From a bacterium (GTDB lineage: Bacteria; Auribacterota; UBA3054; JAPLST01), in contig JAOACZ010000185.1 in NCBI GenBank assembly GCA_026417575.1, positions 1 to 40,477 on the forward strand: a stretch of 40,477 bases of DNA, read 5' to 3'. Below are positions 1 to 40,477 of the stretch, one piece after another. Below the pieces are notes generated by a model that ran no database searches, was not told the origin of the DNA, and saw only the letters and a program-made list of their open reading frames with translations. Made by a program: the position numbers and the translations under genes. Positions within the stretch are counted from its first letter, which is position 1. Each line of letters begins with the position of its first letter.

Positions 1-890
1 GCAATTGTGCCTGCGCCGCCTGGCCGGGGTGTGCCGGCTGATACCGTTGAATTCGTAAAGCCGCTGAAATTCTGCGCGCGGTAGTACACGGCAATGCGCC
101 CGCCACCACCCGCACCCGCCCATGTGGTTCCATTACCTCCATTGGCCGTGAAGCGCCCGCTGCCATTCAGAGTTCCTGTGCGCACAAGAATTGAACCACC
201 CGCGCCGCCCGCGCAATCATTCGCCGTCCCGTGCAACCCGTTGGCACTGATCACCCCGTCCAGTGTCAATGTGTCCGCCACGTTCAGCGTAATCGCGCCG
301 CCGCCGTGACCTGTCGGAGTGCCATTGTCACCGCAGCCACCGCCGGAGCCCAGGTCACCCGGGTAATATTGAGAACCATACGTGCCCCCGCCACCGCCGC
401 CGTTACCATCGCCGCCGCGCCCGCCGTAGCCGCCTCCACCACCTCCTGCACCGCCGCCACCCGCTCCGCCACCTGGCCCGTTCCCACGCTGGAACAAGCC
501 CACGCTTGTGTACCCCTGCCCGTCCGCATGCAACCGCGCCCCCGCCTCCACCACCACGTTGCTCGCAAAAATCACCACCCCCACCCCCAGCCAGTTGCTG
601 TTCACCATGCCCGCCCGGTTCTTGCCCTCACAGCGCACCGCGGAATTCGACCCGACTATCGCAAACGTCCCCGCTACCTCCAAGGTCGAACCGCCCGCCA
701 CTGCCAAGGTGGCGCCGTTCCCTACCGTGAGTTCCTGAATTACATACTGTTCTTCTGCCCACGCCGTGTTCGTGCTGATCATCACTACACCATTCGTGAT
801 GACCCCCGCGCAAGGATTACTCAATATCACAGCTCCTGCAAGCAGCAATGCTGCCGCAAGGCGCTCATTGCTGCGCTTCCATGTGATCAT
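1..890 (-). CDS. Glycine-rich exported surface protein, 3'-truncated by the window edge
   Basis: This reading frame is open from the ATG at 888-890 to the left edge, so the C-terminus is missing. The start is supported by an excellent ribosome site, GGAGG, six bases upstream (GGAGGTGAGTAATG). The first 28 or so residues look like a Sec signal peptide (MITWKRSNERLAAALLLAGA, then VILSNPCAG). A beta-strand-like region follows (about residues 45-130, with valine/alanine-rich motifs such as LTVGNGATLAVAGG). Then comes an extremely glycine-rich stretch (about 140-200) and repeats that include GAGGGGRIAVYY near residue 280. That GGGGRIAVYY pattern is known to me from very large exported beta-helix-like proteins of PVC bacteria, many ending in PEP-CTERM signals. 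Function is unknown; surface or matrix protein is an inference. Codons are clean, with no frameshift seen. Confidence 0.85.
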   Translation of the reverse strand, partial: MITWKRSNERLAAALLLAGAVILSNPCAGVITNGVVMISTNTAWAEEQYVIQELTVGNGATLAVAGGSTLEVAGTFAIVGSNSAVRCEGKNRAGMVNSNWLGVGVVIFASNVVVEAGARLHADGQGYTSVGLFQRGNGPGGGAGGGGAGGGGGGYGGRGGDGNGGGGGGTYGSQYYPGDLGSGGGCGDNGTPTGHGGGAITLNVADTLTLDGVISANGLHGTANDCAGGAGGSILVRTGTLNGSGRFTANGGNGTTWAGAGGGGRIAVYYRAQNFSGFTNSTVSAGTPRPGGAGTI

Positions 891-1678
891 TACTCACCTC
901 CGCTGAGGGGGGCTAGGCCGCGTTAATCGCGGTGGGGAAAGCTTGTCACTATTTTACCAATTTCTCAGCTCAGCATCAAGGTAGATCCCCCCCGCTGGCA
1001 ACCAATTTTGCTCCCGATTTCTCTCACCACAAAGCGCACCCGCTCACTTCACAAATGCTGTCCATATTCGCACCTCCCTTCCTCGGTATCACTACGAAAA
1101 CCAAATCGCCTGCTCTCACCAGCTACCCCTAAGGCTGCCAAAAGCACCTTACCTCTGGTGTGCGTGCTTCCCTAACACTCAGTTGCCTGGGGCGCCAACT
1201 GTCAAGCCTTCTTGCATTGGCCGTGCTTAAACTCTGCACCGATTTCCCATGGCGGCAATTCACCTGGCTCTTACACCCAGACCCATCGAGGCAGTCGTTC
1301 TCGAAAAATCTTTCGCCAGCGTGTAGCAGCGTTTCCATTTTCGACGCACCCCACATCGAGCGGCGGAAAAGAACCCCGTCCAGTCTCACACGGTCGCGGC
1401 ACATCGTCTCGCAGACATCCCCGCGATCCGCCGCGCGCGCTGTACGACACTACCGCTCTAACAGCGGAGGAAAGGGAGCCACCCCGGCAACGTCGCTCTC
1501 CACCAGGGCGATCTCTTTGCGTCCGGCGCAGAGCACATCTATGTTGCTGGGAGCGGTGATCCTGCCGATGGCGGCAAGCGCATCGCAGTCCCGGCTCCAC
1601 ACACAAAGTTGCACGAGTACGGCGCCGCACAAAGAGACGCGGAAGTGCCCCTTGCGCTGCTGCAGGCCTTTTTTTCTC
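891..1678. other. Intergenic region without a convincing gene
   Basis: About 790 bp between the start of the glycine-rich protein gene and the stop of the S49-like protease. It holds the promoter at 951-979 and the hairpin at 918-932. Several short open frames exist on both strands. The minus frame over about 1450-1670 has a somewhat protein-like composition but lacks a start with a ribosome site and resembles no family I know. No tRNA or intrinsic terminator was recognised. Confidence 0.6.
951..979 (-). promoter_or_regulatory. Candidate promoter of the glycine-rich protein gene
   Basis: On the minus strand, TTGATG (979-974) and TAAAAT (956-951) are separated by exactly 17 bp, with a TGG triplet before the -10 (extended -10). 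Transcription would start near 944, leaving a leader of about 54 nt. That leader contains a perfect 5-bp hairpin, CCGCG-TTAAT-CGCGG, at 918-932. Confidence 0.55.
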
Positions 1679-2521
1679 TCACTTACCAGCGTGTGCAGGT
1701 CGGCCCTCGCGCCGGCGTGGAAGTGGCAAGTACTCCACCCCACCGCTCAGGCGCTGAACAGGCTGAGGGTAGAGAGTCATCAGCTGGAGCACTTCGTCAG
1801 GCATAGCCGTGCTCACGGGGAGACCGAGAGCGCGTGCCTCTTCGGCAGAGATAGGATAGTCATGGGTCCACGTGCCACGGGCAAGTTTGGTAGCAACTTC
1901 GCGTGCGGCCGCCTCGGCCATGCTGCGCTGGAGTAGTTCATACGCCGCGGTTTCCACTTGCTGAACTGCTTTGCGGCCCACGTCAGCAAGGATAAGGGTC
2001 TGATCGTCAACTTCGGCGATGGGCTTTTCTTCCACGACTTTAAGCAACGAGGCAGCGGGATATTGCCCGATTTGGGGATCAATAGGTCCTAACACAGAAT
2101 GCGGGCACATCACGATTTCATCCGCGGCAAGCGCAATCAAGGTACCGCCCGACATAGCGTAGTGCGGTACAAACACAGTCACTTTGCCTTTGTGCTGTTG
2201 GATCGCTCGCGCAATTTGGAGTGCCGCCAGCACGAGCCCGCCGGGAGTATGGAGGATGATATCCAACGGTACATCATCGTCCGTCAGGTGAATGGCGCGG
2301 AGAACCTCTTCCGAGTCATTGATGTCAATGTAGCGCATGATCGGAAAGCCTAGCAGGCTCATCGTTTCTTGACGATGGACCAGAAGAATTACGCGCGAGC
2401 CGCGCTTGGCCTCAATTTCTGCGATCTTCCGCGCGCGCATAGCCTCAAGAAACCGCTTGCGTAGCACGGGTTGCAGGGCCGAGACTATGAAAAAGAACCA
2501 GAAAATATCGCTTACACCCAT
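1679..2521 (-). CDS. ClpP-fold membrane-anchored serine protease (SDH/S49-like family)
   Basis: The 280-residue protein begins with one hydrophobic helix (about residues 5-20) that would anchor it in the inner membrane. A crotonase/ClpP-like fold follows. Motif HTPGG (91-95) and YAMSGGTLIALAADEI with the probable nucleophile Ser124 match the 'serine dehydrogenase proteinase' family (Pfam SDH_sah), related to SppA/S49 signal-peptide peptidases. Substrates are unknown for most members. Its ATG lies inside the end of the upstream rhomboid gene (10-base overlap), so the two are co-translated and probably act together on membrane proteins (inference). The C-terminal 20 residues are basic and low-complexity. 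Family assignment is firm; physiological role is not. Confidence 0.88.
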   Translation of the reverse strand: MGVSDIFWFFFIVSALQPVLRKRFLEAMRARKIAEIEAKRGSRVILLVHRQETMSLLGFPIMRYIDINDSEEVLRAIHLTDDDVPLDIILHTPGGLVLAALQIARAIQQHKGKVTVFVPHYAMSGGTLIALAADEIVMCPHSVLGPIDPQIGQYPAASLLKVVEEKPIAEVDDQTLILADVGRKAVQQVETAAYELLQRSMAEAAAREVATKLARGTWTHDYPISAEEARALGLPVSTAMPDEVLQLMTLYPQPVQRLSGGVEYLPLPRRREGRPAHAGK

Positions 2522-3273
2522 GAAGAGGCTCCTTTGTAGCGACGCCCGTCGGGCAAAAACCCATAGGTGCCCTCGTCAGCGTAATAGCGGCGATACCGCC
2601 TCTGTTGGCGTTTGACCAGCGGCATGAGCAACCAGCCAGCGCAGAAACCACCAATGTGCGCCCACCAGGCAATGCCACAGCATCCCGGTGGCAACATCAG
2701 ACCTATGACCCCAGGAATGATCTGTGACCATAACCAGAACCCAGCAAAGACCAATGCTGGTATTTCGAAAAAGAACGGTACGAAGACAATTGGAATCATC
2801 AACACCAGTCGTGCACGAGGGAACAGTCGCACATAACACCCGATGACCCCTGCGATTGCTCCTGAGGCGCCTAATACTGGCACCGGTGAGGTACTGTTAA
2901 CTACCGCGTGAGCAACTGACGCCGCAATGCCGGTCGCTAAGTAAAAACCCAAAAAGCGCATGTGTCCGAGGCGATCTTCCACAGCTGGCCCAAACACCCA
3001 CAGTGTCCACAAGTTGAGGAGTAAGTGCGCCCAGCCACCATGCAGGAAGATACTCGTAAGGAACGGAGCATAGCGCATGTACCAGAGGTGCCCTGACCAC
3101 GCTGCACGCGCGAAGTAGCGCGCCGGCACCAGAGCAAATGTTCTAATGAATTCTTCGTGGTGTCGTGGAGGGAGAGACTGCTGATACAGAAAGATTGCAG
3201 TCGTCACCACGATCAACGTCCATGTAATCGTGGCGGGGAAGCGACGTGCAACGCCATTATGGACGGGAAACAT
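2512..3273 (-). CDS. Rhomboid family intramembrane serine protease
   Basis: A polytopic protein of 253 residues with the rhomboid signature. The HGGWAHLLLN motif (78-87) carries the conserved His/Asn of helix 2. GASGAIAG has catalytic Ser137, and WWAHIGGF has catalytic His206. About six membrane helices are visible, with the first at about 15-30. A hydrophilic tail with RRYRRYYADEG ends the protein. Rhomboids cleave transmembrane segments within the inner membrane. The gene is first in a two-gene operon. Its TAA is read out of frame within ATGGGTGTAA, the start of the S49-like protease. The ribosome site is weak. A candidate promoter lies at 3331-3359. Confidence 0.93.
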   Translation of the reverse strand: MFPVHNGVARRFPATITWTLIVVTTAIFLYQQSLPPRHHEEFIRTFALVPARYFARAAWSGHLWYMRYAPFLTSIFLHGGWAHLLLNLWTLWVFGPAVEDRLGHMRFLGFYLATGIAASVAHAVVNSTSPVPVLGASGAIAGVIGCYVRLFPRARLVLMIPIVFVPFFFEIPALVFAGFWLWSQIIPGVIGLMLPPGCCGIAWWAHIGGFCAGWLLMPLVKRQQRRYRRYYADEGTYGFLPDGRRYKGASSWV

Positions 3274-3675
3274 GTTAACTCTTGATTGAGACTATCGCCA
3301 GGCAGCACGCATAAGCCACCTACACAGCCAAGTGTAGCAATTTTTCGCGGGGAAGGCAAGCTACTCTCAATTTCCAGGTTTCTCAACTGACCGCACTCCT
3401 GCACACCCGACGCCTGCGGCTTTCGCACTTGTGAACGCACCGGACCACAAGAAGGTGTGATCGGAAGAGGCTCTCATTCAAGAAAAGCCTACGTGAGGCC
3501 TAGCTTGTTGTCACTCATCTCTGGCACCGAGCACGTGCGCTCGTGCGCGAAGCCATCGTACCTCGGTCGCGCGCAGGCGGATCGCGTTATGTGAATTTAG
3601 CGGTTTCTGTCTGTGCTCAATCGGCAGCGGCCGCAACGTTCTCCGTACAGCATGCAGGCCACCGCTGCCTGGAGC
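3274..3675. other. Intergenic region between pyrH and the rhomboid gene
   Basis: About 400 bp. It contains the rhomboid promoter and a GC-rich hairpin GCACG-tgcgct-CGTGC at 3531-3546. No T-tract terminator follows pyrH and no gene is convincing. The frr gene that usually follows pyrH is not here. Confidence 0.6.
3331..3359 (-). promoter_or_regulatory. Candidate promoter of the rhomboid/S49 operon
   Basis: Minus strand TTGCCT (3359-3354) and TACACT (3336-3331) are 17 bp apart, with TGC just before the -10. A 6-bp hairpin, CTACAC/GTGTAG (3320-3337), overlaps the -10 and start region and could be an operator. Both hexamers match only 4 of 6 consensus positions, so the call rests on the spacing and the extended -10. 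Confidence 0.45.
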
Positions 3676-4395
3676 TCAAGAAAAAGTTGTGGGAATCACA
3701 CGTGTGCAGATGGCCTGCCCCTCGATTACCCGCACGATGTTGCCTGGTATGGTCATGTTAAAGACCACAATCGGCAGGCGATTTTCGTTGCAGAGGGTGA
3801 TGGCTGTCAAATCCATCACCTGCAAGTTACGCAGCAGCACATCTTCGTAGGTAATGGTGTCAAAACGTTGTGCGTGAGGGTCACGCTTCGGATCACTACT
3901 ATACACACCATCAACCTTTGTGGCCTTGAAGACCGCGTCGGCACCGATCTCTGCAGCACGCAGTGCGGCCGTCGAGTCCGTAGTGAAGTACGGGTTACCC
4001 GTCCCACCCGCAAAGAGCACGACAGTGCCGTTCTCTAACAACTTGACCGCGCGCAATGGCTGCACCAACTCACACAATCGCGGCATCTCGATTGCTGACA
4101 TGACCACGGCTGGCACCCCCGCCTGCTGCAAGAAGTCCGCCACCGCCAAACTGTTCATCACCGTGCCCAGCATGCCAATGTAGTCAGCGGTGACCCGCTG
4201 CATCTGCCGGCCACGTGACGAAAGACCGCGAAAGAAATTGCCAGCACCCACAACCAGGGCCAACTGCACGCCGCGCGTGACGAGTATCTTCAAATCTTCA
4301 ACTAAAGCCTGCAGCACGGCAGGATCAAGCCCCTGTCCACGCTCGCCTGCCAGGGCTTCGCCGCTTAACTTTAACAGAATCCGTCGATAGGTCAT
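3676..4395 (-). CDS. pyrH: Uridylate (UMP) kinase
   Basis: UMP kinase phosphorylates UMP to UDP with ATP in the cytoplasm and feeds all pyrimidine nucleotide synthesis. The 239-residue length and amino-acid-kinase fold are typical of the bacterial hexameric enzyme. Residues 6-15 carry ILLKLSGEAL (phosphate binding). VVGAGNFFRG at about 48-57 matches the usual VIGGGNIFRG loop with two changes. The uridine and effector region ends with KATKVDGVYSSDP. It follows tsf by 48 bp in the conserved order rpsB-tsf-pyrH. The ribosome site is poor, consistent with operon translation. Confidence 0.97.
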   Translation of the reverse strand: MTYRRILLKLSGEALAGERGQGLDPAVLQALVEDLKILVTRGVQLALVVGAGNFFRGLSSRGRQMQRVTADYIGMLGTVMNSLAVADFLQQAGVPAVVMSAIEMPRLCELVQPLRAVKLLENGTVVLFAGGTGNPYFTTDSTAALRAAEIGADAVFKATKVDGVYSSDPKRDPHAQRFDTITYEDVLLRNLQVMDLTAITLCNENRLPIVVFNMTIPGNIVRVIEGQAICTRVIPTTFS

Positions 4396-4443
4396 GCTGT
4401 GCTGCTGCTCGCCCCAGCGCCGCGCACGCCCCGCCCGGGCCGT

Positions 4444-5037
4444 CTATGTCTCCTCGCCTACTTGATACCGCACGAAGCGCCGAATGACGATGTTTTCACC
4501 AAGTTTCGCAATCAATTCCTTGAGAAGATCCCCAATAGTGCGCTTGTCCTCTTTGACAAACGGTTGATCAAGCAGGCAGACTTCTTGGTAGAATTTTTCC
4601 AGCTTGCCCGCCACAATTTTTTCGACAATGGCAGCTGGCTTTCCAGTCACCTGCTCACGATAAATCGCCTTCTCGCGTTCCAGCACTTCTTCCGGCACCT
4701 GCTCACGTGAAACGTAGCGCGGTACCGCTGACGCAATCTGCAAGGTGAGGTCCTTCACAAACGCCTGAAACGCAGCATTCTTGGCCACAAAGTCGGATTC
4801 GCAACACACTTCCACTAACACACCAACTTTGTTATTACTATGAATGTACGCAGCTATGACGCCTTCTTTGGTGGCGCGGCTAGACTTTTTGGCTGCGATG
4901 GCCAGGCCACGCTTGCGGAGCAGGTCCGTGGCTTTTTCAAGATCGCCGCCGGCTTCCTGCAACGCCTTCTTGCAGTCCATCATGCCTGCGTTGGTTTTAT
5001 CCCGTAACTTTTTGACAATATCTGCAGAAATCTCCAT
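4444..5037 (-). CDS. tsf: Elongation factor Ts, short form
   Basis: EF-Ts exchanges GDP for GTP on EF-Tu. The N-terminal UBA-like domain (residues 1-45) with TNAGMMDCKKALQEAGGDLEKA is diagnostic. VCCESDFVAKN (about 78-88) is the core contact motif with EF-Tu. At 197 residues this is the compact form lacking the second core subdomain of the roughly 280-residue E. coli protein; such short forms are common outside Proteobacteria. A TGAGGAA ribosome site precedes the ATG. It lies 23 bp downstream of rpsB and upstream of pyrH. Confidence 0.97.
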   Translation of the reverse strand: MEISADIVKKLRDKTNAGMMDCKKALQEAGGDLEKATDLLRKRGLAIAAKKSSRATKEGVIAAYIHSNNKVGVLVEVCCESDFVAKNAAFQAFVKDLTLQIASAVPRYVSREQVPEEVLEREKAIYREQVTGKPAAIVEKIVAGKLEKFYQEVCLLDQPFVKEDKRTIGDLLKELIAKLGENIVIRRFVRYQVGEET

Positions 5038-5060
5038 ACGTGTTCCTCACTGCGCGTAGG

Positions 5061-5930
5061 TTACTCATTTTCCTCGCCAGGAGCAGATTCGTCAAAAGGA
5101 CTGGCGTGCGCGTCGGCATGGGCCGCTAATTCTTCCTGTAGCTGCTTCGCTAGCTCGCTCCGCGGCTTGCGTGAGGTGGGTCTCACCCCCTTGCGCTTTT
5201 CCCGCTCCTCCTTTGCCTGTTCCCGGCGTTGCTTTTCATCATACTCAAAGAATTGGCGCCCTTCGTTCGCGGCACGACTGATCGCCTCGGCGATCAGCTT
5301 GACCGAGCTCATGGCATCGTCGTTACCAGGGATGGGGAAGTCTACCAAGTCCGGATTGCAATTTGTATCCACCACCCCAATGATGGGTATCTTCAGTTTC
5401 CGTGCCTCTGACACAGCAATGTACTCTTTGCCAATATCCACGACAAAAAGAGCTTGCGGCAGCTCTTGAAGTGTCCGGAATCCGGAAATGTTCCGATGGA
5501 GTTTGGCTAGCTCGCGTCGCAACACGGACTGTTCTTTCTTGGGCAGGCGGTCAAGCGTGCCATCTCGCTCGAGAGCTTCGATCTCCTCTAAACGGCTGAT
5601 CGATTTACGAATCGTGGCGATGTTGGTCAGCATGCCTCCGAGCCAGCGCTCGTTGACGTACGGCATCCCACACGCCGTCGCGCATTCTTGAATGACGTCA
5701 CGAATTTGCTTTTTTGTGCCGACAAACAAGATGCGCCCACCCTTTTGCGTCAGGTTGCGCGCAAACTGCGTCGCGAAGTCGAGAAAGCGCTGTGTCTTCT
5801 GCAGGTCAATGATGTGAATCCCATTCCGTTCCTCATAAATGAACGGAGCCATTTTGGGATGCCACTTGTGGGTTTGGTGTCCGAAATGGACGCCCGCTTC
5901 GAGGAGGTCCTTTAGTGCGATAACCGCCAT
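5061..5930 (-). CDS. rpsB: 30S ribosomal protein S2
   Basis: S2 is a structural protein of the small ribosomal subunit. The N-terminus (LLEAGVHFGHQTHKWHPKM) and FVGTKKQ, NERWLGGMLTN, DTNCNPD motifs match the family throughout. The 289 residues exceed the usual 230-260 because of a highly charged C-terminal tail (about 230-289) rich in Lys, Arg and Glu. It is followed by tsf and pyrH. An AAGGAA ribosome site precedes the ATG. A two-tier hairpin lies immediately upstream (5949-5982) and may mediate autoregulation. Confidence 0.98.
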   Translation of the reverse strand: MAVIALKDLLEAGVHFGHQTHKWHPKMAPFIYEERNGIHIIDLQKTQRFLDFATQFARNLTQKGGRILFVGTKKQIRDVIQECATACGMPYVNERWLGGMLTNIATIRKSISRLEEIEALERDGTLDRLPKKEQSVLRRELAKLHRNISGFRTLQELPQALFVVDIGKEYIAVSEARKLKIPIIGVVDTNCNPDLVDFPIPGNDDAMSSVKLIAEAISRAANEGRQFFEYDEKQRREQAKEEREKRKGVRPTSRKPRSELAKQLQEELAAHADAHASPFDESAPGEENE

Positions 5931-5948
5931 ACAGTTCCTTGTGGTTCA

Positions 5949-5982
5949 GCCTGGCCGTGCGAATCAGGCTTCGCCGCCAGGC
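5949..5982 (-). promoter_or_regulatory. Two-tier hairpin in the rpsB 5' leader
   Basis: In the 81-bp gap between pdxJ and rpsB, the minus strand reads GCCTGGC, G, GCGAA, loop, TTCGC, ACG, GCCAGGC. This gives a perfect 7-bp outer stem and a perfect 5-bp inner stem joined by a small bulge (1 nt and 3 nt). No T-tract follows, so it is not an obvious terminator. The rpsB ribosome site lies about 9 nt downstream. S2 autoregulates its own mRNA in some bacteria; that this is such an element is inference. Confidence 0.6.
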
Positions 5983-6011
5983 TTGTTACAGCAAATCTTT
6001 GTAAGTTAACG

Positions 6012-6758
6012 TTACGGCTTCTGCGCGCCTTGTCCCATGGGCACGGGGCCGTGCACCAGCGCTGCCATGTCGCGGACTGCGCGGTCGAGCCCCACCATCA
6101 CGGCGCGCGCAATGATGGCATGCCCAATATTTAATTCCTCCACAAACGGCACCTGGTGCATCAGGTGCACGTTGTGATAGTCAAGACCATGACCGGCGTT
6201 CACGCGCAAGCCACACTCATGCGCGAACGCCGCAGCACGTTGCAACGCAGCTAACGCGCGCATGCGTGCCCCCTCCGTGCGCGCGCGCGCAAACACCCCG
6301 GTGTGTAATTCGATAAACGGCGCACCAGACTCCGCTGCCGCGCTGATCTGCGCACGCACGGGATCAACAAACAAACTGACAATTACACCCGCACGCTCCA
6401 GTCGCCGCACCACCCGCCGCACCGCCGCCAGTTGACCGCGCACGTCCAAGCCCCCCTCCGTCGTTACCTCCTCGCGCCGCTCCGGTACAAGGCACGCACA
6501 GTGAGGGTGGAATGCGCACGCCCGCGCAACTATCTCTGGCGCGAGTGACATCTCCAAGTTCAACTTGGTCGTCACTGTGCGCAGCAGGAGTTCGACATCA
6601 CGATCTTGAATATGGCGCCGATCCTCCCGCAAGTGCACAGTGATGCCATCTGCACCGGCCATCTCGGCAATCGCTGCCGCTGCCACAGGATCCGGCAGAG
6701 CTGCGCGGCGTACCTGCCGCAGGGTTGCGACGTGATCGATGTTCACCCCGAGTTTCAT
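6012..6758 (-). CDS. pdxJ: Pyridoxine 5'-phosphate synthase
   Basis: PdxJ condenses 1-deoxyxylulose 5-phosphate with 3-amino-2-oxopropyl phosphate to make pyridoxine 5'-phosphate, the last ring-forming step of DXP-dependent vitamin B6 synthesis. The TIM-barrel motifs are clear: [14 protein letters not shown] at the start, [16 protein letters not shown] (phosphate and catalytic loop), [13 protein letters not shown] and [10 protein letters not shown] start at ATG 6758 (MKLGVNID, the usual family start). A GTG at 6764 would add two residues and directly abut the TGA of the upstream HicB-like gene. The C-terminus ends shortly before the rpsB leader. Confidence 0.96.
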
Positions 6759-6764
6759 GCCCAC

Positions 6765-7022
6765 TCAATTAATCGCGAGATAGCGTGGGCTGCAGATCAC
6801 AGTCGGCCCATCCGCGTACGTCACGACCGCACATGTGAAAACCGGGCCGGTACAGTCGTCGCGCCCGTGCCACTGTTCCATGGTCAGATATTCAAAGATC
6901 ATACTGGTTAGCCGATCCAGTGCCTGCTGCTGGCTAGCTTCTGCGCTCCGCAGACCAAGCTCTGGACACCACGCGCGAAACACCCCGTTCGGCCCGCGCG
7001 AAACTTCAACCGTTAGGTGCAT
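6765..7022 (-). CDS. Small HicB-like protein without a HicA partner
   Basis: Starting at the ATG at 7022 this gives 85 residues. The first half, LTVEVSRGPNGVFRAWCPEL followed by GLRSAEASQQQALDRLTSMI, fits the HicB pattern of a beta-hairpin, CPEL motif and helix (compare the family's dG.y.a..PElpg...G.t..eAl..l). No HicA-type RNA-binding toxin gene is adjacent, so it is unlikely to be a complete toxin-antitoxin pair. Its TGA sits directly against pdxJ, suggesting co-transcription. A longer frame opens at 7073, but the start there would lie upstream of the predicted transcription start. Family call is from pattern only. Confidence 0.6.
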   Translation of the reverse strand: MHLTVEVSRGPNGVFRAWCPELGLRSAEASQQQALDRLTSMIFEYLTMEQWHGRDDCTGPVFTCAVVTYADGPTVICSPRYLAIN

Positions 7023-7064
7023 ATGTAGCTGGCACAGCTGTTCGCACAATTGGTAAAGCAAGGC

Positions 7065-7093
7065 ATTATACACAAATCTGTCGAAAAGCGCAA
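7065..7093 (-). promoter_or_regulatory. Candidate promoter for the HicB-like/pdxJ/rpsB cluster
   Basis: Minus strand TTGCGC (7093-7088) and a perfect TATAAT (7070-7065) with a 17-bp spacer. Transcription would begin near 7058, consistent with translation starting at ATG 7022. Unlike the other promoters in the window it lacks the TGn extension. Confidence 0.5.
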
Positions 7094-7454
7094 CTCCCTG
7101 AGTTCTCGCTGCACTGCCTCAGCGGCAGTTGGGTTTGGGTCTGAGAAGCCTACGAAAACGGCGGCTCGCGCATCCACCCGGTTCGCGGCCTCACGGATTC
7201 TCGGAGGCACATGCCCTACCCGCACACAAACGACACAAAATGCCTTTTGCAAACAGCAGGAAATGTCATTTGTACGGCCCTGCCGCCTGGCAATTGGAGT
7301 GAGTGACGCTGAAAGGCCGCCCTGCGCGACTGCAGCGTTACGCCCCCTTCACGCTGTGTGAGAACATGGTCCCCAAGCGGCGATCACGCGGGCCCCATGT
7401 GAGGCGCTTGACGAGCGCGTCAGAGCACCGGTAAACACGCGAACAGGCACGGGG

Positions 7455-7483
7455 TTGCATTTTTGAACAGGATATGGTATACT
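7455..7483 (+). promoter_or_regulatory. Candidate lptD promoter
   Basis: TTGCAT (7455-7460), 17-bp spacer, TATACT (7478-7483), preceded by TGG as an extended -10. The leader to the ATG at 7530 would be about 40 nt. Confidence 0.65.
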
Positions 7484-7529
7484 GTCTTCGCGGTTTGTGG
7501 AACCCGACTGATCCAAACAGAGTGAGCCT

Positions 7530-10067
7530 ATGAACTACATGGTTCGCGCGTGGGCCGTGGCAAGCCTGTGCGTTGCGGCGAGGGCATTATCGACTTTTGC
7601 AGACGCCCCTGCTGTTGCGCCAGCAATGGAAGAAGTTCGGGTATCGGCTGACAAGCTGGATTACTTGGCTTCCGGCGAAGTGTATGCGTCTGGCAATGTG
7701 GTCGTCGTCTATCAAGACCTGACCGTTTACGCAGACCAAGTTACTTACAACGACGCCACAGGCATCGTTGAATCACCGGGCTGGACTCGTCTCACCTACA
7801 AAAATCTCGAGGTAATAGGCGAGAAAGTGGTCTTTAATGTCTACACCCGCGCCGGCCAATTTGAAAATGCCCATGCCATTGCCGATCTTGGTAATTTCAA
7901 ACACGAAGGGCGTTGGTATGAGCGTAAGTGGTACGCGTACGCCCGCAAGGTAACGAAAGATCCTAACGAAAATGCCTTTCACTTACTTGACGGCAAAGCA
8001 ACCACCTGCCCACCAGAATATCAACACCCCCTTTACTGGATCGAAGCAAAAAACATCTCGTTGCTCCCGCCGGAGCCTGATGATCCGGAGAGCCTCGCGC
8101 GCATTGTAGCCCGCAACGGCTTCGTCAAATTCGAGGGTGTTCCGCTTCTGTGGCTCCCGTACATGACTTACACGGTGCGGGAAGATGACCGGCAATCCCC
8201 CGTGCAGGTGATGGTTGGCTACAGTTCCCGCAAAGGTGTCTTTACCGTGGCGGCGTTGGACGTTTTTCGCAATCAAAATGTGCGCGTCACGCCGCACATT
8301 GATTTTTACTCTAAGCATGGTATTGGCTTTGGTGTAGATGGCTCGTACTACTACCGCGCGACCAACATCACCACCCTCTCAGGCAATTGGAAAACCTTCT
8401 TCCTCGAGGATCTGAGTAAGCAATTTATCCATGGCATGGACAAACAACGTGGCGATGAAAAGGATACACCGTTTCGCTACCGCTTTCTCTGGGAACACAC
8501 GCAAACCTTCGGCCCGGGCGCCGGTTGGCTGAATAATGCCAAAATGATGTGGGATGTCAATCTGCTCAGCGACAACGATCTCATGCAGGACTTTTACTAT
8601 GATGAGCAGAAAAAGTATGGGCAGCGCGACACCTGGTTTGACCTGACCAAGCCGATCGGTGAGGATAACGAAATCTCCTTGTACGCTGTCAAACGCATCA
8701 ACGATTTCTACACCACGTATGAACGCTTGCCGGAGCTGCGCCATGTTTTCCGCAAACGGCGCATCTTGACAATTCCCGCACTGGAAGTGCCCGTGTACTA
8801 CGAAAGCAAAACGCGGTTGGGCTACTATCATTATGTGGAAAGTGACGATATTAGCGGGCACACGAGCTATTCTCTCTGGAAGGCCTGGACCGATCACAAA
8901 ATCTCCGCGCCTAAGCGCTTCTTCGGCTTCTTGAACGTCGAGCCGTTTATGGGCGTGGCGACGGAATTTGGCAGTGTCAGTACGTATCACACCGGGTACG
9001 GGATCGACTGGAAACGGCGCCGGCGCGTCTGGGCCTACCGCGAACGCACGCCGCCGATCTTCTGGCAGTTTGACTACAACCGCTTCTCGCGCGTGCCTAT
9101 CAACGTCTACACAGAGCAAGATACAGGCGGCCTGTTTCATATGCTGCCCTATGCCGGGTTGGATCTGAGCTTCAAACTGCATCGTACGTATGATCTCGAA
9201 GGGACGTACGCAGGGCAACTGATTCGTCGTTACTTGAGCTCCGACAACGAAAAGATTCGCCATATTATTGAGCCCAAGGCGCGGGTGATTGGGATACCGG
9301 GCTTCGGCACGGACAGCGGGATCGCTGCCGGCTCGGATCTCGGTTTGCGCAATGCCTTCCAAATCGTGCGGAATGGGCGCAATGCGGATTTGCTCGACTT
9401 CACCTTCTACCACAGCGCGCGGGCAATGACGGGTGATTTGTTTGACGAGCAAGTAGTCGCGCGCAAGTATCGGCGCTATCGGCGCTGGGGCTTCCGCCCT
9501 TACGAGGAAGAAAAAATGTACGCGGCGCGGCATGCTTTTGGGTTTGACTGGAATGCCACCCCCTTCGAGTGGTTGGAGGTGGAAGGTGATGCAGTATGGG
9601 ATTTGGATGAATATCGGCGCTTCACTATTGCTAATGTTAAGACGCACGCGGACGTGAGTTGGGCGGTCCAGCGTCTGTTTGCTAGCCCGTATATGATCCG
9701 CAGCTTGCGCGGCCGCAAGGACGAAATGATCGTGGACTTTGGCTATCGCTATTTATATGAGCAGGCGCACTTGATTTCTGTGGGAGGGCGTGTCTGGTTT
9801 GATGACTTTACCCCGTTATTGTCGGAACGCTTGCAGCAAAAGACCTGGGCTCGTGAGTGGACCCGCGGGTGGGGCGTGGGCGTGAACGTACGCTTCGATG
9901 CCAACGCAGGCACGCTGCAGGAAATGGAATATTCGCTCTACAAGAACTGGAAAAAGTGTCTCGACACCGAACTAACCTATCGCCGGCGTGACGGCGAAGA
10001 CACGCTCATGGCTACTTTCTGGCTGACGGCCTATCCGGGAGCGAAGCTCGAAACCGGCAGTCCGTAA
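7530..10067 (+). CDS. lptD: LPS-assembly outer-membrane protein LptD (OstA)
   Basis: LptD is the outer-membrane beta-barrel that inserts lipopolysaccharide into the outer leaflet, working with LptE and the LptA bridge. The 845-residue protein has a signal peptide (about 1-25) and an OstA/LptA-like beta-jellyroll (about 35-150, with DKLDYLASGEVYASGNVVVV and YADQVTYN). A long barrel region of alternating aromatic strands follows, including FEGVPLLWLPYMTY, a common LptD motif. Length is typical of the family (750-900). It carries only a few cysteines, at about residue 159 and 814, so the four-cysteine disulphide arrangement of E. coli LptD is not conserved. Gene spacing to gmd is 6 bp. This gene shows the cell has an LPS outer membrane. 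Confidence 0.9.
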   Translation: MNYMVRAWAVASLCVAARALSTFADAPAVAPAMEEVRVSADKLDYLASGEVYASGNVVVVYQDLTVYADQVTYNDATGIVESPGWTRLTYKNLEVIGEKVVFNVYTRAGQFENAHAIADLGNFKHEGRWYERKWYAYARKVTKDPNENAFHLLDGKATTCPPEYQHPLYWIEAKNISLLPPEPDDPESLARIVARNGFVKFEGVPLLWLPYMTYTVREDDRQSPVQVMVGYSSRKGVFTVAALDVFRNQNVRVTPHIDFYSKHGIGFGVDGSYYYRATNITTLSGNWKTFFLEDLSKQFIHGMDKQRGDEKDTPFRYRFLWEHTQTFGPGAGWLNNAKMMWDVNLLSDNDLMQDFYYDEQKKYGQRDTWFDLTKPIGEDNEISLYAVKRINDFYTTYERLPELRHVFRKRRILTIPALEVPVYYESKTRLGYYHYVESDDISGHTSYSLWKAWTDHKISAPKRFFGFLNVEPFMGVATEFGSVSTYHTGYGIDWKRRRRVWAYRERTPPIFWQFDYNRFSRVPINVYTEQDTGGLFHMLPYAGLDLSFKLHRTYDLEGTYAGQLIRRYLSSDNEKIRHIIEPKARVIGIPGFGTDSGIAAGSDLGLRNAFQIVRNGRNADLLDFTFYHSARAMTGDLFDEQVVARKYRRYRRWGFRPYEEEKMYAARHAFGFDWNATPFEWLEVEGDAVWDLDEYRRFTIANVKTHADVSWAVQRLFASPYMIRSLRGRKDEMIVDFGYRYLYEQAHLISVGGRVWFDDFTPLLSERLQQKTWAREWTRGWGVGVNVRFDANAGTLQEMEYSLYKNWKKCLDTELTYRRRDGEDTLMATFWLTAYPGAKLETGSP

Positions 10068-10073
10068 GCCGCC

Positions 10074-11060
10074 ATGAGTAAGCGCGCACTCATCACCGGC
10101 ATCTCCGGTCAGGACGGGGCCTACCTGACGGAACTGCTGCTTGAGAAGGGCTATCGCGTGTTCGGCCTTGACGTGCGCCCCCCTGAGACTGTTTTTCACC
10201 ATCTCGAGCACGTAAAAGACCAGGTCGTGTTGCATCGGGCAGATCTGCTCGATCAGCAGTCCGTGGTGCAACTGATTGAAGAAGCGCAACCAGATGAAAT
10301 CTACAATTTTGCAGCCTATTCGTTTGTCCCCTTTTCCTGGGAGGAGCCGGTTCTCACGGGCGACTTGAACGGCCTTGGTGTGGCGCGTCTACTGGAGGCC
10401 ATCCGGCGCACGAAACCTGATGTGCGTTTTTACCAAGCCTCGTCGTCAGAAATGTTCGGCAAACCGGAACAAGTGCCACAAGACGAACTCACCGCATTCC
10501 GACCCGGCACGCCCTATGGTACGGCGAAACTGTACGGTCACTGGATCACTGCCAATTACCGTGACAAGCTGGGACTGTACGCCTGCTCAGGAATTTTGTA
10601 TAATCATGAGTCACCACGTCGGCCCGAAGAGTTTGTGACGCGCAAGATCACAGCCGCGGCGGCACGTATCAAGGCCGGCCTCCAAAATGAACTGCGTTTG
10701 GGTGATCTGCACGCTAAACGCGACTGGGGCTATGCCAAAGATTACGTGTACGCAATGTGGCTGATGCTGCAGCAACCGCAGCCGGACGATTACGTGATTG
10801 CCACTGGTGAGGAGCACAGCGTGGGCGACTGGGTCGAAATTGCGTTCGGCTACTTGGGCCTGGACTGGCGCCGGTATGTCAAACAAGATCCAGCATTGCT
10901 GCGCCCCGTGGAATTGCACCGGCTCGTCGGTAACTCGGCAAAAGCGCGGGCGCGGCTTGGCTGGCAACCGACGGTGACGTTTGAGGAGTTGGTAAAGTTA
11001 ATGGTGGATGCAGACGTAGCACGCGTGCAAGCACAGCTGGGCAAGCCGAATGTGGGCTAG
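10074..11060 (+). CDS. gmd: GDP-mannose 4,6-dehydratase
   Basis: Gmd converts GDP-D-mannose to GDP-4-keto-6-deoxy-mannose, the precursor of GDP-fucose, GDP-rhamnose and perosamine in surface polysaccharides. This extended SDR protein (328 residues) has the NADP motif TGISGQDGAYL at its N-terminus, ASSSEMFG (active site), and PYGTAKLYGHW with the catalytic Tyr-xxx-Lys. The family-specific LYNHESPRRPEEFVTRKIT also matches. It begins 6 bp after lptD, so both envelope genes are probably one transcript. The reductase partner (fcl or rmd) is not in the window. The family is firm; which deoxysugar results is unknown. Confidence 0.95.
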   Translation: MSKRALITGISGQDGAYLTELLLEKGYRVFGLDVRPPETVFHHLEHVKDQVVLHRADLLDQQSVVQLIEEAQPDEIYNFAAYSFVPFSWEEPVLTGDLNGLGVARLLEAIRRTKPDVRFYQASSSEMFGKPEQVPQDELTAFRPGTPYGTAKLYGHWITANYRDKLGLYACSGILYNHESPRRPEEFVTRKITAAAARIKAGLQNELRLGDLHAKRDWGYAKDYVYAMWLMLQQPQPDDYVIATGEEHSVGDWVEIAFGYLGLDWRRYVKQDPALLRPVELHRLVGNSAKARARLGWQPTVTFEELVKLMVDADVARVQAQLGKPNVG

Positions 11061-11179
11061 TGGCCCTCCGGCCGCCCCAGGCGGCGCGTGCGCTAAGTTC
11101 GACTGTGCGGGTAATAGTCTCGTGCGAAACGGTAACGTTGGTCTCGCAGAACATGTACCCCCATTGAAAGGAGCACCAC

Positions 11180-12769
11180 ATGTATAAGGTAATCGCCACA
11201 GATGGCATGGACGCGGCCGGGATTGATGTGTTTAAGAACGCATCGGGAGTAACTTTGGAAGTGCGCAAAGGTGTCAAGCCCGAGGAACTCATGCAAATCA
11301 TTGGCGACTACGACGGCTTGATCGTCCGCAGCGCGACCAAGGTAACCGCCGAGGTTATTGAGGCGGGTAAGAAATTACGCGTGATCGGACGCGCCGGCGT
11401 CGGGGTGGACAATGTGGATGTAAAGGCAGCCAGCCGCCGTGGCATTGTGGTGATGAACACGCCGGAAGCCAATACCATCTCCACAGCCGAACATACTGTA
11501 GCGATGATGTGTGCTCTGGCGCGCCAGATCCCGCGCGCGGATGCCTTGATGAAGCAGGGGCAGTGGGAAAAGAAAGCTCTCACCGGCGTGGAGTTGTACG
11601 GCAAGACGTTAGGTATCATTGGGTTCGGGCGAATCGGTAGCTGGGTGGCCACGATTTGTCGCGGTTTCGGTATGCACATTCTGGCCTATGATCCTGTCGT
11701 CTCGCCAGAACGCATCATGGAACACGGGGCCACACCGGTATCGCTGGATGAACTCTTCGCACAAAGCGATTTTATCACGGTCCATACCCCTGTCAATAAC
11801 GAGACACGGAATCTCGTGCGGAAGGAAACCATCGCCAAGATGAAAGACGGGGTGCGGCTGATTAACTGCGCGCGGGGAGGAATTTTCAATGAAGACGACC
11901 TGTGCGACGCACTTGATTCGGGCAAGGTAGCTGGTGCCGCCTTGGACGTGTTTCCCAAGGAACCGAATGAGAACACACGCTTATTGAAGTACCACCAACT
12001 GGTCCTCACTCCGCACATCGCGGCATCAACAGATGAAGCACAATCGCGTGTGAGTGTGGAAATCGCCCACCAAATCGTACAATATCTGACCACTGGCCTT
12101 ATTACCAATGCGGTAAATGTGCCCGCAGTCAGCTCGCAGCTCTTGCAACAGCTCATGCCGTTTGTTGAGTTAGGCAGTCGCATGGGCACGATGCTGGCGC
12201 AAATTGCGCCTGGGAAACTGACGCAACTCAACGTCAGCTACGAGGGCGAGCTGGGTGCCATGGATACAGCCCCAATCACAAACGCAATCACGGCGTCACT
12301 GTTGGCAGCCAATGTCGAGGGTGTCAATCAAGTGAATGCACGGTTGATTGCCGACGAAATCGGACTCAAAGTGTGCGAACACAAGACTACCACAAGTCGG
12401 AACTACGCGAACTACATTCGCGCCGAAGTGGTGCGTGCGGGGGACGATCCGGTCTCTATCGGTGCCACGATTTTTGGTGAGAATCGCCAACACCCGCGGA
12501 TTGTGCGCATCAATCACTCGCACGTTGATGCCGTTCCGGAAGGGTATTTGCTCATTGTGCCGCATGTGGACCAGCCGGGCATTCTTGGTAAGATCGGCAC
12601 CATTCTTGGCAATCACAACATCAATATCAGCCGAATGACCTGTGATCGGCTGCAGCCTGGCTCGACCAACTTCGGCGTATACACGACGGATCAAGACGTG
12701 CCAGAGCACGTTTTACAGGAAATTCGCGCGGTCAAAGGCATTCTTGATGCGCACCGGGTAGTTTTCTGA
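11180..12769 (+). CDS. serA: D-3-phosphoglycerate dehydrogenase, long form
   Basis: SerA oxidises 3-phosphoglycerate to 3-phosphohydroxypyruvate, the first step of serine synthesis. The 529 residues match the long type: substrate-binding and NAD domains (1-310), an allosteric substrate-binding domain (about 315-450), and a C-terminal ACT domain (about 455-529) that usually senses serine. GIIGFGRIGSWVA is the NAD loop. The catalytic residues lie in NCARGGI (Arg), FPKEPNE (Glu region) and LTPHIAASTDE (His). GAAAGGAG precedes the ATG. The 119-bp gap after gmd contains a GC-rich hairpin GCCGCC-cca-GGCGGC (11071-11085) without a T-tract. Confidence 0.97.
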   Translation: MYKVIATDGMDAAGIDVFKNASGVTLEVRKGVKPEELMQIIGDYDGLIVRSATKVTAEVIEAGKKLRVIGRAGVGVDNVDVKAASRRGIVVMNTPEANTISTAEHTVAMMCALARQIPRADALMKQGQWEKKALTGVELYGKTLGIIGFGRIGSWVATICRGFGMHILAYDPVVSPERIMEHGATPVSLDELFAQSDFITVHTPVNNETRNLVRKETIAKMKDGVRLINCARGGIFNEDDLCDALDSGKVAGAALDVFPKEPNENTRLLKYHQLVLTPHIAASTDEAQSRVSVEIAHQIVQYLTTGLITNAVNVPAVSSQLLQQLMPFVELGSRMGTMLAQIAPGKLTQLNVSYEGELGAMDTAPITNAITASLLAANVEGVNQVNARLIADEIGLKVCEHKTTTSRNYANYIRAEVVRAGDDPVSIGATIFGENRQHPRIVRINHSHVDAVPEGYLLIVPHVDQPGILGKIGTILGNHNINISRMTCDRLQPGSTNFGVYTTDQDVPEHVLQEIRAVKGILDAHRVVF

Positions 12770-12801
12770 AAGGGAGTCGGTGGCAACGGGGCACACCCCA
12801 T

Positions 12802-13542
12802 ATGCCTGGGGACCTACCAATTGATCCACAGAAACCTCTGCCGCGGCACGTCGCTATCATCATGGACGGCAACGGCCGTTGGGCACAACAGCACGGCTAC
12901 GCAGCGCGCTTACAAGGGCATCGTGCCGGGGTCGAGTCAGTCAAGGCAGTGCTGCGTGCGTGCCAGGAATTGCGGATCCGCTACCTCACCTTGTTCGCGT
13001 TTTCAACGGAGAATTGGAAGCGTCCTAAAGACGAGGTCGATGGGCTCATGCGACTTCTCCGCGACTTCCTTGTTGAAAACATGGGCGAGTTGGTCGAAAA
13101 AGGAGTGCGACTGCGCGCGATTGGCCATCTGCAGGACCTACCGGACCCAACGCGCCACGCGCTCGAGGAGGCCATAGAGCGTTCGCGCCAGAACATGGCG
13201 CTTGATCTCATCCTCGCACTCAGTTATGGTGCGCGCCAAGAGATCGTAGACGCAGCACGCCGCATTGCCGAGGACGTCCAGCGCGGACTACTGCGCCCCT
13301 CTGAGATCACCGAACAGACAATTCAAGCGCGTCTCTATGCGCCTGATGTGCCCGATCCCGATCTGCTCATCCGCACTAGCGGCGAACTGCGCGTCAGCAA
13401 TTTCCTCCTTTGGCAGATCTCCTACGCGGAACTGTACATCACACCAGTGCTGTGGCCAGACTTCCGCGAGCCCCATTTCTATGAGGCCGTACGGGCATTT
13501 CAAGGGCGGCAGCGCCGCTTCGGCAATGTCGGCCCGGCATGA
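12802..13542 (+). CDS. uppS: Isoprenyl transferase (undecaprenyl diphosphate synthase)
   Basis: UppS makes the C55 lipid carrier precursor for peptidoglycan and O-antigen by cis-condensation of IPP onto FPP. The 246-residue protein has IMDGNGRWA with the Mg-binding Asp, the FSTENWKRP motif, and LLIRTSGELRVSNFLLWQ followed by YAELY, all diagnostic of cis-prenyltransferases. It lies 32 bp downstream of serA. In many bacteria uppS follows rpsB-tsf-pyrH-frr; here it is about 6.9 kb from rpsB on the opposite strand. The gene converges on the PEP-CTERM gene with only an 18-bp gap and no terminator between. Confidence 0.97.
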   Translation: MPGDLPIDPQKPLPRHVAIIMDGNGRWAQQHGYAARLQGHRAGVESVKAVLRACQELRIRYLTLFAFSTENWKRPKDEVDGLMRLLRDFLVENMGELVEKGVRLRAIGHLQDLPDPTRHALEEAIERSRQNMALDLILALSYGARQEIVDAARRIAEDVQRGLLRPSEITEQTIQARLYAPDVPDPDLLIRTSGELRVSNFLLWQISYAELYITPVLWPDFREPHFYEAVRAFQGRQRRFGNVGPA

Positions 13543-13560
13543 ACACTCATCACCCGCCCT

Positions 13561-16491
13561 TTAGCGCACTGCGCTGATCCCGCGCCTCTCCCACCGCACC
13601 GCGAAGACTACAGCGACTAGGAGCACCCCCGCCGGCTCTGGCACAGCGTTCCACCCCACATCACGAATCCCATAGGGAGTGCTGATGTCCGTGGAATACG
13701 GTAGCCCGGCATAGGTAATGAACGCGGGCTGTTCGTCGACAAAATTCGGCAGTCCGTAATCATCTATGATCAGCTGTATCACGTCGTTCCAATACTGTCC
13801 ACCTGGCACGGGGACGCCCACCGACCAGAATTGATTGGAAAAGGGGAGGATTGCATCCATGCCACGCGCGGAATATTGTTTATCCACGTACAGTCCGTAG
13901 CCTTCTTGCGCAAAGGGGTAGCCCGCCGCTGGCATGTCGCCGATGATGCAACTTCTCACGTGGAACTGGGGAAGATATTCGCCCGGAAAATGACAATTGA
14001 GTCCAAACACGCGCCCGTTGCCACTGTTTGTGCCGGTGTGAACAGTCTCCACCATCGTACAATGATCGATTAGCACAATGTTCGTATTGGCGGGATTTGC
14101 AGCCACACTGTAGCCATCGTACGAGAGCGAACGCTGGGCCCCGCGAATCAAGAGGTGATCCAACTGGACATTCTTAGGCCCGACAAGTCCGTGCAAAGTC
14201 ACTGCGTAAAACAACCAGCCGTCCCACTCGTGTCGATATTCACCAAGATCAGCGTGATAAACCGGCCCAGTGTACGTACAGTTCAGATACAGGTGATCGA
14301 GGCGCACACCATTGGGATGTTCCACACCCACCAAGGTACAAAAGCTGTCCCAGGCCAGCTCACCGCTGCTATTCGTCCGTACGACGGCAGGCGGCTCAGT
14401 GCCATCAATCGTAAAACCACTGAAACGCAGATGCTCGCAGTTGCGGATGTCAACAGGACAGCGCGAAGGCAGACGTTGTCCTTCGCCCACGACTACCGGC
14501 CAGACGTTTGTTCCTTTGACAAGAAACGATTGCTCCGGACCCGCGCCAAGGATCTCGAGATATTTGCGATCATGGATGCGCACGTACCAAAGGTTTGTTC
14601 CTGGAAGCGCACATTCGTTTGCGTAGGTGCCCGCGGCGACGCTCACCCGCACGGTAACGTACTCATTTCCGTCCGGAACTGCCGCTAACGCGCGGGTGAG
14701 AGTGCGCCAAGCAGTGCTCGGCGTCTGCCCATCGTTCGTATCATTACCCGAGGGGCTGACATAGAATTGATGCGCATTGACAATCACCACGCATGTTGCC
14801 GCGCGCCCGTTGCTGGTGATGTGGATGGTGCCGGTAGCATTTTGAGGCGCGCTCGCGGCGATCGCGAAGCTAACCGTCACATATGCGCCGCCCGTGGACA
14901 CAGACCCATACTGAGGGCTCAATCCTGTGATCCAAGCCACATCGGCAGTATTGGTGAAATACAGAATATCCGTCCCAGTATTGTACAGCCGAAATGTGAC
15001 CAGGGGAATATTCGGAAAGCTTTTAATCGTGTTGGGAACTGGTGTAGCGCGCGCTTCTGGTTTGTCCGCGTAGACCGTTACGACATGCGAGCCAGCCGAT
15101 GATGTCACATACACATAGCCTGTCGCAGGGCCGTCAATCAGCGCACGGTTCACAATCACACTATTGGTCACAAAATTCAAGTCCACAATACTGGCCACTG
15201 CAGGTGTCACGCTCAGCCATGCCGCGCTGCTGGTATTGGTGTAGTGAATCACACCCCCGCCCGTGTTGCCCGCAAAAAACACGCCCGTCTGGAGCGTCAT
15301 GCCCAAATTGAGCTCGGTAGGGAAGACGTCCAACCCCGGAGGAAATGGAGGATCCAGGGTGCGTATGTCACACGACCAGAACACATTTGAAAGCATGTTC
15401 GGCAGCGGGGGATTGTTGAACAAGTATCCGTTGGCGATGTACACACGCCGGTTGGCAAACCACACTGCAGGCGCGTTGATGTTTAGTGGCATTTTATCCT
15501 GCGACACATACCAGAAATTTGACTGAACGAAATACACTTGAATGAGATTCGTACTTGTATCTGCACCACCCGCCACCCGCCCGCCGAACAAATAGACGCG
15601 ATCGCGGTAGGCAACGACAGCCGCTTGGTTGGCACCAAAAGGCGGTAAAGCCCCGGACATTACTGTATTCGGCTGGGCTGGGTCGTAAATGTACATCGCT
15701 AACCCAAAAGTGTTGCTGCTCGTACGACCTATGTTGTCATACGCTCCCCATGGCATGTAGACTTTCTTTCCGTCGGAATCACTCCCGCCTTGCGTTGTTT
15801 TCATCGGAAAACCTGGTACGCTGAGCGTCTCCCATGAGTCATTCAAAAAATCGTAGATAAATATACTGTTGGCCGCGCCGTGAAGGTAGTACTTCCCACC
15901 GACTTGTCCTCCTGCACATAGGGTTACGTTGGCAATACCTGCCACGCCAGTGCGGTTCGTCCAGGTGTTATCGTTGGGATCGTACATCATCACGACGTTG
16001 CCAGGATGATTTTCACCGCTGAACAGAAACAACTCGTCCGTGCCATCAAAGTCAACATCGTACGCGCCTAAGGCGACCCCTGCGGGCGAGACGCCGTCAC
16101 CTTTAATTGGCATGGCAGCGCCGCGACCCATGTTGATCCCGCGCGGGCCACTGCCATCCCACTTCGCCGCGTGCCACATGTTACTGGGATGAGTCTCATA
16201 CGGATTGAACACACTTACATGGCTGTGCGCTGCGACGTAGCCTGGCGGAGCTCCAAAAACGCGCCCACCGATCACGTACACCCGTCCGTTGGCCTGCACG
16301 GCAGACGACCGATACACATAACAGGCATCGGGCATTACCTCTGGCGTGGGAATGACGGATACTTCGTTGGTGTCACCATATGGCCATAGTGAAGGGTCTG
16401 GAGGTAGAGACGTATCCCACGTCGCGCTGTGTACGATCCCATCCGTGAGTAGAGCGGTAAGTGCAGTGCGGAGCACGATGCGCGTTCTCAT
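13561..16491 (-). CDS. Large mosaic PEP-CTERM surface protein (propeller, Ig-like, beta-helix)
   Basis: The 976-residue protein has a signal peptide (about 1-23) and Kelch-like repeats (about 45-370, for example VYVIGGRVFGA, VYLFGGRVAGG, VYIANGYLF). Two Ig/BACON-like modules follow (about 385-575; AWLSVTPAVAS, AWITGLSPQYGS). A right-handed beta-helix segment (about 575-930) starts with FYVSPSGNDTNDGQTPSTAW. The C-terminus, VPEPAGVLLVAVVFAVRWERR, is a PEP-CTERM signal of motif, membrane helix and basic tail, normally processed by an exosortase. No exosortase is in the window. The first half resembles a carbohydrate-binding or enzyme propeller, the second pectate-lyase-like proteins; catalytic activity is unproven. 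A GGGGG ribosome site and a strong promoter precede it. Confidence 0.9.
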   Translation of the reverse strand: MRTRIVLRTALTALLTDGIVHSATWDTSLPPDPSLWPYGDTNEVSVIPTPEVMPDACYVYRSSAVQANGRVYVIGGRVFGAPPGYVAAHSHVSVFNPYETHPSNMWHAAKWDGSGPRGINMGRGAAMPIKGDGVSPAGVALGAYDVDFDGTDELFLFSGENHPGNVVMMYDPNDNTWTNRTGVAGIANVTLCAGGQVGGKYYLHGAANSIFIYDFLNDSWETLSVPGFPMKTTQGGSDSDGKKVYMPWGAYDNIGRTSSNTFGLAMYIYDPAQPNTVMSGALPPFGANQAAVVAYRDRVYLFGGRVAGGADTSTNLIQVYFVQSNFWYVSQDKMPLNINAPAVWFANRRVYIANGYLFNNPPLPNMLSNVFWSCDIRTLDPPFPPGLDVFPTELNLGMTLQTGVFFAGNTGGGVIHYTNTSSAAWLSVTPAVASIVDLNFVTNSVIVNRALIDGPATGYVYVTSSAGSHVVTVYADKPEARATPVPNTIKSFPNIPLVTFRLYNTGTDILYFTNTADVAWITGLSPQYGSVSTGGAYVTVSFAIAASAPQNATGTIHITSNGRAATCVVIVNAHQFYVSPSGNDTNDGQTPSTAWRTLTRALAAVPDGNEYVTVRVSVAAGTYANECALPGTNLWYVRIHDRKYLEILGAGPEQSFLVKGTNVWPVVVGEGQRLPSRCPVDIRNCEHLRFSGFTIDGTEPPAVVRTNSSGELAWDSFCTLVGVEHPNGVRLDHLYLNCTYTGPVYHADLGEYRHEWDGWLFYAVTLHGLVGPKNVQLDHLLIRGAQRSLSYDGYSVAANPANTNIVLIDHCTMVETVHTGTNSGNGRVFGLNCHFPGEYLPQFHVRSCIIGDMPAAGYPFAQEGYGLYVDKQYSARGMDAILPFSNQFWSVGVPVPGGQYWNDVIQLIIDDYGLPNFVDEQPAFITYAGLPYSTDISTPYGIRDVGWNAVPEPAGVLLVAVVFAVRWERRGISAVR

Positions 16492-16530
16492 GACAGCCCC
16501 CTGTTTCTGGTTTATTTACCGTATAGCTGC

Positions 16531-16559
16531 AGTATATCAAAAATGCTCAGGCTTGTCAA
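16531..16559 (-). promoter_or_regulatory. Strong promoter of the PEP-CTERM gene
   Basis: Minus strand: perfect -35 TTGACA (16559-16554), 17-bp spacer, TATACT (16536-16531) with TGA ahead of it as an extended -10. Start would be near 16524, giving a 33-nt leader. Confidence 0.8.
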
Positions 16560-16857
16560 CCGATCACGGCAGTCCGCTCAGCGCGTAACTGCATCACCTT
16601 CGCGTTGCCTTGAAATGAAATATGACGCCGCTCTAGCGTTAAGTGACAGTATAACCCTCAGCCCGCATATCGCGACGGCCCCATGAACATCTCTTCGCTT
16701 CTACGCACGATGAGTCGTTTCCCTGCGCCTCTTCTCACCCATTTCGTTACATGCCTTCGAGCTTGTCATAGTGCGCGGCTCATCACCAGCAGGTCGCACT
16801 TCATCCCGAGCCCAATGCGTTTGCAGCAAAAATGAGGCCCGGAACGAGCTGCTGTGC

Positions 16858-16886
16858 TCGACACGTGCGAATGCTTTTGCTACAAT
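16858..16886 (+). promoter_or_regulatory. surE promoter giving a probable leaderless mRNA
   Basis: TCGACA (16858-16863), 17-bp spacer, TACAAT (16881-16886) preceded by TGC. Both hexamers match 5 of 6 consensus positions. The surE ATG begins 8 bases after the -10, where transcription itself should start. No ribosome site is present. Confidence 0.65.
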
Positions 16887-16893
16887 TTTTTCG

Positions 16894-17667
16894 ATGCGTA
16901 TTTTACTCAGCAACGACGACGGCTTCGACGCGCCTGGACTACAAGCCTTGGTCGGTGCCCTCCAAGCGTGCGGCGAAATTACCATCGTCGCGCCAGTCTC
17001 GGAACAAAGTGCGGTGGGGCACGCCATTACAATTCACGATCCTCTCAAAGTACAGGAACGCTGGCGCGACGGCGTTTTGATCGGATATGCCGTCCATGGG
17101 ACGCCTGCCGATTGTGTCAAGTTGGCCTTGTGTTCGCTCCTGCCACAGCCGCCAGATGTTCTTTTTTCCGGCATCAATCACGGTGCGAATTTGGGCACCG
17201 ACATTATCTACTCTGGCACCGTCTCCGCCGCCACAGAAGGTACACTTCTTGGCATCCCTTCCATCGCTATTTCTCTCGATACCTATGAACGTAACGCTCA
17301 TTTCGACAGCGCGGCGCGCGCGGCACGCATGCTGCTTGATCTTTTGCCCAGCCTATCGCTGCCCGCAGGCACGCTCTTGAATGTCAATGTTCCCAACTTG
17401 CCATGGGAGAAAATACGCGGTTGGCGTGTCACTGTTCAAGGCAAGACGAAATATGTGGAAAACTACGTCGAGCGCATTGATCCACGGGGGAATCGCTACT
17501 ACTGGATTGCTGGCACCCTGGTCGAACAAGATGAGTGTGCCTACGCCGATTACCGCACGGTCAAGCACGGCTACATCTCCGTGACTCCGCTCCATTTCGA
17601 CGTCACTAACCACGCCTGCGTCGAGGAACTACGCGCAACGCTCGAGCCACGCCTCAACCCCTCATGA
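16894..17667 (+). CDS. surE: 5'/3'-nucleotidase SurE
   Basis: SurE dephosphorylates nucleoside 5'- and 3'-monophosphates using a divalent metal. RILLSNDDGFDAPGLQALV at the very N-terminus supplies the Asp-Asp metal ligands. APVSEQSAVGHAIT gives the Ser, and SGINHGANLGTDIIYSGTVS the Asn and phosphate-binding loop. The 257-residue length from ATG 16894 fits the family (about 250). An in-frame ATG at 16771 would add 41 non-homologous residues and lie upstream of the promoter, so I reject it. The stop overlaps the next gene's start (ATGA). It heads a tightly coupled six-gene operon. Confidence 0.95.
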   Translation: MRILLSNDDGFDAPGLQALVGALQACGEITIVAPVSEQSAVGHAITIHDPLKVQERWRDGVLIGYAVHGTPADCVKLALCSLLPQPPDVLFSGINHGANLGTDIIYSGTVSAATEGTLLGIPSIAISLDTYERNAHFDSAARAARMLLDLLPSLSLPAGTLLNVNVPNLPWEKIRGWRVTVQGKTKYVENYVERIDPRGNRYYWIAGTLVEQDECAYADYRTVKHGYISVTPLHFDVTNHACVEELRATLEPRLNPS

Positions 17668-18389
17668 ACCGCGCCCTTGTTTACGGCGCTGTTATTCTTC
17701 TCCTCACTGCCTGCGTCGAGTATCAGGAAGAATGGTTCCTGAACACGCGTGGCGGCGGCCACGTGCGCGTCACCTGCCAGCCATCCCCGCAGTGGCGCGC
17801 GGCTCACCCCCCCAGTGAGTGGGACCACGCCGCTCGTGTGTTCATCCCACCCTATCATGCCCTCAGCCAAGCGTGTGCTCAAGCAGGTGTGCGCATTGAA
17901 CGCTGTCGCTTCACGTACCGTGCACCCCGCCGCGTCCCGCGCGTCGAGCTCCTCCTAGCCTTCGATGCACTGCCTCACATCGCCCGCTGTACTCTCTTCG
18001 CAGATCGCGCTCTGCAGTGGCGTAGGGATCGTAACTCGATAACCTTCCTCCACTCGTTGCATGCTTACCCCGCTACCTTCCCACGACCAGCAAACGGCCC
18101 ACTCCCCCCCGCATGGTTCGCTGACGGTCGCGTGACGATCACCATACGCATGCCCGGCCGCATTGTGCATGCCGAGGGTGGTCGCGTGAAGCACCGCACC
18201 CTCGTGGCCAGCGCAAGCTTAAACGAACTCGCCGCAGGTACGCCGCTCTCGATACTGATTGAAGCACGCGTGCCGTGGCGCTGGTGGTGGCTCGTAATGC
18301 TCTTCCTGCTCCTCACAATCACAATCGTTCTTACGATGTTTTTCTCCCCTCGTCGGCGTGTCAAACATCAACGTCGCATCACAGCCTAG
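17664..18389 (+). CDS. Predicted lipoprotein with C-terminal membrane helix
   Basis: The 241-residue protein has a lipoprotein signal peptide: MNRALVYGAVILLLTAC, with lipobox L-T-A-C at Cys17. A predicted extracytoplasmic domain (about 20-200) follows, then a membrane helix (about 206-228, WWWLVMLFLLLTITIVL) and a short basic tail that keeps the C-terminus inside. The topology, lipid at one end and helix at the other, resembles LppM/DUF3153-type proteins, but I see no diagnostic motif and leave the family open. Start overlaps the surE stop by four bases. It lies 3 bp before an acyl-CoA ligase gene, hinting at an envelope lipid role (inference). Confidence 0.85.
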   Translation: MNRALVYGAVILLLTACVEYQEEWFLNTRGGGHVRVTCQPSPQWRAAHPPSEWDHAARVFIPPYHALSQACAQAGVRIERCRFTYRAPRRVPRVELLLAFDALPHIARCTLFADRALQWRRDRNSITFLHSLHAYPATFPRPANGPLPPAWFADGRVTITIRMPGRIVHAEGGRVKHRTLVASASLNELAAGTPLSILIEARVPWRWWWLVMLFLLLTITIVLTMFFSPRRRVKHQRRITA

Positions 18390-18392
18390 TCT

Positions 18393-20093
18393 ATGCCTAT
18401 CCCACATGGAATTCACAACCTGGTCGATCTGCTTGACGCGGCAGCCGCGCGCCGCCCATCAGGAATCGCCCTCCGCGAGCGTGGCATTCACACCACCATC
18501 GAATGGACCTACGCGACCTGGCGTGTGCGCACGTACCAATTCGCAGACTGGCTTCGAGAAGTGGGCATCACCCCAGGCGAGCCCGTAGCGCTCCTTCTGC
18601 CGAATGGGCGCTGGTGGGGCACCGCGTTTCTTGCCGTCCTGGCCAACGATGCCACCGTCGTGCCCTTGGATGTACGCGCCACGGCAAGAGATATTGCCAG
18701 TATCATTCGAGCCGCGGGCGTTCGCACCCTCATCTGCGCTGACACCTGCCGTGCACTGGTCGCTGCGCTCGCCGAGCACGCGGTGCACATCGAGCGCCTT
18801 TTATGGGTCGAGCTCGCCGAGGATAGCAGTTTCGCTGTCATGCTCGCCACGCGCACCCTCAGCGTGCTTCCGCGCCGCGCCCTCCGGCATTACCCCGCCG
18901 TCATCATTTACACCTCCGGAACCACCGGCGATCCCAAAGGCGTCGTCCTCTCGCATGGCAACATTCTCATCGATGTCTACGACTTGCTCGCCATGCTCGA
19001 AATCAGTAGCCACGAGTCGTTCGTCTCGATCCTCCCACTCAACCACGCCTACGAGTTGACAGGTGGCTTTGTGGCCCCGCTCGCGCTCGCCGCCACAATC
19101 ACCTACGTCAGCGCTTTGCGTCCCGATATCATTCTCGCCGCGCTGCATGAGGCGCGCATGAGTGTGATGATGGTTGTGCCGGCATTCTTGCGTCTCTTTA
19201 TGGAGCGGATTCGCGCCGAAGGCCGGCGCCGCCTCGGGAGGCTCTTTACCGTACTGCATCGCCTTTGCTATGTAGCAGCGCGCCTGCGGATGCCTCTTGG
19301 GCGCCTTCTCTTTTGGCCTGTGCGGCGTATGATCAGCCCCGCATTTAAATGCTTCATTTGCGGCGGCGCACCGGTTGACCCTCACCTCCTATGGGATTTC
19401 GAAGCGCTTGGCCTCACTGTCTTGCAAGGCTACGGTCTCACGGAAACGGCGCCAGTGATCAGTGTGAATACACTGCGGGCTAATCGCATCGGTAGTGTCG
19501 GCCGCCCGGTCGCATCCGTGGATCTTCGCATTGTGCCATGTGAAGGAGCCCGGCCTGGCACGGGCGAGCTCTGGGTGCGCGGAAGTATTGTGTTCCGCGA
19601 GTATTACCGTAACCCACACGCCACGGCCCTGGCCTTCCACCTCGACTGGTTCAAGACCGGCGATCTTGTTGCGCGTGATCGACGCGGTTTTCTTTACGTG
19701 GTCGGCCGCATTAAGAACATCATCGTTACCGAAGGCGGCAAAAACATCTATCCAGAAGAACTGGAGTACGCTTTCGCTGGCCTGCCTGGTGTGAAAGAAT
19801 TTTGCATTGTCGGCGTTCGCGAGCCTGGTGCCGGCGAACGGCCTGTGGCCGTTCTCGTTCCGGATCGCGAAGCCTTGGCACGCACGCATGGCGCTGATCA
19901 CACTGCCCAGGATCACGCGCTCAAGCGCGCCTTCGCCGCGCGCGCGGCCCAGCTCGCCGACTACCAACGCCCCAAGGCCGTCATCATTCGCGAAGACGTC
20001 CCCAAAACTGCAACCTTGAAAATTAAACGCAGCGCGCTGCGCGAGGAACTCGAGCGCGCGGTACGTCACTCCCTCCAGGACCAACGCTTATGA
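18393..20093 (+). CDS. AMP-forming acyl-CoA synthetase (fatty acid-CoA ligase family)
   Basis: ANL-superfamily enzyme of 566 residues that should activate a carboxylic acid with ATP and load it onto CoA or another thiol. Motifs appear in order: YTSGTTGDPKGVVLSHGN (phosphate loop, about 172-189), QGYGLTETAPV (about 345), WFKTGDLVARD (about 425), GRIKNIIVTEGGKNIYPEELE (hinge), and PKTATLKIKR with the late catalytic Lys. Sequence style fits long-chain acyl-CoA synthetases; the acyl substrate cannot be read from sequence. No clear membrane helix. It is followed by an overlapping acyl-CoA thioesterase gene (ATGA), so thioester formation and cleavage are co-regulated. Confidence 0.92.
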   Translation: MPIPHGIHNLVDLLDAAAARRPSGIALRERGIHTTIEWTYATWRVRTYQFADWLREVGITPGEPVALLLPNGRWWGTAFLAVLANDATVVPLDVRATARDIASIIRAAGVRTLICADTCRALVAALAEHAVHIERLLWVELAEDSSFAVMLATRTLSVLPRRALRHYPAVIIYTSGTTGDPKGVVLSHGNILIDVYDLLAMLEISSHESFVSILPLNHAYELTGGFVAPLALAATITYVSALRPDIILAALHEARMSVMMVVPAFLRLFMERIRAEGRRRLGRLFTVLHRLCYVAARLRMPLGRLLFWPVRRMISPAFKCFICGGAPVDPHLLWDFEALGLTVLQGYGLTETAPVISVNTLRANRIGSVGRPVASVDLRIVPCEGARPGTGELWVRGSIVFREYYRNPHATALAFHLDWFKTGDLVARDRRGFLYVVGRIKNIIVTEGGKNIYPEELEYAFAGLPGVKEFCIVGVREPGAGERPVAVLVPDREALARTHGADHTAQDHALKRAFAARAAQLADYQRPKAVIIREDVPKTATLKIKRSALREELERAVRHSLQDQRL

Positions 20094-20497
20094 CGACCTT
20101 CACCCTCGTGCGCCCAGAGCATCTAAACCATTACGGTTACCTCTTCGGCGGCAACTTGCTCAAATGGGTGGATGAATGTGCCTGGATGGCCGCCTCACGT
20201 GAGTTTCCCGGCTGCCCCCTGGTCACCGTCGCCATGAACGACGTTGTCTTCAAAGAAAAAGTGCGCAATGGTTCCATCCTACGCTTCTCCATCACGTGGT
20301 TGCGTCAAGGTACCACCTCCGTTACTTACGCTGTGCAAGTTTTTGCTCACGCCCCTGGCGTCCGCCACGAAAAACTCGTCTTTAGCACCGAAGTAACCTT
20401 CGTCCACGTTGACGCACGCGGCCGAAAAAAACCCTTGCCCGTGCGCCACGTGACCCCCAGAGATATCTCACACTGTTCTTCCCATGACGCCCGCTAA
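20090..20497 (+). CDS. Acyl-CoA thioesterase, hotdog fold (YciA/BACH type)
   Basis: The 135-residue hotdog protein begins RPEHLNHYGYLFGGNLLKWV followed by DECAW. This is the family pattern in which a loop and the Asp/Glu of the central helix form the active site (compare N-x-x-G-x-x-FGG-x-L-x-x-x-D-E). VTVAMNDVVFKEKVRNGSI follows as in YciA and BACH enzymes. These hydrolyse acyl-CoA to free acid and CoA. The start overlaps the ligase stop by four bases and its end overlaps the CinA-like gene by 14 bases. Co-expression with a ligase suggests acyl-CoA pool control or membrane lipid turnover (inference). Confidence 0.9.
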   Translation: MTTFTLVRPEHLNHYGYLFGGNLLKWVDECAWMAASREFPGCPLVTVAMNDVVFKEKVRNGSILRFSITWLRQGTTSVTYAVQVFAHAPGVRHEKLVFSTEVTFVHVDARGRKKPLPVRHVTPRDISHCSSHDAR

Positions 20498-21227
20498 CGC
20501 TACCGCCGCGATTATCATCGTCGGAAACGAAATCCTCTCCGGTCGCACCCGCGATGCCAATGCATGCTGGCTCGCTCAACAACTCACCAAAATCGGTGTC
20601 CTGCTCCGCCGCATCTCCGTCATCCCCGACGTACGGGAGACCATCGTCGCAGAGCTCAATGCCCTCCGCTTCACTCATGATTACGTGATCATCTGCGGCG
20701 GCATCGGTCCAACACCTGATGACGTTACCCGCCCTGCTGTCGCCGCCGCCTTTGGCGTGCCGTGTGAGCCCCACCCAGAAGCCGTTGAAATCCTGCAGCG
20801 CTATTACGGTGAACGCGCCACACCCCGCCGCATGTCCATGGCCGAGCTCCCACGCGGTTGTGAGTTGATTTATAACCCGTTTTCTGGAGCCCCCGGCTGT
20901 CGCATTGATAATGTCTTCGTCCTACCCGGCATTCCCGACCTCGTCCAAGGTATGTTTCCGCAAATCGCTCAAGTTTTGCGTCACGGTGCCTGGCACGAAT
21001 GCGAACTGCGCACGCAACTGGGCGAGAGCGAATTTGCTGATTTGATGGAAGCCGCTTTAGGGCTGTTCCCCGGCGTCGACATCGGTTCCTACCCCTCGTG
21101 GCAAAACCACAACTGGCGCTGCACGCTAGTGTTTAAAAGTGCGGATGCACCGACGCTTCAAGCCGCATACGCATGGTTCGATGACGCGCTGACGCGTCGC
21201 GCACAGGAACTGGGTAAACCAAAATGA
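20484..21227 (+). CDS. CinA N-terminal (molybdopterin-binding-like) domain protein
   Basis: The 247-residue protein carries a single MoCF/CinA-N domain: AAIIIVGNEILSGRTRDANA at the N-terminus, VIICGGIGPTPDDVTRPAVA at about 69-88, and VFVLPGIPDLVQGMF. It lacks the C-terminal nicotinamide-nucleotide amidase domain of full CinA (about 410 residues). Standalone versions exist in many phyla; some CinA relatives act as pyrophosphatases on ADP-ribose or FAD-like substrates. Whether this one does cannot be told. It overlaps the thioesterase by 14 bases and the TPR gene by four (ATGA). Confidence 0.88.
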   Translation: MTPANATAAIIIVGNEILSGRTRDANACWLAQQLTKIGVLLRRISVIPDVRETIVAELNALRFTHDYVIICGGIGPTPDDVTRPAVAAAFGVPCEPHPEAVEILQRYYGERATPRRMSMAELPRGCELIYNPFSGAPGCRIDNVFVLPGIPDLVQGMFPQIAQVLRHGAWHECELRTQLGESEFADLMEAALGLFPGVDIGSYPSWQNHNWRCTLVFKSADAPTLQAAYAWFDDALTRRAQELGKPK

Positions 21228-22750
21228 ATCCCACACGCCTTCTTGCGCTATGCCTCACCTGCACTGCCTGCGTGGCCTTCGCAACGAATTTCGTTGTGCG
21301 GGCGAAAGGAGCTTCACTCGCGGCAATCTTGCAGGCCGCGATGCAGGAGAGCGCCTCGCTCGCACTAGCGCGGCGTGTCATGCAGGCTCAGCCCGAGTCG
21401 TGGCATGCCCGCTCACAAGATGCTGAGCAGCTGCCCGATACGGATGTTGTGGCCGTGCGTGCCGAATGGCGCCGCTGGCAAGCGCAATTACCCGCCCTCT
21501 CACGTAGTGCCCGCCGTGGGTCCTATGACCTCATTCTCCAACGTTACCACGCTGCGCGCCAAGCCTTTTGGGATGCTTTCAGCCTCGCTAACATTCACGC
21601 CATGAGCCTCGCCTTTAGCGACGCGGAACTCTTCCTCGCTCAGCTACGCGCATTGTTTCCCCCAGACAATGCGCCGCCCGATGTACCACGTCTGCCCGAG
21701 CCGGATGACATGCGCCGCGCTTATCGCACCGCCCTCTACACCACGCGCACCAACTGGATTGCTGGCCTGCACTGCGACGCCGCGCAGGCCAACGCCCTCC
21801 ATACCATCTTTCGCGCACGCAGCCTCGCTGATCACACAACGCTCCTCGACCACGTCGCTACTGCAGCGTGGCCCACCGTCACCCTCACCTGGCTTGGCCG
21901 CGTCTACCAGGACCTCGCCTGGCAAGAACCCTACGTCTTCGCTTACTGGTACGGCTGGGGCAATGCTCGCGCCCTCCTTGGCGATCGTGCGGGTGCCAAC
22001 CACGTTTGGCGCGCCGCTCTGCGCTACTTCCCTGATACCCTTTACGTGCGCTACCACTTCGCACGCACGTGCGGCTCCACGCCAGAGGAACACCGCCGCG
22101 CAATTCGCCAGTTCGAATGGATTACCACTGCGACGAAAGATCCTCTCTGGCGAGTAAAAGCCTATTGCCACATGGCGCGGCGCTATTTGGCCTGCGATGA
22201 CTATGCTCAAGCGTTGGAAGCGGCACAGCGCGCCGTCGCGACAGCGCAATCTTTCCACGAAGAACTTGCCCCATGGTTGATCGAAGCGTGGCGCTTGCAA
22301 AGCACCGCATGGCTGCGCCGTGGCCAGCCCGATCAGGCCGCCCAAGCCCTCGAGCAGGCCGTGACAACCTTCCCCACCCACACCGCACTTAAGCGCGAAC
22401 TCGCTGACTTGCTCTACGGCCTCGCGCTCGCTCACGAAACGAACACCTCCTACGCCGCGCGCGCCATCCAGTGGTACGAGAAAACTCTGCGCGAAGCAGG
22501 TGAATCCACTGACATTCTTGGTCGGCAAGCCCAGCTGCTGCTCTTGCTCGGCCGCGCTGCCGAGGCACGTAACGCAGCCGTGCGCCAACTCGCACTCGAC
22601 CCAAGCTCCCCGGCCGCTCTCACCACGATCGGCTGGACCTACGTGTCCGACGGTGACAACGCCACCGCACGCATCTTCTTCCGTAAGGCCCTTGATGTGA
22701 ACGCCAGCTACGCCCCTGCCCGCGACGCCCTCGCCGCTCTGCCCGAGTAA
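21224..22750 (+). CDS. Exported tetratricopeptide-repeat protein
   Basis: The 508-residue protein has an N-terminal hydrophobic signal (about 1-22, MNPTRLLALCLTCTACVAFA). Whether Cys16 is a lipidation site is unclear because position -3 is Cys. TPR helices occupy the second half, most clearly about 310-350 (AYCHMARRYLACDDYAQALE), 360-395 and 445-505 (ILGRQAQLLLLLGRAAEARN; AALTTIGWTYVSDGDNATAR). The region between (about 50-300) is helical with many Trp and Ala residues. TPR proteins scaffold other proteins; the partner is unknown. It is the last gene of the surE operon, and no terminator is seen after it. Confidence 0.88.
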   Translation: MNPTRLLALCLTCTACVAFATNFVVRAKGASLAAILQAAMQESASLALARRVMQAQPESWHARSQDAEQLPDTDVVAVRAEWRRWQAQLPALSRSARRGSYDLILQRYHAARQAFWDAFSLANIHAMSLAFSDAELFLAQLRALFPPDNAPPDVPRLPEPDDMRRAYRTALYTTRTNWIAGLHCDAAQANALHTIFRARSLADHTTLLDHVATAAWPTVTLTWLGRVYQDLAWQEPYVFAYWYGWGNARALLGDRAGANHVWRAALRYFPDTLYVRYHFARTCGSTPEEHRRAIRQFEWITTATKDPLWRVKAYCHMARRYLACDDYAQALEAAQRAVATAQSFHEELAPWLIEAWRLQSTAWLRRGQPDQAAQALEQAVTTFPTHTALKRELADLLYGLALAHETNTSYAARAIQWYEKTLREAGESTDILGRQAQLLLLLGRAAEARNAAVRQLALDPSSPAALTTIGWTYVSDGDNATARIFFRKALDVNASYAPARDALAALPE

Positions 22751-23924
22751 AACACATCTCTCCCCCCCAACTACGCTCCTCATGCACGGTGCCAGGTCCT
22801 TTCGGCTCGGTTCGTCACTACATCCTTGCATACCTCTGGCGCGCGTCAGCGACACACAATTTTCCCTAAAAAATGTATCCTATGTGCATCGTGACAATCA
22901 CGCCACAGCGTTCTCGCAGACGTTAGTTCGCCGTACGGACAACGTAGTCAATTCCGCGTTCAAGTCCCTGTTCGGGTAGGCGCAATTTCGGCCATGTGAA
23001 TATACAAGACCGGCTCCCTAATTAACCGCAGTGGCGCACCTGCCTGCTTTTGCCGGGGAAAATGCACCCCGCCCGTGGACGCGATACTTGGCAATCTATT
23101 ACATCGCGCGCTATTCGACAAGACGACACCTCACGGCCTGCACGCCATTTTCTACCCCCACGCTCAAGCGCCACCATGTTCTGTGCGGAAAACGATGTAG
23201 CATAACTTTGCCACACATTGCAACACACACCTGTCTATCGTGCGGGCAACCGAGGTCGCCCCATACAGTACCAAAGGCGATAACCGTGCATACGGTGACA
23301 TTCCCCGCATGATTACCGAGCAAGGCTAGCACTAACGGGCAGCCAGCGTAACTCGCCACGGTCATTAGCATTTCTATGCACGACCAGGAATGCATCGCAC
23401 CCTTCGCGCCGCTAACACAGACAATAATTGTCGCTTGCGGAGCTTGCCTACAGGATCGTGTGCAGTTGCGCCAACACCTTTAACACCAACAGAGGCTCTG
23501 CCAACATCGCCATTCGGGCGCGAAGGACTAACAACCACTGTGACACTCTCTGCGAAGTCACGCGGTTCATTTTTCTGCGTTGTGTATGCGCTTGCAGGGT
23601 ATTCTCGTCACGCAAGTCGCCACGCCAGCGACAAAGCGCACTTGTCGGAAGGACAATACCCTACTACACTTTTCCAGCAGGTGGGGCACGGGTCCCAGTT
23701 GAGCACGAGGCAACAACGTGCTGTGACACATGAAAAACAGACGCGTGACAATCAAGAAAATCAGTCGTACGAACGACCGCGCGGCGGACATTCAGCAGAA
23801 TAACGGCCCCCTGATACGGCGGCGGAGCCCATCGGCACAGGTTTTCTCGATCTCAGAGCTTTCCCCTCGGTGGAGACAAACAGGCGCTCGCATGTCTGCA
23901 ACCACAAAATGCTATACTAGCGCC
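22751..23924. other. Long intergenic region without a supported gene
   Basis: About 1.17 kb between the TPR gene and the M48 protease gene. Open frames up to 137 codons exist but have low-complexity, arginine- and threonine-rich composition and no ribosome sites. A perfect 13-bp palindrome GACAAT-A-ATTGTC lies at 23420-23432. A TTCAAGTCC at 22959-22967 recalls a tRNA T-loop, but the flanking bases do not pair. No terminator, tRNA, tmRNA, SRP or RNase P core was recognised. Confidence 0.55.
23909..23918 (+). promoter_or_regulatory. Extended -10 promoter of the M48 gene, probably leaderless
   Basis: The sequence TGCTATACT carries TATACT at 23913-23918 with TGC directly before it. The ATG at 23925 lies where transcription should begin. 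No good -35 is visible 17 bp upstream and no ribosome site is present. Confidence 0.55.
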
Positions 23925-25091
23925 ATGAGCACCGCAAACGATCTCACCTTGGACAACAAACGACTCGAACGCGCACGGCGCTATGATCGCATTCACAACT
24001 GGCTCTTTCTCGTTGACCTTCTCCTGATCCTGGTGGCGTTGTCGGCAATGATGTACCGCGGGGAACGTGGTGTGTCTTTTGCCTTGCTGCGCCTGATTGA
24101 GCACCATCTCAGCACGCACCGGTGGATCGCCACCGCGGCGTACTTGGGTGCCGTGGTAACAGGATATGTGGTGGCGTTCTTGCCCTATCACTGGTTCAAA
24201 GGCTATTACCTTGAGCATCAATTCCAACTCAGTACTCAGCGCTGGTACCAGTGGTTGGCGGACGAACTTAAGAGTTGGCTCGTCATGCTCGCCGTGGTCG
24301 TGCCGCTTGGCTCATTGTGGTACTGGTTCATGCGTGCGGCAGGCGCGTGGTGGTGGCTATGGGCTGCTGCAGGGTGGATCTTTTTCCAAGTGATTTTGGG
24401 CATGGTGTTTCCCGTGCTAATCCTCCCACTGTTTTACCGCAGCCGTCCGGTGGAGGACACAAGCCTCCTCGCAGCAGTAGAGGACCTGGCGCGCCGCTGT
24501 GGCGTGCGCGTGCTTGGCGTATATCGGCTTGGGTTGTCAGCGAAGACACGTAAGGCAAATGCGGCCTTGGCCGGATTGGGCGCCACGAAACGCGTGCTGC
24601 TCGGCGACACTCTCCTGGATCACTTCACCCCACAAGAGGTGCTGTGTGTCCTAGCCCATGAGTTCGGCCATTACTGGCACGCACACCTGCCCAAATTACT
24701 CGTCGTGACCGGGGCCAGCGCGGTCGTCGGTATGTGGCTGGCCGATCGCGTAATGCGAGCTTTGGCAGCGTTGCTTGGCATCAGTGATCTCACCTGCGTC
24801 GCTACGTTCCCCCTGCTCCTCCTTGCCTTGCTGGTATTCGCCGTACTCACGCTCCCCTGCATGAACGCTTTAGCGCGTCACTGTGAACGCCGTGCAGATC
24901 TTTTCGCTCTCGAGACTACCCGCGATCCGGACGCTTTCATCTCGGCCATGACGCGCTTGGCCGCGTCCAATCTCTCCAATCCCGAACCGCATCCGTTGAT
25001 CGAGTGGCTGTTGCATAGCCATCCCAGCATCGCACGTCGCATCGCCGCGGCTCGCGCATGGCAAGCAGCACGTGGCTCGGGGGCAATTTAA
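23925..25091 (+). CDS. M48 family metallopeptidase (Ste24/CAAX-protease-like)
   Basis: A membrane zinc protease of 388 residues. The zinc motif is VLAHEFGHYWHAH (HEFGH, His245-His249), and the third ligand lies in HCERRADLFALE. Helices occur at about 26-43, 68-86, 117-137, 145-168 and 255-320. LGLSAKTRKANAALAGLGAT, then KRVLLGDTLL, is typical of Ste24-type enzymes, which in bacteria are thought to clear misfolded or clogged membrane proteins. I choose ATG 23925. Upstream in-frame ATGs at 23730 and 23892 would add non-homologous residues and precede the promoter. It converges on the M16 gene. Confidence 0.93.
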   Translation: MSTANDLTLDNKRLERARRYDRIHNWLFLVDLLLILVALSAMMYRGERGVSFALLRLIEHHLSTHRWIATAAYLGAVVTGYVVAFLPYHWFKGYYLEHQFQLSTQRWYQWLADELKSWLVMLAVVVPLGSLWYWFMRAAGAWWWLWAAAGWIFFQVILGMVFPVLILPLFYRSRPVEDTSLLAAVEDLARRCGVRVLGVYRLGLSAKTRKANAALAGLGATKRVLLGDTLLDHFTPQEVLCVLAHEFGHYWHAHLPKLLVVTGASAVVGMWLADRVMRALAALLGISDLTCVATFPLLLLALLVFAVLTLPCMNALARHCERRADLFALETTRDPDAFISAMTRLAASNLSNPEPHPLIEWLLHSHPSIARRIAAARAWQAARGSGAI

Positions 25092-25221
25092 GTACGCACA
25101 GTCTCCTCGCCGCGCCGACGCGCAACACGCACTCGCCTCGTGTTTCCCACCTCACGCTTGGGCAAACAGCACTGCTGGCAAGAGTCCCTGCCGTGAGGAA
25201 GCAGGTCACACTCCTGACGAC

Positions 25222-25235
25222 CGTCAGCGCTGACG
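25222..25235. repeat. 14-bp perfect palindrome at the M16 stop codon
   Basis: CGTCAGCGCTGACG at 25222-25235 spans the TGA (25226-25224, minus strand) of the M16 gene in the 132-bp convergent gap with the M48 gene. No T-tract follows on either strand, so I do not call it a terminator. Confidence 0.5.
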
Positions 25236-28200
25236 CTGTGTGACCTCGTCTTTGCCCAAGGTCGAAGAGGAGAACATGTTTCCGTTTGATCTCGCAAGCG
25301 CCTGCGCTGCCGCCTCCCACGCTGCTTCCGACAAGACACGGTAGGCTGGGCGGTAAAGTTCTATAAAGGCGGCGCTGTGGTGAACCACTGGATAATCGTG
25401 CTGTGCCAGCCACTGATCATAGCGCGCCACTGCCGCGGCGTCCAACGGCAATGCGCCTGCACGTACTGCCGCGACGACACTTTGCCACGCCTGCGAGATT
25501 GTAAGACTTTGTGGGACCTTCAGACACACCGATTCGCGCAGAGCGTGGCGCACCCGCTCGAGTGAGCCCCCGCGCGCTTTCCATGCCCGCAAGTCCAACC
25601 ACCCCCAATCAGCGTTAATCGCTATCGGCCGCCAGAGTTCGCCAGGTTCCGCCACCAGACTTTCCCACTCGCACGCTAAATCCCGTTCCATTTGCTCCAC
25701 TTCGTGCGCAAGGTGCGCGGGCCCTGCCACACCCTGCATAATGACTTTGTACACATCCTGCGGTGTCGCCCCCGGATACCGCCGGAGAAACTCGCGTGCC
25801 CGCTGCACTGGGTCGTTTGGCGTGCTGGTCACACACGTCCATGAAGACGTCAGCGTGGCCGCCGCCGTGCGAATGTCGTCGCGCGTCACTGCAGCGACGC
25901 GGGCTGGAAATCGCTCCCCTTGCTCTAATCCTTGCCCACGATACAACCAGCGCGCCGCGTCGCTCGCCAGCGCACTCAGTGTCTGACGCTCGCGGTAAAA
26001 CAGTGCCAACACATCCTGCCGCGCACGCGCCACCTGTGCCTCCTCCACGTCACCCACGGCGAGACGCACCAACACATTCGTAATGCGTACCAGCGCCAGC
26101 CCCACATCGCGCGGCGCACATTGCGCCATCGTGACCAGTGCGCCCCCTTCCGGCTCGCTCAGGTACGCTGACGTCACCACGTATGCGATGTTTGTTGTCC
26201 CGCGTAAAGCGTGAAACACAATGCCGTTCAAGCCTCCTAACATCGCACGCAACACGGCGAAAACGGGCATATTCTCATCCGTCACACGCGGCGCTGGTCC
26301 GCCAAGTACCAGTGTTGCCTGTGCACGGGGCGTGTAATACGATACGAACGGACGCGGTGGATGAGGCTTAAATGCCGTAGCACATCCAAGCGCTGGCGCA
26401 ACGCCACGCACATGTCCGAAATAACGTTCACATAACCCAAGCACACGTCGTGGGTCACACGCCCCTGCTACCGCGATCACCACGTTCGACGGCTGCAAAA
26501 GCCCTCCGTGATACTGAACAAGCTCTTCTCGCGTCACGCTCGCCAACGCGTTACTCGCGCCAGCTAGCGGCATGGCGTAAGGATGCCCCGCAAAGAAAAC
26601 TTCGTTAAAATTCAACATCGCCTCCTGATTCCAAGCGTCGCGCAAAGCCGCAACTGTACCCAAACACAGCCGTCGTTGCTTCTCCAACTCCCCCTCAGGA
26701 AACGTGGCGTTCAACGCTGTATCTGCAAGTGCTTCGAACAAAAACGCAAGGTCGTCCGGGGCACATGAGGCACTGGCGCGAATCGCGTCCCGCGTGGCCT
26801 CATACACCAGCCGCGCGCCCCGCACATCTAGCTCGCGCGCGAGACTTGCCGCATCACGTGTCTTCGTCCCTTTCGTCAGCATCGCCGCACACAGCGTGCT
26901 GATGCCGTTGTTCATCGGCGTCTCCGTGCGTAGCCCGCCAGGAAGATAAAGGCAGCACTCCACAAGCGGCGTACGCATGTCTTGCCTGATCGCAATACGC
27001 ACGCCGTTCCACAGCTGTGTAACCAACCACTGGTGAACGGGAGAAGGTCCTCGACTGGCCGCCAAAGGTACGTTCGTCGCCACCAATGGAAGAATCATCG
27101 CCGTGGTCATCGCATTCGTGCTGCAGTAGGTGCGCACGATGCGGCCGAGATCTCCTGCGCGCACAGCTTCAATTTCCGCGAGGTAACGTCCTGAGAATTG
27201 CGCATCACCGTACGCAAGCAGATTGTTAGCCAGCGTCGCGGCAATGGCGCTCGCTGATTGCGTCGTGCGCGCGTATTCGAGCAACGCGCTGCGCCGCGCA
27301 CGCTGCAGCGCCCGTTCGTCCACCAGCTCCCTGCCGAGGCGCTGCACTACTTCGATCACTGCATTCACTGCCGACGTAATGTTGCTTACATCACATGAGA
27401 ACGAGATGATGAAGAGCGCATTCCCCGTCCATGGCACCCAGGTGCTCGCCGAAACACCGTAGACCAACTGCCGCCGCGTACGCACTTCATCCACCAACAA
27501 TGAACTCTCTCCCTCGCTCAGCACACGACTCAAGACGTCAAACGCAAACACATCAGGATCGCCCACCGGCGCCGCGTGCCACGCCAATAAAACCTGCGCA
27601 TGTTGCACCGGCATGTGCCGCACAGCAACCCGCGGGCTGAGCGGCCGCGGCTCCGCCATGACGAGCGCCGGCGTTTCTGGTCGCCGCGGTATCGCCCCGA
27701 ATGCCCGCTCAGCCACCTCGCGCGCTCGCGCCGCGCTCACGTCTCCTGCAATTGCGACCACAATATTGTTCCCCGCGTACCGCTCCTGGTAATAGGCAAC
27801 CAAATCCTCACGCGTCACACGTGCCAAATTGTCGAGATAGCCTATCACCGGCACGCGCTGTGGCGAGTTGACAAAAATTGTTTCCAGTAACTGGTACCAG
27901 TTGACCCTCCCAGGCTCCTCTTCCCCCATGCGAATCTCCTGTGCGATCACCCCCCGTTCCCGCTCTACAATCACGGGGTCAAACGGGCACGCGTATAAGC
28001 ATCGTCCGATTGCTTCTGCTGCCCGTTCCCAATCCTCCACGCCCGTTTCACAATGATAACACGTGTGATCTGCCGTGGTGTAGGCATTTACCACGCCTCC
28101 CAGCTCCTTTAACATCGTGGCCGCAATGTGCTCGATAAAGTGCGAAATGCCGCAGCCAGTGTACCGTCCTTCCCGCATCCCGCCTGTGTTGTTCACAAAC

Positions 28201-28361
28201 GCCTGCACCGCCACCACCGGAACGTCGTGCTTCTCCGACACTAACACCCGCACACCGTTCGGCAACTCAAAATGTGTGCACGGCAGCGGCGGCACCGGCG
28301 CCGCGCTCAGCAGCGCCGCGCCCACTGCAACCAACGCCACTCCACCAATGCGTACGCTCAT
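25224..28361 (-). CDS. Double-domain M16 (pitrilysin-like) metallopeptidase
   Basis: An exported peptidase of 1,045 residues. Signal peptide is about 1-21. The first M16 half has the inverted zinc motif HFIEH (74-78) with third ligand Glu142 in VIAQEI. The second half (about 480-900) starts PGGLRTETPMNNGISTLCAA and lacks the zinc motif, as usual for the inactive partner clamp. About 150 extra residues close the C-terminus. I start at ATG 28361, giving a four-base ATGA overlap with the upstream FAH gene and a clean signal peptide. The open frame 5' of that is antisense-like. Only about 11 residues separate the motif from the following conserved GG, where family members typically have about 23 (see findings). 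Confidence 0.93.
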   Translation of the reverse strand: MSVRIGGVALVAVGAALLSAAPVPPLPCTHFELPNGVRVLVSEKHDVPVVAVQAFVNNTGGMREGRYTGCGISHFIEHIAATMLKELGGVVNAYTTADHTCYHCETGVEDWERAAEAIGRCLYACPFDPVIVERERGVIAQEIRMGEEEPGRVNWYQLLETIFVNSPQRVPVIGYLDNLARVTREDLVAYYQERYAGNNIVVAIAGDVSAARAREVAERAFGAIPRRPETPALVMAEPRPLSPRVAVRHMPVQHAQVLLAWHAAPVGDPDVFAFDVLSRVLSEGESSLLVDEVRTRRQLVYGVSASTWVPWTGNALFIISFSCDVSNITSAVNAVIEVVQRLGRELVDERALQRARRSALLEYARTTQSASAIAATLANNLLAYGDAQFSGRYLAEIEAVRAGDLGRIVRTYCSTNAMTTAMILPLVATNVPLAASRGPSPVHQWLVTQLWNGVRIAIRQDMRTPLVECCLYLPGGLRTETPMNNGISTLCAAMLTKGTKTRDAASLARELDVRGARLVYEATRDAIRASASCAPDDLAFLFEALADTALNATFPEGELEKQRRLCLGTVAALRDAWNQEAMLNFNEVFFAGHPYAMPLAGASNALASVTREELVQYHGGLLQPSNVVIAVAGACDPRRVLGLCERYFGHVRGVAPALGCATAFKPHPPRPFVSYYTPRAQATLVLGGPAPRVTDENMPVFAVLRAMLGGLNGIVFHALRGTTNIAYVVTSAYLSEPEGGALVTMAQCAPRDVGLALVRITNVLVRLAVGDVEEAQVARARQDVLALFYRERQTLSALASDAARWLYRGQGLEQGERFPARVAAVTRDDIRTAAATLTSSWTCVTSTPNDPVQRAREFLRRYPGATPQDVYKVIMQGVAGPAHLAHEVEQMERDLACEWESLVAEPGELWRPIAINADWGWLDLRAWKARGGSLERVRHALRESVCLKVPQSLTISQAWQSVVAAVRAGALPLDAAAVARYDQWLAQHDYPVVHHSAAFIELYRPAYRVLSEAAWEAAAQALARSNGNMFSSSTLGKDEVTQRQR

Positions 28362-29131
28362 ACCCCTGCCACTACACTGTTCCTCAGACACCCTATCCCT
28401 TCTATCTCGACTTCCACCACATCGCCCGGTTGCATCGGACCAACCCCCGCCGGCGTGCCTGTGGCAAGCACATCCCCCGGCTCCAACGTCATCACATGCG
28501 ACGCGAATGACACAAGTTCGCGTACCCCAAAAATCATCCGCGCGGTACTCGATGACTGCCGTACCTGCCCATTCAGCCGGCACTCAATCCGCAAGGCCGA
28601 AGGATCAACACCACGCGCAATGACCGGCCCCAGCGGACAAAACGTATCAAACGATTTCGCGCGTGTCCACTGACCGTCCTGGCGCTGCACATCACGTGCG
28701 GTCACATCGTTCAGACACGTGTAGCCAAAAATAACCTCCCCCGCCGCCTCTGGCTTCACCCGCCGCGCCCTCCAGCCAATCACTACCGCCAGCTCCGCTT
28801 CATAATCTACCCGCTGTGTCCAGTACGGCGGATACACAATCGCTTCCCCCGGCCCAATCACGCTCGTTGGGGGCTTGAGAAACAATAACGGGGACGCCGG
28901 TATACTGTGACCTAACTCCTGCGCATGGTCATGATAGTTTACCCCTACGCATATGATTTTGTGAGGCTCACACGGCGCTAGCAGCTCAAGCCCTGCCGCC
29001 TCACCCTCCGCCACGACTAGCGCCGCGCCGTCCCACGGTGCGCCCGATAAAATTTCACAGCGCATATCCGTCAGGCGTGCATACGCCGGCCCATAATTCG
29101 TGCGAATGCGCGCGTAATATTCAAGCCCCAT
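28358..29131 (-). CDS. Fumarylacetoacetate hydrolase (FAH) family protein
   Basis: The 257-residue protein carries KIICVGVNYHDHAQELG at 58-74 and the metal-binding acidic residues in VDYEAELAVVIG (Glu111, Glu113) and CLNDVTARD (Asp142). ATGTPAGVGPMQPGDVVEVEI closes the fold. Such enzymes hydrolyse or isomerise acylpyruvates and related beta-diketones (for example 2-hydroxyhepta-2,4-diene-1,7-dioate isomerase, oxaloacetate tautomerase, acylpyruvase). The exact substrate is not readable. It is a cytoplasmic enzyme translationally coupled to an exported peptidase gene, which is unexpected. It lies 60 bp downstream of the trypsin-like gene. Confidence 0.93.
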   Translation of the reverse strand: MGLEYYARIRTNYGPAYARLTDMRCEILSGAPWDGAALVVAEGEAAGLELLAPCEPHKIICVGVNYHDHAQELGHSIPASPLLFLKPPTSVIGPGEAIVYPPYWTQRVDYEAELAVVIGWRARRVKPEAAGEVIFGYTCLNDVTARDVQRQDGQWTRAKSFDTFCPLGPVIARGVDPSALRIECRLNGQVRQSSSTARMIFGVRELVSFASHVMTLEPGDVLATGTPAGVGPMQPGDVVEVEIEGIGCLRNSVVAGV

Positions 29132-29191
29132 GACAATACCTCGTCAAAGAAAAGTTTCTACCCACTGCGCCATGCGCTCTCATTTCGCTAC

Positions 29192-30343
29192 TCACCACAC
29201 ATCGCGCCTTTTAACCACGACGGGGTCATACGAACTATGCAGTGCACACAGTTCGTCCACTGCTTTCAGCAGCATATCGTGCCAGGTATCAAGTTCGTCT
29301 GCGTAGGCTCTGAAGAACGGTAAATGCCAGCGTGGGCGCGGCCCCCGCCACGCACTCGCTAACGCTTGTTTCAGCACCTCGGCCTCGCGCCGCAGCTGTT
29401 GGTGAAATTCGCGCGAAAGCTCAGAAGCTTTAGTTTCCGAAGGCCGCGCAGAGTGCAACCGCCGCCGATTCGCCGCCACCACCTGATTATGCGCGCGCAC
29501 CCAGTCGCTCACCCCGCGGTGCACCGCGTCCGCTGTCTCTTCTGGTAGTAACTGCCAGTAGGGGTCGTCCGCCCACGCATCCAGAAGCTGCGACAGCTGC
29601 GTAAGCTTCTCTTCGCGCTCGCGCAACCACCCGGATTCCGCGACAAACCAGCGTTGGTCCACCTTCACCCAGTTCTTCACGTTGTCCACCCGAAACCCAA
29701 ACCGCCGTGTCACCGCAAACGGCGTGTTCGTCGAAACCCAATCTGGATTGCCACGTTTCACATACGTGGCGATCCCCAGCACCTTCCCATCACACGTCAG
29801 AATCGGACTCCCACTGTGCCCGCGCACAAACTGTGCGTCCGTCTCCACCTTCAGCGGCCCCACCCCCACTATCTTCCCGCTGATCACCCGCATCACCTCC
29901 TCACCTTCTGCATTCCCACACACCGCGACCGGTACGTTCAAACTCCTCGGCGTCGCAATCGCTAAACATTGTTTTGGCACCTGGCGTAGCTTGAGGCGCA
30001 CTACGTCCCGATCACTTGCCGCTTCGATCGCCACGGGCTGAAATGTCTCCCCCCGATGATTCGCAAAGCGCATCCCACTGTTCCCCATCAGCACGTGAAT
30101 GTTCGAATACAAGCACGTGCTTACCCCATCCGTCGCAATAAACCCCGTCCCCGCGCCACGGCTCCCCGTAATCGTCACGATGCACCCCAAGATCTCTTCA
30201 CTGAGCCCGCTTTCCATTGCGCCCACACCAGCTGCGCTCGCCACGCCAAACGGCGCGTTAGTGACTGCGCCCACCTCACCGCTCAACAGGACCAGGAACC
30301 CCAGCCACAATATATTTCCAAAAGTAGTGATCCTGCAGGACAT
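29192..30343 (-). CDS. Exported trypsin-like serine protease with helical C-terminus
   Basis: The 383-residue protein has a signal peptide (about 1-26, ILWLGFLVLLSGEVGA). The chymotrypsin-like domain (about 50-220) contains the triad: His83 in YSNIHVL, Asp113 in ASDRDVVRL, and Ser177 in VRGHSGSPIL. GAGTGFIA precedes the His as in HtrA-type proteases. There is no PDZ domain. The C-terminal 160 residues are charged and helical, possibly coiled coil, with many Trp, Glu and Arg. A GAGG ribosome site lies 7-8 bases before the ATG. Likely periplasmic; substrate unknown. Confidence 0.88.
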   Translation of the reverse strand: MSCRITTFGNILWLGFLVLLSGEVGAVTNAPFGVASAAGVGAMESGLSEEILGCIVTITGSRGAGTGFIATDGVSTCLYSNIHVLMGNSGMRFANHRGETFQPVAIEAASDRDVVRLKLRQVPKQCLAIATPRSLNVPVAVCGNAEGEEVMRVISGKIVGVGPLKVETDAQFVRGHSGSPILTCDGKVLGIATYVKRGNPDWVSTNTPFAVTRRFGFRVDNVKNWVKVDQRWFVAESGWLREREEKLTQLSQLLDAWADDPYWQLLPEETADAVHRGVSDWVRAHNQVVAANRRRLHSARPSETKASELSREFHQQLRREAEVLKQALASAWRGPRPRWHLPFFRAYADELDTWHDMLLKAVDELCALHSSYDPVVVKRRDVW

Positions 30344-30377
30344 AGCGCCGCCTCACTAAGGTTCATAAACTCGCCCT

Positions 30378-30406
30378 ATCATACCAAACCCTGTGGGAAA
30401 AGCCAA
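30378..30406 (-). promoter_or_regulatory. Candidate promoter of the trypsin-like protease gene
   Basis: Minus strand TTGGCT (30406-30401), 17-bp spacer, TATGAT (30383-30378), with TGG before the -10. The leader would be about 28 nt. Could also drive the FAH and M16 genes. Confidence 0.6.
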
Positions 30407-30524
30407 GCGACTCGCGTACCAGCGCTTCGCCTTTCTCTCCTACTCGCGCGTGGAGACGCGAAACGGCCCATGATCTCGCTTGAACGCACGAAAACAGTTC
30501 TTCTGAGAAGGCGCCCCCTCATCA

Positions 30525-30566
30525 ACATTTTTTGCTGTCTGCAGTCGACATTTTTTGTCGTCTGAA
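30525..30566 (+). repeat. Structured intergenic repeat, copy A
   Basis: TTTGCTG followed by CAGTCGACA, loop TTTTT, TGTCGTCTG (hairpin 30542-30564; 8 of 9 pairs, one T-T mismatch), then AAT. It aligns without gaps to copy B at 32225-32268. One stem pair differs as a compensating change (G-C here, A-T there). Confidence 0.6.
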
Positions 30567-31034
30567 TGCTTCTAACGGCGCGTGAGAGCCGCCACGCTCG
30601 ATTAAATCAGCACGCCAATCTCGAAACCGCGTGCGCTTGAATTGCGTACATTACTCGTGAACACCTGAGGCGCTCGTTCTCTCACAGAGCGCACCCCCCG
30701 CATTGCCTGGGAAAAGAAAAACCTCCTCTGCTGTGCTTCATGTCTCGAAAACCCGCAGCCTCTAAACTTGTACCAAACAACACACGTGCGACTAGCTCCA
30801 GTTACCCTGCAGGAACCCATTCACGTCTGTGTTTTGACGTTTGTCCGCACACTCTTTTGCTTGTGCTGTTCTTATCTTTTCAGAATCGTGCCATTTCTCA
30901 AATTAGTATGCGCGCTGATAACGTCGCTTTTATTTCTTTCTTTGCGTCACCGAGCCGCGTCAACACAACCGTCCTCCCGGTTCTCGATTCTCTCATACCC
31001 CGGGTCTTTTTAGTCTAACATCTGACGCGATCAG

Positions 31035-31063
31035 TTGCATTTCATGATCCATTGTGCTATGTT
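31035..31063 (+). promoter_or_regulatory. Candidate promoter of the TM2 gene
   Basis: TTGCAT (31035-31040), 17-bp spacer, TATGTT (31058-31063), with TGC before the -10. The -35 is identical to that of lptD. Confidence 0.5.
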
Positions 31064-31314
31064 AGACGCGCCTCAAGAGCGCCAATGGAGTCGTCCATGA
31101 AGCTCAAGGCATACAGAGTGGGCAGGTCGCGCGGCAGTCGCGCAGGCTGTGTCAGTGTTTTCACAACAGCGACGCTTATTCCTTCTTCATCCTCGCTTTT
31201 CTTCAGCGTTTTAAGGCCGGTAATTATGTATTTGAGCGTGCTCTTCACTCCCGCACCATGGCAACGCGCTGCCCACGGTCGGGCTACTTAACTTAACCAC
31301 ACAAGGAGGAACGT

Positions 31315-31632
31315 ATGGCTGCTCTCTCACCAATCGAACTGGCCAGCATGACCGAGGGGCTTACGGAACAACAGAAGATGTTGTTTCACATCCAGTACAA
31401 CGCGGCAAAGAAGGATAGCTCGATCGCAATCATTCTCGCGGTCTTGCTCGGTTGGTTTGGCATTGACCGTTTCTATGTGGGCGATATCGGCCTTGGGTTA
31501 CTTAAGTTATTTACAGGCGGTCTGTGCGGCATCATGTGGCTGATTGATATCTTCCTGATTAGTGAAAAAGTGGCCGCATATAACCGCACCAAAGCCCAGG
31601 AAATTGTTCAAATGCTCAAGATGAGTGGCTAA
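31315..31632 (+). CDS. TM2 domain-containing membrane protein
   Basis: The 105-residue protein has a hydrophilic N-terminus (1-38) and then the TM2 module: helix one (IAIILAVLLGWFGI), the conserved DRFYVG turn, LGLLKLFTGG, and helix two (GIMWLIDIFLI). TM2 proteins occur across bacteria, and their roles are mostly undefined. An AGGAGG ribosome site lies 6 bases before the ATG. It stands alone with its own promoter and terminator, and both flanking gaps carry a copy of the structured repeat. Confidence 0.92.
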   Translation: MAALSPIELASMTEGLTEQQKMLFHIQYNAAKKDSSIAIILAVLLGWFGIDRFYVGDIGLGLLKLFTGGLCGIMWLIDIFLISEKVAAYNRTKAQEIVQMLKMSG

Positions 31633-31704
31633 TGCCAGGAGCAGAGCGCTGCGCGTCCTTAGGCACGCCCAGCACCCCACGCTGTCACCGTACTACAGGG
31701 TGCT

Positions 31705-31739
31705 GCCACACACCCGGGCGTCACGTGTGGCTCTTTTTT
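31705..31739 (+). terminator. Intrinsic terminator downstream of the TM2 gene
   Basis: A 7-bp stem GCCACAC/GTGTGGC (31705-31711 with 31725-31731) is followed at once by TCTTTTTT. It lies 73 bp after the TM2 stop. Confidence 0.8.
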
Positions 31740-32224
31740 GCGTGCAACGTGGTAACGTGCATAAATTGCCCTCCGACCGACTGCTGATGTGCCCGTCAAC
31801 GCGCCAAAATTGAGGTATGCGAAATTGTTTTCCTGTTCAGCCGCACACGCCTTCGCGAGTATCTCCAGTAATGCGCAGATGAAGGCTGTCCTGAGCTGCA
31901 ATTGCCCCACGAGGTCACTTTTCATTGTTCGCCCGCTCCAAATGACCGCTTGCCACGGCTGCACTTATGCGTGATGTGTCTGCGCAAAAGTAGTTGCCAA
32001 GTCGCGCTGCCTGCCTTGGATCGAGATGGGAGTGCGCAAAGTTGCGAGTGGACCTGATGCGTGTGAACGCCCTTGAGTGGGAGGCACAGGACGCGACGCC
32101 CACAATCGCGCGTGAAAATAAGCCGCATTCAATTCACGTGAATGGGACTTTCTGGTGGGCATGGGCCTCGTGCCCGCGAGGTACACGTGACGATTGGTCG
32201 CCGAGGTCCTCCGCGACTCAATCG

Positions 32225-32268
32225 ACAATGTTTGCTGATTGCAAACGACAATTTATGTCGTTTGAATT
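32225..32268 (+). repeat. Structured intergenic repeat, copy B
   Basis: TTTGC-tgatt-GCAAA (32231-32245) overlaps a second, perfect 9-bp hairpin CAAACGACA-ATTTA-TGTCGTTTG (32242-32264), followed by AAT. The two hairpins share bases and so could be mutually exclusive. Copy A is at 30525-30566. Confidence 0.65.
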
Positions 32269-32599
32269 TGCGTGGAGTGTGTTCGCGTGAAGATACAGTT
32301 GTCGAGTTAGGCGATCCTCCATATAAAAAAAACGCACGACAACCGGCCACCGACGCCGGCCCGTGTCAGCAAAAAAGCCAGGTGGGAAGCTTAGTGGCCG
32401 GGTGAGCTCCTTTTTCAGAGAGTCGGATACGTTCGTGGACGTGGTAATGCTGGGAGTTTTTTTGCGCATCCAAAGTTAATGAGTGGTCCCGTGGGGCTCA
32501 CGCATGTAGAGGTAGTTAAGATGGAGCGATCTGAAAACAGTAACGGGAAGCATAGTTGTGTGCGGCATACGCAGGCAACGCGCTGGTATGTCAGACGCT

Positions 32600-32628
32600 T
32601 TGACAACCCAAAGGGTAAATGGTATAAT
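32600..32628 (+). promoter_or_regulatory. Perfect-consensus hppA promoter
   Basis: TTGACA (32600-32605), 17-bp spacer, TATAAT (32623-32628), with TGG as an extended -10. Every hexamer base matches consensus. Start would be near 32635, leaving a leader of about 74 nt before hppA. Confidence 0.85.
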
Positions 32629-32650
32629 CCAGACCGTTTATAGAAGAGGA

Positions 32651-32669
32651 GGCGTTGTGTCACAACGCC
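32651..32669. promoter_or_regulatory. 19-bp palindrome in the hppA leader
   Basis: GGCGTTGTG-T-CACAACGCC is a perfect 9+1+9 inverted repeat about 16 nt after the predicted transcription start. It could be a repressor site blocking the strong promoter, or an RNA hairpin. It overlaps the mini-ORF at 32657-32680. Confidence 0.6.
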
Positions 32670-32680
32670 CATCGAGCTGA
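32657..32680 (+). CDS. Possible 7-codon leader ORF upstream of hppA
   Basis: GTG TCA CAA CGC CCA TCG AGC TGA, four bases after an AGAGGAGG-type ribosome site (32645-32652). The site has no other start codon to serve. Its reading would disrupt the palindrome hairpin. Too short to judge by codons. Confidence 0.3.
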   Translation: MSQRPSS

Positions 32681-32708
32681 GCATTGTCTAACTTCGTAGG
32701 AGTCGTGG

Positions 32709-35096
32709 ATGAGAAAACGGACCTGGTGGCTTGTGCCGTTGATGGCAGGTGCCGTACCCCTATGGGCGGCGGACGCGACAGTAGTGAGTACCTACTGGTG
32801 GATTGCACCGGTGGGTGCGGTGACAGCGCTGGTGTTTGCCTTTGTGTTCTACCGGCAGATGCTGACGGCGAGTCAGGGGAACGAGCGCATGCAGATGATC
32901 GCACAGTATGTGCGCGAGGGGGCAATGGCCTATTTGCATCGGCAGTACAAGGTGGTCGCGATTGTGTTTGTCGTGTTGGTCGCGATCCTGGCGGTCTTGG
33001 CGTACTTGGGGATTCAAAATCCGTTTGTGCCGGTCGCATTTTTGACGGGGGGGTGTTTTTCGGGCTTGTGCGGGTATTTGGGGATGAAAACGGCGACGCA
33101 GGCGAGCTCGCGTACGGCACAGGGTGCATCGGAGAGCTTGAATCGCGGGCTACAGATCGCGTTTCGCTCGGGAGCGGTGATGGGGTTGGTGGTCGTAGGC
33201 TTTGGTCTGCTTGACATTGCGGCATGGTATTTCATTCTTGATCGGTTGGTCTTTACGCCGGAGCACATTCAGCACGGGCTAAAGGTGCTGGGCCTGACGC
33301 TCGTGCATGCAAATCCGGACGCGGTAGTAAATGGGGTCCTGACGGCGGCGGCGCAGCATCACAAGCTCGCCGAAATTACGACGACGATGATTACATTCGG
33401 CATGGGGGCTTCAACCCAGGCACTGTTCGCGCGTGTCGGTGGCGGTATTTACACGAAGGCGGCCGACGTGGGCGCTGACTTGGTGGGGAAAGTAGAAGCG
33501 GGGATTCCGGAGGATGATCCACGTAATCCGGCAACGATTGCGGACAATGTAGGTGATAACGTGGGTGACGTGGCGGGTATGGGTGCAGACTTGTACGAGT
33601 CATACTGCGGCTCAATTTTGGCCACGGCAGCGCTTGGGGCTGCGCTGGGGCTGCGGAATGGCGAGGCGCCGTTGAGATATGTGCTTGCACCGATGATCGT
33701 CGCGGGTGTGGGGATTCTGCTTTCCATTGTGGGGATCTATGCGGTGCGCTGCAAGGAAGGGGCAACGCAAAAGAATTTACTGCGTGCGTTGTTGTTCGGA
33801 ACTTTAGGCAGCTCGATATTGATTTTCTTCGCGGTGGCGGTGCTGTGTCAGCTACTTGGGTTGGGATGGAGCATCTTTCTTGCCGTGGCAGCGGGGTTGA
33901 TTGCTGGGGTGATCATTGGGCAATCTACGGAGTACTACACTTCGGATGAATACGCGCCAACAAAAGGGATTGCTGCGCAAGCACCCATGGGGCCGGCGAC
34001 AGTGATCATTGACGGATTGGCGGTAGGCATGATGTCGAGTGGTGTACCAGTGATCACGATCGTAGTAGCGATTTTGTGTGCGTTTGGTTTTGCGGGGGGA
34101 TTCCGCGATATGGCGTTAGGGCTGTATGGGGTTGGCTTTGCCGCGGTGGGGATGCTAGCGACGCTGGGCATCACGTTGGCGACAGATGCGTACGGGCCGA
34201 TTGCTGACAACGCGGGTGGTAACGCGGAGATGAGCCACTTGCCACCGGAGGTACGCCAGCGTACGGACGCGCTGGACGCGCTGGGGAATACCACGGCTGC
34301 CACAGGGAAAGGCTTTGCGATTGGCTCGGCGGCATTGACGGCCATGGCATTGCTCGCAGCGTGCTTAGAAGAGATCAAGATTTGGGAGTTTCGCTTCACG
34401 CACGGTGGGGGGCTGCAATCTGCCGTGGCGGCCGCAGCAAGTTCAGCGCACGTCACGATCAAAGAGCTGGTGCAGAGGTATGATATCAACTTAATGAATC
34501 CACTGTTGTTGTGTGGGCTGTTTCTCGGCGCGATGATGGTATTGGTGTTCTGCGCGCTGACGATGAAGGCAGTGGGGCGGGCCGCGGGGGCGATGGTGAA
34601 CGAAGTGCGGCGGCAATTTAAGGAAAAGCCAGGGATCATGGCAGGGACTGACAAGCCTGACTATGCGCGGTGCGTGGCAATTTCAACAGCGGGGGCGCAG
34701 CGTGAGATGCTGGTCCCGTCGTTATTGGCAATTTTAGCGCCCCTGGTAACGGGGTGTGTGTTAGGCGTGCCGGGGGTGCTCGGATTGCTGGCAGGCGCGC
34801 TGACGACGGGTTTTGCCTTTGCGTGTTTGTTGAACAACGCCGGTGGCGCATGGGACAATGCGAAAAAGTACATTGAGAAGGGCAATTATGGCGGCAAGAA
34901 GCTGCCTGACGGAAGCAAAAATCCTGTCCACGGCGCCGCGGTAATTGGCGACACAGTGGGCGATCCATGCAAGGACACGTCAGGGCCGTCATTGAATATT
35001 TTGGTGAAGCTGATGAGTATGGTCGCCGTAGTGTTCACGCCGGTATTTTTAAAAGTTGCCCCGGTGGTGCAAAGCTGGCTGGGGTTGACGAAGTAA
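32709..35096 (+). CDS. hppA: Membrane-bound ion-translocating pyrophosphatase
   Basis: This 795-residue, roughly 16-helix integral enzyme hydrolyses cytoplasmic PPi and pumps H+ and/or Na+ outward. The PPi site is unmistakable: [20 protein letters not shown] at about 238-257, [51 protein letters not shown], and [18 protein letters not shown] near the end. [10 protein letters not shown] has Ala where K+-independent enzymes have Lys, so K+-dependence is expected. Whether H+ or Na+ is pumped is unresolved. A TAGGAG ribosome site precedes the ATG. First gene of the cluster with yajC and secDF. Confidence 0.96.
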
Positions 35097-35118
35097 CACA
35101 GGAACAAAAGAGGCGCAC

Positions 35119-35514
35119 ATGACGCGCAGGATTGTGGGAGCGAGTCTGCTGGGGTTGGGAAGCTGGCTGGCGGTGGCTCAGGTGTGGGCTATGGCAGGAC
35201 CGCAGGGTGAGGGACAAGGGCAAGCCAGCCCGTGGAACATGTTGTTCATTTTTGCCTTATTCATGGTGGCGATGTATTTCTTCATGATCCGGCCCGAGCA
35301 ACGGCGACGCAAAGAAAAGGAGGAGATGCTGCGCAGCGTTAGCGTGGGGGACAAGATTGTGACCACGGGCGGCATTTACGGGATCGTGCGGCAAGTGAAG
35401 GAGGACACAGTACGGCTGCAGATAGACGATCACGTGCGGATTGAGTTAGCAAAGTCGGCGATAGCGAACGTGGTCGAGCGCGGAGGCGAACAGAGCGGCG
35501 CGGCCACAACGTAA
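35119..35514 (+). CDS. yajC: Sec translocon accessory protein YajC with N-terminal extension
   Basis: YajC joins SecDF and SecYEG in preprotein translocation. The core helix (about 40-60, [17 protein letters not shown]) is followed by the signature [14 protein letters not shown] and [15 protein letters not shown]. At 131 residues it is longer than usual (about 85-110). The extra N-terminus (1-38) looks like a cleavable signal peptide followed by a Gly/Gln spacer. It lies 22 bp after hppA and 33 bp before secDF, the usual yajC-secD order. An AGAGG ribosome site is present. Confidence 0.94.
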
Positions 35515-35547
35515 GCGGCTGGTAACGGCAAGCGAGGCGGAGCGGGC

Positions 35548-38388
35548 ATGACACAACAGATGCGGATCAAAGGGCTGGTGATCCTGGCCAGCGTACTAGT
35601 CTGCGCATATTTGGTGTACCCGACAGTGCGGTGGGCACTGTATACACCGGCGGAGCGCGAGGAACTGGCAGGTAATCCACGTGAGCAGAAACTCGGCAAG
35701 TGGCGTGAGGAGGAGTTGCGGCTGAGCGATGCAGGCTTTGGCCCGCGCTTCGCGTTTAGCTTGAAGAAGTGGTGGCAGGGTGACCGCGATCGCGTGCTGA
35801 ATTTGGGCTTGGATCTCCAAGGGGGCTTGTTCGTAGTCCTGGAAGTGCAGCTTGATGACGCCGTGCGTGTCCAGAATCAAAACATCCGCGAGTTGCTCAA
35901 GGACACGCTAATGGAGAAGAACATTGAATATATCCGCATCGCGGATATAACCGCGGACCAGATCCAGTTGGTCTTCACGAATCAAGCAGTGGCACAGCAA
36001 GCGTTGACAGTGATTCGTGCGGATGCCGATTACATGAATCGTTTGGTACTGCCGGAAGAAGCTCGCGGTCCGGAGTTTACGGTGCGCCTGCGAGGTATTT
36101 ATATTGAGAACATCAAGCGAAAGGCGTTGGAGCAAGCCCGGCGCGTAGTGGAAAATCGTGTGAACGAATTGGGCCTGACCGAGCCGAGTATTCAAGTGCA
36201 AGAACCGGCACGCGTGATTGTACAGTTGCCGGGCGAAAAAGATCCGGACCGGATCTTACGCTTGATGAAGCAGACGGCCAAGCTAGAATTCCGGCTTACC
36301 GCTACCGACACCATTACCAAGCGCGTCATTGACAGTATTGATCGCTACAAACGAATCAAGGATAAGTTGCTGGTTGAACAGGGGCGCACAGAAGAGGGTG
36401 TACCGTATACGACGTACAAGATTAGTGACGCTGACACGGACTACTTCAAGATGTTACTGAGCGACAGCAACGTGCTCAGCCGGGTGCCAGCGAACTACGT
36501 AGTGATGCTTGGGCGGCCAGTACCTGAGGAAGGGCGCGGTGTTTTTCGCGAATTTCTGCTTGTGGAGCGCGATGTTGCAATTGACGGTATGTCACTCACC
36601 GATGCGCAGGTGACCGTGCAGGACACGGCACAGAACCGAATTGTCTCACTTTCATTGGATACCAAGGGTGGTCAACGACTTAAGATGATTTCGCGCAAAG
36701 CGGCCAGTTTGTACAAGAACAATAGCATCGTTTCGCGGCTGGCGATCGTTCTCGACGACGTGGTGTATTCTTCACCGTTGCTGCTCGAGTATATCCCGAG
36801 TAATAACGCGATTATTCGGGGACACTTTACCGAGCGCGAGGCGGCAGATTTGGCCTTGGTGCTGCGCAGTGGTGCGCTGCCGGCGAAGTTGGAAATTGTA
36901 CAGAATCGGACCGTGGGGGCGAGTTTAGGAGCTGATTCCATTCGACGTGGAGTGGTTTCCGGCATGGTGGGGGCCGCTGTCGTCGTTGCCTTTATGGCAG
37001 GCTATTACTTGCTGGCGGGTTTAGTCGCAGATTTTGCGTTGTTCTTAAACATGCTCATTTTGCTTGCGGTACTCGCGTTCTTCCGCGCCACGCTGACCTT
37101 GCCCGGGATTGCGGGTATTATTCTGACGGTGGGAATGGCGGTGGATGCCAACGTGTTGATTTTTGAACGTATTCGTGAAGAGCTGGCCGCGGGGAAGGAG
37201 TTACGGCGCGCGATCAAAGATGGTTTTGGTCGTGCCTGGATCACGATTGTGGATTCTAATCTAACCACAATTGCGACGGCGTTGATTTTGTACTTCCTTG
37301 GTACGGGACCGATTCGCGGCTTTGGATTGACGCTCATGATCGGTCTGCTGGCCAACCTGTTCACGGCCGTCTTTGTCTGCCGGTTTATTTTTGACTGGAT
37401 GACGCTGAGCGGCCGGCTCACCTCGTTGCGCATGTTTCAGCTTTTTGCGCAGCCACGATTGAATGTGCTCAAAGTACGGCATATCTGCCTGGCAGCGTCG
37501 CTTATAGTGATTATCGGCGGAATGACCGTGTTTACGGTTCGCTACGTGAATCAGAACAAGGCACTTGCAGCGGGGAAAGTGCAGCTGGGCGAGACGCTGC
37601 TTGAAAAGCCGATCAAAGGCATTGAGCTGACCGGAGGTGATGTGTTGCGGTTAAAGTTCAAAGGATTGGTGAGCGTGGGACGGATCCGATCGGCCCTGGC
37701 TAAGGTTGGTTTGGGTGACAGCATGATTCAGGCGGTAGACGCGGGTGATGAAGTGCTGATTCGGAGCCCATTCAACACGAGTGTACGCGCGATTCAAGCC
37801 TTACAGCAACATTTGTCTGGTGAATCGTTTGAGGTGACGGAGGAGGACCGCATTGGCCCGGCGATTGGCAGCGAATTGGTCACCAAGGCTTTTTACGCCA
37901 TCATTGTGTCGCTCATTGTGATGGTGGTGTATCTGACCTGGCGGTTCGAATTTCAGTATGGATTGGGCGCAATGGTTGCGCTGGTACATGATGTTCTTGT
38001 TACCTTGGCCTTCTTTGCGTTAACAGGGAGGCAAATTTCGTTGACGGTCATCGCTGCGTTGCTGACCATTGTGGGATATTCGGTCAATGATACGATTGTT
38101 GTGTTCGATCGCATTCGAGAGGACCGGCGTTTGAACAAGGGCTTGGGAATGGAGGATGTGATCAATCTAGCCGTCAATCAGACGTTGTCGCGGACGGTCC
38201 TGACGGCGGGAACGACGTTGGTGGTGGTGCTGGCGCAGTATTTGTTTGGCGGCGAGGTCATCAACGATTTTGCCTTCGCCTTGCTGGTGGGGATTGCAGT
38301 AGGCACGTATTCCTCGGTGTTCATTGCCAGCCCAGTCGTTTTGTTCTGGGAAAAGGTGTTTAAACGCGTTGCGCACCGCGCGAGGTAA
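35548..38388 (+). CDS. secDF: Fused protein-export protein SecDF
   Basis: SecD and SecF use the ion gradient to pull proteins out of SecYEG. Here they form one 946-residue protein, as in Bacteroidetes and many PVC bacteria. The SecD part (about 1-640) has helix 1 (10-30), LNLGLDLQGGLFVVLEV (84-100), a long periplasmic P1 domain, and helices with GMAVDANVLIFERIREEL. The SecF part (about 645-946) has its own first helix, RIGPAIGSELVTKA, and GYSVNDTIVVFDRIRED. Both ion-relay Asp motifs are intact. It lies 9 bp before rfbB and 33 bp after yajC. Confidence 0.96.
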   Translation: MTQQMRIKGLVILASVLVCAYLVYPTVRWALYTPAEREELAGNPREQKLGKWREEELRLSDAGFGPRFAFSLKKWWQGDRDRVLNLGLDLQGGLFVVLEVQLDDAVRVQNQNIRELLKDTLMEKNIEYIRIADITADQIQLVFTNQAVAQQALTVIRADADYMNRLVLPEEARGPEFTVRLRGIYIENIKRKALEQARRVVENRVNELGLTEPSIQVQEPARVIVQLPGEKDPDRILRLMKQTAKLEFRLTATDTITKRVIDSIDRYKRIKDKLLVEQGRTEEGVPYTTYKISDADTDYFKMLLSDSNVLSRVPANYVVMLGRPVPEEGRGVFREFLLVERDVAIDGMSLTDAQVTVQDTAQNRIVSLSLDTKGGQRLKMISRKAASLYKNNSIVSRLAIVLDDVVYSSPLLLEYIPSNNAIIRGHFTEREAADLALVLRSGALPAKLEIVQNRTVGASLGADSIRRGVVSGMVGAAVVVAFMAGYYLLAGLVADFALFLNMLILLAVLAFFRATLTLPGIAGIILTVGMAVDANVLIFERIREELAAGKELRRAIKDGFGRAWITIVDSNLTTIATALILYFLGTGPIRGFGLTLMIGLLANLFTAVFVCRFIFDWMTLSGRLTSLRMFQLFAQPRLNVLKVRHICLAASLIVIIGGMTVFTVRYVNQNKALAAGKVQLGETLLEKPIKGIELTGGDVLRLKFKGLVSVGRIRSALAKVGLGDSMIQAVDAGDEVLIRSPFNTSVRAIQALQQHLSGESFEVTEEDRIGPAIGSELVTKAFYAIIVSLIVMVVYLTWRFEFQYGLGAMVALVHDVLVTLAFFALTGRQISLTVIAALLTIVGYSVNDTIVVFDRIREDRRLNKGLGMEDVINLAVNQTLSRTVLTAGTTLVVVLAQYLFGGEVINDFAFALLVGIAVGTYSSVFIASPVVLFWEKVFKRVAHRAR

Positions 38389-38397
38389 GGAAGAGAG

Positions 38398-39453
38398 ATG
38401 AGCACGCGTGGCATCGGGTACACCTACTTGATTACCGGTGGTGCGGGCTTTATTGGCTCAAATTTTGTGCATTACGTTCTGGCGACATATCCGGAGTGTC
38501 GGGTGATCAACCTCGACAAATTGACATACGCGGGCAATCTGGACAACTTGAGAGACCTGGCCACTGAGCGACGGCATGAATTCGTGCACGGCGATATTGC
38601 TGACGCGGAGCTCGTCAATAAGCTGTTTGCGCAGGGGATTGATGTCGTTGTGAATTTTGCGGCGGAGACACATGTGGACCGTTCGCTGGGGGACTCGACG
38701 GAGTTCTTGCGCACGAATATTCACGGTTCGTACGTGTTGTTAGAAGCGGCGCGCACACACGGGATCAAGAAATTCATTCAAATTTCCACTGACGAAGTGT
38801 ACGGCTCGATCGAGCCGGGGCGATCTTCGCGTGAGACCGATGAGTTGCGGCCGCGCAATCCGTATGCGGCAACGAAGGCTGGAGCTGACCGGCTGGCATA
38901 CTCGTTCTTTGCCTCCTACAGTCTGCCGGTATGCATTACGCGAGCGTCAAACAACTACGGGCCGTATCAATATCCGGAAAAATTGATTCCGCTGTTTGTG
39001 ACGAACTTGCTCGAGGACAAGCCGGTGCCAATTTACGGGGATGGGCGGAATGTACGAGATTGGCTCCATGTACAAGATCATTGCCGTGCGATTGATGTAG
39101 TGATTGCGCGCGGGGTGGACGGAGAAACCTACAACATTGGGGGTGGTAACGAGCGCGAAAATATTCAGGTGGTGGATTTGATTTTTGCGTATTTGCAGAA
39201 ACCCGCCTCGCTCAAACAATACGTGAAAGACCGTGAAGGGCATGACCGGCGGTACTCGTTGTGCTCTGACAAAATCAAGCAGCTGGGCTGGGCGCCGCAG
39301 GTACCTTTTGAAGAAGGCTTGCGTGCCACGATCGACTGGTATGTACAGAATCGCTGGTGGTGGGAGAAGCTCAAGAGCGGTGCGTACTGGGAGTACTACC
39401 GCAAGCAGTATGTGGAGCGTGAAAGTCGCACGCGACGCGCACAGAAGCGCTAG
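38398..39453 (+). CDS. rfbB: dTDP-glucose 4,6-dehydratase
   Basis: RfbB converts dTDP-glucose to dTDP-4-keto-6-deoxyglucose, feeding dTDP-rhamnose and other surface sugars. The 351-residue extended SDR has YLITGGAGFIGSNFVHYVLA (NAD loop), ISTDEVYGSIEPG (catalytic Asp-Glu), and NPYAATKAGADRL with Tyr-xxx-Lys. RASNNYGPYQYPEKLIPLF and EGHDRRYSLCSDKI also fit. A GTAAGGAAGAGAG ribosome region precedes the ATG 9 bp after secDF. The partner genes rfbA, rfbC and rfbD are not in the window, so this is an isolated member of the rhamnose pathway. Confidence 0.97.
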   Translation: MSTRGIGYTYLITGGAGFIGSNFVHYVLATYPECRVINLDKLTYAGNLDNLRDLATERRHEFVHGDIADAELVNKLFAQGIDVVVNFAAETHVDRSLGDSTEFLRTNIHGSYVLLEAARTHGIKKFIQISTDEVYGSIEPGRSSRETDELRPRNPYAATKAGADRLAYSFFASYSLPVCITRASNNYGPYQYPEKLIPLFVTNLLEDKPVPIYGDGRNVRDWLHVQDHCRAIDVVIARGVDGETYNIGGGNERENIQVVDLIFAYLQKPASLKQYVKDREGHDRRYSLCSDKIKQLGWAPQVPFEEGLRATIDWYVQNRWWWEKLKSGAYWEYYRKQYVERESRTRRAQKR

Positions 39454-39509
39454 GGGCCTTGTGCTCGGCGCCTGTATGGCGTCTCCGCGTTCCATGCCGG
39501 AGGTGAGTA

Positions 39510-39572
39510 ATGCCTTCGTACGGGCGTGTATGCACGGATTTGGCCAAGCCGGGATGCTTTGTGGGTAGCTGA
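39510..39572 (+). CDS. Possible 20-residue small or leader peptide
   Basis: The ATG at 39510 is preceded by GGAGGTGAGTA, the same ribosome-site context (GGAGGTGAGTAATG) used by the gene starting at 890. It would encode MPSYGRVCTDLAKPGCFVGS. It sits in the 202-bp gap between rfbB and the ABC ATPase. With two Cys and no hydrophobic stretch, the product is not recognisable. It could be a translated leader or a chance ribosome site. Confidence 0.35.
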   Translation: MPSYGRVCTDLAKPGCFVGS

Positions 39573-39655
39573 AAAGGTGAGGGAGGCCAGCGCGGAGCCA
39601 CCCTGCCCTAGTAAGCGAGACCAATGCGGCTGGGTGCGTGAAGAGGAAAACAGGC

Positions 39656-40444
39656 ATGCGCGGGAGCTCAGCAAGTGATTCAGTGATACGCGTACAGGAT
39701 CTGGTGCACGTTTATCCGCGAAGCGCGTGGCAGTTGGGACCGCTTTCTTTCGAGGTGCGCGCGGGCGGGATGACAGGTCTGATAGGCCCCAACGGCTCAG
39801 GAAAAAGTACATTGCTAGCCGCATGCGCACGGCATATTCCCGCGCGTGGAAGTATACACGTGTTTCGGCGGCCGATCGCTACGTATGGGGCGCGCGAATG
39901 GGCGCGGCTTGTCGCCTACCTGCCACAGTCCATTCAAGCCCAGTTTGATTTTACCGTGGAGGAAACTGTGGCATTTGGTCGCTATCCTCACACGGCCATG
40001 ATGGGTTTTCTAGACGCGCATGATTGGGCTGTGATTCAGCGCTGCATGGAGCAGGCAGAGCTGAGCCACTTACGCACGCGACGGCTGAGTGAGCTGTCTG
40101 GGGGTGAGCGCCAGCGGGTGCATCTTGCTGCGGTTTTGGCACAAGAGCCGCGCCTTATGTTGCTGGACGAACCGGCCACAGCTCTTGACATTCATCATCA
40201 AGTTGCATTGTACCGCATTCTGCGGGAGTGCACTGCGGCTGGGATCACTGTAGTGCTCGCCACGCATGACTTGTCCCTTGCGGCGCATTTTTGTGACGAG
40301 CTCATGCTTCTTTCAGGGGGGCAGATTGCGGCGCAGGGCAGCCCAGATAGAGTGATTACAGAGCCGCTGATTCATCAGGTGTACGGAGCGCAGGTGCGGG
40401 TGGTTACCGTTCCTGGCAGTGTTTCACCCGCAGTTGTGCCGGCA
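39656..40444 (+). CDS. Iron-siderophore/cobalamin-type ABC transporter ATPase, 3'-truncated
   Basis: The frame is open from ATG 39656 to the adapter junction (263 codons), so the end is lost. It has Walker A GLIGPNGSGKST (about 40-51), a Q-loop in VAYLPQSIQAQF, signature LSGGERQRVHLA, Walker B LMLLDEPATALD, and H-loop ATHDLS. Architecture and FTVEETVAFGRYP match the FecE/FhuC/BtuD group that powers uptake of iron chelates, haem or vitamin B12. The permease and binding protein genes would lie beyond the contig. A GAGGA ribosome site precedes the ATG; an in-frame GTG at 39638 is an alternative. The substrate cannot be told. Confidence 0.93.
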
Positions 40445-40477
40445 CTGTCTCTTATACACATCTCCGAGCCCACGAGA
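40445..40477 (+). other. Nextera transposase adapter left on the contig end
   Basis: From 40445 the bases read CTGTCTCTTATACACATCT then CCGAGCCCACGAGA. This is the reverse complement of the Nextera mosaic end plus read-2 adapter arm, missing only its last base. It is sequencing artefact, not genome, and ends the ABC ATPase gene artificially. Confidence 0.98.

Follow-up and report, generated by a model that had tools for sequence, protein, structure and literature searches.

A lineage-restricted 23-bp palindrome dispersed through Auribacterota genomes as a candidate site for a dimeric DNA-binding protein

One contig (JAOACZ010000185.1) of an Auribacterota MAG, which consists of 239 unordered contigs, carries two similar intergenic sequences, copies A and B, on either side of a TM2-domain gene. 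Positions 1 to 40,477 of this contig were analyzed and are called the window below. What are these two sequences? The initial annotation recognized no known family, in agreement with our Rfam search of the window, which gave no match, and it proposed a REP-like element, a small RNA, or a protein site. Without gaps, A and B shared 33 of 42 bases (79%) over the coordinates of that annotation, where the likeness had been judged by eye at about 70 to 75%, and stems were present in both. The best ungapped 42-bp match in 200 Markov-shuffled intergenic pairs, on either strand, was 29 (mean, 25.3), so the likeness exceeds that of shuffled intergenic DNA. The TM2-domain gene (PF05154, 63 bits; positions 31315 to 31632) stands alone, with a long intergenic region of about 1 kb on either side, and each of these regions holds one doublet. 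A special role for this gene was not borne out, with copies being placed regardless of gene orientation.

Repeat finding identified an internal repeat with a period of 23 bp inside both sequences. Each is therefore a doublet, in which a single 23-bp palindrome occurs twice, head to tail. Copy A spans 30519 to 30564 (plus strand) with units TCATCAACATTTTTTGCTGTCTG and CAGTCGACATTTTTTGTCGTCTG, the second of which is within 3 mismatches of the consensus. Copy B spans 32219 to 32264 (plus strand) with units CAATCGACAATGTTTGCTGATTG and CAAACGACAATTTATGTCGTTTG, both within 2 mismatches. The initial annotation had placed the two correctly, but its limits start inside the element, the left part of which is the first 23-bp unit. 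Over the full 46-bp doublets, 34 of 46 bases were the same. Two copies had been flagged in the window, and a third, more degenerate doublet had been missed. This copy C (7227 to 7272, minus strand) lies in the divergent intergenic region before lptD, and its two units, 23 bp apart, have 4 and 5 mismatches. A covariance model, R1, was built from 46 doublets of this genome and used at a threshold of E ≤ 0.01. It matched A at 30515 to 30568 (53.6 bits, E 1.6e-18), B at 32215 to 32268 (64.9 bits, E 7.9e-23), and C at 7223 to 7276 on the minus strand (53.8 bits, E 1.4e-18), scores that are not independent since all three copies were in the training set.

The consensus of the unit is CAATCGACA-N5-TGTCGATTG, i.e., two 9-bp half-sites (CAAWCRACA) that face each other across exactly five A/T-rich bases. 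This spacing is sharply defined. At 5 bp, we counted 59 sites in this genome (G000), where no other spacing from 0 to 15 had more than 7, and 19 sites in the genome G002, where no other spacing had more than 5; the peak was common to all four sampled genomes (G000, G001, G002, and G009). The distance between units is equally strict in this genome, where a second unit lay at exactly 23 bp for 56 neighbor positions and no other spacing between 18 and 30 occurred more than once. Conservation within the unit is uneven in both lineages, at 0.97 to 0.99 for C8 and G16 and just 0.64 to 0.76 for G6, which is often A. The half-sites by themselves were not strikingly overrepresented, and a DNA-uptake-sequence model was ruled out for lack of massive half-site enrichment.

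We then asked how far the motif extends beyond the window. A 37-bp pattern drawn from A and B, at up to 3 mismatches, found A and B alone in this genome and two places in other genomes of the order. Strand hits of the single-unit pattern, for which palindromes count on both strands, numbered 40 in this genome, 60 in the family's other genome, and 73 to 140 in the sister genus g3, compared to 0 or 1 for the reversed pattern. Among 44 genomes of the phylum searched at up to 2 mismatches, six had the motif in number (27 to 69 sites) and one other had a single hit. The initial annotation had suggested looking for further copies with a covariance model, and these were found, about 100 per genome, here and in five relatives. 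R1 matched 139 times in this genome and 68 to 115 times in the five relatives, which belong to two families; these counts exceed the numbers of places because some places matched on both strands, and the matches in relatives are independent of the training set. In the order's other nine genomes, there was no match in eight and a single match in one. Site density in our samples was 26 to 103 per Mb. The motif is thus a real, lineage-restricted, dispersed family. A relative of the neighboring protease was present on a contig of a Lake Pavin MAG, where the motif match was weak (17 bits). A literature search with the half-site letters returned, among the matches listed, none on bacterial repeats.

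The initial annotation had invoked selection on RNA or cruciform structure, citing an A-T pair in B that is a G-C pair in A as a compensating change. This pair does exist, but the one next to it is disrupted in A, and such changes show no family-wide excess. The arms of B (CAAACGACA/TGTCGTTTG) pair perfectly over 9 bp around a loop of 5 nucleotides, and those of A (CAGTCGACA/TGTCGTCTG) have one T-T mismatch. Pairing was tested on a gap-free alignment of the 46 doublets with a two-hairpin structure, for which the 3' letters were dealt anew in the shuffles. Paired cells amounted to 76.6%, compared to 77.1 ± 0.7% after shuffling; all five measures were at or under the shuffled means, and outer-arm pairing was likewise no better than in shuffles. 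The further copies of the motif do not bring the covarying stems that the initial annotation had named as support for an RNA or REP-like family. In G001, which has the least diverged copy set, position 4 of the arms was TT in 11, mixed T/A in 12, and AA in 8 cases; independence would give 9.3, 15.4, and 6.3. Each arm thus varies independently of the other, and the symmetry of the palindrome lies in the consensus and does not reflect maintained pairing. Together, the absence of covariation and the independence of the arms point to duplex DNA rather than to RNA or a hairpin.

A structured RNA (a terminator, untranslated-region element, small RNA, or switch) is therefore extremely unlikely. Each of the three window copies does fold better than shuffles (z of −2.4 to −3.5), but the RNA shapes predicted for A, B, and C are not the same, no terminator was called at A and B, gene orientation showed no preference, and all three reading frames are used in g3. 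The alternative TTTGC/GCAAA hairpin exists in B only, which confines the proposed switch to that copy. We dropped an RNA structure or switch on the basis of covariation and inconsistent folds, and with neither covariation nor an Rfam match, the motif does not belong to a structured RNA family. Of the options in the initial annotation, a REP-like element and a protein site were right in kind.

Placement was examined over a 600-kb sample of this genome, with up to 4 mismatches allowed. The sample includes contigs picked for holding hits, and its genes were called by a simple codon-usage score. Only 1 of 46 unit sites lay in a predicted gene, compared to 37 expected (P = 1.5e-31), and a second unit was present at 42 of the 46. 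Site-bearing intergenic regions were tandem, divergent, and convergent in a ratio of 12:6:5, i.e., in background proportions (43:24:14 kb). The sites could be operators of an ordinary transcription factor that acts on neighboring genes. Palindromic half-site geometry is typical of dimeric repressors, and copies A and C do sit in divergent intergenic regions. However, the majority of sites in this genome are well over 100 nucleotides from both flanking genes, region type shows no preference, and in g3 most sampled sites lie within genes (28 of 38 in G002 and G009, unlike this genome). We consider operators of this kind very unlikely.

The gene copies of g3 bear on how the motif arises. At up to 3 mismatches, the genes of G002 held 11 sites, compared to 0.7 after synonymous codon shuffling, and those of G009 held 6, compared to 0.3. 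Because codon-shuffled genes do not yield the copies, a protein-level origin was ruled out. The motif is read in all three frames in g3 genes (QSTKFVDC, SIDKFCRL, and NRQNLSIE). There was no gap across the site relative to solved-structure homologs of LeuRS, ThiH, a 2Fe-2S subunit, and a GH2 mannosidase. Orthologs without the motif in sister genomes were mostly of equal length with no indel, e.g., NSKKTSLD in G005 and G007 compared to NHQKMSIE in G002 and G009, or LKDNIGRLQHHPS compared to ITDNICRLQSHPS. The exceptions were a glycosyltransferase (L073) and an oxidoreductase (L016), for which the G009 homolog has an insertion of 15 to 17 residues, and a few distant comparisons showed small gaps. 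In LeuRS and QueE, the site was present in all four g3 genomes with 2 to 4 mismatches. With most comparable ortholog pairs free of indels, simple transposition into genes was rejected. Other short repeats also seem to sit inside g3 open reading frames (L141 in G009, L016 in G007, and L062 in G002), among them a 15-residue insertion that contains repeated ACTCCCATAGCTCCCAT-like codons, and GCGAATGCCGG-type hairpins.

Codon usage hints at constraint on the gene copies. In peptide-sharing orthologs, 70 of 82 codons were identical, compared to 52 expected after adjustment for amino acid and family, a count reached by none of 5,000 random window sets but inflated because sites were chosen for an intact query copy, which shields one branch from change. 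Under a rough correction (the square root of the background of 0.63), the expectation is 0.80 compared to 0.85 observed, which is not significant. DNA-level constraint judged from shared codons is thus suggestive only.

Mostly indel-free gene copies also separate the motif from palindromes known to enter genes. Rickettsia palindromic elements (RPEs) in protein genes are in-frame insertions of 105 to 146 bp (PMC2229807). Like the motif, RPEs are palindromes within conserved protein-coding genes and are open in all frames, but here 23 to 46 bp are mostly replaced in place. No RPE-type in-frame insertion was found at the site relative to homologs of LeuRS, ThiH, the 2Fe-2S subunit, or the GH2 mannosidase, nor relative to most orthologs without the motif, with L073 and L016 again as the exceptions.

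The main rival to a protein site is a REP/BIME-like repeat, selfish or neutral, in which small palindromic doublets are spread through intergenic DNA by a trans-acting transposase and have no present function. REPs tagged with GTAG are 20- to 50-nucleotide palindromes preceded by that tetranucleotide (PMC8266576), and REP/BIME/REPIN systems with their RAYT (TnpA_REP) resemble the motif in being short palindromes with about 100 or more extragenic copies, often doublets, in mosaic association with other palindromes (PMC8266576, PMC3116915). The nearly exclusive extragenic placement in this genome fits such an element, as do the larger repeat with inverted ends around copy B, the clustering of copies within intergenic regions, and the occurrence of Y1 transposases in the order. 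What weighs against a binding site is that this genome's copies are degenerate and that several often share one intergenic region, since a neutral repeat would look the same. However, GTAG was absent from the 4 bases on either side of the 46 own-genome doublets, and Y1 genes do not track the motif. Y1 (Pfam PF01797) was not found in G002, an absence that is not certain because MAGs are incomplete, yet this genome has 140 strand hits, whereas G004 has seven Y1 genes and no hits. The single Y1 gene of the genome studied here has no unit within 1.5 kb. Without the tag and without an association with RAYT (Y1), the motif is not a GTAG-tagged REP, and mobilization by Y1/RAYT was dropped because the distribution of PF01797 across the order does not follow the motif. 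Recognition of a single-strand hairpin would also predict covariation, which is absent here. In G005, one locus (L095) has a palindromic unit at 1272 to 1294, about 130 to 150 nucleotides upstream of an IS200-like tnpA (1412 to 1864), and at L088, which is similar, a weak unit lies about 130 nucleotides upstream of another such gene. The alignment between the two upstream regions is poor, shows indels, and does not preserve the unit, and these loci were treated as separate.

REPs tagged with CGTC come closer in size. They have a CGTC/TGTC tag and a CCA tail of about 3 nucleotides flanking a stem of 8 to 9 bp with a 4- to 5-nucleotide loop, form dimers, can be intragenic, and have no dedicated transposase; their families include Rickettsia RPE-4/RPE-6 and neisserial dRS3, and gene copies have been described as insertions (PMC3733652). 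The motif matches them in stem (9 bp), loop (5 nucleotides), dimers, the lack of a dedicated transposase, and a mostly intergenic placement with some gene copies. It differs in that neither a CGTC (or TGTC/CCTC) tag nor a CCA tail occurs consistently outside the stem in the flank columns of the 46 doublets, CGTC being seen in one copy only, and in that its symmetric units adjoin directly, with a period of 23 bp. Gene copies that are mostly indel-free are also hard to explain by insertion, for a 23-bp insertion would shift the frame. We regard a REP-like repeat as doubtful, albeit a serious contender. As it stands, the motif is a dispersed palindromic DNA repeat or site that lacks the defining features of the named families.

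Appearance in place, without indels, in genes and between them and in every frame, is also what a mutational or repair by-product would show. The cyanobacterial HIP1 is likewise a lineage-restricted palindrome overrepresented genome-wide, apparently without transposition, and its buildup has been proposed to be incidental to mismatch repair (PMC4390886). By analogy, methylation-linked repair, template switching, or another biased process could build up the palindrome with no selection for binding. However, HIP1 is 8 bp and far more frequent than this 23-bp motif at 26 to 103 sites per Mb, half-sites alone show no striking excess, and biased repair does not readily account for a motif of 23 bp that has both a fixed spacer and doublets at a 23-bp distance. 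This explanation is unlikely.

In-place appearance, fixed half-site spacing, arm-independent change, and orientation-blind placement are together best explained by a site in duplex DNA that a dimeric protein would bind. We propose, at somewhat less than even confidence, that A and B are lineage-specific recognition palindromes bound by a putative dimeric DNA-binding protein. Such a protein would read each half-site in a sequence-specific manner. So many scattered sites (about 100) make a chromosome-wide role likelier than control of individual genes, and this role might be in chromosome organization, segregation, or division control. A bolder version is possible but rather doubtful: the palindrome would be written in place into conserved genes, with codons exchanged but no indels, and would afterward be maintained as DNA sequence for a putative dedicated protein that needs about 100 sites per chromosome. 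The Noc sites of Bacillus subtilis number about 70 and are palindromic (PMC4331003). Noc, E. coli SlmA, and matS sites are all palindromic protein sites in tens of copies across the chromosome, and the palindromic geometry and half-site independence seen here would be compatible with a dimeric-protein site of the Noc, SlmA, or MatP type. Those sites are shorter (12 to 16 bp), and their binding proteins are known. To our knowledge, doublets at a fixed 23 bp are not a feature of any of them.

Mobile elements that insert are the usual explanation for small palindromic repeats in bacterial genomes. The motif described here takes different forms in two sister genera: in one it is an extragenic doublet, and in the other a mostly indel-free substitution within genes. 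A role as a protein site would point to a novel genome-wide DNA-binding system in a little-studied phylum; otherwise, some mechanism must spread 23 bp of sequence without inserting it. In both cases, the family provides a testable example in which selfish spread and selection on DNA could be told apart.

Copy B lies in the middle of a larger element. Positions 32130 to 32321 (minus strand) are a degenerate copy of a composite repeat of about 168 bp, with ends GGAGGGGCRCCGGCC and GGCCGGTGCCCCTCC, and match the L043 element at 70% identity across 198 bp (E 7e-15). The composite recurs in this genome, complete or in part, at L096 (1501 to 1668) and in 50 further matches, and part of the motif copy number here comes from duplication within it. 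MITEs have terminal inverted repeats and a target-site duplication and are 70 to 300 bp long. The composite around B has inverted ends, but the surroundings of copy A held no composite repeat at the threshold used. The inverted ends GGAGGGGCRCCGGCC/GGCCGGTGCCCCTCC also occur alone as short dispersed hairpins. Farther downstream, a perfect (12 of 12) sigma-70-type promoter is predicted at 32600 to 32628 on the plus strand (TTGACA-17-TATAAT, with TG before the second hexamer), about 80 nucleotides before an H+-pyrophosphatase gene and followed by a GC-rich hairpin at 32650 to 32670.
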